Origin: Methanomicrobiales archaeon
Lineage (GTDB): Archaea > Halobacteriota > Methanomicrobia > Methanomicrobiales > Methanospirillaceae
Assembly: GCA_025358115.1 (NCBI GenBank)
Contig: JANYKQ010000072.1
Span: 1-64,000 of the forward strand
Reading direction: 5' to 3'
DNA length: 64,000 bases
Position 1 is the stretch's first letter. Every line of letters starts with the position of its first letter. Made by a program: the position numbers and the translations under genes. This document shows positions 1 through 64,000 of the stretch, piece after piece. The notes beneath the pieces are model-generated. The model was not told the DNA's origin. It was given only the letters and a program-made list of their open reading frames with translations, and ran no database searches.

Positions 1-166
1 CAGAGGACGACGCGGTCGCAGGGCTCTGAGGCGAACCGGTAACAGAGGCTGATGCTGACGGTGCCGGGACAGTGGCACTTGTGCTCTGGGGCGAGGTACA
101 ACCGGCCGCAAATACCAGTACAATCATCAGGAATGCAAAGAGACCTGTATATCCGTTAATTTTCAT
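1..166 (-). CDS. Putative lipoprotein, N-terminal part only (gene runs off the left edge)
   Basis: Only the first 55 codons are inside the window. The ATG on the minus strand is followed by a hydrophobic signal segment of about 15 residues (GLFAFLMIVLVFAAGC) that ends in a lipobox-like AAGC, so Cys22 is the likely lipid anchor. After it comes a low-complexity Ser/Thr/Ala/Pro linker, as in many methanogen surface lipoproteins. The functional domain lies outside the window, so no function can be given. It is divergent from ileS and shares the 288-bp gap to its right. Lipoprotein is inferred from the signal; the gene itself is well supported by reading frame and signal. Confidence 0.7.
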   Translation of the reverse strand, partial: MKINGYTGLFAFLMIVLVFAAGCTSPQSTSATVPAPSASASVTGSPQSPATASSS

Positions 167-331
167 GGTGTTCAATATAAAATCGGTACATATAGTTATT
201 ACGATTTTTCATTGCATGAGATCTGCCATAAATCTGTCACCCGGCGAGCAGTTGTGTATACTTTCTCCATTGTTTTCTAGATCAATTCTGTCTGAACCGG
301 GCTCATTTGCAACCCGTGCCTGTCGCGGGTA

Positions 332-356
332 TTTACAACCGGTATTTTACAACCGG
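332..356. repeat. Pair of 11-bp direct repeats upstream of ileS
   Basis: TTTACAACCGG occurs at 332-342 and again at 346-356, a 14-bp period, about 100 bp before the ileS start. It lies in the divergent gap between the lipoprotein and ileS. It could be a regulator site, but nothing further supports a function. Confidence 0.35.
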
Positions 357-454
357 CATGCCATGGCAGGAGAAAAACTACTTTGTTCCGGAAAGCCAAC
401 ACTCCCTCACGCACGCACAATTTTCGCGTCCGATAACATTACACGAGGGGTTTT

Positions 455-3400
455 GTGAAGGAAGTCGCTGCAAACTTCAATGCAAAAGTTATAGAGAGCG
501 CGGTGCAGGAGCACTGGCGCACCAATGATACCTACGCAACCGTAAAACAGCACCGCAGTAGCGGCAAACCGTTCTTCTTTGTCGACGGCCCGCCCTACAC
601 CACCGGGACCATCCATCTCGGCACTGCTTGGAACAAGATCTTAAAAGACTCGATCCTGCGCTACCACCGGATGAACGGCCGCCATGTAATCGACCGGGCA
701 GGTTACGATATGCACGGCCTGCCCATCGAAGTCAAAGTCGAACAGGCGCTTGGCTTCAAGTCCAAAAAGGATATCGAGAAGTACGGTATCCGGAAGTTCA
801 TCGAGCAGTGCCGGGAGTTTGCATTAAAGAACAAACTCCTGATGGACGACCAGTTCATCAACCTCGGAGTCTGGCTCGATTTCCCCGGCGCCTATAAGAC
901 CGTCATGCCCGAATACATTGAAGCAGCCTGGTGGACGCTTGCCCGGGCCCAGGACAAAGGCATGCTCGAACGCGGACACCGGGTCGTGAACTGGTGTCCC
1001 CGGTGCGAGACGGCAATTGCCGATGCTGAAGTGGAATATGCCGACGAAAGCGACCCCTCGGTTTTCGTCAAGTTCCCCCTTAAGGGTAAGGCAAACGAGT
1101 TCCTCGTCATCTGGACAACCACCCCGTGGACCCTGCCGGCCAACGTGGCTGTTGCGATTGCAAAGGATTTCCTGTATGCAAAAGTGCTGGCCAAAAAAGA
1201 TGACAGGGAGACACTTCTCTGGATCGCCGAGCCGCTCGTAAAGGCAGTTCTCAAGAAGGGCCGCTGCAAGGATTACTCGATTGTCGAGACAAAGAAAGGC
1301 ACCGAGCTCATCGGGTGGGAATACGAATCCCCGCTCGCGTCCTGCGTGCCGCTCCAGCGCGAGATTGTACACAAAGTTCTTGCAGCGGACTTTGTTGCGC
1401 TCGAGAACACCGGCATGGTCCATATCGCACCCGGCCATGGCTGGGACGACTTCGTGCTCGGCACAAAGGAAGGGCTCCCCATAGTCTGCCCCGTTGACGG
1501 AGCCGGGAACTTCAAGGAAGAGGCCGGGATCTTTGCCGGCCAGTACGTCCGGGATTCCAATGACAACGTGCTTGATGCGCTTGGTGATCATCTCTTTGCA
1601 AAAGAGACCGTCAGCCACCGCTACGGTCACTGCTGGCGCTGCAAGACCCCGATCATCTTCCGGGCCACCTCGCAGTGGTTCTTAAAGATCTCCGAGATGC
1701 GGGAACTGATGCTTAAGGAAGTGGAGAAGGTCACCTGGTACCCCGAATGGGCAGGAAGCGCACGGTTCTATGACTGGATCAAGGATGCCCGTGACTGGTG
1801 TATCTCGCGCCAGCGCTACTGGGGCATCCCAATTCCGGTCTGGGTCTGCCCGAAGTGCGATGCGTACCGGGTCATCGGAACCATTGCGGAACTCGAAGAG
1901 CTCAGCGGGAGACCGCTTGCAGATCCCCACCGCCCCTATGTGGATGATGTAACAATCCCGTGTACCTGTGGCGGCACGATGAAACGGGTCGAGGATATCT
2001 TCGATGTCTGGTTCGACTCGGCTGTGGCATCATGGGCCACGATAGGATTCCCCGGAAAGACGCAGGACTTCGATTCACTCTGGCCCGCAGATTTCATCAC
2101 TGAAGGCCAGGACCAGACCCGGGGCTGGTTCTACTCCCAGCTCGGGGCCAGCACGATTGCGTTTGGCAGGGCGCCCTACAAGAGCGTCTGCATGCACGGG
2201 TTTGCCCTCGATGCCGAGGGTAAGAAGATGTCAAAGAGCCTTGGCAACGTGGTCACGCCCGAGGAAGTCATCGCCAAAGTCGGTGTCGATGTGCTCCGGC
2301 TCTACATCCTCTCCTCATCCGCCCCGTGGGATGACCTGAAGTTCAACTGGGAAGGCGTTGGCACCGTCAACCGTACGGCCAACATCCTCTGGAACGTGTA
2401 CCGCTTCCCGGTACCGTACATGATCCTCGACAAGTTCGAGCCGGCAAACAAGGGAGGCGTCTGGGACGATGCTTACATTCGGGCCAACATTTCCCGGATG
2501 CCCGACGAGGACCGGTTCATCATCTCCCGGATCAACTCAGTGGCTGCCACGGTCGATGGTGCAATCAGGGAATGCCAGCTCCACCGGGCCACCCGGGAAC
2601 TGATAAACTTCATATTAGAAGATCTCTCGCGCTGGTATGTGCAGCTCGTCCGGGAACGGATGTGGATCGAAGGTGAATCCGAGAGCAAGCACTTTGCCTA
2701 CGAGACGATCTATTACGTGATGCGCCAGCTCATCGGGCTGCTTGCCCCGGTCTGCCCGCATATCACCGAAGAGATCTACAGTAACCTGCGGTGCAGGAAC
2801 GATCCGGTAAGTATCCACCTGCTCGACTGGAACAAAGGCGAGCCTGCACTCGTGAATGCTGAACTCGAACAGGCGGTCGGAATTGTCCGCTCGTTTGATG
2901 AGGCGTGCGCCAATGCCCGGCAGGCCGGCAAGCGCAAACTCCGCTGGCCGGTTGCAGAAGTTGTCGTGGTGACGGACTCCGAGCCGGTCCGGGACGCAAT
3001 CGGTCAGCGCCTCAATGCGGTCTGCAGGGACCGGGCCAATGCCAAGACTGTCCGGGTCGTGATGGGCCGGTGGGAACGGATCGGCTGGAAAGCAGAGCCC
3101 ATCATGAAGGCGCTCGGGAAAGGATTTGGCAAGAACTCCTTTGCCGTAAAGACACTCATCGAAGCGGCTGATGGCAATATGCTCAAGGCCGAGATCGGTG
3201 CCGGGCGGACGGTAAAACTCGGCGAGGGCGACGCAGTCTTCGATATCGGTGCTGATCACGTCACCTTTGCCGAGCAACTTCCACCCGAAGTATTCTCGGC
3301 ACCGATGCCGGATGCAACGGTGTACGTGGATGTTGCACTGACACCGGAACTCGAATCAGAGGGATATGCCCGCGAAGTGATCCGCAGGATCAACGAGATG

Positions 3401-3634
3401 CGCAAGCAGCTCGATCTCGCAGTCGAGGATTTCATCATCGCCGATGCAGCGGTTGCAGATGAGCGGATCTGTGCCCTGATTCAGGGAACCTGGCGTACCG
3501 GAATTATGGAAGAGGTGCGGGCACGGGAATTATCGATTCACAATACCGGTACTGCGGCAAAAACGTACGAGATGGTCAAAGACTGGGATGTTGAAGGCAT
3601 TGCAATGACTATCGGGATCTCAAAGACGGAATAA
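455..3634 (+). CDS. ileS: Isoleucine--tRNA ligase
   Basis: Class I aminoacyl-tRNA synthetase that charges tRNA-Ile with isoleucine in the cytoplasm. The Rossmann HIGH-type motif is HLGT at residues 54-57 within GTIHLGTAWN, and the KMSKS loop is at about residues 590-595 within KKMSKSLGN. Between them lies the CP1 editing insertion (about 190-390) with the conserved WTTTPWTLPAN segment. A zinc-binding CxxC pair follows the CWRCKTP and CPKC segments, and the anticodon-binding domain fills roughly 680-850. At 1059 residues it has the length of archaeal/eukaryal-type IleRS. The start is GTG at 455, preceded by GAGGGG at 445-450. It is a single-gene unit with an oligo-T terminator just after the stop. 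Highly confident. Confidence 0.98.
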   Translation: MKEVAANFNAKVIESAVQEHWRTNDTYATVKQHRSSGKPFFFVDGPPYTTGTIHLGTAWNKILKDSILRYHRMNGRHVIDRAGYDMHGLPIEVKVEQALGFKSKKDIEKYGIRKFIEQCREFALKNKLLMDDQFINLGVWLDFPGAYKTVMPEYIEAAWWTLARAQDKGMLERGHRVVNWCPRCETAIADAEVEYADESDPSVFVKFPLKGKANEFLVIWTTTPWTLPANVAVAIAKDFLYAKVLAKKDDRETLLWIAEPLVKAVLKKGRCKDYSIVETKKGTELIGWEYESPLASCVPLQREIVHKVLAADFVALENTGMVHIAPGHGWDDFVLGTKEGLPIVCPVDGAGNFKEEAGIFAGQYVRDSNDNVLDALGDHLFAKETVSHRYGHCWRCKTPIIFRATSQWFLKISEMRELMLKEVEKVTWYPEWAGSARFYDWIKDARDWCISRQRYWGIPIPVWVCPKCDAYRVIGTIAELEELSGRPLADPHRPYVDDVTIPCTCGGTMKRVEDIFDVWFDSAVASWATIGFPGKTQDFDSLWPADFITEGQDQTRGWFYSQLGASTIAFGRAPYKSVCMHGFALDAEGKKMSKSLGNVVTPEEVIAKVGVDVLRLYILSSSAPWDDLKFNWEGVGTVNRTANILWNVYRFPVPYMILDKFEPANKGGVWDDAYIRANISRMPDEDRFIISRINSVAATVDGAIRECQLHRATRELINFILEDLSRWYVQLVRERMWIEGESESKHFAYETIYYVMRQLIGLLAPVCPHITEEIYSNLRCRNDPVSIHLLDWNKGEPALVNAELEQAVGIVRSFDEACANARQAGKRKLRWPVAEVVVVTDSEPVRDAIGQRLNAVCRDRANAKTVRVVMGRWERIGWKAEPIMKALGKGFGKNSFAVKTLIEAADGNMLKAEIGAGRTVKLGEGDAVFDIGADHVTFAEQLPPEVFSAPMPDATVYVDVALTPELESEGYAREVIRRINEMRKQLDLAVEDFIIADAAVADERICALIQGTWRTGIMEEVRARELSIHNTGTAAKTYEMVKDWDVEGIAMTIGISKTE

Positions 3635-3647
3635 ACCCATTCCATCA

Positions 3648-3658
3648 TCTTTTTTTAT
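3648..3658 (+). terminator. Oligo-T terminator after ileS
   Basis: A run of seven T (3650-3656) sits 16 bases past the ileS stop codon, the usual archaeal termination signal. Confidence 0.6.
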
Positions 3659-3675
3659 TGAATATTTCTTCTGGC

Positions 3676-3682
3676 AAAAAAA
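3676..3682 (-). terminator. Oligo-T terminator of the small ORF
   Basis: Seven A on the plus strand are seven T on the minus strand, about 40 bases after the stop of the 24-codon ORF at 3721-3798. It closes that transcription unit and faces the ileS terminator. Confidence 0.5.
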
Positions 3683-3720
3683 CAGGAAATTTGTCTGGCA
3701 ATAGTTTAAGGCCTGCCCGG

Positions 3721-3798
3721 TTACATGGGGGGCAGATTCTGTACAATGGCCTGGAGGATTGCAATGATGATTTTTAAGAATAGTGCCCAGTCAAACAA
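3721..3798 (-). CDS. Putative 24-24 residue hydrophobic peptide (25 codons with stop) with perfect Shine-Dalgarno
   Basis: A TTG-initiated ORF encoding a very hydrophobic, possibly amphipathic peptide that begins (M)FDWALFLKIII, continues AILQAIVQ and ends NLPPM. It has one Asp near the N-terminus, one Lys at position 8 and two Pro near the C-terminus. AGGAGGTGAT at 3813-3804 is a complete complement of the archaeal 16S 3' end and ends 5 bases before the TTG. A TATA-like box (3846-3859) lies at the right distance upstream and a T7 terminator follows. The adjacent ATG at 3805-3803 opens a frame that stops after three codons, so TTG is the better start. No homologue is recognised; a membrane-active or regulatory peptide is a guess. 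A structural RNA with a chance SD is the main alternative. Confidence 0.55.
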   Translation of the reverse strand: MFDWALFLKIIIAILQAIVQNLPPM

Positions 3799-3845
3799 AA
3801 AACATCACCTCCTTTAACGGGGTAATTTTCAGTGTACTATAACTG

Positions 3846-3859
3846 CATATAATCTTTTT
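3846..3859 (-). promoter_or_regulatory. TATA/BRE promoter of the small ORF
   Basis: On the minus strand the sequence is AAAAAGATTATATG, an A-rich BRE followed by a TTATAT box. Its centre is about 26 bases before position 3824, giving a leader of about 25 nt that just contains the perfect Shine-Dalgarno at 3813-3804. The remaining gap (3860-4200) is AT-rich, with no gene seen. Confidence 0.5.
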
Positions 3860-4202
3860 GATTGGGGGAGCTCAACAGATATTAATTTAAATTATATTTT
3901 AAGAAAAAATTTTGCACGGAAATCTCACAGACCTATTCCTGAGGCGATTTATCCTTAAACCAGAAAAATGACCGGAGGGGGACAGGGAAATACTGTTTTT
4001 TTCCCGTCATTTAACAGAAATTCTATAACATTAAAAGATGAGGGGAAACCCGTATACCCTTGAAGAGAGAAATTTCCGGAAGAACCGGCATCATCCCGTG
4101 AAACTCTTTTGCCCTAAGTCCCGGAACGGTTCCGGAACACACAGGTTTCCTTGTGCAGGTAATGCTTTGCAATGAGACAATAACCCGGGTTCTGCCCGAT
4201 TA

Positions 4203-4213
4203 TGCATATATAC
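4203..4213 (+). promoter_or_regulatory. TATA box upstream of the chemoreceptor-like gene
   Basis: TGCATATATAC is a good archaeal TATA box. Transcription should start near 4235, leaving a short leader before the ATG at 4258. Confidence 0.45.
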
Positions 4214-4257
4214 CGGAACAGCCATTTCAACGTACTTTATAGTTGGCGCTGAATGAA

Positions 4258-5952
4258 ATGAATTCTGACACAACTTCAAAAATATCAGATGATACGTGCT
4301 GGCTGTACCAGTCGCTGTTCTCGCAGAGCCATATGCCACAGGCAATTTTAGACACCAGCCTCAGAATTCTCGATGTCAACGAAGCATTCTGTACCATTGT
4401 CGGATACCCGCGGGATCGCCTCATCTCCCTGGACTTCCGGGATCTTAAAAAGCAGAACCTGCTCGAATATCTTTTTGAGGAGGGCGGGAGTTTCGATGAG
4501 GCTAAAAAACAGGGAAAACCGGCGAAATCACATGTGGGCTGGAATGCACCCAACGGGAGACATGTAGTGAACCAGTCGGTCATCCCGGTTCTGGACGGTA
4601 CAGGTAAAGTCAGTCACTTTTTTATCATCTGCGATGAGGTGACTGAACTCGAAAAAAAGATGGATGAGTTAAAAAAACTCCAGAAACGGTCGGAGATTAT
4701 TGTCCAGCAAAATCCTCTGCCCATCCTCGTAACCACAAAAAAGCTCAAAGTCGTTGTCACCAATGAGGCATTCCTGAAAATAAGCGGTTACGATGAGAAC
4801 CATGTGCGTTCCATGACACTCCGCGACTTTAAGGTTCTTGATAAAACAGGGGAAGGGGTGGGTGTTGTTCTCGAAAAAAAGAGACGGGCATTCGGCGAAG
4901 TCCGCGTGGAGTTCCCGACCGGGATCAAGTACCTCCAGCAATACAGCATCCCGATTATCAATGAGAAAAATGAGGTCTCCAATGTTTTTATCGTGTATAT
5001 CGATATCACCGACCTCCGCCACCTGATCCAGGAACTGGATGATTCGATCAGGCAACTCGAGACAAATATTCATGACACCAGTAAGAGCACCACAGAGATC
5101 GCACAGGCCGCCGAGAAAGTAGCCTTTGCCACCCAGAAATCAACCAATTCCATAAAGATGGAAACAGAAGTTATCCAAAAGATCGTAAAACAAATCTCCG
5201 AACTATCGGCTTCAATCGAAGAGACCGCCGCGACAACACAGGATATCATGCAGCATGCCAACATGGCCGCAAAGGATGGTTCAGATGCAGCCGCTCTTGG
5301 AAAGATGGCAACCGAGAAGATGCAGCTCGTAGAGAAGATCTCCCACGAGAGCGTGACCGAGATCACCCGGCTCAACGGGCAGATGAAAGAGATCTCAAAG
5401 ATTGTCAGGCTGATCTCAGATCTTTCAAGCCAGACAAACCTCCTGGCCCTCAATGCATCGATCGAGGCGGCGCGGGCCGGGGAACATGGTCACGGGTTTG
5501 CGGTGGTTGCCGGGGAGGTCAAGGATCTTGCGGGACAGTCGAAGATCGCAACGGGAAATATCGAAGGACTCATCAGGACGGTGCAGCAGAGCAGCGAGCG
5601 GACAGCCACGGCAATCCAGGCATCATACCACGAGATAACCGTTGGGATAGAACGCGTCAATAAAACGATCGAGGCACTCAACCGGATCACGACTGAAGCA
5701 GATGTTGTTGCACTGGGGATTACCCAGATCACCCGGGCTACCGAAGAACAGGCAGAAGGGACGAACCGGGTTGTACAGGGTATCCAGGATACGGGGAAAA
5801 CAGCACAGGAAAATCTTGAAAATATCGGGAGTATGGCAGCGCTCGCGGAAGAGACCAGTGCATCAGTCCAGGAGATCGCCAGCGCTTCCTCAGAAGTCGC
5901 CAGTCAGGTCAGCCGTATCAAGAGGATGATGGAAAAATTCAATGTTCAGTAA
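4258..5952 (+). CDS. Soluble PAS-PAS methyl-accepting chemotaxis-type signal transducer
   Basis: Two N-terminal PAS domains (about residues 20-125 and 130-260; for example [19 protein letters not shown] and [19 protein letters not shown]) are followed by a long coiled-coil MCP signalling domain (about 265-564). The conserved hairpin tip is present: [20 protein letters not shown] followed by [16 protein letters not shown]. No membrane segment or HAMP domain is visible, so it should act in the cytoplasm, sensing a small ligand or redox state through PAS and controlling a CheA kinase or another partner. No che genes are in the window. An in-frame TTG at 4243 would add five residues; neither start has a clear Shine-Dalgarno. 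Family assignment is secure, ligand unknown. Confidence 0.92.
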
Positions 5953-6065
5953 ACAACAGCAGGAGGAATTGCTGTCACAAAAAACAACCCGGCCCACAAA
6001 TCCTGTCCACCTGGTTCCTTAAGCCCGGAAGGATTTGCCGGGTTCTGTCCGGTCCGGGGCATAAG

Positions 6066-6797
6066 CTAAACAGATCCGACCAGATTTCTCAAGAATACTT
6101 TCCCTTCCTCACTCGTGAATAACGGAAGATCCTTGTCCACCGTAACAGCACTCCGTTCGGCAACCACGGTCTCCTGCGTGATCGGGTTGAATCCCTCTTT
6201 TTCCGTGAGCTTCTTGTACACCAGCACGCCCCTGCGCTGCCATGCCGGCGTCATCGCGAGATTGAAACCCCGTACATGCATCATCTCGTGAAGCGCTTTT
6301 GAGGGCAGACCCTTGAGATGCTCGGCGGCTTTCTTCCCGTTCATCCCTTCTTCGATCAATACCTGCTGGCAGTAGCCATTGATATGGTTGCGCCATGCCT
6401 CATTCTGCCTGTTGGCAAGATATTCCATGGCAAATGCAGGCGTTGCCGGGATCACCCGGGCATCGAACGAGAGCAGCGTTGTGCCCCCCAGGGCAAGGGT
6501 GAGCGAGCTTGCAGCAAACGATGCCGCCACGGAATCGATCTTCTCGATCCTGCCATTAAACGGGAGCTGGGCGAAATACAGGCTGATCTCATCGGAGAAT
6601 GTGAACGCAAAATCGGGGTTCAGGCCACTCTCCGACAAGAGCGAGGTGCAGACCGTGATCATCGAGGTGTTAAAAAATTCATCGAATGGTTTCTCGAGAC
6701 CCAGTGTTTCTGTCAGGCGGTGAAACGACCGCCCGTCAAGCCGGACGAATATGGGAGGGATTGTTGTAAGATTTGAAAATAGTTCCCGGTTTTCCAT
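6066..6797 (-). CDS. thg1: tRNA-His guanylyltransferase, Thg1 family
   Basis: Adds G at position -1 of tRNA-His in a 3'-to-5' polymerase reaction, or repairs tRNA 5' ends. The metal-binding motifs are intact: RLDGRSF (Asp21, Gly22) and FTFSDE (Asp69, Glu70). The length of 243 residues is normal for the family. Archaeal members are template-dependent and pair G-1 with C73. This agrees with the tRNA-His gene at 62111-62183, which has C73 and no encoded G-1. The gene is monocistronic between the chemoreceptor gene and the PRC-barrel gene; the start ATG has no Shine-Dalgarno, as is common for leaderless genes. Whether it works only on tRNA-His or also in general 5'-end repair cannot be told from sequence. 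Confidence 0.93.
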   Translation of the reverse strand: MENRELFSNLTTIPPIFVRLDGRSFHRLTETLGLEKPFDEFFNTSMITVCTSLLSESGLNPDFAFTFSDEISLYFAQLPFNGRIEKIDSVAASFAASSLTLALGGTTLLSFDARVIPATPAFAMEYLANRQNEAWRNHINGYCQQVLIEEGMNGKKAAEHLKGLPSKALHEMMHVRGFNLAMTPAWQRRGVLVYKKLTEKEGFNPITQETVVAERSAVTVDKDLPLFTSEEGKVFLRNLVGSV

Positions 6798-6863
6798 AAG
6801 ACGACCGTGATGGATGAGATAAAATATGGGGAGCGGATTTTTCCGCTGTTTTTATTCAGGGAG

Positions 6864-7130
6864 TTACTCTTCGCCGCTACCCGAGCCGGAGAATGCTCCC
6901 GGAAGGTGGCGGATCAGGACAATATCATCGATTGCGCTGATGATCCTGTACGGGATCTTGAGTCCCTTGTAGTTCTTGAGCTCAAAGAGCTGGTCATTGA
7001 CCTTGCCAACCACGAGGCCTTCCATCTTCTTGCTGTCCACATCAATGACAACGTCCTCAACTTCGCCAACAAACATGCCCTTATCGGTGTAGATCTGGAG
7101 TCCGAATAAATCGGTAATCTGGGTTTCCAT
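6864..7130 (-). CDS. PRC-barrel domain protein
   Basis: An 88-residue protein consisting of one PRC-barrel beta-domain: FGLQIYTDKGMFVGEVEDVVIDVDSKKMEGLVVGKV, then IPYRIISAIDDIVLI, with a short Gly/Ser/Glu tail. Small stand-alone PRC-barrel proteins in Euryarchaeota include the SepF-associated cell-division proteins CdpB1/CdpB2 of haloarchaea. That link is an inference here, since no division genes lie nearby. It is divergent from the site-2 protease gene and its start lies about 22 bp from the shared TATA region, suggesting a leaderless mRNA. Domain call is firm; role is open. Confidence 0.85.
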   Translation of the reverse strand: METQITDLFGLQIYTDKGMFVGEVEDVVIDVDSKKMEGLVVGKVNDQLFELKNYKGLKIPYRIISAIDDIVLIRHLPGAFSGSGSGEE

Positions 7131-7143
7131 CGTTATCAGAGAG

Positions 7144-7153
7144 AGTATATACT
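7144..7153. promoter_or_regulatory. Palindromic TATA element shared by two divergent genes
   Basis: AGTATATACT is a perfect palindrome in the 50-bp gap between the PRC-barrel gene (start 7130, minus) and the M50 protease gene (start 7181, plus). It lies at about -25 to -30 for both, so one element may bind TBP in either direction; the minus promoter may extend to the adjoining CTTAAGTATA. Confidence 0.45.
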
Positions 7154-7180
7154 TAAGAGTTAAAAAGATAATCCTTTCAT

Positions 7181-8314
7181 ATGGACGGATCTTTCAGGAT
7201 TGGACGCTTATTCAGGATTCCCATCCTGATCCATTATACATTCCTGCTGGTTATCCCGCTCTTTGCCTGGATCATCGGCAGCGAGATTAAGGACACCGCC
7301 GGATTACTCGAGACGATATTTTCCATCGCGATCAACACCTCCGTCATTACGAACGGATATATGCCATGGATCCTGGGAGTTATTGTCGCACTCGGGCTCT
7401 TTGCCGGCGTGCTTGTACATGAACTTGCTCATTCGGTTGTTGCATTGCATAAAGGGATCGCGATCAATAACATCACGCTGATGATCTTTGGCGGTATCGC
7501 GGAGATGGAAGAAGGGACCCCGGACCCCAAAGTCGAGCTCCCGATGGCACTTGTGGGACCCGTTGCAAGTCTCATCCTCGGGATCATCTGCTGCGGGCTT
7601 GTCTATGCTGCACCTTCAGTGACGGCAAGCCCGGGTATGCAGGGGGTATGGATCTTTGTTTTTGGCTATCTCGGCCTGCTTAACATCATCCTGTGCGCCT
7701 TCAATCTCATCCCGGCATTTCCCATGGACGGGGGCAGGGTGCTCCGGGCATGGCTGGCAACGAGGATGCCGCTCCACCGGGCCACCAAGATTGCCGCTGA
7801 TATCGGGAAGGGTTTTGCAATCATCTTTGGTATCATCGGGCTTTTCACCTTCTCGCCATTCCTGATATTGATCGCGCTCTTCATCTACATCGGTGCAAAC
7901 ACCGAGTCCACTGCGGTGAAGTACAGCCACCTTTTGCAGAATGTGACGGTGGGTGACATGATGAGCAACCCGGTGATCACCGTTCCGCCAACCATGCCGC
8001 TGAGCACGGTCATTGGCATGATGTATTCCAGCAAACATCTCGGGTTTCCCGTAGTTGAGCGCGATACCCTGGTCGGCATGATCACCCTTGCAGATGTGAA
8101 CCGCACGTCGTCGATTGACCGTGAGGCCATGCAGGTGCGCGATATCATGACCCGGGATTTAATCACGCTCCCTCCGGAAGCTCCGGTGATCGATGCACTC
8201 AGGATCATGTCGGCCCAGGATTTAGGCAGGATCCCGGTAGTGCAGGACGGGAAGATCCTCGGGATCGTGACCCGGACTGATATTTTAAAAGTGGCGGAAT
8301 TAAAGCAGGTTTAG
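7181..8314 (+). CDS. Site-2-protease-type membrane metalloprotease (M50) with two CBS domains
   Basis: An intramembrane zinc protease of the S2P/SpoIVFB class. The zinc motif HELAH is at residues 80-84 and the third ligand is Asp183 in FNLIPAFPMDGGR. Five to six membrane segments occupy residues 12-240. Two CBS domains follow (about 255-305 VGDMMSNPVITVPP... and 318-370 VRDIMTRDLITLPP...), a fusion common in archaea and Bacillus-type rhomboid-neighbour families. The CBS pair probably senses adenine nucleotides or SAM and gates proteolysis. Substrate unknown. The gene stands alone, divergent from the PRC-barrel gene. Confidence 0.95.
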   Translation: MDGSFRIGRLFRIPILIHYTFLLVIPLFAWIIGSEIKDTAGLLETIFSIAINTSVITNGYMPWILGVIVALGLFAGVLVHELAHSVVALHKGIAINNITLMIFGGIAEMEEGTPDPKVELPMALVGPVASLILGIICCGLVYAAPSVTASPGMQGVWIFVFGYLGLLNIILCAFNLIPAFPMDGGRVLRAWLATRMPLHRATKIAADIGKGFAIIFGIIGLFTFSPFLILIALFIYIGANTESTAVKYSHLLQNVTVGDMMSNPVITVPPTMPLSTVIGMMYSSKHLGFPVVERDTLVGMITLADVNRTSSIDREAMQVRDIMTRDLITLPPEAPVIDALRIMSAQDLGRIPVVQDGKILGIVTRTDILKVAELKQV

Positions 8315-8357
8315 GATCCGGCTGATAATCTTACACGGGAAAAATTTTATTTTTTAA

Positions 8358-9275
8358 TCAGAATTTTTTCTTGTACTCAAACAGTTGATCGATGATCCGG
8401 TACTTGTCACCGTTGTAATAATTTGCAATCACTTCGATCCGGTCGGTCATTTTTGTTCCCTGCAGGGTGACGAAACTGCCGATCTGCCGGGGAGAAAAGG
8501 TCTGGGTCAGTACCTGCCCGTCGGAGCGTGACAACCGGATCGAGACATCAGAGACACCATGCTGGCCGGCTCCCCCGGTAAAGGTAACCGTCACGAGACC
8601 GGTGAGCGGATCGCGTTCAGCCTGATAGGTAACGAGAAGGTTTGCAGGGGGAACCCGGGTAGGTTCCGGAACAAACGAGGCGGATGCTGTATTCTGTGAC
8701 GGGACAACTGATGGTGTAGTAACAACCGGGGTGGGGCCAGTACTGAGCGGGGAACCACCCTTCCCGCTGCCGGTTGTTCCGGTTCCCGAGAGCGCCGGCA
8801 GGAGAACAAAGTATGCAAGGGCCGCAATAATGACAAGGCCAACAACACCGGCGATTACCAGGGTCCGGGTGCGGGATGCCGGCGTTTTTTCCGGGGCATC
8901 CTGAACAATTTTCTTCTGTTGTTCCGGTATTTTTTTGTCGGGAGCGCTCTTCGTTTCAGCAGCCACCGGACTGGGCTCAGGAGCCGGTATCTTTACTTCT
9001 GCGGGTGCAGGCTCAACGGCCGGGGGTTGTACCACAGGAGGAACCGGGAGATCGACCGGAGCCGGGGCCGGGGGTGCTCCCACCGGTGTCCCGCAGGCCT
9101 CGCAGAATTTTACTCCGGATACCAGCGGTGCTCCGCAGTGAACGCAGGCCGGGGATTGTTCAATCTTCGCACCGCAGGATTCACAGAACTTCGTGCCCGA
9201 AATAAGCGGACTGCTGCACTTCGGGCAGGTCCCTGGATTGGTTCCTTGTGAAGGGGTCATGGTAATGAAACTCAC
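8358..9275 (-). CDS. Membrane protein with two N-terminal zinc ribbons and a C-terminal beta domain
   Basis: Two double-CxxC zinc ribbons (CPKCSSPLISGTKFCESC at about 17-34 and CVHCGAPLVSGVKFCEAC at about 44-61) are followed by a Pro/Ala-rich linker. One membrane helix comes next (about 136-160, LVIAGVVGLVIIAALAYFVL), then an external Ser/Thr/Pro linker and a C-terminal domain of about 95 residues. That domain (VTFTGGAGQHGVSDVSI, SDGQV, DRIEVIANY) resembles the C-terminus of the lipoprotein at 57553-58038, so it appears to be a shared extracytoplasmic module. The start is GTG at 9275; an in-frame ATG at 9260 is possible. Function not recognised. Confidence 0.85.
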   Translation of the reverse strand: MSFITMTPSQGTNPGTCPKCSSPLISGTKFCESCGAKIEQSPACVHCGAPLVSGVKFCEACGTPVGAPPAPAPVDLPVPPVVQPPAVEPAPAEVKIPAPEPSPVAAETKSAPDKKIPEQQKKIVQDAPEKTPASRTRTLVIAGVVGLVIIAALAYFVLLPALSGTGTTGSGKGGSPLSTGPTPVVTTPSVVPSQNTASASFVPEPTRVPPANLLVTYQAERDPLTGLVTVTFTGGAGQHGVSDVSIRLSRSDGQVLTQTFSPRQIGSFVTLQGTKMTDRIEVIANYYNGDKYRIIDQLFEYKKKF

Positions 9276-9546
9276 TCATCGATTATTCGATCTTCATCCT
9301 TTTTTAAAATCATTTCTGTTAACCTTGCAATCAAAGGGTGATAGATTTTTTCAGGCAATCCGCGGTTAAGAAGTAAGAAGGTACACTTAAAGGAGAAGAG
9401 GAGTTGAAGGGCAGCCTTTGGCAGGGCACGGGTACCTCACCCCACCGCAGATATATTCTGAAGTTACTACAGACCCGCACGGTGCACCCGGTTCTTCCCA
9501 TCGAAACCCAGAATTATCTGCCAGTCCCATAAGGCATAAGGAATCC

Positions 9547-10290
9547 ATGATACCCAACAACGAGTGGAAAAAAGTTGCCATATCCATACTTGCGGCTGTT
9601 GTTTTTACCGCAACCTGTCTCGTCTCCCCTGCGGTCATAGACGGCATGAACGGGGGCTATGCCCTTTCATTCATCTCTTTGTTCCTCGCAGTCTCCAGCG
9701 TAGCCGTAGCCCTGCTCTATCTCCACCGGGCCCGGGTGATGGACGGGATCCTTACCGACCCCAACCTTCTCGTACACTGGATCTATGGCGAAGAGATGGC
9801 AGGAAAAAGTGTGGAGAGAGAATACCGGGATTATCTCGAACGGAACCGGATAATGTTCATCGTTATCGGCGGAATGCTTGTCCTTGTCTCTCTCTTCTTC
9901 ATGATCTTTATGGGGGAGGACGGCTTGCTGACCGGCATTTTCCTGCTCGCATTCGCAGGATTCCTTTTCATTGTTTCCCGTGTCGCCCCCTGGCTCGAAC
10001 GGAGGCGGGCAATGGGGGCATCCCACGACGCGTTCATTGCCCGTTCCGGGATCATCTATGAAGGGGGAGTCTACCCGTTCCGCATGTTCATGGGATCCTG
10101 GAACGGGGTTGTTCTCCGGAACGCAAACAAAAAGAGTCCTGCGATCCTTGTCTTCTCATTTTCCCAGATGAACGGCCGCTTCATCATCCAGTCATTTGAT
10201 ATTGTGATTCCCGTCCCTCCCGGGGAGGAGGAAAATGCCGGGCGGATCGTGCGGGAACTGGGAGGAGAGGCGCCGGACACAAAAAGGTAA
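9547..10290 (+). CDS. Four-helix integral membrane protein of unknown function
   Basis: Two N-terminal membrane helices (about residues 11-30 and 36-57), a cytoplasmic linker with charged residues, two more helices (about 100-120 and 124-147), and a C-terminal soluble part of about 90 residues that looks like a small beta domain (GIIYEGGVYPFRMF, ILVFSFSQMNGRF). The layout resembles proteins with a bacterial PH-like tail, but this is tentative. The ATG at 9547 is chosen because AAGGA precedes it and the 43 codons open before it have no protein-like character. A TATA-like ATATATT lies near 9450. No operon partner. Confidence 0.78.
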   Translation: MIPNNEWKKVAISILAAVVFTATCLVSPAVIDGMNGGYALSFISLFLAVSSVAVALLYLHRARVMDGILTDPNLLVHWIYGEEMAGKSVEREYRDYLERNRIMFIVIGGMLVLVSLFFMIFMGEDGLLTGIFLLAFAGFLFIVSRVAPWLERRRAMGASHDAFIARSGIIYEGGVYPFRMFMGSWNGVVLRNANKKSPAILVFSFSQMNGRFIIQSFDIVIPVPPGEEENAGRIVRELGGEAPDTKR

Positions 10291-10379
10291 CCAGTCACCA
10301 TTGTCAAAGAAAAGATCGGTCGTGCACATTGGAGAAGAGTGAGTGATGCACCATCATCAGGAAGAAAAAATTGGCGTAT

Positions 10380-11048
10380 TTAAGGGTAAGTGACACAATA
10401 ATCGCCATACTCATCCTTTGCATCGGAACGTTTCAGGAATGTTCCGTCACGGTAGATCTCAACAACCGGAGGAGTGCCTGCCGATACCCCTTTGCTGTTC
10501 ACACAGGCATTCACGGGCAAAACCGGCTGTACCAGCGTCAGGGAAGCGGGTCCGGATCCAGATTCGTACTGTTTCCCAAAGGCATCGCCGAACCACCCGT
10601 TCCACTCCCCGTCCGCAATGATCTTCGCAGTCAGGGGTGTACCCTGTACCAGATCAGGTTCCTTAACCGAACGCACCAGAAATTCCGGAATTCTGGTGAA
10701 CCCGGCACTGGATGTGCTGGAGGAATAGCTCTTGATGACCTGCCCGTCCCGGATAAGATCGGCCGTGAGCACGGATCTCCCGGTATCATTCACGGTTTTC
10801 CCAAAGCGGGCATAGTCCATGCGGCAGTTCATCTCTTTGAACCTGACTTCAGTGGGGGCCATAATCTCCTGGTTGAAGATGCAGTCATATGTCCCGTACT
10901 TCGCATGCACGGGACCCGTATAGCTGACCTTCAGTTCAGTTGTGGAGACATCGGGCTTGTAGACCGGATCCGGCCGCGAGATACATGCAGAGCACAGGAC
11001 CGCCCCGGTGAGTACTATACAGAGCAGGATGAGAGGGAGGGGGCGCAT
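10380..11048 (-). CDS. Putative lipoprotein
   Basis: A 222-residue protein with a signal segment MRPLPLILLCIVLTGAVLC and a lipobox SAC, giving a likely lipid-anchored Cys22. The rest is an extracytoplasmic domain with several Cys (YGTYDC, MNC, NAC, DYC) that could form disulfides. AGGT lies 8 bases before the ATG. No known family was recognised. It stands between a convergent membrane-protein gene and the radical SAM operon. Confidence 0.75.
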   Translation of the reverse strand: MRPLPLILLCIVLTGAVLCSACISRPDPVYKPDVSTTELKVSYTGPVHAKYGTYDCIFNQEIMAPTEVRFKEMNCRMDYARFGKTVNDTGRSVLTADLIRDGQVIKSYSSSTSSAGFTRIPEFLVRSVKEPDLVQGTPLTAKIIADGEWNGWFGDAFGKQYESGSGPASLTLVQPVLPVNACVNSKGVSAGTPPVVEIYRDGTFLKRSDAKDEYGDYCVTYP

Positions 11049-11131
11049 GGTATTTTACCTGTTTTTAAAAAGAGACTTTATGGATTAATATCCATCGGAA
11101 TGTTCCACCAGCGGAATCTGTGCAGGTCTGT

Positions 11132-12775
11132 TCAGAACTTCATCAGCCCATCCACCGCCGAGTTTCCCGCCACCTTCCGGTACGCCTCAAGCCCGGCAAA
11201 CGGCCGTTTTGCCATCACCGCTGCCACTTTTTTCTTTCCCACACCGGGCAGCCACCGTATTGCAGAAGCAGGAAGTGAGTTAATCTCAACCGGCACCGGG
11301 AGGGCGGTGATCGAACGCATGCCCCAGTCCACCACCACCGCATCGGTGATCGTGTTTCGCGGCAGCCTGAGCGGAAGCCCCACAAGGATCGGGTAGGATC
11401 CCAGCTGCCGGCCGAACGAGAGGTCCCCCGTCACTTCAACCCGCACATCGCGGAGCACGGTACCGATCGGGAATACCCGCTGGAGCATCGGGAGATCGAT
11501 GGTATTCCGGACAAATTCCTTGAAGGCTTTGAACCGCTGCTCGTGCTTTCCGAGCGTGTTGTTCGTGTACACGGGCGTACCCTCAAACGGCATCACCTGC
11601 CGGATGTTCACCCGCCGGACGGACAGGCCGGCATCCCGCACCCGGACAAGGAACTGTTCGTTCAGATCGTAGGTCTGCCCGGTCTCCCCGGCAAGCCCGC
11701 AGACAAAATTGAGGCCCGGCAGGAGCTCGGGCACATTATCCCTCCGCATCCCGCCCACTTCATTGACAATCTCAATCGCCCGGAAGACTTCATCGGGCTG
11801 TGCCTTGAGATTGTTGGCCGCAATCACCGCCGGGTCAGCGGTTTCCATACCAAACGCTGCCACATCCCCGGAGGTATGGTGACGGATGATCGCCCGGAGC
11901 GCCTCGCGACCCGCATCCTCATGCCGGGCAAGGGTAGCCGGGTTCGTATTGTCGATGTGGAGGGTTTTGAGATCAGGGGCAGCGGTACGGATCGATGAGA
12001 ACAGTTTGTCGAGCAGGTCCGGGCGGGGGGCAGGATATTCCCCCGCTCCTGCACCGTAGGCGAGAATATCCGGCTGCCGGCCGACCCGGTAGTGCCGGGC
12101 CCCGTGGGCGTGAAGTGCTGCAACTTCTGCCGCAACAGCAGCAATACTGCGGTACTTCGGCTGGCCGTAGAAGGGCTCGGTACAGAACGAACAGCCCCCG
12201 GTTGCCCCGTGGGCACAGCCCCGGGCGGTCTCCAGCTCGCACATCACGTACGGGTAATCGGGATGCTGCGTGATGATCGTGCTGCCCGCAACACTCCACG
12301 GATCCGTGCGGGTGTAATCGAGTGCACCTGACGGATCATTCCCGCCAAGATAATTTTCCAGCGCAATGGCCGGCTCACCGTTGAGCAGGGCATCGTACCC
12401 GCTGATCACCTGGCGGATCGCCTTCTGCCCGCCCCCGGCCGCGTAACCAAACCCGATCGGTCCCCCGATCAGCTTCTTCGGCCCGCGTACCATGAGACCA
12501 ATCTGCTGGATCTCGGTGAGAGTTGCCGGAGTACCGCCAAGATATTTCCCGGGTACGGTGACACCGGCTATCATGACGAGCAGGTCGGCCCGGTTCAGCT
12601 CTGCGGTCCGCAGGGGATCAAGCCGGAGCTGGTCGATCGTGAGGTACTGCACCGTATATCCGTGGGAGATCATCACGCCGGCCACCGTGCGGATGTACGG
12701 GGAAACGTACGGGGGAACACCCAGGCACGCGGGCTCATCCACGTACCCGTCGAGGATGACAGCCACGGGACTCAT
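11132..12775 (-). CDS. Archaeal radical SAM protein with C-terminal helix-hairpin-helix
   Basis: An uncharacterised radical SAM enzyme. An N-terminal cobalamin-binding-like Rossmann region (about 1-150) precedes the [4Fe-4S] motif Cys187-x7-Cys195-xx-Cys198 (CAHGATGGCSFC), an unusually spaced but recognisable radical SAM cluster. The TIM-barrel part runs to about 430. The last 50 residues hold a helix-hairpin-helix (ASAIRWLPGVGKKKVAAVMA), which usually binds nucleic acid. This arrangement matches the family described as radical SAM with C-terminal HhH (COG1031-like), whose reaction is unknown. It is the last gene of an operon; its ATG overlaps the mptE stop by 4 bases, so translation is coupled. 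Confidence 0.85.
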   Translation of the reverse strand: MSPVAVILDGYVDEPACLGVPPYVSPYIRTVAGVMISHGYTVQYLTIDQLRLDPLRTAELNRADLLVMIAGVTVPGKYLGGTPATLTEIQQIGLMVRGPKKLIGGPIGFGYAAGGGQKAIRQVISGYDALLNGEPAIALENYLGGNDPSGALDYTRTDPWSVAGSTIITQHPDYPYVMCELETARGCAHGATGGCSFCTEPFYGQPKYRSIAAVAAEVAALHAHGARHYRVGRQPDILAYGAGAGEYPAPRPDLLDKLFSSIRTAAPDLKTLHIDNTNPATLARHEDAGREALRAIIRHHTSGDVAAFGMETADPAVIAANNLKAQPDEVFRAIEIVNEVGGMRRDNVPELLPGLNFVCGLAGETGQTYDLNEQFLVRVRDAGLSVRRVNIRQVMPFEGTPVYTNNTLGKHEQRFKAFKEFVRNTIDLPMLQRVFPIGTVLRDVRVEVTGDLSFGRQLGSYPILVGLPLRLPRNTITDAVVVDWGMRSITALPVPVEINSLPASAIRWLPGVGKKKVAAVMAKRPFAGLEAYRKVAGNSAVDGLMKF

Positions 12776-13392
12776 ACGGTATGACCGATCAGGGCGAGCA
12801 GTTTCCGGGCCCAGATGAGCTTGCCGCGTTTCACCGGGTCAACATCCTTGTCGTCGAGATCGAAACCGATGAGTGTGATCGGTGAGGCCCCGAGTTCCTC
12901 GGCCGCAAAGACCGCACGATCGCCATCGGAAAAACCGCCGAAGTTGTGAACATGGGGAAGGGGGGTGCCCTGCGTGGTTCCGACAACCGGTCCCTCGAAC
13001 CGTGGGGTCCAGTACTTCAGCAGGGCAATATTATCTCCGTGGGCATGGACAACCACGATCGTCCCTTCTTTATTCAGTTCGAGAAGCCGGTCACTCGCGC
13101 CATCGAGGTCCGTGAAGACAGCATCGGGATGGATTCCATGCGCATCGAGCACATCGGACGCAGCATCAGCAGCAAAGACTACGCCCTGGATCTTGTCCAG
13201 TTCGTCTTTAAGACAGGGGGCGTTGCCGCAGACCGTTACCGGTTTGTCATATGCCAGGGATGCCAGGGAGAGCAGGTTGTCGCGGGGCAGGAGCGAGGCG
13301 AGCAGCCGGGCTGCCTCTTCATCCCCGGCGCGATCGAACGCGAAGTACGCAAGGATCTCGCAGTAATGCGGTTCCCAGTCCTTAAACTCCAT
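12772..13392 (-). CDS. mptE: 6-hydroxymethyl-7,8-dihydropterin diphosphokinase, MptE type
   Basis: Transfers pyrophosphate from ATP to 6-hydroxymethyl-7,8-dihydropterin, a step of tetrahydromethanopterin synthesis. It matches the archaeal MptE (DUF115) family: VTVCGNAPCLKDEL, FAADAASDVLDAHGIHPDAVFTDLDG, VVHAHGDNI and ITLIGFDLDDK. The start is ATG at 13392, with GAGGG 7 bases upstream; a further ATG at 13440 would lie well inside the upstream gene. It overlaps the DHH gene by 11 bp and the radical SAM gene by 4 bp, so all three are one operon. Length 206 residues is slightly short for the family but all core motifs are there. Confidence 0.9.
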   Translation of the reverse strand: MEFKDWEPHYCEILAYFAFDRAGDEEAARLLASLLPRDNLLSLASLAYDKPVTVCGNAPCLKDELDKIQGVVFAADAASDVLDAHGIHPDAVFTDLDGASDRLLELNKEGTIVVVHAHGDNIALLKYWTPRFEGPVVGTTQGTPLPHVHNFGGFSDGDRAVFAAEELGASPITLIGFDLDDKDVDPVKRGKLIWARKLLALIGHTV

Positions 13393-14851
13393 TTTTTTTG
13401 CCCTCGTTCTCAAGGCCGACAAGATTCTTGAACTTCTCAAGAATCGGTTCGATGACGAGTTTCAACAGTTCTTCCTTGTTCTCCACCTTGTTAAAGAAAT
13501 GGAGCGGAAGGGCCGCTGCCGCCATGTTCGGGTGGCCGCCGGCATCGCCCATCTCACCGAAGGCCTCGGAGAGAGCATTCCCGATGTGCAGCCGGATATC
13601 GCGGTTGCGGGCCGAGATTACGATCGCATTGTCGGTGATACCATAGACCAGCGCCGTGTTCACCCCTTCGAGCGTAATGAGCAGGTCAGCAGCCTGTGGG
13701 AGGGCGTCGCGGTTCATCACAAAACCAACGTTCGCAAAGAGGTACCCGCTCTGGATCTTCCTCTCGTGAATCGCCTTTCCTATCACATCGAGCGTCTCCT
13801 GCGACATGGAAGGCGACATGATCTTGTCGAGCAGGTCTGCATCCGTAAGCGGCAGCAGGAAACCCGCATAGTTGAGATCCTGCGGGGTTACGTTGCGCTT
13901 GAACTCCTTGGTGTCCGTGCGGATACCATAGAGCAGTGCGGTTGCAACGCGTTTGTCAACCGGCACATCGAGCTCCTGTAAATACTGGGTGAGGATGCTG
14001 GCGGTTGCGCCGACCCCCGGCCTGATATCGACAAACGAACTCTGCGTTGCGATATGTTTGCCATCCTTGTGGTGGTCGATGACGATGTTGATCTTCGTCT
14101 GGGGCGGAATATCATTGTTGGCGCCCGGGCCTGAACAGTCCACGAGCGCCAAAAAGTTGCACTCCTGCATAGCTTCAGTTGTCAGGTGCTCCATCTTGAT
14201 GTCAAGCAGGTTGACAAACGTGCGGTTCTCCTGGTGGCCGATATTGCCTTCGTAGAAGATCCGGGTGGTGAGGGTCTTTGGATTGGCCCGCTTGGCGATC
14301 TCGGCAAGTGCCAGGGCCGATGAGATCGCATCCGGGTCCGGGTTCTTGTGGGTGATAATCCCCAGTGTGCCCTCCCAGCCGGCAAGCAGGGTAAACAGCC
14401 GCTGGGATATCCGGCTGGAATGCTGCTTTTTGATCTGGAGAATTGCGGAACGGGCAACTACTTCCTGCGGGTAGAGAACGAACTCGGCACCGGCCGCGGT
14501 GAGCTTCTGGCCATTGACCGGGTCAACCGAGCGGGCGACAACCTGGACAGAAGGGTACCGCTTCTTGATGGTCAGGACTGCCGCGAGGTTTGCATCCCCG
14601 TCACCGGTCATCACGAACGCGATCTCGAACGGGGGGAGGCCTGCCAGCAGATCGGACGAGGTGATATCGCGCTGGTAGGCATCGTATTTCTGGTCGCGGA
14701 GATGGCGCACCCGGGACTCATCCTTGTCCACGACCATCACGCGCTCCTGCGCTTTTACGAGCTCCACTATGATGTTGTATCCGTTCGTGCCGCAGCCGAA
14801 AATACAGTATTTTGTCGGTCCCGGCTGTTCAAACGGGGCTGGTTCAGGCAT
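13382..14851 (-). CDS. RCK_N-DHH-DHHA1 phosphoesterase
   Basis: Residues about 12-125 form a TrkA-N (RCK_N) nucleotide-binding domain (CIFGCGTNGYNIIVELVKAQERVMVVDKD). A DHH phosphoesterase domain follows with HKNPDPDAISSALA, DCSGPG and the DHH motif VIDHHKDGK, and a C-terminal DHHA1 domain ends the protein (GDAGGHPNMAAAA). Proteins of this class split nucleotide phosphodiesters such as c-di-AMP or nano-RNA; c-di-AMP hydrolysis is an attractive guess because archaea make it and RCK domains bind it. It heads the operon with mptE and the radical SAM gene. A TATA-like CTTAATACC about 27 bp upstream suggests a leaderless mRNA. Family firm, substrate inferred. Confidence 0.9.
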   Translation of the reverse strand: MPEPAPFEQPGPTKYCIFGCGTNGYNIIVELVKAQERVMVVDKDESRVRHLRDQKYDAYQRDITSSDLLAGLPPFEIAFVMTGDGDANLAAVLTIKKRYPSVQVVARSVDPVNGQKLTAAGAEFVLYPQEVVARSAILQIKKQHSSRISQRLFTLLAGWEGTLGIITHKNPDPDAISSALALAEIAKRANPKTLTTRIFYEGNIGHQENRTFVNLLDIKMEHLTTEAMQECNFLALVDCSGPGANNDIPPQTKINIVIDHHKDGKHIATQSSFVDIRPGVGATASILTQYLQELDVPVDKRVATALLYGIRTDTKEFKRNVTPQDLNYAGFLLPLTDADLLDKIMSPSMSQETLDVIGKAIHERKIQSGYLFANVGFVMNRDALPQAADLLITLEGVNTALVYGITDNAIVISARNRDIRLHIGNALSEAFGEMGDAGGHPNMAAAALPLHFFNKVENKEELLKLVIEPILEKFKNLVGLENEGKKNGV

Positions 14852-14953
14852 GTAACAGAAGATGTACTATTCTAGGGTATTAAGGAATTCTTTGCAGGAT
14901 TATACAAAACCTTTATTCGGCATTATCGACCACTTAATTAGGTCTAACAGGCT

Positions 14954-15027
14954 GGGTCTGTAGCTTAGTTCGGCATAGCGGCGGACTCTTAATCCGCAGG
15001 TCAAGGGTTCAAATCCCTTCAGGCCCG
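14954..15027 (+). tRNA. tRNA-Lys (CTT)
   Basis: A complete cloverleaf: acceptor GGGTCTG pairs with CAGGCCC (one G-U), the anticodon stem GCGGA/TCCGC encloses loop CTCTTAA with anticodon CTT, and the T arm is AAGGG-TTCAAAT-CCCTT. Discriminator G73; CCA is not encoded. A T-rich terminator (TTTTTCTTTTG) follows directly. CTTTATT near 14911 is a possible TATA box. No intron. Confidence 0.97.
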
Positions 15028-15112
15028 TTTTTCTTTTGTGTTTTTTCTTTTGGTCGCCCCTTGATAATTCCTGCCTCAGCCGGAAAGATCCGGCTCCCGG
15101 GATCCCGGGCGC

Positions 15113-15808
15113 TTAATATCCCGTCAGGTCCTCGTAACGGATGTGATCCTGCGGCAGGCCCATCTCCCGGAGAATTGCGAGCATCGCATTGACCATGACA
15201 GGAGGCCCCGATACGAAGAAAATACGCTCCTGCCAGTCCGGGATCTCCTGCTCGATCAGGGTGCGGTTGATCCGCCCGGCCTGCCCGGTCCAGCCGGGTC
15301 CCGGCTCGGTAAGGGTCATGACAATGCGCAGGGGGAGTCTGGCTTTTTCAAAATCTGACATCTTCTCCCGGAACAGGAATTCCGCCTCGGTCTTTGCAGA
15401 GTAGAGCAGCGTGATATCCGTATCAGACTGCATCGCGATCGCATTACCGATCATGCTCCAGAGAGGCGTGATGCCAATGCCCCCGGCGATGAATGCGACC
15501 CGGGGAAATTCGCCCTGGAACGTGAAGTGTCCCAGCGGGCCCTTAATCGTGACTTCATCGCCGCTTTTCAGTCCCCGCAGCGCCTCTGAAAAGGGGTGGC
15601 CGGTTGAACCTTTCGTCACTTCGAGCCAGGGATCAGTAGGGCTGCTCGACAGAGAGAGTGGTTTTGTCATGGCATCAGTACCTGATCCGGTTGTGACGAA
15701 AACAAACTGGCCGGGCAGGAAAGAGAAAGAACCGGGTCGCCTGAACCTGACGGAAAATGCAAGGTCTCCATGGAAAAAGACCTCCACTACCCGGACAATG
15801 TACTCCAT
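15113..15808 (-). CDS. FAD/NAD(P)-binding oxidoreductase of the ferredoxin reductase family
   Basis: A 231-residue flavin reductase. The FAD domain (about 1-100) has the PGQFV and KPLSLSSSP motifs; the NAD(P) domain begins at FIAGGIGITPLWS and ends with FFVSGPPVMVNAM. It lacks the C-terminal cysteine cluster of PyrK-type subunits, so it is a lone FNR-like reductase passing electrons between NAD(P)H and an unknown partner. The ATG at 15808 is preferred over upstream starts because TTTATGA lies about 28 bp upstream, fitting a leaderless transcript, and because the family homology starts there. It lies between tRNA-Lys and a divergent histidine kinase. Confidence 0.88.
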   Translation of the reverse strand: MEYIVRVVEVFFHGDLAFSVRFRRPGSFSFLPGQFVFVTTGSGTDAMTKPLSLSSSPTDPWLEVTKGSTGHPFSEALRGLKSGDEVTIKGPLGHFTFQGEFPRVAFIAGGIGITPLWSMIGNAIAMQSDTDITLLYSAKTEAEFLFREKMSDFEKARLPLRIVMTLTEPGPGWTGQAGRINRTLIEQEIPDWQERIFFVSGPPVMVNAMLAILREMGLPQDHIRYEDLTGY

Positions 15809-16079
15809 GACGGATACAAGAGCACAGGATCTCATAAATGATTGTACGTTGAGGCACGGGGTCACGGTTACCCGGCAACTGCCGCGGGCTGGTTATCCGG
15901 GTATCAATAATTCAACTCCTTTTCAGACATGGATTCTTTGGATGGGTGTCTTGGCGGGGCACGTCCTGTTTTTCGCCCCCTCACCATTTACCTGTACTTT
16001 AATACCATTGGCGTGAAGAGAAGAGAATAACTGACTTCCCTGAAGTAAATGGCTCAAAAGGGGAGGGCAATGAGGGATT

Positions 16080-18536
16080 ATGCTCACGTTCGTCTTTGAC
16101 CTGCTCATCGGGATGCTGTTTCTCTCCGGCATCAGCATGGCTGCCGTGGGGCTGTATGCCCGGCGGTTTACCGGCAGGGTCCCTGCGGCAACACCCTTTA
16201 TCATCCTGATGTTCTGTGCAGCAGCATGGTCGGTACTCTATGCTCTCGACCTGCTCACAGACAGCCTCCCGCTCAGGATATTCTACCATAACCTCCGTTT
16301 CCTCTTCCTCCCGTTCATAGCCGTCATAGAACTCTGGCTTGTCCTGGCGTATGTAAAAAAGAGCGGCTGGCTGCGCCGGGACTGGGCAGCCATGGTGCTT
16401 GTCATTCCGGTAATCGCTGCAATCCTTGCAATAACCAGCCCGTATCACACACTATTCCGGTATAACTTCTCGATAAGCACGACCGGGCCGGTACCGGTAC
16501 TCCAGTATGCCGAAAGCCCGTTCTACATGCTCTATTTCGTGTACTCATTCGTCCTGCTTGCGCTTGCCATCCTCCTCCTGATCATCGAGAGCCGGAAGCA
16601 GGGCACACTCCGGGAGATGCCCACCATCCTCCTGCTCATCGCTCTTGCATTTCCCACGGTGCTCAATTACATCTCCCAGATCTTCCAGATCCCGTTCCCC
16701 GGCGTCAACCTGACCCCGGCAGTCCTCTGGATTGCAGCCATCCTCTACATGGTCGCCCTCTTCCGCTACCGATTTCTCGATATTATACCGATTGCACGGA
16801 GCCGGCTGATCGAATCGCTGAGCAAACCCGTGCTGGTGCTGGATACAGAGGAACGGGTAATAGACCTGAACCCGGCGGCCTCTGCACTCTTCTCTCTTAC
16901 ACCCGCGTCGGCCCTGGGCAGAAAAATTGAGGAACTGTTCCCGGACTGGCCGGATCTTCTTTCGTTATGCAGGATTGGTACATCACAGAAAAAAGATCTT
17001 GTACGGGTTCTCGGGAAAGGCACGCGGTATTATATCGGCTCTGGTGAACCGCTCCTGACCCGGCAGGGAGAAGTTGAGGGACACCTCATCTTCCTGCAGG
17101 ATATCACGGAGATGAAGAATACCGAGAAGGCACTCCGGGAGAGCGAGGAACGGTTCCGGAGGCTTCTTGCCGGTTCTTTTGACGCGGTCATCATCCACCA
17201 GGACGGGAGGATCGTGCTGGCCAACGAGAGTGCGGCCCGGATCATCGGTGCCGCATCGTCCGGGGATCTGGTTGGCAGACCCGTAATCAACCTTGTCCAT
17301 CCCGATTACCGGGAGATGGTGGCAGGACGGATTTTGGACATGATGAGATCCCCGGACGGGACCGTTCCGTTAACCGAGGAGAAGTTCCTGCACTTCAACG
17401 GGACTGCCGTTACCGTGGAAGTTATGGCAACTGCCACGGTGCATGAGGGCCGGCCTGCAATCATCGTGGTATTCCGCGACATCACCCGGGAAAAACAGGC
17501 AGAAGAAGCCCTCAGCGAGAGCGAGGCAAAGTACCGGACAATCATTGATGAGATGCAGGACCTGTTCTACCGGACTGATATGACAGGAAAGATCACGATG
17601 CTCAGCCCTTCCGCAATCAGGATGGCCGGTTATGACTCGATCGACCAGTTGATTGGGCAGGATGTCACTGCACTCTATGCTGATAGTACCGAACGGGAAA
17701 AACTCCTTGCTGCACTCAGGGAAAAGGGGGCGGTTTTCGCTTACCCGATCAGCTTAAAGACCCGCAACGGGGCAATCCTCCACGTGACTACGAGCAGCCA
17801 TTTCTACAGCGATGCCAGGGGGAACATACAGGGTGTGGAGGGAGTCATCCACGACATGACCGAACAGCGGAAAGCCGAAGTTGCCCTTCGCATGGCCAAC
17901 AAGAAGCTCAACCTCCTCTCCAGCATCACGCGGCACGACATCCGCAACCAGCTGATGGCACTCATGGCGTTCCTTGAACTGAGTGTGGAGGCTATGGATA
18001 ACCCTGCCGAACTTGCAGAGTACTTAAAGAAGAACCAGAAGATTGCCGAGAACATTGCCGGCCAGATCACGTTCACCAAGGACTATGAGGATCTCGGGGT
18101 GAAAGCCCCGTCATGGCAGGCCGTCAGTGCCGGTATGGCAAAAGCCGCAGACGCGCTCCCGGTCAGAAATATCCGTATCGATGTTGAAACGGCCGGCCTT
18201 GAGCTGTTTGCCGATCCGCTTATCGAGAAGGTCTTCTACAACCTGATCGACAATGCCCTCCGCTATGGGGGAGAAAAGATGACGGCGATCCACATCACCT
18301 CTCATGCCGCAGGTTCAAAGCAGGTGCTGGTCTTTGAAGACGATGGTGCCGGCATTCCGGACCGGGACAAGATGGTGATCTTCAACAAGGGTTTTGGAAA
18401 AAATACCGGCCTCGGTCTCTACCTCTCCCGCGAGATCCTCTCTATCACCGGTATCACCATTGCCGAGACCGGGGAACCCGGGAAAGGCGCACGGTTCGAG
18501 ATGACGACCCCCGAAGGCGGGTTCAGGTTTGTTTAA
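16080..18536 (+). CDS. Membrane histidine kinase: 7TM sensor, three PAS domains, DHp and HATPase
   Basis: Residues 1-235 form seven membrane helices of the HisKA-associated 7TM sensor type. Three PAS domains follow (about 240-345, 360-485, 490-605). The DHp H-box is SSITRHDIRNQL with phospho-acceptor His619. The ATPase domain has the N-box YNLIDNALRYGG (Asn725), the G1 box EDDGAGIP and the G2 box GFGKNTGLGLYLSREIL. The kinase core closely resembles those encoded at 24783 and 29092. GAGGGA precedes the ATG at 16080. No cognate response regulator lies next to it, so the output is unknown. Confidence 0.93.
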   Translation: MLTFVFDLLIGMLFLSGISMAAVGLYARRFTGRVPAATPFIILMFCAAAWSVLYALDLLTDSLPLRIFYHNLRFLFLPFIAVIELWLVLAYVKKSGWLRRDWAAMVLVIPVIAAILAITSPYHTLFRYNFSISTTGPVPVLQYAESPFYMLYFVYSFVLLALAILLLIIESRKQGTLREMPTILLLIALAFPTVLNYISQIFQIPFPGVNLTPAVLWIAAILYMVALFRYRFLDIIPIARSRLIESLSKPVLVLDTEERVIDLNPAASALFSLTPASALGRKIEELFPDWPDLLSLCRIGTSQKKDLVRVLGKGTRYYIGSGEPLLTRQGEVEGHLIFLQDITEMKNTEKALRESEERFRRLLAGSFDAVIIHQDGRIVLANESAARIIGAASSGDLVGRPVINLVHPDYREMVAGRILDMMRSPDGTVPLTEEKFLHFNGTAVTVEVMATATVHEGRPAIIVVFRDITREKQAEEALSESEAKYRTIIDEMQDLFYRTDMTGKITMLSPSAIRMAGYDSIDQLIGQDVTALYADSTEREKLLAALREKGAVFAYPISLKTRNGAILHVTTSSHFYSDARGNIQGVEGVIHDMTEQRKAEVALRMANKKLNLLSSITRHDIRNQLMALMAFLELSVEAMDNPAELAEYLKKNQKIAENIAGQITFTKDYEDLGVKAPSWQAVSAGMAKAADALPVRNIRIDVETAGLELFADPLIEKVFYNLIDNALRYGGEKMTAIHITSHAAGSKQVLVFEDDGAGIPDRDKMVIFNKGFGKNTGLGLYLSREILSITGITIAETGEPGKGARFEMTTPEGGFRFV

Positions 18537-18744
18537 TCCAACGACCTGATGCAAGGAAGAGAGCACCTGTACTGATGTATCAGGTCAAGTACCCGAATCC
18601 TGCTACACAGTTTCTTTTTTTATTATTTTGGAACCTGTTCCTGATCATCGCGAAGTGTCAGAGAGCACACCACTTCCGGCCACACGCATTTCCGTGGCCG
18701 ATTATGGGATCGGACAAGGGGACATCCGTGAAAAAGAGGAGGAT

Positions 18745-19566
18745 TTATGAGATGGTTGCGGTGATTTCACGATCCTCTACGATGTTTGAAATGGTATATG
18801 AAATTGTAGATCCTACAGAGGATCCGGTGTAAACCGTTGTCCCACCCAGCTTGATGGTCCGAACTGCCTTGTTGATATTGGGGACAAAATAAATGGTCTT
18901 GCTGCTTCCCCGGGGGACTATAACTTCCTGTCCGTTTGACAGTTGGGCGGGAGGGGCCAGGGAGCCATAGCCGAGCCCCTGTGGGGACCATCTCACCGTG
19001 ATAGTCCGGGTTGAAACCGTTGCTGTTGCAGTCGGTGTCGCGGTCGCAGTTGTGGTTATCGTAACATTTGCTGTCGGGGTAGTTACTGTCCCTTTAACAA
19101 CAATCTCCTGGCTGATGAGGGTTCCGGTGTTCGCATCTACCATCCTGACCGTGACCTGCCCCACGGGCAGGGATGTGACAGATGTCCCGTTCAGGTTGCC
19201 GGTGATAACAAAGCCGGAACCTGTGTAATAGATATAAACCAGATCTCCCGATGTGAGGGCATTGAGCCCGGGTGCCGGGACTGCCGTAAACGTACCGGCA
19301 GTAGTATCCACGCTGATTATCGTCCGGTAACTGGCAGAAGGAGAGGCATTGAAATATACCGGATCGCCCCCGCGATCAAAGAGAGTGATTACCGAATGGC
19401 CGGAGACATTTTTGACACCATACAGGGGAACAATATACGCGGACTTCTGGATGTTCGGCAGCACCCCGAACATTACAATCATTACAACAACTGCACAGGC
19501 AATGCCCAAAGCAATGATCAGTGTCTCGTCCATCACTTCACTGAAACCCTCTTCGCATTGTTTCAT
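18745..19566 (-). CDS. Type IV pilin-like secreted protein
   Basis: The N-terminus EEGFSEVMDETLIIALGIACAV, continuing into VVVMIVMFGVLP, looks like an archaeal class III signal peptide: a short charged leader, a Gly/Ser-Glu cleavage region and a hydrophobic pilin helix. A beta-rich middle domain (YIVPLYGVKNVSGHSVITLFDRGGDPVYFNASP) as in archaeal DUF1628-type pilins is followed by a Thr-rich linker (about 168-190) and a C-terminal beta domain ending in a GSTISYTISNI segment. Likely a minor pilin or surface filament protein. No pilus assembly genes are nearby. Antisense reading frames here are shadows. Confidence 0.75.
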   Translation of the reverse strand: MKQCEEGFSEVMDETLIIALGIACAVVVMIVMFGVLPNIQKSAYIVPLYGVKNVSGHSVITLFDRGGDPVYFNASPSASYRTIISVDTTAGTFTAVPAPGLNALTSGDLVYIYYTGSGFVITGNLNGTSVTSLPVGQVTVRMVDANTGTLISQEIVVKGTVTTPTANVTITTTATATPTATATVSTRTITVRWSPQGLGYGSLAPPAQLSNGQEVIVPRGSSKTIYFVPNINKAVRTIKLGGTTVYTGSSVGSTISYTISNIVEDREITATIS

Positions 19567-19657
19567 GCAGACACCATATCTTTCTCATGAACACTGCATT
19601 ATAAAACACTATCTGAAAGCCACGGGGATTTTCTGTTATACTTCAGCTACGTTCCGG

Positions 19658-20452
19658 CTACCGGAACTCATAGGCATCCATACCGAGATTGCCCCAGTAC
19701 CAGCTATGGTGGATAACTGTCCCCTTTGCACCCGGACCGGCTGCGCCCAGCGCAACGAGGAGCGGCATGAAGTGATCGGGATAGGGCTGGGCATGGACTG
19801 CCGAGGGCGCGAGCTCGCGGTAGTGGATCAGATCCTCAGTGTTACCGGAAGTAACCGCACGGGTCAGCCACTCATTGAACGCATGGGCATGGCGGTCCGT
19901 GGGAATTCCGTCTCCCAGTGCCAGGGTCGGGTCACCCAGCGGGTGGACTGACCCGCCGCTTCCTATTACCAGTACCCCCTCACGCCGGAGCGGGGCGATT
20001 GCTTCACCGAGCGCGAAGTGACGGGCCGGGTCAAGGTGGCCCTGGATGGAGAGCTGCACTACCGGTATTTCAGCCCCGGGATACATCAGCATCAGCGGGA
20101 CCCAGGCTCCGTGATCGATACCCCGGCCGGTATCGGTATCGCAGGGAAGGCCGGCCGCCTCCACAAGACCGGCAACGCGACGGGCCAGATCAGGAGAACC
20201 GGATGCCGGATAGGTGATCCCGTAGAGTTCCCCCGGAAACCCGTAAAAATCATGGACCGTTGCGGGTTTCATCACCGCATTTACCCCGGGCCGGGGTGTG
20301 TTCCAGTGGGCAGATATGCAGAGCACGGCGTCAATTCCCGGGAACCGTTTACCCAGCCCGGTAAGGAACCGGTGGGCCGGGACCTCCGGTTCAAGCGGGA
20401 GTGTCGGGGCACCATGCGAGACAAAGAGAGTGGGAAGAGGACCCGGCATCAT
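19658..20452 (-). CDS. LigB/DODA-family extradiol ring-cleavage dioxygenase-like protein
   Basis: A 264-residue class III extradiol dioxygenase-like enzyme related to YgiD/DOPA dioxygenase. Conserved features: FVSHGAPTLPLEP (His13), CISAHWNT (His49), TVHDFYGFP, GIDHGAWVPL, VIGSGGSVHPLG and the C-terminal IHHSWYWGNLGMDAYEFR. The histidines should bind a non-haem metal; the physiological substrate in methanogens is unknown. ATG at 20452 (or 20449) is the real start. The upstream in-frame extension of 79 codons lacks homology and contains an inverted repeat and a 22-bp repeat copy, so it is not coding. Confidence 0.9.
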   Translation of the reverse strand: MMPGPLPTLFVSHGAPTLPLEPEVPAHRFLTGLGKRFPGIDAVLCISAHWNTPRPGVNAVMKPATVHDFYGFPGELYGITYPASGSPDLARRVAGLVEAAGLPCDTDTGRGIDHGAWVPLMLMYPGAEIPVVQLSIQGHLDPARHFALGEAIAPLRREGVLVIGSGGSVHPLGDPTLALGDGIPTDRHAHAFNEWLTRAVTSGNTEDLIHYRELAPSAVHAQPYPDHFMPLLVALGAAGPGAKGTVIHHSWYWGNLGMDAYEFR

Positions 20453-20453
20453 A

Positions 20454-20470
20454 ACGGATCGTGGATCCGT
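20454..20470. promoter_or_regulatory. Perfect inverted repeat at the start of the dioxygenase gene
   Basis: ACGGATC-GTG-GATCCGT, a perfect 7-bp inverted repeat with a 3-bp spacer, ends 1 bp before the start codon. It could be a repressor operator or an mRNA hairpin masking the start. Confidence 0.45.
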
Positions 20471-20656
20471 CAGGTAAAAAAAGCAGTGGATCGGGGAACC
20501 ATCGTTTCCCGGCCGGGGGGATCGTGCGGAAATAAGCCGGGCGGGTACGGAAGAAACGTCGATGGACCTGCCGGGTTCATAATGCCTGAAAATGCGAGAG
20601 TTGCGGGTGTTCTTTCGCGTCCGGTCCACCCCGGGCCATGCTGTGGCAGGCATTTG

Positions 20657-20678
20657 AAAGTACACTGCCTGACCCCCC
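20657..20678 (+). repeat. 22-bp repeat element, copy 1
   Basis: AAAGTACACTGCC followed by TGACCCCCC. First of three near-identical copies in a gene-free stretch of 640 bp (20453-21091). No gene was recognised in this stretch. Confidence 0.8.
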
Positions 20679-20779
20679 AAACAAGACAAAAAAAAACCAC
20701 GGCATCTTCTAATTATGTACCCGTCGTGAAAATACCCGGTTTTACACGTTCACTGGGCCGGATAGTGAGAGGGGCAGAG

Positions 20780-20801
20780 GGGGGGTCGGGCAGTGTACTT
20801 T
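20780..20801 (-). repeat. 22-bp repeat element, copy 2 (inverted)
   Basis: Reverse complement reads AAAGTACACTGCC then CGACCCCCC. It is inverted relative to copies 1 and 3, so with either one it makes a long potential stem. Confidence 0.8.
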
Positions 20802-20931
20802 GTAAAAGGCACGACGCCCCTGACCATGATTTCCATGCGGAATCCCTGCGATCCCGGCGGATTATTTACGTCTGAATATTACGGGAAGGCGGATGGGATC
20901 TGCACCGTTTTCTATCCCGGTTCAGAAGATC

Positions 20932-20953
20932 AAAGTACACCGCCCGACCCCCC
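20932..20953 (+). repeat. 22-bp repeat element, copy 3
   Basis: AAAGTACACCGCC then CGACCCCCC, differing from copy 2 by one base in the first part. The copies are spaced by 101 and 130 bp. Confidence 0.8.
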
Positions 20954-21091
20954 GCTTACGGTGTGGCTTATGGGAGAAAAGAGGAGATAACACTCAGTAG
21001 CTGCCTCTAAGAGAAAAGACAAACTACTGGAAAAAGGAGGGAGAACCCGGATTCACCGGTTCGTATCTTAAAAACGAACCGGGACCTGCCA

Positions 21092-23506
21092 TCACCGGGT
21101 AATCCGGTACATTCCCCGGGGCACGGTAATTTCAAACCGTGTTCCCTGCCCGGATGACCCGGTCTCCCGTATGCTCATCCCGGTAATGGAGAGGACCTCG
21201 CGAACGAGAAAGAGCCCCAGGCCGCTCCCTTTCCCATATCCCCGGTCAAAGATCATGTTCTTCTCCTCCGAAAGAATTCCCACGCCGTTATCTTCGATAA
21301 ACAGCGTGAGGTGATCGGATTTTTCCTCATACCGGAGCGTCACTTCTGTTGCACTGACCCCGTGGACAAGGACATTTTCCATAATATTAAAAAGGGCTTT
21401 TTCAAACAGCGGGTCTGCAAAGATCTCCAGGTCTTCCAGGTGCAGGTTCTGGTTCATATGCAGGAAATCGAGATGAGAGATGGCATACAAAAAGACCTGG
21501 TTTACTTTCTGCCAGCGGGGAGGGTGTATCCCCATCTCCTGGTAATTCCTGGCGAAATCCAGAGTATCGACCATCTTTTTCAAAAAAATCTCCTGCTTGG
21601 CAACATAGGACCGCGATTTGGGATCCGTAAGAGCATTCTTGATCAGTTCCTGGTAAGCTGACAGGGAGAACGCTGCCGTCTGGATATCCTGGAACGTGAC
21701 CGCGTTTAAAAGGTTTAACTTGTTCCGTGCCTGCTGCAGGGCGACATCGGTTTTCTTCCGGCTCGAGATATCGCGGCACAGGGTCAGGATAACGTCACCC
21801 TCACCGCTATGAAATACCGTGGCATTGATCTCCATGGGCTGGATCGTCTTGTCCGGCTTGACATAATCGATCTCAAGGCCCCTGACTTGGCCACTCTTTA
21901 TGCAATTCTCGACCTCACGGGCATTCCGCTCAAGATCATAGGTGGCAGTCCACTCAGTAACGGAATGGCCGATCAGATCAGCGAGCGATGACCTGCCGGT
22001 GAGCCGGAGGTAGACTTCGTTGGCATCGATGACATAGCCCCGTTTGTCCAGCACGAGATACCCCGTGTCAGTGATATTGACCAGACTCCTGTACCGCTCC
22101 TCGCTTACTTTCAGGGCATCCTGTGCAGATTTCGACTCTGTGATGTCCCGCGCAATCGAACCGATACGGTAGCCTTTGGCGGTTCGGATCGGGAAAGCGA
22201 TCTGGTGAATCTGCCGCCGGCTCCCATCTCTCCTTATGATGCCTGCCTCAATGGGTCGGGAGAAGTGAACAGATTTTCCGGTCTGCTGCGCTTCTCTGAT
22301 GGCCCGCCGGAATATTTCGATTCGTTCCGGAGTCCGGTTTTCGGGGACCATCATGGAGACCATCAGATCGACCTGCTCAGCCCCCACAGCTTCCTGACGG
22401 GGGATGCCGGATATTTTCACCATAGCATCGTTCCATTCGATCACAATCCCTTCTTCATCCATAAGTGAGAGGCCGTCAGCCGATTCACGCACCAGCGACC
22501 GGAACATCTCCTCACTTGCCCGGATCCGTTCCTCTGCCTGTTTCCGCCCGGAGATGTCGGTGATGAAAGCCATGGTGGCCGGGCCCTGGGAGAGATTAAT
22601 CACTCCCACCGTTATCTCGTACGGGAACCGGCTGCCATCGCGCCTCAGCCCGACCGATTCATAATGGAGTGGCGCCGGTTCACCCCGGCTGCGGGCAGCA
22701 ACATACTGTGCCACGATGGCCCTGGACTCCGGTGCAACAAAATCCAGAAGTGGTTTTCCGGTCAGATCTACCGGGCGGTCATACCCGGTCATGGTACAGA
22801 ATGCCGAATTTGTGTAGAGAAACACTCCATCACGGACGAGAACAATAGGAACCGGCGAGGCTTCGATCAGGTTACGGAACCTCTCCTCGCTCTTCCGGAG
22901 AGCGTTCTCGGCCATCTTGCGTTCGGTGATATCCTGGAGGACGCCCACCACCCTGACGGGCCTGCCCTGAACATCTCTTTCGAGCCGGGCTATGGACCGA
23001 ACTACTCTTTGGGAAGATCCATCGAGTGGATTGACGGTAATCTCAATATCATATTCCCTCCTGCCTTCAATGAAGTCAACAAATGCCTGCTGAACCCTTT
23101 CCCGATCCTCAACCCGGGCTTCGATCTCTTCGATCGGATAGTACCCGGAAGTGGGAGGAAACCCGTATATGCGGAGTGCCTCGGCAGAACCCCAGATCTG
23201 GTCCGTCTCAAAGGAATAGTCCCAGCTGCCGGAATGACCTATCTCCTGCGCCATTACCAGCCGTTCTTCATTTATCCGGAGCGCCCGTTCTGTTTTACCG
23301 GTCTCTTCAATCTGCTGGCGCAGCTCTTCCTGAACTGCAGTCTGTTCCGCATAGGCTGCCTCGAGTTCCCGGTTTTTCTTCTCCAGTTCGAAGATACGCT
23401 GCTGGAGTTCGGGGTAGTAACTCTTCCGGATGGAGGTTTTTCCCAGGCCGATGATCCGGTCACGCTGGGCTTCCCAGTCGGGGTTCTCGTCAGAGGGCTC
23501 GTTCAT
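21092..23506 (-). CDS. Soluble multi-PAS histidine-kinase-like protein lacking the phospho-acceptor His
   Basis: An N-terminal coiled coil (about 28-75) is followed by four PAS domains (about 85-205, 215-335, 340-465, 470-590), a DHp-like helix pair and a HATPase domain. The H-box, RHD in the sister kinases, reads VTFQDIQ, with Gln606 where His should be. The ATPase motifs are intact: N-box FNIMENVLVHG, G1 EDNGVGIL and G2 GYGKGSGLGLFLVREVL. It may therefore bind ATP without autophosphorylation on this site, for instance as a dimer partner or allosteric sensor. The start ATG at 23506 lies inside the end of the alcohol dehydrogenase gene (17-bp overlap), so the two are co-transcribed. Confidence 0.9.
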   Translation of the reverse strand: MNEPSDENPDWEAQRDRIIGLGKTSIRKSYYPELQQRIFELEKKNRELEAAYAEQTAVQEELRQQIEETGKTERALRINEERLVMAQEIGHSGSWDYSFETDQIWGSAEALRIYGFPPTSGYYPIEEIEARVEDRERVQQAFVDFIEGRREYDIEITVNPLDGSSQRVVRSIARLERDVQGRPVRVVGVLQDITERKMAENALRKSEERFRNLIEASPVPIVLVRDGVFLYTNSAFCTMTGYDRPVDLTGKPLLDFVAPESRAIVAQYVAARSRGEPAPLHYESVGLRRDGSRFPYEITVGVINLSQGPATMAFITDISGRKQAEERIRASEEMFRSLVRESADGLSLMDEEGIVIEWNDAMVKISGIPRQEAVGAEQVDLMVSMMVPENRTPERIEIFRRAIREAQQTGKSVHFSRPIEAGIIRRDGSRRQIHQIAFPIRTAKGYRIGSIARDITESKSAQDALKVSEERYRSLVNITDTGYLVLDKRGYVIDANEVYLRLTGRSSLADLIGHSVTEWTATYDLERNAREVENCIKSGQVRGLEIDYVKPDKTIQPMEINATVFHSGEGDVILTLCRDISSRKKTDVALQQARNKLNLLNAVTFQDIQTAAFSLSAYQELIKNALTDPKSRSYVAKQEIFLKKMVDTLDFARNYQEMGIHPPRWQKVNQVFLYAISHLDFLHMNQNLHLEDLEIFADPLFEKALFNIMENVLVHGVSATEVTLRYEEKSDHLTLFIEDNGVGILSEEKNMIFDRGYGKGSGLGLFLVREVLSITGMSIRETGSSGQGTRFEITVPRGMYRITR

Positions 23507-24632
23507 AGATCCGCCCGATGTCTGCAACAGTCATCTTCTTCGGGTTGGTAGCAAGGCACGGGTCACGCAGTGCTTTTTTTGCAAGCTCGGGGATGTCGTT
23601 CTTTGTCACCCCAAGATCCGAGAGCCGGACGGTTACGCCCAGCGATTCACGGAGACTGCGGAGAGCCTGGACAAGATCCTGTTTTGTCCCGCGGGTCTTT
23701 CCCTCACCGGAGGTGGGTTGCAGAATTGCGTTGATGGCCGCATACCGGTCAGGACAGGCATCGAAATTGAACTCTGCCACATGCTCCAGCAGGAGGGCAT
23801 TGCATTCCCCGTGGGGAAGATCGGAATACCCGCCCAGGCTGTGCGCCATAGCATGGACGGCACCCAGGCTTGCGTTGGAAAACGCAAGGCCGGCAAGGAG
23901 GCTGCCCATCATCGTCTGGTACCGTTCCTCAATGGACAGCGGATCCTGGTATGCTGCCTTAAGGTGATCCCTCATCAGCCGGATCGATTCCAGCGCATGG
24001 AGGTCGGTGACCGGTGAACTGGCGTTCGAAACATAAGCTTCGATGCTGTGGGTGATGGCATCCATCCCGGTATGGGCGGTGAGCTCCGGTGAGAGCGTGG
24101 TCAGGGGCACCGGGTCAACAAGGGCGATATCCGGCACGATCATCTTGCTGATGATGGCGATCTTCACCCGTTGCTTCGTATCATTGATGATGGCAAACTG
24201 GGAGACATCAGCCCCGGTGCCTGCCGTTGTGGGGATACAGATCATTGGGGGCGGGGGAACCGGGACATTGTCCACTCCCTCAAACTCCAGAACGTGCTTC
24301 TTGTTCGAGACAACGATGCCGATCCCCTTGGCGCAGTCAATGGGACTGCCCCCCCCGATTGCGATAATCGCATCGCAGCCGGCTTCCCCGTACAGGGTTG
24401 CACCATTCATCACTTCAGAGTCCCGGGGATTGGGGCTCACTCCGGAGAAGAGGGTGTGCCCGATACCTTCTGCATCGAGACTGTCCGTCACATCCTTTAC
24501 CCAGCCGGCCCGGATGATGCCGGGTCCGGTTACCACGCAGACATGGTGCACGCCGAAATTTTTCGCATACCGGCCGGCGAGCAGCCGGGCATTCTCCCCG
24601 ATAACAAACTCCGGGGCAACAAACTTCCGCAA
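23490..24632 (-). CDS. Iron-containing alcohol dehydrogenase
   Basis: A group III NAD(P)-dependent alcohol or aldehyde oxidoreductase of 380 residues. The nucleotide-binding GGGSPID is at residues 93-99, the signature TTAGTGADVS follows at about 137, and the metal-binding region contains ALVDP, HSIEAY, HAMAHSLGG and LPHGECNA, the last two carrying metal-ligand histidines. Methanogens of this order may use such enzymes on secondary alcohols or aldehydes, but the substrate cannot be read from sequence. First gene of a two-gene unit with the His-less sensor protein, which suggests a linked redox or metabolite signal. Confidence 0.93.
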   Translation of the reverse strand: MRKFVAPEFVIGENARLLAGRYAKNFGVHHVCVVTGPGIIRAGWVKDVTDSLDAEGIGHTLFSGVSPNPRDSEVMNGATLYGEAGCDAIIAIGGGSPIDCAKGIGIVVSNKKHVLEFEGVDNVPVPPPPMICIPTTAGTGADVSQFAIINDTKQRVKIAIISKMIVPDIALVDPVPLTTLSPELTAHTGMDAITHSIEAYVSNASSPVTDLHALESIRLMRDHLKAAYQDPLSIEERYQTMMGSLLAGLAFSNASLGAVHAMAHSLGGYSDLPHGECNALLLEHVAEFNFDACPDRYAAINAILQPTSGEGKTRGTKQDLVQALRSLRESLGVTVRLSDLGVTKNDIPELAKKALRDPCLATNPKKMTVADIGRIYERAL

Positions 24633-24782
24633 TTCAAGAGATCCTGTGGTCGTGGTACATCCTCCCGGTCAGGTACATGCGCTATGACAGTGAATGACCA
24701 TCATTCATATTTCAAGGTTTATGCAGGAAAAGCATGTAAGGCTGGAGACAGGAGTGCATTTGAAGCGTCCCGCTGGTAGCAC

Positions 24783-25973
24783 CTACACAAACCGGTACAT
24801 CCCTTTGGGTACGGATATTTCAAAGCGTGCCCCTTTGCCATAAATGCCGGTCTCCCGGATGGTGATGCCGGTGATGGAGAGGATCTCCCGGACCAGGAAC
24901 AGGCCAAGGCCGGTATTCTTTCCAACCCCCCGCCTGAAGATCTCTTCCTTCTCGTCTCCCGGAATTCCCCGGCCATCATCTTCGACAATAACCAGAAGGC
25001 TGTCAGGTTCACGTTCGCACCGTACTATGATCTCCTTCAGACGGCCACCATGCCGGGCTGCATTATCAAAGAGGTTGAAAAAGACCCGTTCCAGCATCGG
25101 GTCGGCACAGATCTCAATTCCCCTGCAGGTGCCCGAGAACGTTACCGGGATCCGGCTGTCTACGAGAGCAATAACCTTCTCCACCCGGATCCATGCCGGT
25201 GCTTTCACCCCCAGTTCCTGGTACTCGCGGGTGAACTCGATCTGGCGGGCGATGGTATCTGCCGCAGCTATGATCTTGGCAAGGTAATCAGCAATAACCG
25301 GGTCACCTTTTTTCAGGGAAGCGATCTGGGCAAATCCCTGGAGGATCGTAAGCTGGTTTGCCACATCGTGCCGCGTCATGCTGTTTAAGAGACTGAGCTT
25401 GTGATTGGCCTCGCGGAAGGCCTGTTCCATGGCGATGGACCCGGTAACATCATGAATAAATCCTTCAACCCCGGTTATCTCCCTGCTCTCATTGTACAGG
25501 AAATGGGCATTCACCGCCCCCCAGAACCGGGAGCCATCCTTACGCTGCCATTCAATAGTCCTGTCAATAAGCTTCCCGTCGTTTGCTATCTTATCAAGCA
25601 GGGATTGCCGGATCTCCGGGTGTACGTAGAACCCGGCAATGGGCCTGCCAAGGAGATCTTCAGGAGCGTCATATCCCAGCATCCTTGCTGCCGAGGGGCT
25701 GGCCATGACTATATTTCCTTCCGGGTCGGAACGGACAAAACCATCCTCAATGTTCTCGATGACAGAGCGATAGCGTTCCTCACTCTCGCGGAGGGCATGT
25801 TCTGCCTGTTTCTGCAGGGTGATATCCCGGAATGTTCCTATGAGCAGGGTCTCTCCCCCCACCTCAACCGGCCCGGCATTGATCGAGACCGGTACCCGCC
25901 GTCCGTCTTTTGAGAGGATCACCGATTCAACACTGCCCGGATTTCCATGATGACGACATGCCCGTCGCTGCAC
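24783..25973 (-). CDS. Histidine kinase C-terminal part (PAS-DHp-HATPase), detached from the upstream gene
   Basis: The frame starts in the middle of a PAS domain (ESVILSKDGRRVPVSINAG). A complete PAS domain follows (about 70-185), then the DHp H-box NSMTRHDVANQL with an intact His, and the HATPase domain (FFNLFDNAARHGG, EDDGRGIP, GVGKNTGLGLFLVREIL). It overlaps the REC-PAS gene by 55 bp in another frame and has no plausible start of its own; the GTG at 25973 has no Shine-Dalgarno. Best explained as the 3' part of one large REC-PAS-kinase gene separated by a frame-changing lesion. If separately translated it would be a soluble kinase module. Confidence 0.75.
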   Translation of the reverse strand: MQRRACRHHGNPGSVESVILSKDGRRVPVSINAGPVEVGGETLLIGTFRDITLQKQAEHALRESEERYRSVIENIEDGFVRSDPEGNIVMASPSAARMLGYDAPEDLLGRPIAGFYVHPEIRQSLLDKIANDGKLIDRTIEWQRKDGSRFWGAVNAHFLYNESREITGVEGFIHDVTGSIAMEQAFREANHKLSLLNSMTRHDVANQLTILQGFAQIASLKKGDPVIADYLAKIIAAADTIARQIEFTREYQELGVKAPAWIRVEKVIALVDSRIPVTFSGTCRGIEICADPMLERVFFNLFDNAARHGGRLKEIIVRCEREPDSLLVIVEDDGRGIPGDEKEEIFRRGVGKNTGLGLFLVREILSITGITIRETGIYGKGARFEISVPKGMYRFV

Positions 25974-28933
25974 CGGAGGGGCAGGTCGAACCCGGCGGGA
26001 GACTTTTTTGCCCTGGCACTGGTGGTAAAGATCTCCTCAAATGACGGCAACGCATAGTCCGGGACGAGCGAGAAGACCGCTTTTCCTATGACCTCCTCCG
26101 GCAGGTACCCTATCCGGGCGGAGCTCTGCGGACTCATGTACGTGAACACGCCCCGGGTATCCATCTCCCAGATCATATCCGGGGAGGCCTCGATCAGATC
26201 CCGGAATTTCGCTTCGGATGCCCTGATAGCGGTCTGGTTGTCAGCAAGCTCTTCAAACTGTCCCCGCAGCTGCTCTTCACTTGCCGTGATCTGTTCGTAC
26301 GCAGCGCGAAGTTCGTCCTGGGCACGTCGCTGCTCGGTTATATCTATCCCGACACCGGTAAAGTACGTCTTCCCGTCAATCTCAAGACGTTTTGCCGTGA
26401 AGAAGAACGGGATCCTCTTCCCGCTTTTTGTCAGCAGGCTCGCTTCAGCATTCGCCTCCCCTTCCCGCAGCGCCCTGCCGACACCCTCAGTTATTGCCTG
26501 TATCGCCCCTTCATCCCCGGTAAACCAGTCGGAAAGATGCATGCCGGCAAGTTCTTCTGCCGTGTAGCCGCTGACGGTCTCGTGTCTCTTGTTCCACCGC
26601 ACGAGCCGTCCCTCGTTGTCATAGAGATACAGCAGGCCGGGTATGCTGTCAAGAACTGCATCGGAGAATGTTTTTTCCTGCAGGAGAGCATCTGCAACCC
26701 GTTTCTGGTCGGTGATATCCTCGATCGTGCCTTCATAATACCGGATCGTCCCCTCCGGAACGCGGACAGCCGTAGCATTGATCAGGATCCAGACCGGATG
26801 CCCGTCGCGGTGCCGGTATTTTGCCTCAAAATTCTTCAGGTGCCCGTCTCTTTTCAGCCCGTTTACAAACCGGTCGCGGTCTTCCGGGTTGACATAGAGC
26901 TGGGTGCGGATGTCATGGATCGCTTCCATCATTTCCTGCGGGGAATCATAGCCGGATATCCGGGCAAACGTGGTATTGATGGCCGAGAATTTCCCTTCCA
27001 GCGTTGTCCGGAATATCCCTACTACGGAGTTCTCAAAGAGATCGCGGTACTTCTCCTCGCTCTCCAGCAATGCCTGTTCGGTCCTGCGCCGTTTGGTAAT
27101 CAGCCACAAGCTCTCCATCAGGAGGGTGAGCTGCTGGACATCCTCATCCGTGTAGTCTGAAGATTTGTTCGCAACACCGGCAACAAGAACGATATGGTCA
27201 CTGTCCCGGATAGGGACGTTCATATGCCGGACGATCTCCGGATGTCCAGCGGGATAGCCTTTCTTGGCCGGATCCGGTGCTGCATAATTGTTGGTGATCA
27301 CCGGGTGGCGCTGTCGCACCGCCTCGCCCCAGAGACCGGTCTTTTCGGTCTTGTACACGATAGGCTTTTCCCGGATGGAGCACTCCTTCATCGCTGATTT
27401 TGACCAGGCGTACATGGACAGTTCGCTTTCGTCATCACTGAGGAAGGCAAGGTAGCCGAGCGGGCTGCCGGTGACTGCCCCGGCACCCTCAACCGCATAA
27501 TCAAGAAGTTGCTTCTCCCCACCTTTGGCCTTCTCGTAAAACCCAAGCATGTACCGGAGCCGGGCTTCACTCTCCCGGATCTTCTTCTCGCTCTCTTCGA
27601 GCACATCCAGCTGGGCACGAAGCTCCTCCTCGCTTGCGGTGATCTGCTCGTAGGCTGCCAGAAGTTTTACCTCTGTCTTCTTGCGTTCGGTGATATCCCG
27701 GAACACCACCATAACAGAGGGAAGATGCTGGTAAAGCATGGCCATTGCCGCAACTTCGACGGTAAACGGCACCCCGTCAACGGTCAGGAGACGTTCTTCC
27801 TTGAGAGGGATGGTCTCTCCTTCCTCCACGATCCGGTGAAAGTCTTCCAGGGCCATGGCACGATCGTCAGGATGGACAAACAAGAGGATGTCTTTGCCTG
27901 AAACATCCTCAAGAGAACCTGCGCCCGACAGGTGGATCGCTTCAGGATTTGCATACACGATTTTGCCATCGCGGTGCACGACCACAGCAATGGGGGATAG
28001 CTCTTCCAGTAGCCGGTATTTCTCCTCGCTCTCGGTGACCCGCTGCTCGCTCTCCACCACCATCTCGAGTTGTTTGCGGAGCTCCTGTTCGCTTGCCCTG
28101 ATCTGCTCGTACGCAGCCTGGAGTTCATCTTCAGCAGTCTTTTGTTCGGTGATGTCACGGATAGCTTCAATGGCGCCGACAATTTCTCCCTGGCTGTTGT
28201 ACAGCGGGCTGGCCTTTCCCAGGAGGATAACTTCCCTCCCCTGCAGGCGGGGCAACCGGGTGTCGGCAATCAGGAGATCTTTCTGATGGATGATATGCGA
28301 GTACTTCTGTTCAATGACCTCATCGGTTTCGAAGATCAGGTCAATCAGGATCGGACGGCGTTCGCCATAGAAAGGCAGGGCATACTCGTGATCCCCCTTG
28401 CCAACCATTATTTCCGCAGGGAGCCCGGTCATCTCCTCGATGGCACGGTTCCATGCAATGATGATCCCGTCCCGGTTGATCGCAAATGTGGCATCGGGAA
28501 GAAAGTTGATGATATCGGTAAGGCGCTTTTCAGATTCAATCAGGGAAAGTTCAGCCTGCCGCCGTGCCACGGCCTGTTTGACCTTATGGGAGAGTTCTGC
28601 GAACTGCGATTTGACATCCCCGCCTTTCTGGAGGTAAAAGTCAACGCCGTTGTTGATCGCCTCGATCACGATCTCCTCCCTGCCCCGGCCGGTGAAGAGA
28701 ATGAACGGTACATCGCCGTACTGCATACGGACGGCTTTTAAGAATGCGATACCATCCATCTCCGGCATCTGGTAATCCGAGATGATCGCATCAAAGGATC
28801 GGATCGCCAGCGAATCGAGCGCCTCTCTGGCAGATACAGCAATATCGACGTGGAATTCCGGAGATCTCTCTAAAAAAAGCTTTCCGAGTTCGAGGAGATC
28901 GGGCTCGTCATCCACATAAAGTACAGAAAACAT
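25919..28933 (-). CDS. Response-regulator receiver with PAS and GAF sensor domains (kinase part split off)
   Basis: A receiver domain (residues 1-125; acid pocket DD, phospho-acceptor Asp53 in ISDYQMPEMDG, Thr in FTGRGREE, Lys in YLQKGG). It is followed by PAS (about 135-255), coiled coil, PAS (about 310-430), a GAF domain (about 460-630), and three more PAS domains to the end. The protein stops within the last PAS fold (CSDGHVVIMEIRAVLNR). The receiver is nearly identical in several blocks to that of the gene at 29092, so the two are paralogues. A TATA box (TTTTATATAG at 28977-28986) and the ATG at 28933 are clear. The kinase domain continues in another frame at 24783-25973. Confidence 0.85.
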   Translation of the reverse strand: MFSVLYVDDEPDLLELGKLFLERSPEFHVDIAVSAREALDSLAIRSFDAIISDYQMPEMDGIAFLKAVRMQYGDVPFILFTGRGREEIVIEAINNGVDFYLQKGGDVKSQFAELSHKVKQAVARRQAELSLIESEKRLTDIINFLPDATFAINRDGIIIAWNRAIEEMTGLPAEIMVGKGDHEYALPFYGERRPILIDLIFETDEVIEQKYSHIIHQKDLLIADTRLPRLQGREVILLGKASPLYNSQGEIVGAIEAIRDITEQKTAEDELQAAYEQIRASEQELRKQLEMVVESEQRVTESEEKYRLLEELSPIAVVVHRDGKIVYANPEAIHLSGAGSLEDVSGKDILLFVHPDDRAMALEDFHRIVEEGETIPLKEERLLTVDGVPFTVEVAAMAMLYQHLPSVMVVFRDITERKKTEVKLLAAYEQITASEEELRAQLDVLEESEKKIRESEARLRYMLGFYEKAKGGEKQLLDYAVEGAGAVTGSPLGYLAFLSDDESELSMYAWSKSAMKECSIREKPIVYKTEKTGLWGEAVRQRHPVITNNYAAPDPAKKGYPAGHPEIVRHMNVPIRDSDHIVLVAGVANKSSDYTDEDVQQLTLLMESLWLITKRRRTEQALLESEEKYRDLFENSVVGIFRTTLEGKFSAINTTFARISGYDSPQEMMEAIHDIRTQLYVNPEDRDRFVNGLKRDGHLKNFEAKYRHRDGHPVWILINATAVRVPEGTIRYYEGTIEDITDQKRVADALLQEKTFSDAVLDSIPGLLYLYDNEGRLVRWNKRHETVSGYTAEELAGMHLSDWFTGDEGAIQAITEGVGRALREGEANAEASLLTKSGKRIPFFFTAKRLEIDGKTYFTGVGIDITEQRRAQDELRAAYEQITASEEQLRGQFEELADNQTAIRASEAKFRDLIEASPDMIWEMDTRGVFTYMSPQSSARIGYLPEEVIGKAVFSLVPDYALPSFEEIFTTSARAKKSPAGFDLPLRCSDGHVVIMEIRAVLNR

Positions 28934-28976
28934 CGGATGGTTCCTAACCTATAGTATCCTCATGCGCAAGTTATTC

Positions 28977-28986
28977 TATATAAAAT
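28977..28986 (-). promoter_or_regulatory. TATA box of the REC-PAS gene
   Basis: TTTTATATAG on the minus strand, about 48 bp before the ATG at 28933, predicting a leader of about 20-25 nt. Confidence 0.5.
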
Positions 28987-29091
28987 TGCGGCACAGAACC
29001 GGATATTCCGGGACACACCCGAAACCTATGTTTAAAAAATCCGGGCGAACATCAGGCCGGGATAGTTTTTACATCATAAGAAACGGCTACT

Positions 29092-32000
29092 TTAAGATCC
29101 CGGGGACCCGGTTCTGGCAGGGCGGAACTTCCCCATAGGCACCAGGATCTCGAAGCGGGCTCCCTTCCCCGGGATACCGGTCTCCCGGATGGTCATACCG
29201 GTGATGGAAAGGATCTCTTTTGCCAGAAAGAGGCCAAGACCCGTGTTCTTTCCAAACCCGCGATCGAACAGGTGCCCCTTGTCCGTTTCTGAAATTCCCA
29301 CGCCGTCATCCTCAACCACCAGCACGAGGCCGGAGGTATCCCGGCGGGTTGCAACCCGGAGGGTAGTCATCATATCTCCGCCATACCTGAGCGCGTTATC
29401 GAACAGGTTATAGAAGACCTTCTCAAAGAGCGGGTCGGCAAAGATCTCTATGCCGGAAACGTCCATGTCCAGCCGGATATTCTTAAACGGAAGGGCTGAT
29501 GTTGATTTCTGGATCAGGGAGACCGGATCCAGCCAGGCCGGTTCTTTTACCCCCATCTCCTCAAAAAAGGTTGTGAAATTTATCTGCTCTTCGATGGTAG
29601 ATGCGATTCCCTGTTCACGGGTTATGAGTTCCAGCATCCGGGCCGGATCCGAAACCGAGTCCCGGGAAAGATCAAGCCATCCCCTGAGCGCAGTCAGCTG
29701 GTTGCGGATGTCATGACGGGTGATGCTTGTCATGAGCGTGATCTGACGGTTGGCCTGGCGCAGGGCATTCTCAACCTGTTTGAGATGGGTGATATCATGG
29801 AGGACTCCCTCAATGCCATTTACCTTCCCGTCTGCATCATACCGGAGGCGGCTGCTTGCCAAAGCATAGTGCAGCTCCCCGTGCCGGTCTTTAAGGGTGA
29901 GAGGATACCCGCTGACCACACCTTCCCGGCTAATAAACGAGAGGAACTCGTCCCGTTCTACGGGATCGGCATAGAAATCCGTTGCGGAATATTTCCCGAT
30001 GATGTCGGCAGGCGAATCAAACCCGATAAGTCGTGCACCATACGGGCTGATCATCGTGATGATGCCGTCCCGGCCAATGCGGTAAAAGACATCCTGCATA
30101 TCCTCAATAATGCGACGATAGCTCTCCTCGCTCTTCCTGAGCGCCTCCTCTGCCTTCTTCCGCTCCGAGATATCGCGGCAGATGTATACCATGCCATACG
30201 GGGTGCCATCCTGCGTGCGGAGGACATCCCCGTTCACTTCGAGAACGATACGCCGGTTGTCATGAGTGAGGGCCGGGTACTCCACCGGACCGAGCGAACG
30301 TTCGAACATCAGCCGGGTATTCTCCCGGGCAATCGGGAGACACTCCGGGGCTAAGAACGAGAACATGGATGTGCCGATCATCCCGGATGCATCAGCAAAG
30401 CCGGCCATCTTCACCCCGTTCTCGTTGATAAAGATAATTTTCCCGTCAAGATCCACCTGGACTACAATATCGGGTATGGTGGCAACCATTTTCCGGTGCA
30501 GTTCCTCGCTTTCCCAGAGGAGTTCCTGGCCGGCTTTGAGTGCATCAAACTGGCCTTTGAGTTCCTCCTGGGAGGCAGCGAGTTCCTCGTAGGCCGCTTT
30601 AAGTTCCTCTTCTGCCAGTTTTGTGGCAGTGATATCGAGCTCTATCCCGTCCCATACGGTTCCACCCCCGGGCAGCGGGCGGGGGGCGGAACGCAGCAGA
30701 ATCCACCGCTTCTTACCAGATGGCGTCCGGATCCGCGCCTGGAAACTTAACTGGGACATCATCGCGAGGGCCCGGTCCTCCGCTTCCCGCAGCGCCGGAC
30801 GATCTGCGTCTTCAATCTGGTTATACAGTACCATCGGGTCCGAGAGCACTGCTTCAACAGTTACTTCATGGAGGCGTTCAACCCCTCCACTTACGTACAC
30901 GAAACGCCTCCTTCCATCAGGTTCGATAATCGCCCGGTACACGATCCCGCTCGGGAGATTATCCGAGAGCGACCGGAGCTGTTCCTCGCGTTCCCGGATC
31001 GCTTCTTCCGCCCGCTTCTTTTCCGTTATATCCCGGGCAATGCCAAGTATCGCAGGTTTTCCCAGGTAATCAACGAGGTCAACAAAAAATTCCGCATCCC
31101 TCACCTCACCATTCTTCCGGAGGATCCGTGCCTGGAATTCTGAAGAAACATGTCCTCCTGCGAATCTTTTTAAGGCGGACTCTTTCAGCTTCTCCCGGTC
31201 ATCCGGGTGGATGAAATCCCAGAGATCGTGTTTCATGAGTTCTTCATGCGAATAGCCGCTGATCTCCTCGGCCTGCCGGTTGACAAAGAGGAAGCGGTTA
31301 TCCCGGTAGATGTAGATACTGTCGTGGCTGTGCTCGACTACGAGACGGTACTTCTCCTCGGATTCTTTGAGCGCTTCTTTTGCCTGCCGCTCTCTGGTAA
31401 CTTCATGGGAATGGATCGCAACTGCAGAAACTTCTCCATCAGGTCCGATAACCGGGTAGAGGTGGTTTTCGTACGCCCGCCCGGTCCGGTCATCGAGAAA
31501 CACCAGCGGTTCCCGGGTTTCGATCGCTTCTTTCACTTTTATCCGGCGCAGGTCAGCAAGGTCCGGGGAGAGGAGGGTGAACGCATCCATACCAATGAGG
31601 TCCTGCACGGGCAGGTCAAACCGTACCGTGGCCGCATGATTGGCGGCAAGGATGATGCCGCTGGTATCGAGCAGGAGCGAGACATCGGGGGGTGCATTGA
31701 GGAGAGCGTTTATTGTCTGCTGCGCTTTCTTCTGCTCCGAGATATCCACAGACTGGGTGTAAATGAGATCCTTGCCATGGACCTGCAGCCGGGTCAGCGA
31801 TGTGAGTGTGGTGAAGGTCCTGCCACTCCGGGACCGGATGAGAAGTTCGGCATTGCGGACCACCCCCTCCCACTCCAGCTGGTGCATCATGGCAGAATAC
31901 CGGGCCTGGTCAATGAACAGGCCGATCTCTTCCATGGTCCTCCCGATAACCTCGCTCCGGGAAGTTTTTAAGTCGTGTAAGAACCGGTCATTGATATCGA

Positions 32001-32478
32001 CAATCCGGCCGGTGGAAAACTCTGTGATCACCTGGTGGATAGGACTGGCGTGGAAGATCGAGCTGAGACGGTTCTCGGATTCGAGATGTTCGTCAACTGC
32101 CCATTTCCGCTCAACTGCCATCCGGATCTTGTGTGCCAGCTCGGCAAACTGGCTCCGGGGATCCCCGCCTTTCTGGAGATAGAAATCCACCCCATTGTTG
32201 ATGGCCTCGATCACCACTTCCTCACGCCCGCGCCCGGTAAAAAGGATGAAGGGTAATGTCCGGGAACGCTCGCGGACCGCTTTTAAGAACTCGATCCCGT
32301 CCATTTCGGGCATCTGGTAATCCGACACAATGACATCGCAGGCCGCGATGAAGGGGGAGTTGAGCGCTGCCTGTGCCGAGGTCTGGGTTATTACGGAAAA
32401 TTCCGGCGAACGTTCCAGAAAAGTTTTCGCCAGATCGAGAAGAACCTGTTCGTCATCGACATAGAGGACAGTGTACAT
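29092..32478 (-). CDS. Hybrid sensor kinase: receiver, six PAS domains, DHp and HATPase
   Basis: An intact 1128-residue protein with an N-terminal receiver (VLYVDDE, SDYQMPEMDG, FTGRGREE, YLQKGG), then six PAS domains between about residues 135 and 885 separated by short coiled coils. The DHp H-box is TSITRHDIRNQL, and the HATPase domain has YNLFDNALRYGG, EDDGVGIS and GFGKNTGLGLFLAKEIL. No membrane segments, so cytoplasmic. The receiver at the N-terminus suggests input from another kinase, as in complex archaeal phosphorelays. Start ATG at 32478 rather than a TTG 30 bases upstream; a TATA-like GTTTTATCTAG at 32517-32527 fits it. Its sister gene is split (25919-28933 and 24783-25973). Confidence 0.93.
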   Translation of the reverse strand: MYTVLYVDDEQVLLDLAKTFLERSPEFSVITQTSAQAALNSPFIAACDVIVSDYQMPEMDGIEFLKAVRERSRTLPFILFTGRGREEVVIEAINNGVDFYLQKGGDPRSQFAELAHKIRMAVERKWAVDEHLESENRLSSIFHASPIHQVITEFSTGRIVDINDRFLHDLKTSRSEVIGRTMEEIGLFIDQARYSAMMHQLEWEGVVRNAELLIRSRSGRTFTTLTSLTRLQVHGKDLIYTQSVDISEQKKAQQTINALLNAPPDVSLLLDTSGIILAANHAATVRFDLPVQDLIGMDAFTLLSPDLADLRRIKVKEAIETREPLVFLDDRTGRAYENHLYPVIGPDGEVSAVAIHSHEVTRERQAKEALKESEEKYRLVVEHSHDSIYIYRDNRFLFVNRQAEEISGYSHEELMKHDLWDFIHPDDREKLKESALKRFAGGHVSSEFQARILRKNGEVRDAEFFVDLVDYLGKPAILGIARDITEKKRAEEAIREREEQLRSLSDNLPSGIVYRAIIEPDGRRRFVYVSGGVERLHEVTVEAVLSDPMVLYNQIEDADRPALREAEDRALAMMSQLSFQARIRTPSGKKRWILLRSAPRPLPGGGTVWDGIELDITATKLAEEELKAAYEELAASQEELKGQFDALKAGQELLWESEELHRKMVATIPDIVVQVDLDGKIIFINENGVKMAGFADASGMIGTSMFSFLAPECLPIARENTRLMFERSLGPVEYPALTHDNRRIVLEVNGDVLRTQDGTPYGMVYICRDISERKKAEEALRKSEESYRRIIEDMQDVFYRIGRDGIITMISPYGARLIGFDSPADIIGKYSATDFYADPVERDEFLSFISREGVVSGYPLTLKDRHGELHYALASSRLRYDADGKVNGIEGVLHDITHLKQVENALRQANRQITLMTSITRHDIRNQLTALRGWLDLSRDSVSDPARMLELITREQGIASTIEEQINFTTFFEEMGVKEPAWLDPVSLIQKSTSALPFKNIRLDMDVSGIEIFADPLFEKVFYNLFDNALRYGGDMMTTLRVATRRDTSGLVLVVEDDGVGISETDKGHLFDRGFGKNTGLGLFLAKEILSITGMTIRETGIPGKGARFEILVPMGKFRPARTGSPGS

Positions 32479-32707
32479 GGCGCGAAGTACTCGAACTAGT
32501 GTCTGCAATACATCTAGATAAAACAGCCGAATTCAGGCTGAGCGAAAGGATTACCCGCAGGAAAAAGAACATTACCGGTGTCAGAACAGCCATAAAAATG
32601 CCCGGTCTGCGACCACCTGCCTGAAGATTCCGGAATTGTGGCTGACAATTATTACTTTTTTTTAAACGAATTACCCGGATAAGACATTATTAAAGAAACA
32701 CGGGGAT

Positions 32708-33376
32708 TCATCCGATCCAGCCCAACCGCACCCAACGTTCATACTCTTCCGTGCGGAAATCCCGGTTCTCGATAACGATAGTGCGGAAAAATTCCCGGTT
32801 GCCGGTAATCTCTTCTTCCTGCTTTGGATCGGAAAGACCATTCCGGAGAGCATCTGCGAGTTTCTTCCCGAGCGCCCGGGCATCCCGTTCCGCAGCTTCG
32901 ACCGCTTCTGCGTTCCCACCCGTTGCGACATGAATGCCACCGACAGAAATCACGCCAAGATAATTGAGCACATGGTCCTGGTACGCCACAACCTCTGCCC
33001 CTCCGGAGGTGTGCGTTGTTGCAACCGAGCACCCGCATTTCCCGGCCAGCACCTGGTAATGGATCGCGTCAGCGAGCCGGTCAAAGAAAATTTTCATCTG
33101 GCCTGATATATTGTCGATATAGACCGGGGATGCAAATACGATCCCATCGGCTTCCTTCATCCGCTCAAGTATGGCAGGGACATCGTCTTCGTACACGCAG
33201 ATGCCATTGAACGAGCAGCCCTCGCAGGCAGTGCAGGGAGTGATCCGGAAGTCGCAGAGATCGATCATCTCGATCTCTGCCCCGGCTCCTGCTGCTCCTT
33301 CGAGAACGAAGGTTGCAAGTTTTCGCGTGGTGCTGCGTGTGGTATGGGGGCTCCCGTGGATGGCGAGGATCTTCAT
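32708..33376 (-). CDS. Iron-sulfur flavoprotein (Isf-like), NADPH-dependent FMN reductase family
   Basis: A flavodoxin-like fold with the FMN phosphate loop HGSPHTTRSTTRK near the N-terminus. A compact cysteine motif Cys48-x2-Cys51-x2-Cys54-x5-Cys60 (CTACEGCSFNGIC) is typical of archaeal Isf proteins that bind a [4Fe-4S] cluster. Such proteins pass electrons from ferredoxin or reduce O2/H2O2 in methanogens. The active-site region SPVYIDNISGQMKIFFDRL is conserved. The start is ATG at 33376 with GGAG 8 bases upstream; the 65 in-frame codons further upstream are not protein-like. Confidence 0.92.
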   Translation of the reverse strand: MKILAIHGSPHTTRSTTRKLATFVLEGAAGAGAEIEMIDLCDFRITPCTACEGCSFNGICVYEDDVPAILERMKEADGIVFASPVYIDNISGQMKIFFDRLADAIHYQVLAGKCGCSVATTHTSGGAEVVAYQDHVLNYLGVISVGGIHVATGGNAEAVEAAERDARALGKKLADALRNGLSDPKQEEEITGNREFFRTIVIENRDFRTEEYERWVRLGWIG

Positions 33377-33562
33377 TATTCCGGCTCCTGTTTTATGAGA
33401 TTGGATGGCGGGAGTTATTATGCCAGTGGGGGGCACAACCGGGCGATCCGCCTCTATTTCAGGTGAGGAACACTCTCTTTCACCATCTTCTCCGTCGGAG
33501 ATCCGGTTTCTGGACCACATCTTCTCCCGGATGGCAAAAGACCCGTTAAAACCCACTGGAGG

Positions 33563-33758
33563 TTGTGCCATTTTTCCGGCTCATCCAAAGCCCGCTAAAT
33601 TGGACGGTTTTTCTCGCGTATAATCGATTAATTTCAACAAATAACGTTTTTCCGAGGGAATTTTGCCGGGCGTTGGCACCGCTTCCACTGGGAGACGTTC
33701 CGGAACATTTCCTCAGGATACGGGTCTCCGTCGGAGAACAGACCCGGGACCTCGTGAA
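33563..33758 (+). repeat. 195-bp dispersed direct repeat, copy A
   Basis: Matches 39032-39226 in the same orientation. The first half is diverged, while about 95 bp from TTTTGCCGGGCGTTGGCACC onward are almost identical. It contains the palindrome GTTCCGGAAC and a nested inverted repeat (CGGGTCT...AGACCCG) around the 13-mer TCTCCGTCGGAGA (33725-33737). It flanks the surface-protein gene on its left. The gap 33377-34494 holds nothing else clear except the small ORF at 34150. Minus-strand reading frames across it carry no known protein. Confidence 0.85.
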
Positions 33759-34149
33759 ACGCAGATGAACGGGGGTTCGCACCCAACCTATGAAAAATGC
33801 CCACCATGAAATACCTTTTTCCGGGCAGCAAAGACGGGGATGATTTCAGGATCCAAATCCTGTTGTTGAAAGGAGTACTTCCCGCACACCCGAATACGTA
33901 CGGGAACGCGGATGGGAAATGCTGTCGGGAAAGAATACCTGGGGAACAGATAATCTGAATAGATTAATGTCAAAAACCTTCCAAACATCTCAGGGATTCT
34001 GCGGTATTCCTCAACCTCGATGAATATCCGATAACCGGGAACAAACAGGTTACACGAATATTCCCCATTCTTTTCCTGAAATCAATATTATTCCGGGATT
34101 ATCACAGAAACAAAAAACAAAGCCTAAATATTTCAGGGTTTTCTATTCA

Positions 34150-34353
34150 TCAAGGATTGTTCAATTCCGCCATTCCCGCGGAACAACCATTGTTCTGCCT
34201 CACAACAGGATCGATTGCATTCCCGGTTGGGGGATTCCCAACCGCATCACCACCATTCCCAAAGGCTGAAACAATGATTGTTGGAACACTGTATGTTTTT
34301 TTCGTAACCTGCTGCATATGCGCTGGTTTATCCGGTAGTTGTGCATTGGTCAC
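34150..34353 (-). CDS. Possible small secreted or RiPP-like peptide precursor
   Basis: An ORF of 67 codons (GTG at 34353; ATG at 34317 gives 55). From residue 18 it reads KKTYSVPTIIVSAFGNGG and then a Gly/Asn/Pro-rich tail with one Cys. The K-K-x-Y-x-x-P-x-I segment resembles leader sequences of some ribosomally made modified peptides such as lasso peptides. Two stops in tandem and a T-rich stretch on the minus strand (about 34110-34123) follow it. Against it: no Shine-Dalgarno, no clear TATA and no maturation enzymes next to it. A plus-strand frame of 113 codons covers the same DNA but looks less protein-like. Confidence 0.3.
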   Translation of the reverse strand: MTNAQLPDKPAHMQQVTKKTYSVPTIIVSAFGNGGDAVGNPPTGNAIDPVVRQNNGCSAGMAELNNP

Positions 34354-34494
34354 CGGGTCCGCACGGTGCCCTGTTCAGCTACTCTTTTTCTCTTCTCCTT
34401 ACTCTAAAGCTCATACAGGAATTGCATCTATTCCGGTATATCACAAGGGGTTTTTGCCTTTTATCAGGAAATATCATGACGGGGGGTCTCTCTC

Positions 34495-34887
34495 ATGAAT
34501 TGTAGTGTTGCTGAACTGAATGCAAATCGAAAATGTTTATTGCAATATACACAGAGATTTTTGGGATTTCTTTTAAGTTCTCAAAATTATAAAGGTAGTC
34601 TGCGATTTCCCGGAAACTGGGTATATTTTTTTCTAGCTATCCTTATTGTGGTCAGTATTTCATCTGCGAATGCGTACGATAGCGATCAGACAATTAAGTT
34701 GAATGTACTGACCAGTGATCCTGGAAAAGATGCAACGATAACGAATTCCAGCAATCCCTCTCTTGATTCGGGACGATCTATCGATAAACGTGAGATCGGA
34801 CCCGGCCTTCCTCCCGTCAAGAAGATAAAAAAAGGCAGGGTCCTCATTACGATCGGAAGGACCAGCATACACGAAAAACCTTGCTGA
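34495..34887 (+). CDS. N-terminal part (signal peptide and pro-region) of the large surface protein
   Basis: The ORF supplies a signal peptide (WVYFFLAILIVVSISSANA, cleavage before YDSDQ) and a pro-region up to LPPVKKIKKG. It then leaves frame at a run of seven A (34827-34833). Removing one A joins it to the frame PAYTKNLADVPALYWSYGC that continues into the 1300-residue downstream protein. The original gene therefore starts here, not at 34898. The predicted N-terminus before the hydrophobic segment is long (about 40 residues), so an internal start is possible. Confidence 0.7.
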   Translation: MNCSVAELNANRKCLLQYTQRFLGFLLSSQNYKGSLRFPGNWVYFFLAILIVVSISSANAYDSDQTIKLNVLTSDPGKDATITNSSNPSLDSGRSIDKREIGPGLPPVKKIKKGRVLITIGRTSIHEKPC

Positions 34888-34897
34888 TGTACCGGCA

Positions 34898-37800
34898 TTG
34901 TACTGGTCCTACGGCTGCGCAGCGACATCTGCTGCCATGCTTTTTGGCTACTATGATCGGAACGGGTATCCAAATATGTATACCGGCTCTACGAATGGCG
35001 GAGTATGTCCCTTGGATAATTCAGTATGGGGTGCATCTCCTGAAGGCTACGGAGAGTGTCCCCTGAGTGCTTCACATCAGGGAGTTGACAGTCGCACTAT
35101 CAAGGGTCATGCAGATGATTATTATTCCAGATCCTACTCTACTACTGACCCTTATTATGCTGGCAGCTGGGCTGAGCATTCTCCGCAGGACAGTGTCGCT
35201 GACTTTATGGGCACTTCACAATATCAGAACTGGCAGAATCTGGATGGATCTACATCGCTTTTCCTTGATCCTTTTGGTTATCCAACGAATGATTTCACCG
35301 GCATGGAATATACCCATGTAAGAGATGGCACTCATGGGATGAAATTATTTGCAAATTCCCGGGGATATGCCGTAATTACCAATTATAACCAGTACATTTC
35401 CGGCTATAACGGTAACTCCAATGGATTTACGTTTGACCAGTATAAAGCCGAAATCGATGCCGGTCACCCGGTACTGATAATTCTCAACAATCACGTCATG
35501 CTAGGTGTGGGATATAATGAACCTGATCAGGTTGTTTTCCATGATACTTGGGATTATTCAGATCATACTATGACATGGGGCGGCACCTACGCAGGTATGA
35601 CTCACATCGGTGTTACCGTCTTCCATTTGGCACGATCTTCCGGTTCAGATTTTCCAGTGGCCGGTTTTACCATTAACCCTGTAACCGGCCCTGCACCACA
35701 GTCAGTCCAGTTCACCGATACATCAACCGGTTCACCGACAATATGGAAGTGGTACTTTGGTGATGGCCACTACTCAACCGATCGGAATCCAACACACACT
35801 TATTCTTCTGCAGGTAATTTCTCCGTGATTCTGGTGGCTACCAATGAAATGAACAGACAATCTGATATCAAAACCAGCAGCGTCAGGGTTACCAGCACCG
35901 AACCTGGAATCACCTGGGAACAGGCAACTGCAGCCGCGTCATTCCCGGCCCGGCGATCTCACACATCAGTAGCATTTGATGACAGGATGTGGGTGATTGG
36001 GGGTGTGACGAGTGCTGAAGCGAATGATATCTGGTATTCCCATGATGGGGGGAGCTGGACCCAGGCAACCCCAAATGCTGGTTTTGCCGGACGTGAATCC
36101 CACGATTCGGTAGTATTCAATAACAAGATGTGGGTGATCGGAGGTGACTCACAGGCTGATGGAACCTTTAAGACCATGAATGATGTCTGGTATTCCGGCG
36201 ATGGAGCAAATTGGATACAAGCAACCGGCTCTGCACAATTCTCAGGAAGGAATGGCCACCGTTCGGGGGTATTCGATAATAAGATATGGGTGATCGGTGG
36301 AACATCGTACAATAACGGGCAGTTCACTTTTTTAAATGACGTCTGGTATTCCGACGATGGGACGAACTGGACACGTGCAACCCCCGCTGCGGCCTTTCCT
36401 GCACGGAATAATTTTGGATTTGTCATTTTTAATAACAAAATGTGGGTGATCGGAGGATACAATTACAACGGCATGATGAACGATGTCTGGTATTCCAGTG
36501 ATGGAGTGACTTGGACCCGGGCAACCGCGTCTGCGGGATTCTCTCCGCGGACTAATTATCAGGCTCTGATTTTTTCTGATAAAATCTGGGTGATCGGAGG
36601 GTACAGCGGAACGTATAAAAACGATGTCTGGTATTCCAGTGACGGAATCACGTGGACACAAGCAATGTCATCAGCTGATTTTTCGATTCGTGATAAGTAT
36701 GCATCAGTGGTTTATAAGGACAGGATATGGATAATCGGGGGGTTTGTCGGAGGGAATAATTATCGTGTATATAACGATGTCTGGTATTCGCCACCACCCG
36801 TCCCTTTAGCTGATTTCGCAGCAGAACCATTAGCCGGCACAGCACCGCTCACGGTAAGATTCACGGATCTTTCATCAGATGTGATCCGCTGGAACTGGAG
36901 CTTTGGTGACGGAACGTGGTTCAATACAACTGTTGCAAGCATGAAGAACCCGACGCACAAATATAGCAACGCCGGCACCTTCCCAGTCTCCTTAATTGTA
37001 TCAAATTCCTGGGGGAGCAATACCACGACCCGGGCCGGGTACATCACAGTTACACCTACTTCACCCACACCGGCATTCACCGGTTCGCCTCTCTCCGGCC
37101 CCGCACCGCTCACGGTCACGTTCACTGACCTGTCCACAGGATCACCGACCAGCCGGAACTGGAGTCTGGGCGACGGGACGTTCAGCACGGCACAAAATCC
37201 GGTACACATATACGCAAACCCGGGTGCGTTTACCGTTTCCCTCACGTCTGCAAACAGCGCAGGCAGCAACACCAGAACCGAGGCACGGTATATCACGGTT
37301 GCAGCCCGGTCACAAAATGCCGGTATGACGTTGAACGGTACTACCATCACAACGAGCGGAGGAAAGCAGAGCGTAACGGTCAACCTGACAAATGTGAATG
37401 GCACGGTAACGCAACCGGACCTGCATTCCGTCATCGTACAGAACCCGGGGTCCGGCTGGAGCCAGATGGAACTGGTCTCACCGGTTCCCGTTACCAGCGA
37501 GGCCGGTAACCTCAACATCTCAGAGATCTCACAGGTTGTCCTGACGACAACCCCATTGGTAGCGGCCCTGAACCAGTCGACTCTCGGGACCGTCACGGCC
37601 CAGATATCAATTCCCATGAACCAGGTACCAACCGGTGTTACCATCGAACAGAATATTTTCGAGGGAGCCCATGCCTCTGCTTCAACGGCATTCCAGCTCG
37701 CTGCAACGAATGACAACCTGGATATCAATAACGTGGCCTATACCATTGAGATCAAAAATACGGCCGCACTGAATGCCAACCTGACCGGAGCCAGCGATCC

Positions 37801-38842
37801 GGTGAAACTGAACCTGAGTATAAGCCACGGATGGGTTGTCGCAAATGGTGGTACCGGCAGCATCAGGATCATCAGGTCTGCTGAGGACGGTACAAAACAG
37901 GTACTCACAACACGATTCCTGTTTAACGATGCTGTGATGAATATGGATTTTTTTGAAGCGGACTCCCCCGGCGGGCTTTCCGTTTTTGGCGTCGCATCGG
38001 TATCGGGTTCATCCCAGTCTGCCGGATCATCCGTGATCAGTTCGGATAATGGAAACAGCGATTCCGGAAGTTCGGCTTCCTACACCTCACCCTTAAAATC
38101 GACCGAGATGAGAGCCCCCCCTGACACCAGCGCAGGACCTTGGACAACCCACCACATGAGCGGGCAGACACATATCTCACAGATCGACATTCAGACAATC
38201 GGTTCAGTTCCGGATCTTCTTGTCCTGTCAGAAACAATGGATTCGTTGCCCCAGGGGATTGTTCATCCGGACATTCCTGTCGATGAGTACCACAAAATTG
38301 ATCTCTATCATGCCACCAATGACGAGATTAACCAGGCAGTCATAGAATTTACCGTAAGTGAAACCTGGCTGAATGAACAGAAGATGACCATTCACGATGT
38401 CCAGTTATTGCGCTACCATGAAAAGGAATGGGAAAAATTACCAACGGAGTATGTGGGAAAGAAAAATGGGAATTTGATCTTCAGAGCAACAACCGAAGGC
38501 TTCTCATACTTCGCCACAGCGCTGGTAAAAGGTGCAACAATTGTTGCCGATCCAAAGCCAACAACAGGATCAATAACCGCCATTCCCTCACCCGCAATTT
38601 CGTCACCTGCAACGCCGGCACCGGGCATAAAAACAGCATCAATAAAGAATCCGGTAACTCCGGCCCTGCAAAAAACAATGGCTGCACCCCCTATGGAAGA
38701 GGCTCCGAAAAATGAGGGAGCACCAGTTCCGGTATTTATTATCGGAATTGCGGGAGTCATTATTACTTCCCTCAGCATATTTCTCGTTCGTCGCTGGTGG
38801 ATCCGGAGACAGAACCCGTCACTGTTCCGGGACTATGACTAA
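34898..38842 (+). CDS. Large surface protein: papain-like C39 domain, PKD and kelch-type repeats, PGF-pre-PGF and C-terminal anchor
   Basis: The frame is open from 34829. Residues 1-245 (numbered from TTG 34898) are a C39-like cysteine peptidase domain with Cys7 (SYGCAATSAA), His199 (NNHVMLGVGY) and Asp216 (FHDTWD). A PKD domain comes next (about 250-335), then six kelch-like repeats (about 340-635), each with a WVIGG strand and a NDVWYS strand. Two more PKD domains (about 640-805) follow, then a beta region, a PGF-pre-PGF-like domain (about 1115-1210), a Pro/Thr stalk, and one membrane helix (VPVFIIGIAGVIITSLSIFLV) with a basic tail. It should be exported and anchored in the envelope, acting as an adhesin and/or protease. 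The 5' two thirds are AT-richer than the 3' third. Direct repeats flank the gene. Confidence 0.88.
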   Translation: MYWSYGCAATSAAMLFGYYDRNGYPNMYTGSTNGGVCPLDNSVWGASPEGYGECPLSASHQGVDSRTIKGHADDYYSRSYSTTDPYYAGSWAEHSPQDSVADFMGTSQYQNWQNLDGSTSLFLDPFGYPTNDFTGMEYTHVRDGTHGMKLFANSRGYAVITNYNQYISGYNGNSNGFTFDQYKAEIDAGHPVLIILNNHVMLGVGYNEPDQVVFHDTWDYSDHTMTWGGTYAGMTHIGVTVFHLARSSGSDFPVAGFTINPVTGPAPQSVQFTDTSTGSPTIWKWYFGDGHYSTDRNPTHTYSSAGNFSVILVATNEMNRQSDIKTSSVRVTSTEPGITWEQATAAASFPARRSHTSVAFDDRMWVIGGVTSAEANDIWYSHDGGSWTQATPNAGFAGRESHDSVVFNNKMWVIGGDSQADGTFKTMNDVWYSGDGANWIQATGSAQFSGRNGHRSGVFDNKIWVIGGTSYNNGQFTFLNDVWYSDDGTNWTRATPAAAFPARNNFGFVIFNNKMWVIGGYNYNGMMNDVWYSSDGVTWTRATASAGFSPRTNYQALIFSDKIWVIGGYSGTYKNDVWYSSDGITWTQAMSSADFSIRDKYASVVYKDRIWIIGGFVGGNNYRVYNDVWYSPPPVPLADFAAEPLAGTAPLTVRFTDLSSDVIRWNWSFGDGTWFNTTVASMKNPTHKYSNAGTFPVSLIVSNSWGSNTTTRAGYITVTPTSPTPAFTGSPLSGPAPLTVTFTDLSTGSPTSRNWSLGDGTFSTAQNPVHIYANPGAFTVSLTSANSAGSNTRTEARYITVAARSQNAGMTLNGTTITTSGGKQSVTVNLTNVNGTVTQPDLHSVIVQNPGSGWSQMELVSPVPVTSEAGNLNISEISQVVLTTTPLVAALNQSTLGTVTAQISIPMNQVPTGVTIEQNIFEGAHASASTAFQLAATNDNLDINNVAYTIEIKNTAALNANLTGASDPVKLNLSISHGWVVANGGTGSIRIIRSAEDGTKQVLTTRFLFNDAVMNMDFFEADSPGGLSVFGVASVSGSSQSAGSSVISSDNGNSDSGSSASYTSPLKSTEMRAPPDTSAGPWTTHHMSGQTHISQIDIQTIGSVPDLLVLSETMDSLPQGIVHPDIPVDEYHKIDLYHATNDEINQAVIEFTVSETWLNEQKMTIHDVQLLRYHEKEWEKLPTEYVGKKNGNLIFRATTEGFSYFATALVKGATIVADPKPTTGSITAIPSPAISSPATPAPGIKTASIKNPVTPALQKTMAAPPMEEAPKNEGAPVPVFIIGIAGVIITSLSIFLVRRWWIRRQNPSLFRDYD

Positions 38843-39031
38843 CCGATGAATAACGGCCGGAAATATGATTGTCTGTCCCAAAGCAGAAGACCTCGCAGGA
38901 TCTTTACCCATATGGGTAACAATTTCAAAGAAACATACCCCGTCTCATAAAATCTTATTTTTCATCCCTCTTTTCTGATTCGGGTCGCATTGCCCCCCGG
39001 GCAGCGTTTCTCTCGCAAAACATCCTGCAAA

Positions 39032-39226
39032 TTGTGCCATGTTTCCGGCCCAACCAAAGCCCGCTAAATTGCACGGTTTTTTCCGGAGTAAATCGAGTAT
39101 TTTCCGAAAAGAACGATTTTGAGGGCAGATTTTGCCGGGCGTTGGCACCGCTTCCACTCGAGACGTTCCGGAACATTTCCTCAGGATACGGGTCTCCGTC
39201 GGAGAACAGACCCGGGACCTCGTGAA
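39032..39226 (+). repeat. 195-bp dispersed direct repeat, copy B
   Basis: Second copy of the element at 33563-33758, same orientation, 5.3 kb downstream, just past the surface-protein gene. The 13-mer TCTCCGTCGGAGA is at 39193-39205. The gap 38843-39379 holds no gene that can be supported. Confidence 0.85.
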
Positions 39227-39379
39227 CCCCTGGGGGTGGTTCCTTCCGGGACATCATACCCCCGGGATACAGGTCCGGCCATGAGGGGACTATCCACCGG
39301 GTACAGGACGTACCATTTCCCGGTTTTCAATCCGCAAAAAAGAAATTTTATGTTTTTTTGTTTTACCGGCCAAAGCCAA

Positions 39380-40126
39380 TCACGCTGTTGCTGCCCCGGT
39401 GCTTGTCGATAATAACCCGATAACAATTAAGGAAAAACCGGCAGCGACAAACGTGCCGATCACCGGCAGGACCGGGTTTGTGACGAAGAACAACTCCCGG
39501 AGTGGATAGATGAAAAATGTGAGCGCAAAGAGAAGAATCCCGGCAAGAACTTTCGGGTAATTCATCAGCGAATGATTCAGCCCGGTGATGACCAGGGACC
39601 CGCAGGCAAAGAAGTAGAGCAGCGTGACCAGGGTGGGAGCGCTGATGCCCACGGTTACCAGCACATCAACGGGAATGACGAGCGAGAGGATCAGAATTCC
39701 CAGGAGGATGTGCGGTGCGATCTGCTTCCGGGGAAATCCTTTCTGGATCGCAAGGGACATCACGAAGATCGAGGCGATCATTCCCATATCGATCAGGCTT
39801 GGGAAGACCTCGTTTCTCATACCCATGAGGATGTTGACGTACCAGGCAATGTTCGAAATTCCCCAGAGCCCGAATGCGCCCGCAGTATAGAGCAGGAATT
39901 CCGTTCTGCCTTCACGATACCAGAAGTACAGGAATACCAGGGCCGCGGCAATTGCGACGAGTATCTGGAGGTAGTTGCTGATCGCAAGAAAGACCTTGTC
40001 GGGAAGGAGCAGGATCATCAGGGCGAGCACGACCGCTGCCCCGAGACCTGCCCAGAAAAAACCAGCGATCCGGTCCAGGACCGGGCCCTCCCGGAGTCCT
40101 GCCGGAGATAAGGGTGCATTCATCAT
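39380..40126 (-). CDS. Integral membrane protein, about seven helices
   Basis: A 248-residue protein with seven to eight hydrophobic helices (first AGLGAAVVLALMILLL, last VIGTFVAAGFSLIVIGLLS) and few loops of note. The pattern resembles the membrane sensor modules found at the N-terminus of methanogen kinases, here without a kinase domain. Function not recognised. Tandem ATGs at 40126 and 40123. Convergent with the large surface-protein gene. Confidence 0.8.
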   Translation of the reverse strand: MMNAPLSPAGLREGPVLDRIAGFFWAGLGAAVVLALMILLLPDKVFLAISNYLQILVAIAAALVFLYFWYREGRTEFLLYTAGAFGLWGISNIAWYVNILMGMRNEVFPSLIDMGMIASIFVMSLAIQKGFPRKQIAPHILLGILILSLVIPVDVLVTVGISAPTLVTLLYFFACGSLVITGLNHSLMNYPKVLAGILLFALTFFIYPLRELFFVTNPVLPVIGTFVAAGFSLIVIGLLSTSTGAATA

Positions 40127-40278
40127 ACCCGGGGCTCTTTACGGTATTCCGTAAAAAAGATTGTGGAATCCAACGGGGAATGCAGCGGGCAAACAGAGAA
40201 ACGCACAAAAACGGAACGCAATTCCTTAACACGGTCACGAAAGAGACCCGGGCCCCGTCTCTCTCATCCGGCCCGTGA

Positions 40279-40654
40279 TCACCGGGCATGGGGGTTCGTA
40301 TACTCATCCGGCCCCCACCATCCGATCTCGGAGACCGCGAGATCGTGGACAATAAGCCGGCGCCAGGCCCGCTCGTGCCGGGTGCGCAGCCAGAGCTCGC
40401 GGAGAATAAATGGCGGGAATGGCAGTGAACGAGAGGCCCGCAATCTCGTCCGGGAACTGCTGGTCGTAAAACCCGTTCGGGTCGATATGGTACCGGGTCA
40501 GGCGAATCTTCACTACGCGGAACGACGCGGGCTTGAAGATCTGGAGATCATAGGGCAGGTCCTTGTGGGGATTTTCAATCCAGCGGTATCCCATCCGCTC
40601 CGCAAATAATTTCGCCTCCGCAATCGCAGCCTCAGGTTTTTTTCCGCGGGTCAT
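40279..40654 (-). pseudogene. Interrupted small gene, possible PD-(D/E)xK-type nuclease
   Basis: The first 80 codons (MTRGKKPEAAIAEAKLFAERMGYRW, YDLQIF, RVVKIRLTRYHIDPNGFYDQQFPDEIAGLSFTAIP) are followed in the +1 frame by 44 codons that are clearly protein-like (PFILRELWLRTRHERAWRR, IVHDLAVSEIGWWGPDEY) and end with TGA at 40281-40279. Removing one base near 40412-40420 (CCCGCC on the minus strand) restores a protein of about 124 residues. The YDLQIF...RVVKIR pattern recalls a D...(V)K nuclease core, but this is weak. It may be a real lesion or a sequence error. Confidence 0.6.
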
Positions 40655-40992
40655 GGAAGTGATGCTCTGCTTCGGATAGTTCTCTGAACAGACATGCAGT
40701 ACCCGGAATAATCCGGGAATAGTTGAATGCCTTGTGGTCAGAGAGTTGCCGGGCGGTACGCGAACATGACCAGGGGGTTATTCTCAAACACCGGGATTTT
40801 TTTCACAGATATTGCAGATCTTCAGGTATCTTTTGGACTACAACAGTTCCGGGGAGATATGTCTGCTCTATCCGCGACAAATCAATGCAGAAAGGTTGCA
40901 GGGAAATGCCAAAGGGGTACAGGATGCGCAGGTCTCCTTCGGAGAAATAATCATGAGACCGCTGATATTACAGCGAGGGTTCGCCCCGGCCG
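40655..40992. other. Gap with a possible nuclease remnant
   Basis: No intact gene was found. A plus-strand frame from about 40770 to 40990 contains SQILQIFRYLLDYNSSGE then ICLLYP, similar in pattern to the C-terminus of McrC-type restriction nucleases, without the rest of the protein. TCTCCTTCGGAGA, a variant of the dispersed 13-mer, lies at 40933-40945. Confidence 0.3.
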
Positions 40993-41388
40993 TTATCCAT
41001 GTAACCGCACGATCCCGTCAACCTTGTCAAAGTCCGAATCGAACGAAAGAATCCGGTTAATATTCTTCGTATCCATGATAGCAACAGAGACGGCATCCGA
41101 AACGGACAGGGTCCCATCATACCGCAGGAAAACCGCCATGCCCTTCTTTAAGATCTGCTCGTCAGCGAACACGATTTCACAATTGTCGATAAAATAATGA
41201 TAGAGCCGCTCGCCGGCTTTCCCACCGCTCCGCCGGCCTATGATCGTCACGGATTCAGAAAGGATCAGATCTGATATCACGACCTTCTCTCCGGTAATTG
41301 AGGGCAACAGGTTCTTTCCCGCATCATGCCACTGATCCTGCCGGTCCGCAAGCGCAATGAAAAAAGATGAATCAACAAGGATCATCAT
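40993..41388 (-). CDS. vapC: VapC-type PIN-domain toxin
   Basis: A PIN-domain ribonuclease with the acidic active-site set Asp6 (ILVDSSFF), Glu45 (LILSESV), Asp98 (LSVSDAVSVAIM) and Asp117/Asp119 (ILSFDSDF). VapC toxins cut tRNA or rRNA when freed from VapB. The gene overlaps the upstream vapB by 4 bp (ATGA), the usual toxin-antitoxin arrangement. The length of 131 residues is normal. Confidence 0.93.
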   Translation of the reverse strand: MMILVDSSFFIALADRQDQWHDAGKNLLPSITGEKVVISDLILSESVTIIGRRSGGKAGERLYHYFIDNCEIVFADEQILKKGMAVFLRYDGTLSVSDAVSVAIMDTKNINRILSFDSDFDKVDGIVRLHG

Positions 41389-41609
41389 TCACCGGACTGC
41401 GCCCGCTTCTTTTCGATCACTGCGTCCCCACCAACACTGATCATGCCGCAGATTCCGCCAAGCGTCTCCTTTTTGCGGGGATGAATCGTGATGACTCCAT
41501 CCCGGACTTCCCACAAGAGCGTATCGCCCGGCCCGAGATCCAGCAGTTTCCGGATCTCTGCCGGGAGAACAGTGGAGTTCCCATCAGATATTTTTGTTTT
41601 ACTTGACAT
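41385..41609 (-). CDS. vapB: VapB-type antitoxin, AbrB/SpoVT fold
   Basis: The N-terminal swapped-hairpin AbrB domain (SSKTKISDGNSTVLPAEIRKLLDLGPGDTLLWEVRDGVITIHP) binds DNA, and the C-terminal tail binds VapC. The ATG at 41609 has GGA 8 bases upstream; an ATG two codons earlier is possible. It is the first gene of the vapBC operon, which should be repressed by its own product at the repeats upstream. Length 74 residues. Confidence 0.9.
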   Translation of the reverse strand: MSSKTKISDGNSTVLPAEIRKLLDLGPGDTLLWEVRDGVITIHPRKKETLGGICGMISVGGDAVIEKKRAQSGE

Positions 41610-41619
41610 ACACATCTTC

Positions 41620-41649
41620 CTTAGTAATGCCTGTTCACTTAGTAAACAG
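41620..41649. promoter_or_regulatory. Probable vapBC operator
   Basis: CTTAGTAA occurs at 41620-41627 and 41638-41645 (18-bp period), and CTGTT...AACAG forms an inverted repeat at 41631-41649. A TATA-like AATATTTATTAG lies just upstream on the minus strand (about 41658-41669). The layout fits autoregulation by an AbrB-type antitoxin. Confidence 0.55.
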
Positions 41650-41741
41650 TTGTTGCTAATAAATATTGGGGCAAGGGGGCTCCTGACGGACCGGACGGAC
41701 AGGTGAAATTTTTAGATGAGAAAAAAGAATTACTTCTTTAC

Positions 41742-41921
41742 TTACGGTTTTTCGTCATGCTGGATCAATCTGCACTTGTTGACGCACTCCCAGTTCTCGG
41801 GGAGATATTTCCCATCAGCGCCGGGTTTCATGACCGCATTGTGTTTTGCCCCGCAGACAAGGCATTCCATAAGTCCTGAGGATTCGTCCACCACTTTCAT
41901 CACGTGCTCTTTCTTTGTCAT
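41742..41921 (-). CDS. Small zinc-binding-like protein
   Basis: A 59-residue protein with Cys pairs MECLVCGAKH and WECVNKC, likely a zinc knuckle. The start at ATG 41921 is favoured because TTTATCTC lies about 27 bp upstream, fitting a leaderless mRNA; an ATG at 41957 would add 12 residues and cover that box. No function is known. Overlapping plus-strand frames are shadows. Confidence 0.65.
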   Translation of the reverse strand: MTKKEHVMKVVDESSGLMECLVCGAKHNAVMKPGADGKYLPENWECVNKCRLIQHDEKP

Positions 41922-42343
41922 GATTCCATTCTCGATCCTTGAGAGAGATAAATGCATGGAATGAGGAACCAGTACATATCCATTCTCCCGGTCGATCGCG
42001 AGGACGAATTCCAGGATTTCCGGCAGGATTCACGCTGAACAAAGGACAGCAACCGGGAAAAAAGTTCAGAAGGGCCCTGCATACAGCCCGTAACGCCATA
42101 CACCGGGTTTTATAAAAAATTATTTTGGCGTACTGGTTATATGAATGGTTACTTCATGTCATACGTCCAATAATAGCGTAGTAACATGTTCACAGGTTCC
42201 TGACACAGGGAATACGCAGGCTTTACCATCCCGCATATCGCATCCGGCACGAACTGATTCTTTGCGATCCCAGGTACTACAAAATGGCAGCCAAAAATCC
42301 CTGTGCAGATCTGTTACCGGTTCATCTATCACGAGGTTGAAGT

Positions 42344-42613
42344 ATGGAATCTATATCATTTGAAGCCCCGCAAGTCTTTGTGCCTGATCCTATCCATATT
42401 CACATTCTTCAGGCAGTTGGCGATAAACAAGGATGTCATATAACCCATGTGGTTGAGCAGCTTCTCTCCAGTCATGGTGAGAGCAGCATCAGGTCAAACG
42501 TCCGCATCCTGCTCTCCAAGCGATACCTTGACGGGGGAAAATCCAGCAGTGAGATTGTCCTCCGGCTCACATCGAGTGGACGTCTCCTGCTCCAGAAAGC
42601 AGCAATAGTCTGA
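42344..42613 (+). CDS. Small winged-helix-like protein
   Basis: An 89-residue protein with the pattern HIHILQAVGDKQGCHITHVVEQLL, SSIRSNVRILLSKRYLDGG and IVLRLTSSGRLLLQ, which fits a winged-helix DNA-binding domain of the archaeal transcription-regulator type. GAGGT lies 6 bases before the ATG. It stands alone, convergent with the cupin gene. The fold is inferred from helix/strand pattern. Confidence 0.7.
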   Translation: MESISFEAPQVFVPDPIHIHILQAVGDKQGCHITHVVEQLLSSHGESSIRSNVRILLSKRYLDGGKSSSEIVLRLTSSGRLLLQKAAIV

Positions 42614-42721
42614 TCAACTCGTCGCAGGCTTACTCCTGAGGTAAGCCCGACATTATCTTTTTTTAACCGGGTTACACTTCGGCTTTCATCCTGATAAGCC
42701 ACGCGTAAAGCCTGATCGGGA

Positions 42722-43073
42722 TCAGGGCAGTGTCACAAAGATCTGCCGCCAGGGTTTCCTGCCAATGGCCCGGGTCTGGTGTCCCTTCCCCGTAACATCT
42801 TCCGCAAGAAGAACATCTCCCCTGCCAAACATTCGCTTCTCACCGCTGCCCGCTTCGATCTCGGCTTTCCCATTCAGGGTTACAACATATTCCCGGCATA
42901 CCACCGTATGCCAGGGATACACGTACCCGGGGGGGGGTCTCCCGGAAAAAAACCGCCTTTGCACCGATCGGTTCTGAGAATAACCCCAATGGTCCTTTGG
43001 GCTCAAAAGGAATCTCAATATCTCGAAAACAGGAGTGATTGTCCGGGCCGGTGTACAATCGGGTGATGATCAT
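42722..43073 (-). pseudogene. Cupin-domain protein interrupted at a C9 run
   Basis: Starting at ATG 43073 (AGGGGA 8 bases upstream) the frame reads IITRLYTGPDNHSCFRDIEI through AKAVFFRETPP. It then shifts at nine consecutive C (plus-strand G at 42929-42937). With eight C it continues GYVYPWHTVVCREYVVTLNG, then EAGSGEKRMFGRGDVLLAEDVTGKGHQTR, a typical small cupin barrel (about 117 residues in total). Either a sequence error, a phase-variable switch or a true lesion. Metal and substrate unknown. Confidence 0.7.
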
Positions 43074-43129
43074 GGGCAGTTCCCCTGATGCAATCGTGTA
43101 CCCGGGAGGGGAAAAACCAATGCTTTTTT

Positions 43130-43879
43130 TTAGGAATTGCCGGGTGTGGTGCCCGGCCGGGCAATGACGTACACCCGGTCCCGCATATTCTCCGGGAAAT
43201 AGTGGGCATCGAACCACATTGCATCGAACTGCCCGTAATTGAAGTACGTGATCCCGTCCACGCGATCATCATGGCAGTCCACGGAATCGGCAAAGATGAT
43301 CACATCGTCCCAGATGTTTTCTGTTCCCCGGGTGTCATACCCGACCACCACCACCCAGTGCCCGCCCCAGTCCATCCATTCCACCATCGTGGGAACGCCC
43401 TTTTTCAGGTTCTCGCGAAGCATATCACGGCTGCCACCGGTGCCCCAGGTGGCATTCATGCCCTGCCGGTTGAACCAGGCCACCAGCTGTTCCGGGTTGA
43501 TGCCCGTTTTCTCGGAAACATTGGGGTACATCTCCCGGACTACGCGTTCTTCATCGGCATCGGTGTTTGGCACAGGTTTCCCGTACCAGGACATGACGGT
43601 CATGGCAGCAGCCGCCCCGCAGCTGTAGTTGGTCATCTGCTGGCGGTAACCTTTCAGGGGGATTAAGGTGAGGTTATCGTCCGGTTTCAGGGTATCGAAA
43701 TCGATTCCCGTATAATACCGCGGGCCGGGGAGTACAGTATCAGTCTGGTACTTCACACCACCGTCCGTTCCACCGGGCGGTACGGGAGGGAGAGCGGAAC
43801 TGGTAAAAAGGATCGAGAAGGCCAGTACCGCTATCGCTCCCACCAGGAGCGCAATAAAAATCAGGTTAAATGTACGCAT
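43130..43879 (-). CDS. Membrane-anchored C39-like (papain-fold) peptidase
   Basis: An N-terminal membrane anchor (FNLIFIALLVGAIAVLAFSILF, residues 4-25) is followed by an external C39-like domain. The likely catalytic residues are Cys87 in NYSCGAAAAMTVM, His174 in GGHWVVVVGYD and Asp198 in FADSVD. Targets could be surface proteins or peptides. The ATG at 43879 is 11 bp after the stop of the AN1 zinc-finger gene, so they form one operon. Frames that extend further upstream overlap that gene and are not real. Confidence 0.85.
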   Translation of the reverse strand: MRTFNLIFIALLVGAIAVLAFSILFTSSALPPVPPGGTDGGVKYQTDTVLPGPRYYTGIDFDTLKPDDNLTLIPLKGYRQQMTNYSCGAAAAMTVMSWYGKPVPNTDADEERVVREMYPNVSEKTGINPEQLVAWFNRQGMNATWGTGGSRDMLRENLKKGVPTMVEWMDWGGHWVVVVGYDTRGTENIWDDVIIFADSVDCHDDRVDGITYFNYGQFDAMWFDAHYFPENMRDRVYVIARPGTTPGNS

Positions 43880-43890
43880 CTTCAAGAAAA

Positions 43891-44205
43891 TCACCCGAAC
43901 CGGTACCCGCTGAGCCCTATCCATGCAATCCCGACAAGAATCAGGAAAATTATGGCGATCATGATCTTCAGGTACGGGATATCCTTTCCCGGTCTCTTTG
44001 TTCTCGGTCGTTGCGGGCCCGGGATATAGCCGCCACCCTTTCCATAGGATATGCCAACAGCCGGACGGGGCTTGCTGTTCCACAGGGCGATATTGACGCA
44101 GTTGTGGTTGGGCGGCAGCCGGCAATCTGCACAGAATTTCCCCCCGCAGTACTGGCAGGAGAACGGGAGTACCACTTCGTTTCCACAGTGATCGCACCGG
44201 GTCAT
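43891..44205 (-). CDS. AN1-type zinc-finger protein with C-terminal membrane helix
   Basis: Residues 1-40 hold an AN1-like zinc finger: CDHCGNEVVLPFSCQYCGG, then KFCADCRLPPNHNC. A basic linker follows and then one membrane helix (IMIAIIFLILVGIAWIGL, about 80-97). AN1 fingers in archaea often cap membrane proteins such as rhomboids; here the partner may be the C39-like peptidase encoded 11 bp downstream. Function not established. Confidence 0.85.
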   Translation of the reverse strand: MTRCDHCGNEVVLPFSCQYCGGKFCADCRLPPNHNCVNIALWNSKPRPAVGISYGKGGGYIPGPQRPRTKRPGKDIPYLKIMIAIIFLILVGIAWIGLSGYRFG

Positions 44206-44308
44206 TACAGATCGAGTTGGATGGGCCCGGGTATTAACAATTATGTTTTGGGCAGGTCAGAGACGAGCCCATCGGAACGGACCCGGGTCCCGGGCAGAAT
44301 TGTTCCGG

Positions 44309-44863
44309 TTACAGATGAACAAACGGTAAAACACCGGCCCGGGCAAAGGCAATGAAAGCAAAGCCGGCCAGGACAATGACAAAGAACCCGGTCGAGACCA
44401 TGCTCCGGAGCACTCTCGGCCGGTGGGCCGGGATATGAAGATCCCCCCACGTGCCGGCCTCAAAGAGATGGAGGAAGAAGGCGCAGAGGAGATAGGTCGC
44501 ATAGATGGCAAGCATCATCCCACAGGCAAGCGTTCCCCAGTTGAGGACTGATGCGGCCAGTGCCCAGATACCAAGCGCAAGGTTGGCATATCCCACTTCG
44601 AGCTGGAACTCGGGGTGCTCCTGCCGCCAGCCCATCCGGACCTGGTCGGACTTGTAGTACAGGGAATGCCGGACAAAACTGATGATTCCCACAATACCGA
44701 CAAGGATTGCTGCTGCTATCCTTACGGCGATATCAATGTTGATAAAAAGATAGAAAATACCGATAAATATCCCGATCATCGACAGGGCCATGGTCGCTCC
44801 CATAAGGAGCGCGGCCTCACGAGCGGTCGGTTCTGCTGATCCTGCCTGACTGGTTTTCCTCAT
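44309..44863 (-). CDS. Membrane protein with four to five helices
   Basis: A 184-residue protein with helices at about 18-40, 47-65, 92-110, 113-133 and 158-180. A conserved-looking charged stretch lies between the second and third helix (RHSLYYKSDQVRMGWRQEHPEFQLEVGYANLALG). AAGGAG lies 8 bases before the ATG. It is probably in the same direction and unit as the AN1 and C39 genes. No function recognised. Confidence 0.8.
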   Translation of the reverse strand: MRKTSQAGSAEPTAREAALLMGATMALSMIGIFIGIFYLFINIDIAVRIAAAILVGIVGIISFVRHSLYYKSDQVRMGWRQEHPEFQLEVGYANLALGIWALAASVLNWGTLACGMMLAIYATYLLCAFFLHLFEAGTWGDLHIPAHRPRVLRSMVSTGFFVIVLAGFAFIAFARAGVLPFVHL

Positions 44864-44962
44864 GCAATAATCTCCTTATGTGAATGATCCATGCGGGGAG
44901 AAAAATCCTGCGTTAAAATGAATCAAACGGCTTATGCCCGATGCTGCCGGAATACTTAGGAT

Positions 44963-45328
44963 ATGGGGCACTACCAGCGGGGTGATGTCATACTTGCACC
45001 CGTTGCTTTTGAAGAGCGAAGCGGGGCGAAGACCCGTCCTGCTGTGGTGATATCTGCCAGCGAAAACGGGGATGTACACATCTGCCCGGTCAGCAGCCGG
45101 CCACCCACCGATGCACCGTGCATATCCATCTGCCTGGATGATTTTTCTGAAGGGGGACTTGATCTTTTTGAGGAGAGTTATATCCTCACCACACGCATCC
45201 GCACCATCCGGAGCGGAGAAGTGGTTGGCAAACGGGGGAGGCTCACACAGGAATGTATTGCCCTGGTGGCAGAGCAAACTTCCGGACAAAAAACGAAAAA
45301 CAAGGAGATGAAAAAGAGATCCCGGTAA
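44963..45328 (+). CDS. MazF/PemK-like endoribonuclease toxin without adjacent antitoxin
   Basis: The SH3-like MazF fold is indicated by QRGDVILAPVAFEE, KTRPAVVIS and the C-terminal strand region ICPVSSRPPTD. Toxins of this family cut mRNA. No small ORF with antitoxin features lies directly upstream or downstream in the same direction, so it may be an orphan or a solitary regulatory nuclease. The C-terminus is lysine-rich. Start ATG with only a weak AGGA. Confidence 0.8.
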   Translation: MGHYQRGDVILAPVAFEERSGAKTRPAVVISASENGDVHICPVSSRPPTDAPCISICLDDFSEGGLDLFEESYILTTRIRTIRSGEVVGKRGRLTQECIALVAEQTSGQKTKNKEMKKRSR

Positions 45329-45556
45329 TTTTTCAGGGTTCGGATTCAGTCTGCCGGATTAAACGGGCAGCCCATTGATTTTTGAGCCGGAGAATGGAAG
45401 CAGCCGGGATATTTCTGCCGGAAAACCTGCATCACAGGGCGAATTTTTCCGCATCGCCTCATTACAGGTCATTGTTCAGGTTCATCGTTACCGATAACAA
45501 AGACGGCCCTGCTGTACCTTCGATAATGACAGCCGGGCGCCGTTCCCTCCCCCATA

Positions 45557-45568
45557 GATAAATATATT
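45557..45568 (+). promoter_or_regulatory. TATA box of the TPR-AlbA_2 gene
   Basis: GATAAATATATT lies about 32 bp before the ATG at 45595, predicting a nearly leaderless transcript. Confidence 0.5.
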
Positions 45569-45594
45569 CACCAGAACATCGAGGCACTACTACC

Positions 45595-47046
45595 ATGCAG
45601 GGAGATTTTGAATCCGGTTATCATCACGGACTTCATCTTCTCCAGACCGGATGCTACAGCGAAGCCATCACCGCATTCCGGCAGGTGCTCGAGATCCAGC
45701 CGGATTCTTCAGAAGCACATCAGTTCCTGGGTCGTTCGCTCCTGGGAGAAGGGAGGTATGAAGAGGCGGCAGCAGAGTTCAAAGAAGCGATGCTGCTCCA
45801 CAGAAGCGACCGAAAAACAGAATACTGGCTTGCAATCGCCTTGCTGAAAAGCAACCATTGTATCGAGGCTTTTCCGGTGCTTACCGAAGCGATCCGGAGA
45901 GAGCCCCGGGAACTGCCTCATCTCTATACAGAACTGCTGCCTCTCGTTCAGCAGAAATGTTCCCTTCCCCAGACCGAGGAGTTCCTTAAACAGAGTATCA
46001 GGACGTTTAGAGATCTCATTCAGGCAGGGGAAAGGGGCAGGGATAGTGCCGGTACCCTTGGCACTGCCTGCAGTACCCTGGGAGAGCTGTACCGGGAAAA
46101 AGGGCTGTTGAACGAGGCCGTGATCCAGTACCGTGACGCTATCCGCATTCAACCGGATAATCCTTTATATCATGGAAAACTTGCAGGAATGTATTCGATC
46201 ACCAACCTGGTAAAAGAGGCTGTTTCAGAATACCGGGCATCGATACGACATAATCCCCAGGATGCTGCAATGCACAAGGAACTGGCTGATGCACTGGTAA
46301 AGACTGGTGAATTTATCGATGCATTTCATGAGTACCGCGAGGCGGTACGGCTTGCGCCGGACAACCAGAATTTTGTAAACGTGTACACCCGGTTCCGGCA
46401 ACTTCTCATCAGCATGGACGGGGGAGATACGGTACAGCAGCCCGTGCAGTCACCGGCAGTATCCTCCGCGTTACTGTCCCAGCCACTCGACACCCTCTTT
46501 CACAGGATTATTGCAGGAGGCGAGAACGAATCGGTTGAATACAAAACCAGTGCATTGTGGAGCAAGTATTTCTCAAAAGAGCAGATATCCTCCAGTGAGT
46601 CCAAAGAGGTTCACAAATATGGCAGGGATACTTCAAAAATTATCATTGCAAAAACCATTGCAGGGTTCTTAAATACCGGTGGGGGCAACCTCGTCATCGG
46701 CATACAGGAGAACAAAGGGGGAAACGGCGATCAGATCATTGGCATCGAGATCGATTATCCCCGGCTCAAAGATCCCTGCCCTGACGGGTACAGGAGGATG
46801 ATCATCGATGAGATCATCAGGAAATTTCTCCCCTCGGAAATTTTTCACCAGCTCAACGAGTATATCAGGATCCATTTTCCCAGATACCAGGAGAAGACAC
46901 TCTGCTGGCTCGAAATTAAGAAAGCGGATGATGGGATTTTTGTAAAGATCCAGGATGACGAACACTTTTTTATCAGGGTGGATGCAGAAACCCGCCAGAT
47001 CTCTGACAAGGCACTGGTGGATTACTGCCGCCGGCATTTCCGCTGA
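45595..47046 (+). CDS. TPR protein with C-terminal AlbA_2 (Schlafen-type) domain
   Basis: The N-terminal half (residues 5-265) contains seven or so tetratricopeptide repeats (AITAFRQVLEIQPDSSEAH, AVIQYRDAIRIQPDNPLYH, AVSEYRASIRHNPQDAAMH, AFHEYREAVRLAPDN). After a linker, residues about 300-440 form an AlbA_2 domain: GGENESVEYKTSALW, then KIIIAKTIAGFLNTGGGNLVIGIQE. AlbA_2 proteins bind or act on nucleic acids and are often regulatory or defence-related; the TPR part should recruit partners. A TATA box lies close upstream. The combination is found in methanogens but its role is unknown. Confidence 0.88.
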   Translation: MQGDFESGYHHGLHLLQTGCYSEAITAFRQVLEIQPDSSEAHQFLGRSLLGEGRYEEAAAEFKEAMLLHRSDRKTEYWLAIALLKSNHCIEAFPVLTEAIRREPRELPHLYTELLPLVQQKCSLPQTEEFLKQSIRTFRDLIQAGERGRDSAGTLGTACSTLGELYREKGLLNEAVIQYRDAIRIQPDNPLYHGKLAGMYSITNLVKEAVSEYRASIRHNPQDAAMHKELADALVKTGEFIDAFHEYREAVRLAPDNQNFVNVYTRFRQLLISMDGGDTVQQPVQSPAVSSALLSQPLDTLFHRIIAGGENESVEYKTSALWSKYFSKEQISSSESKEVHKYGRDTSKIIIAKTIAGFLNTGGGNLVIGIQENKGGNGDQIIGIEIDYPRLKDPCPDGYRRMIIDEIIRKFLPSEIFHQLNEYIRIHFPRYQEKTLCWLEIKKADDGIFVKIQDDEHFFIRVDAETRQISDKALVDYCRRHFR

Positions 47047-47204
47047 ACGCATCTCCGTAAATACCGGGTTTAAAAAAGGCAACCAGGACATACGGAGAAC
47101 CGTGAATGCTTTCGGGAAATGGGGATTAATAATGCAATAAAATCCATAAATGTGCGTAAAGCCGAAGATTCCCGGAAAGTCCCGGTTCAAAAGGCCACCG
47201 TTCT

Positions 47205-47720
47205 TCATTCCCGCAGGTAAAACCGCCATTTACAGAACAGTTCTTCCGGGTGTGGATCCGGCGGGGCAAACACGCATTCCACAACAATACGCTCATCGAT
47301 CATCCGGGCAAAACTCGTGAACTCCGCCCGGTGCATCTCCCGGCAGACATACTCCCCCAGTCCCCGTTTGATCCGGGCCTCCTGCGTGGGGCATGACGGC
47401 ACGGTGATGATCACTTCATCGTCCTTTTCTTCTATGGTATAATCGACAATGATCGCCCACGGGAACAACCGGAGCGCTTTGACAAACCCGGAGAGTCCCT
47501 TCTCGACAATGCCAAACCGGAGCACGAGATCCTTTGCAGCCATCCCGCCTGCTTTGCCCCACACCTGCTCATTGATCTTCTCTGCAACGGGCTGGCCATA
47601 GTGCTCGGCAACGTTGATGAACCAGAACGCGTCCACCACCCGGTAGTGCCAGAGCAGGAATTCAAAGTACTCGCGTTTCTCGTCATCAGTCATCCGGTCA
47701 AAGACAGCGGGATTTGTCAT
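47205..47720 (-). CDS. DUF6125-like conserved protein
   Basis: A 171-residue soluble protein: [29 protein letters not shown], then [19 protein letters not shown], and a C-terminal part with [21 protein letters not shown]. The pattern fits a conserved archaeal/clostridial family of unknown role whose C-terminal half resembles hydrolase-like domains with conserved Cys and His. It is divergent from the methanopterin fusion gene; the promoters share a gap of 74 bp. The family name is given from memory and is tentative. Confidence 0.75.
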
Positions 47721-47794
47721 GGCAGGTCAATGAGAATGGTTGCCCGGAAAGGTAAAAAGAGTATACGGTGCCGGAAAACCGGCTGGATTTCACT

Positions 47795-49360
47795 ATGCTT
47801 ATCAATTCCTGCGATAAGGTTGTTGTGATGGATATCTCGGGCAATATCAGGGATATTGAAGAGACCGTGGGACTCCTGTCACGGGTACAGAAGATCCTGC
47901 TCGGCACGGACGGTTCTGTAACACAGCTTCTGGAGTCGATCACGGGAAATCCCGTTACGGTCAAGACGCTCGTGCAGGAGATCGTCCCGGCAGATGCAGA
48001 GACCGCAGGCCGGGTGGATGTGAACATCGGCGATCCGGTCAATCACCGGGTGGTCGAACTCCGGGACACCGTGACCAACGATGTTTTGATCTATGCGATA
48101 TCAGAGACCCCGGTCGACCGGCTCTCCCCGTCATTTAAAAAAGACCTGATGATGGCCGATATACCGATCGGGAAGATCATCAGCCGGCACCATATCGAGG
48201 CCCGGCGGGAGATCCTGTCCGCCCGGGTAACTGCGGCTACTATAGAAACGGGCCGTATATTCTCCCTCTGCCCGAAAGAGCCCGTGCTCAGCCGGCAGTA
48301 CCAGATCATCCACCAGGAAAAGCCCCTCATTTTTATCGAGGAGCAGTTCCCGTACAACCAGTTCCTTGACGAGCGCCGGATCATAGTAAACACCCCGAGC
48401 CGGATCCATGTCAGCCTGATCGACATGCATGGCGGTGCAGGCCGGGTGGATGGCGGGATCGGTATCACGCTCGATGAGCCCGGAATCGCGCTGGAGGTGC
48501 AGCAGAGTCCCGCTATCCGGGTGAGCGGATGCGACCCTGCTACCGGCGAGCGGTTAAGCGCGATCGCTTCAGAAGTCCTCACAAAGATCCATGCCGGAGC
48601 CGCGGTCTCGATTCATGTCCGGTCGCTGTACCCGGCCCATACCGGCCTCGGGAGCGGTTCGCAGCTGGCCATTGCGACTGCCCGGGCGATCTGCGAACTC
48701 TATGGCAAAAAAGTACCGGTTACGGAACTGGCACAATTGGCCGGTCGCGGGGGCACATCGGGCATTGGCACCGCTGCGTTTGAACACGGCGGTTTCATCA
48801 TCGATGGCGGTCACCGCTTCGGGCCCGGTGGGGATAAGACGGATTTCCGGCCCTCTTCGGCATCGCGGGGAATCCGGCCCCCGCCGGTCATTGCCCGCCA
48901 CGATTTTCCCACGGACTGGAAGATCCTGCTGGCAACACCGGACCTGCCCGCAGGTGCGAGCGGGGGTGCAGAGACCGACATCTTCCGGCAGCACTGCCCG
49001 GTGCCCCTTAACGAAGTGCAGGCCCTCTGTCACGAAGTCCTGATGCGGATGCTGCCCGGGATCGTTGAGCACGATCTCGATCTTTTTGGCTCATCGATCG
49101 ATGCGGTCCAGTCCCTCGGGTTCAAGAAAGTCGAACTGGACCTCCAGCCACCGGAGGTTGCGGGGCTCCTTGCAGTGATGCGGAAGGCCGGGGCTGCCGG
49201 GGCGGGCATGAGCTCATTCGGGCCGACCGTGTATGCGGTCTGTGACACCGGGGCAATGGCAATCGAGCAGGCTGCGCAGTCATTCATGCAGGCAAATTGC
49301 GGAGGGACGACCCTCATCACGTCCGCCCGGAATACCGGGGCGGTTGTCCGGGTAGCCTGA
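47795..49360 (+). CDS. mptG: Fusion of chorismate-lyase-like domain and beta-RFAP synthase
   Basis: Residues about 25-190 form a UbiC-like chorismate lyase domain (DUF98 type): LLGTDGSVTQLLESI, NHRVVELRD, IYAISETPVDRLSPSF, IPIGKIISRHHIEARREI, PLIFIEEQFP. Residues about 200-521 form a GHMP-family beta-ribofuranosyl-aromatic 5'-phosphate synthase: NTPSRIHVSLIDMHG, YPAHTGLGSGSQLAIATARA, GRGGTSGIGTAAFEHGGFI. The first domain would make 4-hydroxybenzoate from chorismate; the second condenses that acid with PRPP and releases CO2, the first committed step of methanopterin arm synthesis. A TATA element (GAGTATACGG, about 47757-47766) fits the ATG at 47795; a GTG at 47768 would add nine residues. Confidence 0.9.
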   Translation: MLINSCDKVVVMDISGNIRDIEETVGLLSRVQKILLGTDGSVTQLLESITGNPVTVKTLVQEIVPADAETAGRVDVNIGDPVNHRVVELRDTVTNDVLIYAISETPVDRLSPSFKKDLMMADIPIGKIISRHHIEARREILSARVTAATIETGRIFSLCPKEPVLSRQYQIIHQEKPLIFIEEQFPYNQFLDERRIIVNTPSRIHVSLIDMHGGAGRVDGGIGITLDEPGIALEVQQSPAIRVSGCDPATGERLSAIASEVLTKIHAGAAVSIHVRSLYPAHTGLGSGSQLAIATARAICELYGKKVPVTELAQLAGRGGTSGIGTAAFEHGGFIIDGGHRFGPGGDKTDFRPSSASRGIRPPPVIARHDFPTDWKILLATPDLPAGASGGAETDIFRQHCPVPLNEVQALCHEVLMRMLPGIVEHDLDLFGSSIDAVQSLGFKKVELDLQPPEVAGLLAVMRKAGAAGAGMSSFGPTVYAVCDTGAMAIEQAAQSFMQANCGGTTLITSARNTGAVVRVA

Positions 49361-49419
49361 CCACGTGCCACTTTTTTTCTTCCGTATCTTCAAGGCTGTT
49401 GAAAGAATGAAAAAAGGGA

Positions 49420-50994
49420 TCAGGCCGGGTTTACTTCTGCAAACCATTTCCTGAGCACGAGCGAGGCCGGTTTTCCCCGCACCGATGATGATTTCTCAAA
49501 CGAGTACTTCGGGTTGAACCCGGGCTCGATCCAGTAACCCCAGGTATATACACCACCAAGCCACGGTTCGTCACCGGTGGATTTGAAGAACGCTTCATAG
49601 AGGTCAGCCTGTCCCATGAGATCCTGCTGGACTGAGGGAGCGGTTGCCATGGGTTCAAACCAGGCCTGTGCTGCTGCATGATCCCGGCTCTGGAAGGGAA
49701 GCAGGAATACGAGCGGTTTTTTGTACTTCGCGTACAGGGGATCGAACTGCTTCCGGTTGAACCCGTCCATAGCAGCTTCGAGCACCGGAAGGGACGGTTG
49801 TGCCTGATCCGAGAACCGGTTGTAATAATAGATCGTGATAACATCGAGATCGTCCGCCCACGGAACCTGCGAGGCGTGATCTGACCCTTCGCTGGTGAAG
49901 AGCACCTGCGTCAGCTTGCCGTGATAGACCGTCCGGACACTGGCAATCAGTTTGCGCCACCGCTGCTCATTGGCCGGGATCATTGCCCCGTCAATCTGTT
50001 TCCCGAGCGCGAGCATCTCGATATTGTGCTTCTCTGCGATCTGCGCAGATTTCTGCATGAAAGACCCGAACTGCACAAACCAGCGATCCCAGTAGGCATT
50101 TGCTTCCGGGTCGGAGGGGTTCTTCGAGAGCCGGTCAGCCATCTCCTGCACGGTCTTCTGGCCCTGTGTCCACTTGTTCTCCTGGTATCTCATGTAGGCA
50201 TCGTTGTCAGTTGACGGATACTCGCCCGGCATGACGGTCCACTCGAGCTCGGTATAGAGCGTGAACTTCAGGCCCCGCTTGTGGGCTTCATCTGCCATCA
50301 GCCCGAGGGTGCTTTCATCGGCAGCACCCCAGAGCCCGGCAGCTGCTTCATCTACGATCTCGGGAGCCGACGTATTTGCGTACGCCCGGTAGTAGTCGTA
50401 CGCCACCCACTCTCCTCCATCCTCTTTCATGGCATCGTACGTGTTCCAGAGAGTGCCGGACCGGGCTGCAGCAGGAATATTCCCGCCGCCATCCATGATT
50501 GCGTGACCTTTCTGGAATCCCGGCTTCCGGACTACCGGGGTATCGGTCCACGGGGCACCGGACCGCAGGGACGTGTTTGCCGACAGGATTGTTACCATCC
50601 CCGGGGTGGTCTTTCCGCCAGAGCCAAACGAGTACCGGAGCTCATCACCGGCAGTCACCCCGATGCCGGCATTCCGGTAATAGTAGTCCGTCACCTTCTC
50701 CAGGGGATACTGCTGCCCGTTGAGCGTGAGCATTACGGGTGACGATGTCGACGGTACCGATACTTCGACCGGAACAACGAGCTGTGTTCCGGTTGCCACA
50801 GCAGGGGATTTTCCGTACTCAGACTGTTGGGTAAGGGGCAGCGAACTGATACCGGGAGGTTGTCCCGGGCCGGAACACCACGGTGGCAGGGGCCACGGGC
50901 CGGCCGGGGGACAGAAGCCGAAAGCGGCCATACCGATGATTCCGACAACAATAATGGCGACCAGCGCAAGGACAATCCTGACTGCAATGTGCAT
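49420..50994 (-). CDS. Membrane-anchored glycoside-hydrolase-like protein
   Basis: One N-terminal anchor helix (AVRIVLALVAIIVVGIIGMAAFGF), a beta domain (about 50-150), then a TIM-barrel-like region: FQKGHAIMDGG, LMADEAHKRGLKFTLYTELEW, IEMLALGKQIDG, LDVITIYYYNRFS, then WLGGVYTWGYWIEP. The barrel resembles GH113-type and related glycosidase-like domains; Glu in ELEW or acidic residues near the end may be catalytic, but the assignment is not firm. It would act outside the cell, perhaps on surface glycans. Start ATG at 50994, 15 bases inside the longest frame. Confidence 0.75.
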   Translation of the reverse strand: MHIAVRIVLALVAIIVVGIIGMAAFGFCPPAGPWPLPPWCSGPGQPPGISSLPLTQQSEYGKSPAVATGTQLVVPVEVSVPSTSSPVMLTLNGQQYPLEKVTDYYYRNAGIGVTAGDELRYSFGSGGKTTPGMVTILSANTSLRSGAPWTDTPVVRKPGFQKGHAIMDGGGNIPAAARSGTLWNTYDAMKEDGGEWVAYDYYRAYANTSAPEIVDEAAAGLWGAADESTLGLMADEAHKRGLKFTLYTELEWTVMPGEYPSTDNDAYMRYQENKWTQGQKTVQEMADRLSKNPSDPEANAYWDRWFVQFGSFMQKSAQIAEKHNIEMLALGKQIDGAMIPANEQRWRKLIASVRTVYHGKLTQVLFTSEGSDHASQVPWADDLDVITIYYYNRFSDQAQPSLPVLEAAMDGFNRKQFDPLYAKYKKPLVFLLPFQSRDHAAAQAWFEPMATAPSVQQDLMGQADLYEAFFKSTGDEPWLGGVYTWGYWIEPGFNPKYSFEKSSSVRGKPASLVLRKWFAEVNPA

Positions 50995-51038
50995 GGAAAA
51001 GACCTGCACAGCGCTAAAATAAATGGGTTGTGATCGGA

Positions 51039-51929
51039 TTATTTCCCGATCTTGACGAGCATCTCTTCGAGCGACGGGTACCGGGACTCAATCTTCTCGA
51101 CCTTGCCCCCCAGTTCAGCAATAATTCCCGTGCATTCATTGAGCGCAGCCATGTTCTCCGCATCGCACACAAAGAGTCCCTCTTCCTGCCGGTAGGTTTT
51201 GGAATGCCCGATAAGTTTTCCCGCATCGTCGATAGAGAAGAAGATCGTATAGGTCAAGGAGCCGAACTGCTCGCGGAGTTCCTTCATGGTGCCGAATGCT
51301 ACCATCTTTCCGCGACGGAGGATCATCACCTTGTCGCAGATCGCCTCTACCTGGTAGAGGTTGTGGGCCGAGAGCACGATCGTCTTGCCCTCTTTTTTAA
51401 GCGTGCGGAGATAGTCCGCTATGAACCGCGAGGTCATGGGGTCGAGCCCGCTGGTGGCTTCATCGTAGACAAGAAAATTGGGTTCATGGATGAGCGAACG
51501 GGCAATGGCCACCTTGCGCTTCATCCCTTTGGAGAATTCCCCCAGTTTCTTTCCTTCCGGTTCGAGCGAGAGGGCCGAGAAGAGCTGGGCGGACCGGACG
51601 CGGATCTCCTGCGGGGAGAGCCCGTAGATCTCGCCAAAGAAGGCAAGGTAATTCTCCGCAGTCATAGTCTCGTAGAGCCGGGACTCCTCGGGAAGGTACC
51701 CGAGATTCTCCTTGAGCGCAACCGGGTCCTTCACCACATCGACATTATTGATCAGGAGTTCTCCTGAGGTGGGGGCGATCAGCCCGGATATGATCTTGAG
51801 CAGCGTGGTCTTGCCTGCCCCGTTGTGACCGATGATCCCGAAGATCTCGCCGTCTTCAAACTCGAAGCTGACACCGTCGAGTGCCATGAAGCCATCAAAA
51901 TTTTTCATGAGATTGCGGGCGGTAATCAT
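51039..51929 (-). CDS. ABC transporter ATP-binding protein
   Basis: A complete ABC ATPase. Walker A is GHNGAGKTT (residues 34-42), the signature is a variant EFSKGMKRK, Walker B is FLVYDEATSGLD and the switch His lies in SAHNLYQVEAICD. The C-terminal extension (about 215-296) is usual for NatA/Ccm-like exporters. The permeases are probably those encoded at 54640-57539, although 2.7 kb and the opposite strand separate them. Divergent from the JAB-like lipoprotein gene. Confidence 0.95.
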   Translation of the reverse strand: MITARNLMKNFDGFMALDGVSFEFEDGEIFGIIGHNGAGKTTLLKIISGLIAPTSGELLINNVDVVKDPVALKENLGYLPEESRLYETMTAENYLAFFGEIYGLSPQEIRVRSAQLFSALSLEPEGKKLGEFSKGMKRKVAIARSLIHEPNFLVYDEATSGLDPMTSRFIADYLRTLKKEGKTIVLSAHNLYQVEAICDKVMILRRGKMVAFGTMKELREQFGSLTYTIFFSIDDAGKLIGHSKTYRQEEGLFVCDAENMAALNECTGIIAELGGKVEKIESRYPSLEEMLVKIGK

Positions 51930-52021
51930 GGGGGTTGCCTATCGATCAGATGTGGATGGAATTGGAGATATAGATTGGGATGGGAGCACCCGATCCTATT
52001 AATCAGAACCAAACACAAGTG

Positions 52022-52894
52022 ATGGTCATGCACCGGTCTGTTGCGGTCCTTATCCTGATCATACTCATTGCCACAACCGGGTGCGTTACACCGGAACGGG
52101 ATGCGGGGAATTCCCCGGCACCGGTTGGTACATACCTGACCTCAACACCCGTGGCCGTGCAAAGCACTATCCATGCTGCAGCTTCACCAACGGAGATGCC
52201 CCCAGTACCAGCCACGGTAACCATCGTTCCCCCGCCAGCCATCACACCGGAAAAAAAACCCGTGCAGATCTCTGATGCTGAACTCAAAGCCAGAATCCAG
52301 GATGCAAAGAACCAGCTGGACATGTTAAAAGACAGTGACAAGGCGGACACGGTTATAAGACCGGCAACACCGCCCCTCTATTGTGAAATTAAGGAATCCA
52401 AAGAACTTGGCTATCTTATCGATGTCAATACCGGGGAGATGTCCTTTGTCAAGGGAGATTACGGGAGCATCGCACTGGATCGCTTCAGAAATAACATGAC
52501 CCCGGGACACACGTATATCATCCTCCATACTCACGCCAGGGACTGGGTAACCTGCAAAGGTGCAGGGACCATCAGCCTCAACACCTTTTCGCTCGCCGAT
52601 CTTGCAGCAGCCTCCAACCTTACCCGGCAGGGTTACCATGTCCAGAAGGTGATCGCGGTGAGCGACAAAGTGTTCGAGATCACGCCAAAGACAAAGGACA
52701 ACTGGAAGACACGGGAAGAAGTGTACACCAGCGTTGCTCAGATCGAGAAACGCATGGAAGTGACTTTCCACATCGACTACTATGACCCGGATACGGGCAT
52801 GAAGATCGTTTACTATGATGTGGACAACCTCATGCCCCTGCTGACCCGGGAACTCGACTACACTTACACGGTCAACAATGTCGTGCTGGCATAA
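52022..52894 (+). CDS. Lipoprotein with JAB/MPN-like metalloprotease domain
   Basis: The signal MHRSVAVLILIILIATTGC ends in a lipobox Cys, followed by a Pro/Thr linker and a short coiled coil. The C-terminal domain (from about residue 120) includes GEMSFVKGD, YIILHTHARDW and NTFSLADLAAASNL. An upstream Glu, H-x-H and a later S-x-x-D match the order of the JAMM zinc motif of JAB1/MPN proteases, with a longer spacing than usual. It should sit on the outer face of the membrane. Start ATG at 52022 or 52028. TATA-like GAGATATAG near 51965. Activity is unproven. Confidence 0.75.
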   Translation: MVMHRSVAVLILIILIATTGCVTPERDAGNSPAPVGTYLTSTPVAVQSTIHAAASPTEMPPVPATVTIVPPPAITPEKKPVQISDAELKARIQDAKNQLDMLKDSDKADTVIRPATPPLYCEIKESKELGYLIDVNTGEMSFVKGDYGSIALDRFRNNMTPGHTYIILHTHARDWVTCKGAGTISLNTFSLADLAAASNLTRQGYHVQKVIAVSDKVFEITPKTKDNWKTREEVYTSVAQIEKRMEVTFHIDYYDPDTGMKIVYYDVDNLMPLLTRELDYTYTVNNVVLA

Positions 52895-53689
52895 CGGGTC
52901 CTGACAGGGAGGAGGGAAAGATCCCGATCCCAAAAACAGGGCTTCTTTTCCTCAGCAGGGTCTTACCTATGACAAAAAAAAGAGGCGATTCAAACGCTGC
53001 TGAATTGCAGGGTCATTTCCCGGTATAATCGCTTTTTTTCATAAAATACGCCCCTTTCAATGAGTTCTGGAAACGCGTGGACACCAGTTCGCCTTCAAAG
53101 AAAAATAGGATCCCCGGATTGACAAACGGAGCCCCGAATAGTTCGGGACTTCCGGAGAACCAGGAGTCCGGTTCGTGTGCCGGATATTGCCTGAGTGAAC
53201 AGTAAGATCTACTTCAATGATCATGGAATACATACACTCTTCAGGACTTGTTTCTCCGTCGGAGACGCTCTTTCCGGGAGAGCGTCCCCCCATAAAAAAG
53301 TGCAGAATTTGGGGCGTTTCGGCATATCAGATTTTTTAAACCTCAATTTTTGCCCCGTTCTGCTGAATTCGGCATGAAATGGACTCTAAAAAGTGCCCCA
53401 ACAGCACCGTTTGGCTGGCCGATCGTTTGCCGGATGGACCAATATAGGTGAAAAGTGAAAAGAAGGCCTGTTTTGGGGGTCGGACACCTGGACCCTTCGT
53501 CGGATATCGTCGTGAATTGGGGGATCTCCATAGGAATAACAGGCACAAGCACCTCCGGCAAAATGGCACTATGCAAATCGACTCGATAAAGGATCGTAAG
53601 AAAAAGATGTGGTCAATAATTTCCACCATCTTCAGACCCGGACCGCTGAAAGAAAATCAATCAACGTCCGGATAAAAAAAATCTGAATC
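52895..53689. other. Gene-free AT-richer gap with hairpins
   Basis: No gene could be supported. The 13-mer TCTCCGTCGGAGA is at 53253-53265, followed at once by the inverted repeat GACGCTCT-TTCCGGG-AGAGCGTC (53263-53285). TGCAGAATTTGGGGC (53301-53315) and GCCCCGTTCTGC (53352-53363) are an imperfect inverted pair. Possible structured RNA or decayed repeat. Confidence 0.4.
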
Positions 53690-54375
53690 AACGTCTGCCC
53701 GTAATTTTTCAATCGGGATCCGATTCAAACATCAAAATCAACATCCGGTTGAAACTCTGAAACCGGGATCCGATTGATCCGTTAACGGCTTTCAAACGCG
53801 ATCGGGTACGCGATGAGAATTTTAGAATCGGGTTCCGGTTTGAAATTCGAAATCAAAGTCTGCACAAAAATTTCAAACCGGGATCCGGTTGCGAATTCCA
53901 AATCGAGGCTTGATAAAAATTTTAGAATCATGGTCTGCTCAACAATTTTCAAAACGGGGAGTTACCTGGAAAAAATAATTCGGGCATATTTTGTATCTCC
54001 CGTCAGAAACGTATCCGTAATTTTCCTCTTTGCAATCAAGGTCTGGTTGAAAAATCAAAATCAAAGTCTGCCCGGAATATTTCAACCGGGATCCGGTTAC
54101 GAATTCCAAATCGAAGCTTGATTAAAATTTTAGAATCAAAGTCTGCTTAAAAATTTCAAATCAGGATCCGGTTGAGAAATTACAATCAAAGTTCGATCGA
54201 TCCGGATCAGGTTTTCAATCGGGATCCTGCCTGCGCTGAAAAACTTTCAATCAGGATCCGGTTGAAAAATCAAAATCAAAGCTCGAACGAAAATTTTTGG
54301 ACAGGGGCCGGTTCAAATTTTAACATCAAAGCCCGATTGAAAATTCCGGAGCAGGATCCCGTTGAAATTTTTCTA
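53690..54375. repeat. Array of degenerate alternating repeats
   Basis: About 690 bp in which a GGGATCCGGTTG-type motif (about 12 copies; good ones near 53714, 53763, 53879, 54088, 54161, 54252) alternates with an AATCAAAGTCTG-type motif (about 11 copies; near 53851, 54059, 54133, 54183, 54272). The motifs are separated by AAAATTT/GAATTCC-like spacers at irregular 20-50 bp intervals. A larger block is duplicated (about 53851-53945 and 54057-54155). GC is well below that of the flanking genes. It is too variable to be CRISPR. No gene in it looks real. Confidence 0.75.
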
Positions 54376-54639
54376 ACCAAAAAACAGAACGCGAAATACC
54401 CGGGAACATGAAAACCCGGTCTCCAATCAGCGAACAGGAACCCAACCGGCCCACCAATCCAAGACCCCCGGCACCCAAACCCAAAACAAGAACCCCATCG
54501 CCAAACAACTCCCCAAAAAAGAATTGCACGTAACGATGGGTATTTTACCGATACCCCATATTATTCTGTAATCATAATCCCACCTGCGTATAAGTACCAG
54601 TAACCTGCAGGTGCACAACAAAAGGAGTTCGAATAATAA

Positions 54640-56445
54640 ATGGGCAGGCTGACCGACATCTGGACCATCACGCGATGGGAAGTGAAGAAATCCTTCAACA
54701 TGATGAGCCGGGAAGTCCTCCCGTTCGCCATCGTCCTCTTCATCCTCCTGGTCGCGGTAACCGGCTTTGCCGCCCAGACGGGCATGCATCTCCAGGACGG
54801 CATGTACAGAGTGGGCGTGGATGACCCCGAGGTTGCCAGCCTGATTGCCAGCGACGCCCGCTTCACCGTGTACCAGGAAGATCAATTCACCCTGTTCGAT
54901 AACCGGAACTCATTTGACCTGATCATCGTCCACGGGCTGCTGTACCCGGGCCAGACCGACCGGGCCAAGGCGGCACAGAAGACGCTCGAACGCGATTATG
55001 CCAAGTACGTCAACTCGGTCTACAACCAGGAAGCAGATCTCTTTGCCGCATACCCGCTCTGGATCGATGTCCAGACCGTGAAAAGCGAACTCAGTTTCCT
55101 CTCTACCCAGGCAGGCCAGTACGTCCAGGCTGCCCCCAGCCGTGCAGCACCGGTACCCCAGGGGGAGATAAGCGCCATCCCCACGCCGTCTTCGTCGCTT
55201 GACTTTACCAAGGAGGAACTCCGGCAGGAACTCATCAAGACCGGTTCGAAGAACACCCAGATCTCGCGCTACACCGAGGTCCTCGCTTCCGACAGCACGA
55301 TGGGCAGTTTCAAGACGCCCTCCCAGTTATCCCCCCCGCTGCCGTTTGACTCCATCATCCTCGTCTTCGTCTTCATCTTCCCGCTCTACTTCACCTCCCA
55401 GTTCTTCATGATGAGCATCATGAACGAGCGCATCGAGCGCAAAGGCGAAGTCCTGCTCTCAACCCCCGTGGCATCCTCCTCCATCATTCTCGGCAAGATG
55501 ATCCCGTACTTCGCTGGCATGGTGGCCATCTGTATTGCGCTCACTCTCTATGTCCGGGCACCCCTCATCATCATCCTCCCCCTCATACCGGTCATCATAT
55601 TCTTCCTCGCCAATGCGCTCCTGATCGGCATGCTCTCGCGCAGTTTCAAGGAACTCTCGTTCATCTCGATCTTCTTCTCGACCGTGGCCACGTCATACCT
55701 GTTCTTCCCCAGCATCTTTGCAAACGTGCACGTCATCTCCCTCATCTCGCCGCTGACGCTTATCGTTCTCTCAATACAGGGAAACCCGTGGACAATTACC
55801 GATTACCTCTACTCCACCTCCCTCTTCTGGCTGACCGGTGCGGTCCTTTTCTACATCGGGATGAAGAACTTCAAGGAAGAGCGGCTCTTTTCGGAAAAAC
55901 CGCTCCTTCCCCGGATCCGCGAGTTCCTCTCAGAGATCATCTCCCGGAAGCACCCGTTCATCTCAGTATTTTTGCTGACCGGGTTCTCCATACCATTCGT
56001 CTTCATGGTGCAGCTGATGAGCCTCACGCTCTTTTTCAACCTGCCCATGCCGTACTCGCTGGTACTGCTCCTCATCTTTGCCGCACTGGTCGAGGAGTGT
56101 GCCAAGGGAGTCGGGATCTATGTTCTCTATGCCCAGGACCCGGCCTTCTTCACCTGGAAGAATATGCTCGCCGCCTGCGCCGCAACCGCGATAGGGTTCC
56201 TGGTTGCAGAGAAACTGCTCCTCTTCATCACGCTTGCCCAGATCACCGAATCGGTCTTTGGGAGCATCCTCTTCCTCTCGTTAGGGGTGCTCTGGATGCC
56301 GCTGCTCCTGCATTTCGCGGGTGTCCTGATCGTTGCGTGCTCGCTGAAGTTCTGGGGGCGCAAAGGGTTAGTCATCGGGCTCGTTCTTGCCACGGCCGTT
56401 CACTGCCTGTATAACCTCTACTTTATCCTGGGGTGGATCGGATGA
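54640..56445 (+). CDS. ABC-2 type permease fused to a PrsW-like membrane protease domain
   Basis: Residues 1-400 form an ABC-2 permease: a first helix (VLPFAIVLFILLVAVTGFA), a large extracytoplasmic domain (about 45-240), then five to six helices (from SIILVFVFIFPLYFTSQFFMMSIM). Residues about 440-601 add a second membrane module with EECAK (LVEECAKGVGIYVLY), then GFLVAEKLLLF and a final VHCLYNLYF. This glutamate/glutamate/histidine pattern is that of PrsW (CAAX-protease superfamily). The gene overlaps the next permease gene by 4 bp. A TATA-like GTATAAG and an AAAGGAG lie upstream. The protease activity is inferred. Confidence 0.85.
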   Translation: MGRLTDIWTITRWEVKKSFNMMSREVLPFAIVLFILLVAVTGFAAQTGMHLQDGMYRVGVDDPEVASLIASDARFTVYQEDQFTLFDNRNSFDLIIVHGLLYPGQTDRAKAAQKTLERDYAKYVNSVYNQEADLFAAYPLWIDVQTVKSELSFLSTQAGQYVQAAPSRAAPVPQGEISAIPTPSSSLDFTKEELRQELIKTGSKNTQISRYTEVLASDSTMGSFKTPSQLSPPLPFDSIILVFVFIFPLYFTSQFFMMSIMNERIERKGEVLLSTPVASSSIILGKMIPYFAGMVAICIALTLYVRAPLIIILPLIPVIIFFLANALLIGMLSRSFKELSFISIFFSTVATSYLFFPSIFANVHVISLISPLTLIVLSIQGNPWTITDYLYSTSLFWLTGAVLFYIGMKNFKEERLFSEKPLLPRIREFLSEIISRKHPFISVFLLTGFSIPFVFMVQLMSLTLFFNLPMPYSLVLLLIFAALVEECAKGVGIYVLYAQDPAFFTWKNMLAACAATAIGFLVAEKLLLFITLAQITESVFGSILFLSLGVLWMPLLLHFAGVLIVACSLKFWGRKGLVIGLVLATAVHCLYNLYFILGWIG

Positions 56446-57539
56446 AAGCACGTCACTTGTCAATCATTGCCAGAAAAGAGTTCCGGGGACTGTTCAACGA
56501 GCGCACGATCCTGCTTGCTGTCCTGCTCCAGCTCTTCATTGCGCTGTTCTCATCGTTCCTCATGGTCGGGCTCACGTCAATGTACGATCCATCCTCTCTT
56601 TCGAAATATTCGCGATATAAATACAATATCGCCTATGCCGGCAACGATTCGGCATTGCTCGGGTATCTCGAGAGCAGCCCGGACATAAACAGCCCCCGGG
56701 ACTTCCGGGTCTACCGGATGGACCTCTCTACCGCGGTTGCCGCGTTAAAAGAGCGGAAGCTATCAGCGGTTGTCTATGTGCCTGACACCTCCCCGGCGGC
56801 CGATGAACCGGTCAAGATCACCCTCTATACGCTGACCAATGATCTCCAGAGCGCAATTGTCGATGTGAAACTCAAGGATGTGTTCTTAAAATACGAAAAG
56901 GACCTTCGCCAGGTACGGGGATCGCGCCTCAGCGAACAGCCGGTCCCGGTCCGGATCCCCAAAACCACCGGGGGCGGGGACTTCTACGAATTCGTTTATG
57001 GCCTGCTGATCCCCCTGCTGGTCTTTATGCCGGCGATCATCGCATCTGCCCTGGTCATCGATCTCATCACCGAGGAGTACCAGCACGAGACGTTAGAGAC
57101 CTTAATCTCAACTCCCATTACGTTCTCCGAGATGGTCTGGGGCAAGGTGCTGGCCTGTGAGCTGCTGGTACCGATCCAGGCCGGGGCATGGCTGCTGCTC
57201 CTGATGGTCAATGGCATTGCGATCGAAAATGCCGGGCTGATCCTGCTCCAGGTTGTGGTCAGCTCGCTGATCCTGATCCTGCTCGGTGCCCTCACGGCCC
57301 TCCACTACCGCGAGAGAACCGCAGCACAGTTCATCTTCTCCACGGCACTGGTAGTCGTAATCCTCTTTGTCCTGGCACTGCCCTCAAATCCGCTCAACCT
57401 CCTCACCCGGCTTGCGGTGGGGACCGCCGGTCCCGAGCAGTGGATCGTGCTCGGGGCTACCGGAGTCATCGTCATCGTTCTCGGGTACCTGACCCAGAAA
57501 TATGCTGAACGGGTGGGAAAATCACACCATACGGGATAA
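56442..57539 (+). CDS. ABC-2 type permease
   Basis: The first helix (LAVLLQLFIALFSSFLMVGLTS) and an external domain (about 50-190) are followed by six helices (VYGLLIPLLVFMPAIIASALVIDL to WIVLGATGVIVIVLGYL). The cytoplasmic coupling loop TEEYQHETLETLISTPITFSEMVWGK is typical of NatB/ABC-2 exporters. The ATG overlaps the stop of the upstream permease-PrsW gene (ATGA), so the two subunits are made together as a likely heterodimer. The ATPase at 51039-51929 is the nearest candidate partner. Confidence 0.92.
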   Translation: MKARHLSIIARKEFRGLFNERTILLAVLLQLFIALFSSFLMVGLTSMYDPSSLSKYSRYKYNIAYAGNDSALLGYLESSPDINSPRDFRVYRMDLSTAVAALKERKLSAVVYVPDTSPAADEPVKITLYTLTNDLQSAIVDVKLKDVFLKYEKDLRQVRGSRLSEQPVPVRIPKTTGGGDFYEFVYGLLIPLLVFMPAIIASALVIDLITEEYQHETLETLISTPITFSEMVWGKVLACELLVPIQAGAWLLLLMVNGIAIENAGLILLQVVVSSLILILLGALTALHYRERTAAQFIFSTALVVVILFVLALPSNPLNLLTRLAVGTAGPEQWIVLGATGVIVIVLGYLTQKYAERVGKSHHTG

Positions 57540-57552
57540 GGAAAAAAGAGGA

Positions 57553-58038
57553 TCAGATGGATGGTGTTGTGATCATCGGCTTATCGATCGCCTTGTAAGT
57601 TACCCCTGCGCTGGTCACAAAGACCTCGACCCGGTCATTTCCCCTGCTTCCCTGGATAACCAGTTCATCGCCGCGCCGTGGTTTTCTCTCCCCATCGTTC
57701 AGGTACTTTTGAATGACCTGCCCGTCAGAGAGAGTAACTTTCATCATAACCTTCTGGACAAAGATCTCTCCTTTTCCCCCATTATAGAGCAGGTGAAGGG
57801 TAAAGTCGGGACGCTCCTTGGTCAGCTGGAGATCAACAAACTGCTCAGCGGGGAGTGTATCGACAGCAACGGGTGTTGAGACTACGGTTGACACGGAAGT
57901 TGCGGTCACCGCAGAGGTGGGCAGAAGAGTGAGGGTCTCCACCGGTTTGATCTCTGCCTGGGTCGGACTCGTACAACCCGCAGAGAGCGCACAGAGCACG
58001 AGCACAAGTGCGGCCAGCAGGAACAGGGTACTTTTCAT
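57553..58038 (-). CDS. Putative lipoprotein sharing a domain with the zinc-ribbon membrane protein
   Basis: The signal MKSTLFLLAALVLVLCALSAGC has a lipobox Cys22. After a Thr/Val linker comes a domain of about 90 residues: VDLQLTKERPDFTLHLLYNGGKG, VTLSDGQVIQKY, RGNDRVEVFVTSAG. It matches in order the C-terminal domain of the protein at 8358-9275 (GGxG, SDGQV, DRxEV). ATG at 58038 is chosen because a TATA-like AATATGTA lies about 26 bp upstream. Convergent with the permease operon. Function unknown. Confidence 0.78.
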   Translation of the reverse strand: MKSTLFLLAALVLVLCALSAGCTSPTQAEIKPVETLTLLPTSAVTATSVSTVVSTPVAVDTLPAEQFVDLQLTKERPDFTLHLLYNGGKGEIFVQKVMMKVTLSDGQVIQKYLNDGERKPRRGDELVIQGSRGNDRVEVFVTSAGVTYKAIDKPMITTPSI

Positions 58039-58229
58039 AGAGATTGCTTTTAATTTGTACATATTTCTGATTTGTGCTCGGGAAAGGAGCCGATGTGAAG
58101 CCGACCGGCTTTGTTTTATTTTTCCCCACCACACAGTTCCGGCAGGTAAAAATGCATAAAAATGCAGGAAAGAACAGTTAAATTAAAAAGGACACCCGGA
58201 TTAACGTTATGTATCAGGAGTAACAGGGA

Positions 58230-58838
58230 ATGTTCTGTCCTAAATGTGGAAAAGAGACCGATGCTTCGGGAAAATTCTGCCAGTGGTGCGGGTACGATAT
58301 CGCATCCATTCCGGTAAAGCCCGTCATCGTTCCTGAAGAGGAAGAGGGGCCGGAAGTCGGCGTGTATGCGGGTCTTGGCAGGCGGTTTATCGCGTTCATT
58401 GTCGATGCTATCCTCGTCCTCCTTATCGGAATTGTCACCATCACGTTCTTCTCGATGACGAACGGTGTGAAATATGCCTATTATATCGCAGCGCAGGGAG
58501 CGCCGGTCTCGGATCTTACCGAAGCGGGCACGTTTGATGCCGCCTTCGGCCCGATCGTTGCGGCGTTTGGCATGCTCATCATCATTGTCCCATGGCTCTA
58601 CTTCGCCGGGTTTGAATCTTCCCGCAGCCAGGCAACGCCCGGTAAAGTGCTGATGCGTATCATGGTGACAGACATGGAGGGCAACAAACCCACGTTTGCC
58701 CGGGTCACCCTCCGGCACTTTGGGAAATTTATCTCGGCTCTGATCATCTTTATCGGATTTTTGATGATCGGGCTTACCAAAAAGAAGCAGGGGCTGCATG
58801 ACAAGATTGGCAGCTGTCTCGTGCTTCTCGAGGACTAA
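58230..58838 (+). CDS. Zinc-ribbon RDD-family membrane protein
   Basis: An N-terminal zinc ribbon (CPKCGKETDASGKFCQWCG, residues 3-21) and an RDD domain (about 48-200): GLGRRFIAFIVDAILVLLIG, then QATPGKVLMRIMVTD and a last helix region ending LHDKIGSCLVLLED. Three membrane helices. RDD proteins may carry small solutes or sodium; the role here is unknown. AGGAG lies 9 bases before the ATG. Confidence 0.9.
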   Translation: MFCPKCGKETDASGKFCQWCGYDIASIPVKPVIVPEEEEGPEVGVYAGLGRRFIAFIVDAILVLLIGIVTITFFSMTNGVKYAYYIAAQGAPVSDLTEAGTFDAAFGPIVAAFGMLIIIVPWLYFAGFESSRSQATPGKVLMRIMVTDMEGNKPTFARVTLRHFGKFISALIIFIGFLMIGLTKKKQGLHDKIGSCLVLLED

Positions 58839-58957
58839 CCATTCCCTTTTAGAGACCAGTCAATTTTTTTTTTAGAGACCGCGTTTGAAATTTTTAGATT
58901 TTTCGTGTTTTTGTTTTTCCGGATAACAATCCGTTATCAGACCGGCATAAAAAAGAG

Positions 58958-59212
58958 TTATTTGTACCGGATCTTCAGGCCGAAGAGCAGGAGTATCAGG
59001 ACAAACGTGATCAGGTTTGCCGCGATGACGGGTATGGACCCGGTCCAGAACCCGTAGCAGGCCCAGAGAAGGACGCCAAACCCGAAGAGGACGAGCATGG
59101 CAAGCGAGAGGTCCCGCGTCTCTTTGAGTTTCCATGCCCGAAATACCTGGGGGATGAACGCGATTGTAGTAAGCGCCCCGGCAACAAAGCCAACAAGTTC
59201 AATGGTATCCAT
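58958..59212 (-). CDS. SemiSWEET-type small transporter
   Basis: Three membrane helices in 84 residues with the PQ-loop motif FIPQVFRAWKLKETRDLS, characteristic of SemiSWEET sugar transporters that work as dimers. AAGGAG is 7 bases before the ATG at 59212, which decides that start over the ATG two codons upstream. The transported solute in a methanogen is unknown. Confidence 0.92.
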   Translation of the reverse strand: MDTIELVGFVAGALTTIAFIPQVFRAWKLKETRDLSLAMLVLFGFGVLLWACYGFWTGSIPVIAANLITFVLILLLFGLKIRYK

Positions 59213-59285
59213 GAACATTCTCCTTAAACCATTAATCCTGATCCGATTTATACCACAGGCGTCATAAAGGATTTTTTGTCCTTCC

Positions 59286-59708
59286 TTACATGACGGAGGG
59301 TTCCGGTGAGAACTGGTCGGCGACCACCAGCCACCGCCCCGCTTCCTTCACCAGGAAGAACATGTCCCTTCCCTTCATTGTCATGGGTTGCCCCGCCATC
59401 GTGAACGAGATGGTGAAGAGGTACGTGACCACCGCACTGGACCCGGACGCGTGGAACCGGATGCGGAGATCCTGCTCGTTCCATTCGTGAATCGTCGCCA
59501 CTTCGGCAAAACCTCTCCACCCGGCAACATAGGCGTCCCGTCCTTCCAGGCACCCGGGGGCGGTGGGCACAATGGCAACCGCTTCGGGATGGATATATTC
59601 CCGGAACCGTGCTTCGTCCCATGATTCCGTCCAGCACCGGTTCATCTCCCGGATGGTCGATTCGATCTCCTTAATTTCAGAAGTCTTGTGCATTGATGAA
59701 ATCTCCAT
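59286..59708 (-). CDS. NTF2-like (SnoaL/DUF4440-type) protein
   Basis: A 140-residue cone-shaped NTF2-like fold: EIESTIREMNRCWTESWDEARFREYIHPEAVAIVP, GRDAYVAGWRGF, then FTISFTMAGQPMTMKGRDMFFLVKEAGRWLVVADQFSP. Such proteins are small enzymes or binding proteins for many substrates. ATG at 59708 is favoured because CTTTTTATC lies about 27 bp upstream. Confidence 0.85.
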   Translation of the reverse strand: MEISSMHKTSEIKEIESTIREMNRCWTESWDEARFREYIHPEAVAIVPTAPGCLEGRDAYVAGWRGFAEVATIHEWNEQDLRIRFHASGSSAVVTYLFTISFTMAGQPMTMKGRDMFFLVKEAGRWLVVADQFSPEPSVM

Positions 59709-59984
59709 TACATACGAAGAAGCAGGAATGATAAAAAGGGCATCGGGCATGCAACGCGAAAGTGTGGAGAAAAGAGAAAGGCAATTCTCCTGTCAGGAGG
59801 TTGCCTTCCCAAGCCGGAAACGGTTACCCAGCCATTCCCGCCGGTCGATCCGGGCGAGAGAATCGAACGAGCCGGCAGAACGCGGAAATTCTGTCAGGGT
59901 ATCCATATTCCCGGTTCATACCTTGCCATGCCGCGCAATAAACCATTGACGTGAGCACCCTGAAAGTAAGACGGGCTCACCGGA

Positions 59985-60422
59985 TCAGAACGGGATGCTT
60001 GCAGACTCACTGCCCAGGAGAAAGTTTTCCATCCGCCAGCACTTTGCCTCACCGTGGGGGATGCAGAGCACGGCAATATTGGGATCGTCCGGCCCCGTGA
60101 TACCCATCCTCAGGAGGAACGGGCGTTCTGCTATGAGTTTCCTGATAAGGGAATTATCGTGTACTCTTACCATTCTCCCGGTTACCCGTACCATTTCAAC
60201 GGGATCCGGGGGCCGGGGTGGAGCGGTAAAACAGACCTCTGCTTTCGGATTGATGGACAGCTGGTCGATGACATTTTTGTGTGCAACCGTATGGAAATAA
60301 AAACCGGTTGTATCCGCAAACCAGAGAAGGAATGCCCTCACCCGGGGCTGGTCACCATCCATTGTTGCAACATAACAGACCGGGTGATTCCGGGCAAACG
60401 TAGTACAGTAATCGAAGTTCAT
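59985..60422 (-). CDS. Pyridoxamine 5'-phosphate oxidase-like flavoprotein
   Basis: A split-barrel flavin-binding protein of 145 residues: VCYVATMDGDQPRVRAFLLWFADTTGFYFHT, NPKAEVCFTAPP, VRVTGRMVRV. Members bind FMN, F420 or haem; in methanogens F420 is plausible but not shown by the sequence. It stands alone upstream of the quinone-reductase-like gene. Confidence 0.88.
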   Translation of the reverse strand: MNFDYCTTFARNHPVCYVATMDGDQPRVRAFLLWFADTTGFYFHTVAHKNVIDQLSINPKAEVCFTAPPRPPDPVEMVRVTGRMVRVHDNSLIRKLIAERPFLLRMGITGPDDPNIAVLCIPHGEAKCWRMENFLLGSESASIPF

Positions 60423-60507
60423 AGCCAGTCGAACAAGAGATCAAAGGGATCAGCAAAAAAGGTTCGTGTGCCAAGAAACCGGAAGGGTATTCTCCAACCG
60501 GACCGGT

Positions 60508-61119
60508 TCACTGCAGGGACCGGCTTCTTTTAAGAAACGTTTCCCGGGTGATCTCTCCCACCTCATCAAGCCACATCTTCCGCTGCTCATCGCTGCTCGT
60601 CACGATAACCCCAAACATTCTCCGGCGAAAAAGCGGGACCCCGCAGAACGAGACAATGCAATCCTTCCAGATCCGTTCGAGCGGGTCACCAAAGACCTCC
60701 TCTTCCCGGGCTGCCGGGGTATTGGAGGTGTTGAAGACGATGACTGCCTTTGCTGCAAGGAGCCCGATAGGGATTCCTTCACCGGAATCCGTTTCAGCAA
60801 AGCGGTATGCAACCCCGGGCCGGAGGACCCGGTCGATCCAGCCTTTCAGGATCGCGGGGGGCATCCCCCACCAGTTGGGGTGCACGATCACGATCCCGTC
60901 CGCTTCAGCGATCTCCCGGCAGTGCTCCGCAATGTGCGGGGGCAGGACCGCATCACGGGCGATCTCGGGGTACAACAGAAGGGGATCGAACTTCTCCGCA
61001 TAGAGATCATGAACAATGACCTCATGGCCGGATTTACGAAGGGTGGATACCACCTCTCCTGCTATGGCGTGGTTGAAACTCCCGGGGCGGGGATGGGCAA
61101 GAATTACGGAGATCTTCAT
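60508..61119 (-). CDS. NAD(P)H:quinone oxidoreductase-like flavoprotein
   Basis: A flavodoxin-fold protein of the NQO/MdaB-like type: ISVILAHPRPGSFNHAIA, DGIVIVHPNWWGMPPAILKGWIDRVLRPGVAYRF, then KAVIVFNTSNTPAAREE. GAGGA lies 6 bases before the ATG at 61119; an ATG at 61131 overlaps the stop of the methyltransferase gene. Co-transcribed with that methyltransferase. Confidence 0.9.
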   Translation of the reverse strand: MKISVILAHPRPGSFNHAIAGEVVSTLRKSGHEVIVHDLYAEKFDPLLLYPEIARDAVLPPHIAEHCREIAEADGIVIVHPNWWGMPPAILKGWIDRVLRPGVAYRFAETDSGEGIPIGLLAAKAVIVFNTSNTPAAREEEVFGDPLERIWKDCIVSFCGVPLFRRRMFGVIVTSSDEQRKMWLDEVGEITRETFLKRSRSLQ

Positions 61120-61127
61120 CGGTTTCC

Positions 61128-61934
61128 TCATTTCCGTGCGGTGGCCTTGAAGAATGTATAGCAGAAGACGCCATCCGGCTCAGCGGTCCGGTAGAGGGCC
61201 GCAATCCCCCGGTCCCATGACACCTGGTCCATCAGCCCCTGTTTCAGTACCGCGGGACCAACCCCTTCGACCATGGCAGTAAAGGTCAGTTTTGTAAATC
61301 CCTCCACCAGCCCGGGGCGTAAGGCATCGACATAGACCATCCGGGGCGTTACCCGGACTTCCTTATACCCGGCGCCGGCCACCAGCGGGTAAAGCTGTCT
61401 CCCGATCAGGGCATTGCCACCTGCCTGCTGCTGGAGAGTTACCAGGCAGTCGATGGCCTGCCGGGCATCCGGGTTCTCCGGGTGGAAAAAGGTGGAGCCG
61501 TGATCCCCTTCAATCACCGTGAGGGTTCCACCTTCCTTGAGGAGCGGGCGAAGGTGTTCGAGCGCCCGCTTCGGCTCGGCCAGGTGCTCGAGCACAAAAC
61601 AGACAAAGATGTGATCGAAACTTGCCGGCTCAAACGCGAGCTGGAAGATATCCCCCTGCCGGAAGGTCACATTTGTGATCCCTTCCTGCCGGCACTTCTC
61701 CTCGGCCCGCTGTATTGAGTCCGCCGAAATATCGAGCGACGTGATGCGGGCACCGGGACTGTTCCGGGCCAGGATCACCGTCTGGGCACCAATCCCACAG
61801 CCGGCTTCAAGCACCCGTGAACCGGCAGGATAGCGGGTGTCGTTGTGGAGAAGTTCAGTGAGGGTCTGTGCCTGGTCCGCGAGCCGCTCCGACTCACGTG
61901 CTGAATAGCCATGAACATACGGGTGGTGTGCCAT
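61128..61934 (-). CDS. Class I SAM-dependent methyltransferase
   Basis: Rossmann methyltransferase with motif I VLEAGCGIGAQTVILA, an acidic end of strand 2 (ITSLDISADS), motif post-II RQGDIFQLAFEPASFDHIF and motif FVCFVLEHLAEPKRALEHL. The C-terminal third (FTKLTFTAMVEGVG) is typical of small-molecule methyltransferases. Substrate unknown. GAGGA precedes the ATG. Confidence 0.92.
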   Translation of the reverse strand: MAHHPYVHGYSARESERLADQAQTLTELLHNDTRYPAGSRVLEAGCGIGAQTVILARNSPGARITSLDISADSIQRAEEKCRQEGITNVTFRQGDIFQLAFEPASFDHIFVCFVLEHLAEPKRALEHLRPLLKEGGTLTVIEGDHGSTFFHPENPDARQAIDCLVTLQQQAGGNALIGRQLYPLVAGAGYKEVRVTPRMVYVDALRPGLVEGFTKLTFTAMVEGVGPAVLKQGLMDQVSWDRGIAALYRTAEPDGVFCYTFFKATARK

Positions 61935-62110
61935 TAAGAATCCTCATGAAGCCGGCTCTGATGGAGAGCACATAGCGTGCATTGTACAATTTTGTTGGTC
62001 ACTGTACAAAAATGTACTGTGATATCAGATGGAATGGCAGATGGAATGGCAGATGCTCAAAGATGCAGGAATACGAGAAACAAAAATTCACTCGGGAATG
62101 AAAAGGAAAA

Positions 62111-62183
62111 GGCCGGGGCCGAGATTCGAACCCGGGTCGGAGGATCCACAATCCTCTAGGATGACCAACTACCCCACCCCGGC
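62111..62183 (-). tRNA. tRNA-His (GTG), G-1 not encoded
   Basis: Acceptor GCCGGGG pairs with CCCCGGC, and the discriminator is C73. The anticodon stem GAGGA/TCCTC encloses loop TTGTGGA with anticodon GTG. The T arm is CCGGG-TTCGAAT-CTCGG. The base before the first G of the gene is T on the tRNA strand, so the G-1 needed by HisRS must be added after transcription, consistent with the thg1 gene at 6066. No intron, no CCA. A TATA-like AAATATAAAAGG lies just upstream. Confidence 0.96.
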
Positions 62184-62479
62184 AATTTGCCCTTTTATAT
62201 TTGCACTTCGCTTTGATTAATCTATCCATCCTGACCCTTCGGCGTCATCCCTTGGAACGGACACCGGCACAGGCCCGGTTTTTATACCGGAACAACTGTC
62301 CACCCGCACCCTTCCGGTACCAAGGTGACTATTAATAGGGTCTGACATCCATTACATATCAGGTGGCTCTGAACGGTATTCCTTAACAGTGTGGCGTAAG
62401 CACGCACACGCGTATACGGGAAGCGGGAACTTTTTTTATTCCCGTACGAGCTGAAGAGACAAACATAAGGTGAGGGCAT

Positions 62480-64000
62480 ATGGCGGGAAACCCGAAGATA
62501 AGAACGCCGATTGTCTGCGTTATGGGGCACGTGGATCATGGCAAGACCTCGCTCCTTGACCGGATTCGAGGCTCATCGGTCGTGAGCTCAGAGGTGGGCG
62601 CGATCACCCAGCATATCGGTGCAACGATAGTTCCGATCGATGCCATCCGGGCTTTGAGCGGGACGATGGGAAAGATGCCGGTAAATATTCCCGGCCTGCT
62701 CTTCATCGATACACCGGGACATCACGCATTCACTACCCTCCGCGCCCGGGGCGGTGCACTTGCAGACATGGCCATCCTTGTTGTTGATATCAACCAGGGA
62801 TTCCAGCCGCAGACGATCGAAGCGCTCCAGATCCTGCGGGCCTGCAAGACCCCGTTTGTGGTGGCCGCAACCAAGATCGATCGCATTCACGGCTGGAGGA
62901 TCTTTGAGAACGAGTCGTTCCTCTCATCCTTTGCCAAACAGAACGAGCGGGTTCAGGGCATGGTAGAGAACAAAACCTACGAAGTCGTAGGCAAGCTCTC
63001 AGAACTGGAGTTCTCCGCGGACCGGTTCGACCGGGTCTCGGATTTCCAGCGCAACCTCGCAATTGTTCCCGTCAGTGCTCACACGGGAGAGGGAATCTGC
63101 GACCTGCTGATGATCATGATCGGGCTTGCCCAGCGCTACATGGGAGAGGCGCTCGCCCTTGAAGTTGAAGGGCCGGGCGCCGGTACCGTTCTCGAAGTGA
63201 AAGAGGAGCGCGGACTGGGAACAACCCTTGACGTGATCCTGTATGACGGAACGCTCTCTATCGGCGATGAGATCGCAGTCGCAACCCAGGGCGATGTGAT
63301 CTTTACCAAGGTACGGTCCCTCTTAAAACCCCGGCCCATGAAGGAGATCCTGGTCGAGGACCGGTTCGAGCGCGAGAAGACCGTGGTCGCAGCCGCAGGA
63401 GTCAAAGTCACCGCACCCGATCTGGAGGGAGTGATTGCGGGCTCCCCGTTCTTTGTCGTCCGGGGCAACCGCGACGAGATCGAAGCCAGGATCAAGAAGG
63501 AGATGACCGAGATCCACGTCAACCTTGCCGAAGAGGGGATCGTCATCAAGGCCGACACGATCGGGGCGCTCGAAGCACTCTGCAAGGAACTGGAAGGAAA
63601 AGGGATTGGCGTAATGCGGGCTGAGGTCGGGCCGGTGAGCCGGCATGACCTGATCAATACCGAGACCATGAAGAACCCGGTCTTCCGGGTTCTCCTCTCG
63701 TTCAATACACCCCTGCTTCCCGATGTCCTGGAGATGATCAGGGACCCGCTGTACACGCAGGTCAAGGTCTTTGAAGGCAGGGTCATCTACCAGCTCATCG
63801 ACCAGTACGTTGCCTGGCGGGACGAACAGAAACGGCTTCTCGACAAGCAGCGGTTCGAGCATGTGGTCATGCCGGCAAAGATCCGCCTCATGCCCGACTG
63901 TGTGTTCCGGCAGAGCAACCCGGCCGTTGTCGGGGTCAGGGTGCTGGGGGGGAAACTGCGCAGTGACGTCAACCTGATCAAACTCGACGGCAAGAAAGTA
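62480..64000 (+). CDS. infB: Translation initiation factor aIF5B (IF-2 homologue), N-terminal 507 residues
   Basis: The GTPase that joins ribosomal subunits and places initiator tRNA. G1 is VMGHVDHGKTSLLD near residue 15, G3 is DTPGHHAF, G4 is ATKID and G5 is PVSAHTG. Domain II (GAGTVLEVKEERGLGTTLDVILYDG) and most of domain III follow; the gene runs off the right edge in frame. No intein interrupts the P-loop, as occurs in some archaea. The start ATG at 62480 has AGGTGA 6 bases upstream. Expected full length about 590-600 residues. Confidence 0.97.
   Translation, partial: MAGNPKIRTPIVCVMGHVDHGKTSLLDRIRGSSVVSSEVGAITQHIGATIVPIDAIRALSGTMGKMPVNIPGLLFIDTPGHHAFTTLRARGGALADMAILVVDINQGFQPQTIEALQILRACKTPFVVAATKIDRIHGWRIFENESFLSSFAKQNERVQGMVENKTYEVVGKLSELEFSADRFDRVSDFQRNLAIVPVSAHTGEGICDLLMIMIGLAQRYMGEALALEVEGPGAGTVLEVKEERGLGTTLDVILYDGTLSIGDEIAVATQGDVIFTKVRSLLKPRPMKEILVEDRFEREKTVVAAAGVKVTAPDLEGVIAGSPFFVVRGNRDEIEARIKKEMTEIHVNLAEEGIVIKADTIGALEALCKELEGKGIGVMRAEVGPVSRHDLINTETMKNPVFRVLLSFNTPLLPDVLEMIRDPLYTQVKVFEGRVIYQLIDQYVAWRDEQKRLLDKQRFEHVVMPAKIRLMPDCVFRQSNPAVVGVRVLGGKLRSDVNLIKLDGKKV

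Follow-up and report, generated by a model that had tools for sequence, protein, structure and literature searches.

ShoB and TisB of Escherichia coli are the closest described systems to the locus analysed here. ShoB (26 aa) is the type I toxin of the shoB/OhsC pair, a single hydrophobic helix with the sRNA OhsC as its partner, and TisB (29 aa, tisB/IstR-1) is induced by DNA damage and has a long structured 5' UTR with a standby site. Depolarisation of the E. coli membrane upon overexpression of ShoB and TisB is reported (PMC8309996; PMC8145889), and TisB requires its residues K12 and Q19 to arrest growth and deplete ATP (PMC11449926). Until 2025, when a cyanobacterial example was added (PMC12390103), the known type I toxins came from just three bacterial phyla, and we found no literature report of an archaeal type I toxin or TisB/ShoB-like peptide. 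Methanogens do have unannotated small proteins at the membrane, among them MtrR and others in Methanosarcina mazei; MtrR differs from the peptide described below in being 49 aa long and hydrophilic, lacking a TM helix and binding MtrA (PMC13370731).

Gene model and start codon

The window, by which we mean the whole 64-kb stretch of DNA that was analysed, carries a 25-codon gene on its minus strand (3721..3798; TTG plus 24 codons, LFDWALFLKIIIAILQAIVQNLPPM), which we base on its homologues and a pN/pS of 0.21. The frame, written TTG-FDWALFLKIIIAILQAIVQNLPPM-TAA, runs from the start codon at 3798-3796 to the stop codon at 3723-3721. Five bases upstream of the TTG lies a Shine-Dalgarno (SD) sequence, AGGAGGTGAT (3813-3804), the only exact SD 10-mer in the window (0.19 expected by chance). 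The matching anti-SD at the 16S 3' end, CTGGATCACCTCCT, occurs once in each of three complete Methanoregula genomes and was not found in the window's own assembly, which is only about 70% complete. Further upstream is a TATA-like box, TTATAT (3847..3852), preceded by an A-rich stretch and aligned with an A/T-rich box kept in all 15 copies that share the ileS locus. A T7 tract (3676..3682) forms a probable archaeal U-tract terminator, and most copies have a T-tract at the corresponding position. The initial annotation had named this same set of signals, including the 10-base anti-16S match 5 bases from the TTG, and each lies on the minus strand where it had placed it. A transcript start near 3824, as predicted, would give a 5' UTR of about 25 nt, and the peptide gene is probably transcribed alone, with an archaeal promoter of its own and a U-tract at its end.

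The SD is conserved across intact copies and stands 4-9 nt ahead of the start in all 21 that were aligned, with a weaker form, AAGGGGGTGA, in G019. The start position is occupied by CTG in 13 copies, ATG in five and TTG in three. G013, G030 and G033 each have an in-frame stop codon 15 nt upstream and no canonical start ahead of codon 6, which leaves CTG as the only start well placed for the SD; CTG is thus the likely start in these three genomes. G017 and G020 have an in-frame ATG two codons upstream that overlaps the SD. A CTG start behind a perfect SD may explain why gene callers miss these genes, and pairing a full SD with the usual non-AUG start, CTG or TTG, would hold output down to a modest level.

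Several upstream motifs were seen in subsets of copies. Between the TATA box and the SD the window has CAGTTATAGTACACTG (3829..3844), a GTACACTA-like motif found in part of the copies and possibly an operator or start-site element; GTACACTA also occurs on the aligned stretch in G034, G061, G013, G030 and G033. G015 and G062b have a perfect or near palindrome, GCTAATGA[TC]TAGC, upstream of the SD, and both this palindrome and the GTACACTA motif are possible operator sites. A weakly conserved motif of approximately AATTCTGACTTCAATAT, some 30-40 bases upstream of the TATA box (L080 about 4900-4935, and aligned copies), is perhaps an activator site. An Rfam scan of the window returned tRNAs only, with no match for the peptide locus.

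Evidence for coding and distribution

The 21 aligned intact copies give a mean pN/pS of 0.21 over codons 2-13, a stretch clear of a 3' hairpin, and of 0.23 over codons 2-23. Over codons 2-13 the entropy is 0.53 bits at the first codon position, 0.18 at the second and 1.09 at the third, and the third-position excess has a permutation p of 7e-5 for these codons and was equalled in 0 of 200,000 permutations for codons 2-23, p-values that are rough since the permutation ignores the relatedness of the sequences. The pattern nevertheless persists between distant sequences: the window and G028 differ by 13 synonymous and three non-synonymous changes. The alternative frames are interrupted by stops in most copies. 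F2, D3, W4, A13, Q16 and P23 are strongly conserved, around a core of [KN]-[IL]-x-[IV]-A-[VI]-L-Q. The low pN/pS and the third-position excess indicate a protein that is maintained as its DNA changes; the frame is accordingly a conserved small protein-coding gene with a predicted product, and a non-coding RNA was rejected on the same two measures. The initial annotation had proposed to look for relatives that keep the amino acids and vary third bases silently, and the alignment shows such relatives; its view that gene callers had overlooked a real short gene is upheld by conservation of the frame within the genus and beyond it.

We also considered a leader peptide or structured regulatory RNA, in which the frame would not yield a functional protein. 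Several copies have a CTGCCC...GGGCAG hairpin spanning the stop codon (3713..3735, minus strand; mean folding z -1.8), codon 15 is CTC in 19 of 21, and TAACCGGGCAG is conserved after the stop. The hairpin, however, is strong in some copies only and lacks covariation, RNAalifold finding zero compensatory pairs among the 15 orthologues, and we do not claim a conserved RNA hairpin over the stop. A leader would further call for a co-directional gene downstream, whereas ileS is convergent and separated by the T-tract. Outside the hairpin pN/pS is 0.21 and third positions are near saturation. Fold-back of a 3' end that hides the SD is familiar from hok mRNA. Here such fold-back is no better than in shuffled sequences by duplex energy (two of 21 copies with p<0.05, mean p 0.37), and it was likewise discarded. 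An RNA-level reading is already disfavoured, and we regard it as very improbable.

In total, 23 intact copies were found: 19 in 18 of the 39 Methanoregula genomes, the others in three further Methanomicrobiales genera. A DNA search of 60 relatives gave matches centred on the frame in 12 other genomes of the genus. Profile hits within the genus have E-values of about 1e-15, and profile searching also recovered copies beyond it, in G213 and G164/G165 of the same family and in G104 of another family of the order; the class-level search took in the same 232 genomes. A phylum-wide profile search yielded Methanomicrobiales only and none outside the order. A pattern scan of 84,980 GTDB genomes matched 11 Methanomicrobiales loci, the named records being Methanoregula and Methanomicrobiales, and four other loci that we judged to be chance, namely pieces containing IDW or LDW that lack an SD and mostly lie within longer frames. 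Pfam, NCBIfam and PDB gave no match to the peptide; the weak best hits were the NCBIfam smalltalk protein (NF033879; E 0.24, 11.3 bits against a cut-off of 24.7) and Pfam DUF6486 (E 0.54, 10.4 bits against 22.7). With zero matches among the phage, plasmid and IMG/VR collections, a mobile origin was rejected. An intact copy is present in M. formicica SMSP (G033, 2,820,858 bp; PMC4155587) at G033:C1:384606-384677, with the predicted peptide MFDWALFLKIVIAVLQAIVQNLPA; as this is a cultured type strain, the peptide is testable there.

Resemblance to TisB and ShoB

The predicted peptides are 24-29 aa long with a best 17-residue mean hydropathy of 1.9-2.5, and each is probably a single hydrophobic helix of membrane type. 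Such a product would fall within the description of a type I toxin as a hydrophobic peptide of less than 60 aa with one helix. On a helix wheel an arc of 40 degrees holds K9, Q16 and Q20, which form a narrow polar stripe. Q16 is present in 20 of the 21 aligned copies and K9 in 14, with N, T or Q replacing K9 in the remaining third.

We compared the window peptide with the toxin sequences of the E. coli MG1655 record by Smith-Waterman alignment. Against ShoB, which has the same length, the score is 39 and the cores align gap-free (LKIIIAILQAIV / IKIIIAVLQLIL) with a common K-x6-Q spacing; 1 of 3000 shuffles was as good. Against TisB the score is 35 (LFLKIIIAILQAI / LILKLIVAALQLL; 22 of 3000 shuffles), and both peptides have a narrow polar stripe. 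Shuffling the toxins instead gave 1 of 3000 for ShoB and 18 of 3000 for TisB. The core LKIIIAVLQ thus matches both toxins ungapped with shuffle p-values of about 0.0003 and 0.007, which are uncorrected for the choice of targets that were picked for a familiar-looking motif, and the value for TisB is weak. K9 and Q16 align with TisB K12 and Q19. The peptide has no Pfam or NCBIfam match to the TisB or ShoB families, and similarity by convergence is quite possible.

Since the core aligns, K9 and Q16 fall on K12 and Q19, and both toxins depolarise the membrane, we put first the reading that Methanoregula and a few relatives encode a self-acting membrane peptide of 24-26 residues resembling TisB and ShoB, a tentative choice that we place just short of an even chance. 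The helix would insert in the membrane of the producing cell, and several copies would line up their polar stripes (K9, Q16, Q20), as proposed for TisB. The assembled stripes could then leak protons or ions and lower cellular energy, the gene being switched on under stress. The initial annotation had guessed at a membrane-active, toxin-like role, and the matching core residues lend this guess partial support. The decay and clean loss of the gene in relatives also count in favour of our reading.

Several observations sit less easily with a TisB/ShoB-like peptide. Short hydrophobic helices converge easily, the targets were chosen for their motif, and a third of copies have another residue in place of K9. 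Neither TisB nor ShoB has an equivalent of the invariant FDW start, and the net charge of 0 or -1 is unlike that of most type I toxins. ShoB is more positively charged, and the C-terminus of TisB is charged (D22, K26, K29). At the 15 orthologous copies we saw no RNA antitoxin, either antisense or trans. In a true type I toxin-antitoxin module a trans or antisense RNA would have gone undetected. The TisB/ShoB-like core would suit such a module, as would the decay of copies once the SD or start is lost. Around the 15 orthologous copies, however, we found no second conserved RNA element, the promoter, SD, frame and terminator being the only conserved parts, and the predicted 5' UTR of about 25 nt contrasts with the long 5' UTR and standby site of TisB. 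We consider a module of this kind improbable and, because no antitoxin RNA was seen, do not claim type I membership for the peptide.

A wider proposal builds on the self-acting, TisB/ShoB-like reading: that these peptides are the first archaeal family of depolarising peptides of this kind, usually CTG-started behind a full SD, serving methanogens as a self-acting dormancy switch and of independent or shared origin with the bacterial toxins. We regard it as possible but rather doubtful. If true, the K-x6-Q ion-leaking helix would be a solution that arose or spread across domains, and the gene would offer a concrete handle on dormancy of methane producers.

Locus, inheritance and decay

Fifteen copies share one orthologous place, in which thg1 (tRNA-His guanylyltransferase, named by reading its sequence) lies upstream in the same direction as the peptide gene and ileS lies downstream and convergent. 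The count includes G006, whose contig ends ahead of thg1 so that only the ileS side is visible. The position next to ileS given in the initial annotation is correct and is conserved in these 15 genomes. Where the peptide is missing the junction is clean and short: thg1 and ileS nearly touch (G004, G011, G022, G026, G035) or are separated by unrelated spacers (G012, G016, G021). On the thg1 tree presence and absence require at least five changes against a mean of 10.4 in shuffles, from which we conclude that inheritance accounts for most of the gene's presence, together with repeated losses or gains. The gene is not essential, since many relatives lack it or carry a broken copy. Only the window has, between thg1 and the peptide gene, a chemoreceptor-like gene (4243-5952, plus strand, 569 aa; PAS-like and methyl-accepting regions identified by eye), which the rest of the group lacks at this place.

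Orthology that is stable over 15 genomes would also suit a housekeeping membrane regulator, and a small regulatory or accessory subunit is the main rival to a TisB/ShoB-like peptide. Its helix would dock on a larger methanogen membrane complex through the FDW and the A/Q face and tune its activity, much as the bacterial small proteins CydX, KdpF and AcrZ dock on larger membrane complexes. That certain residues (F2, D3, W4, A13, Q16, P23) are strongly conserved, and that the single TM-like helix is encoded at an orthologous position in 15 genomes, would agree with this role, for which MtrR acting on Mtr in M. mazei is a precedent (PMC13370731). A subunit is harder to reconcile with a patchy gene that roughly half of the genus and nearly all other Methanomicrobiales do not have, with clean losses between close relatives, and with conserved neighbours that are only ileS and thg1, neither a membrane protein. 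On balance we think it unlikely, while giving it serious weight.

A second subfamily has an ATG start (MFDWTLFLNIIIAILQAIIHxLP) and is located elsewhere, and no common partner gene was found among the neighbours of its copies. Outside the ileS place in general the neighbours, named by reading their sequences, include an ABC transporter, a zinc-ribbon membrane protein, LysE, a methyltransferase and a Che-like protein, with none in common. One genome, G062, carries both subfamilies, which together with the short amphipathic helix and patchy distribution would agree with an exported antimicrobial or signalling peptide without a leader, directed at neighbouring archaea. The loci nevertheless have no common export, processing or immunity gene, and the peptide is encoded by a single gene with its own promoter and terminator in a conserved orthologous place, not in mobile or peptide-synthesis clusters; export thus has little probability in our estimation.

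The initial annotation had named relatives that keep the RNA and break the frame as evidence that would speak against the gene. Broken copies (G008, G027, G010b, f5) are a minority, and they look like coding-gene decay in which SD, start or stop was lost. G008 has a TGA at codon 4 and G027 a frameshift, either of which could conceivably be an assembly error. G010b has lost its start region (G010 is presumably M. boonei 6A8; 2,542,943 bp). In six f5 genomes the SD and stop are lost and the core is still readable. The f5 copies, from one genus of another family, form a graded decay series (L092 in G104:C4, L096, L098, L100-L103), and G104 has an intact copy and a decayed partial copy about 400 bp apart.
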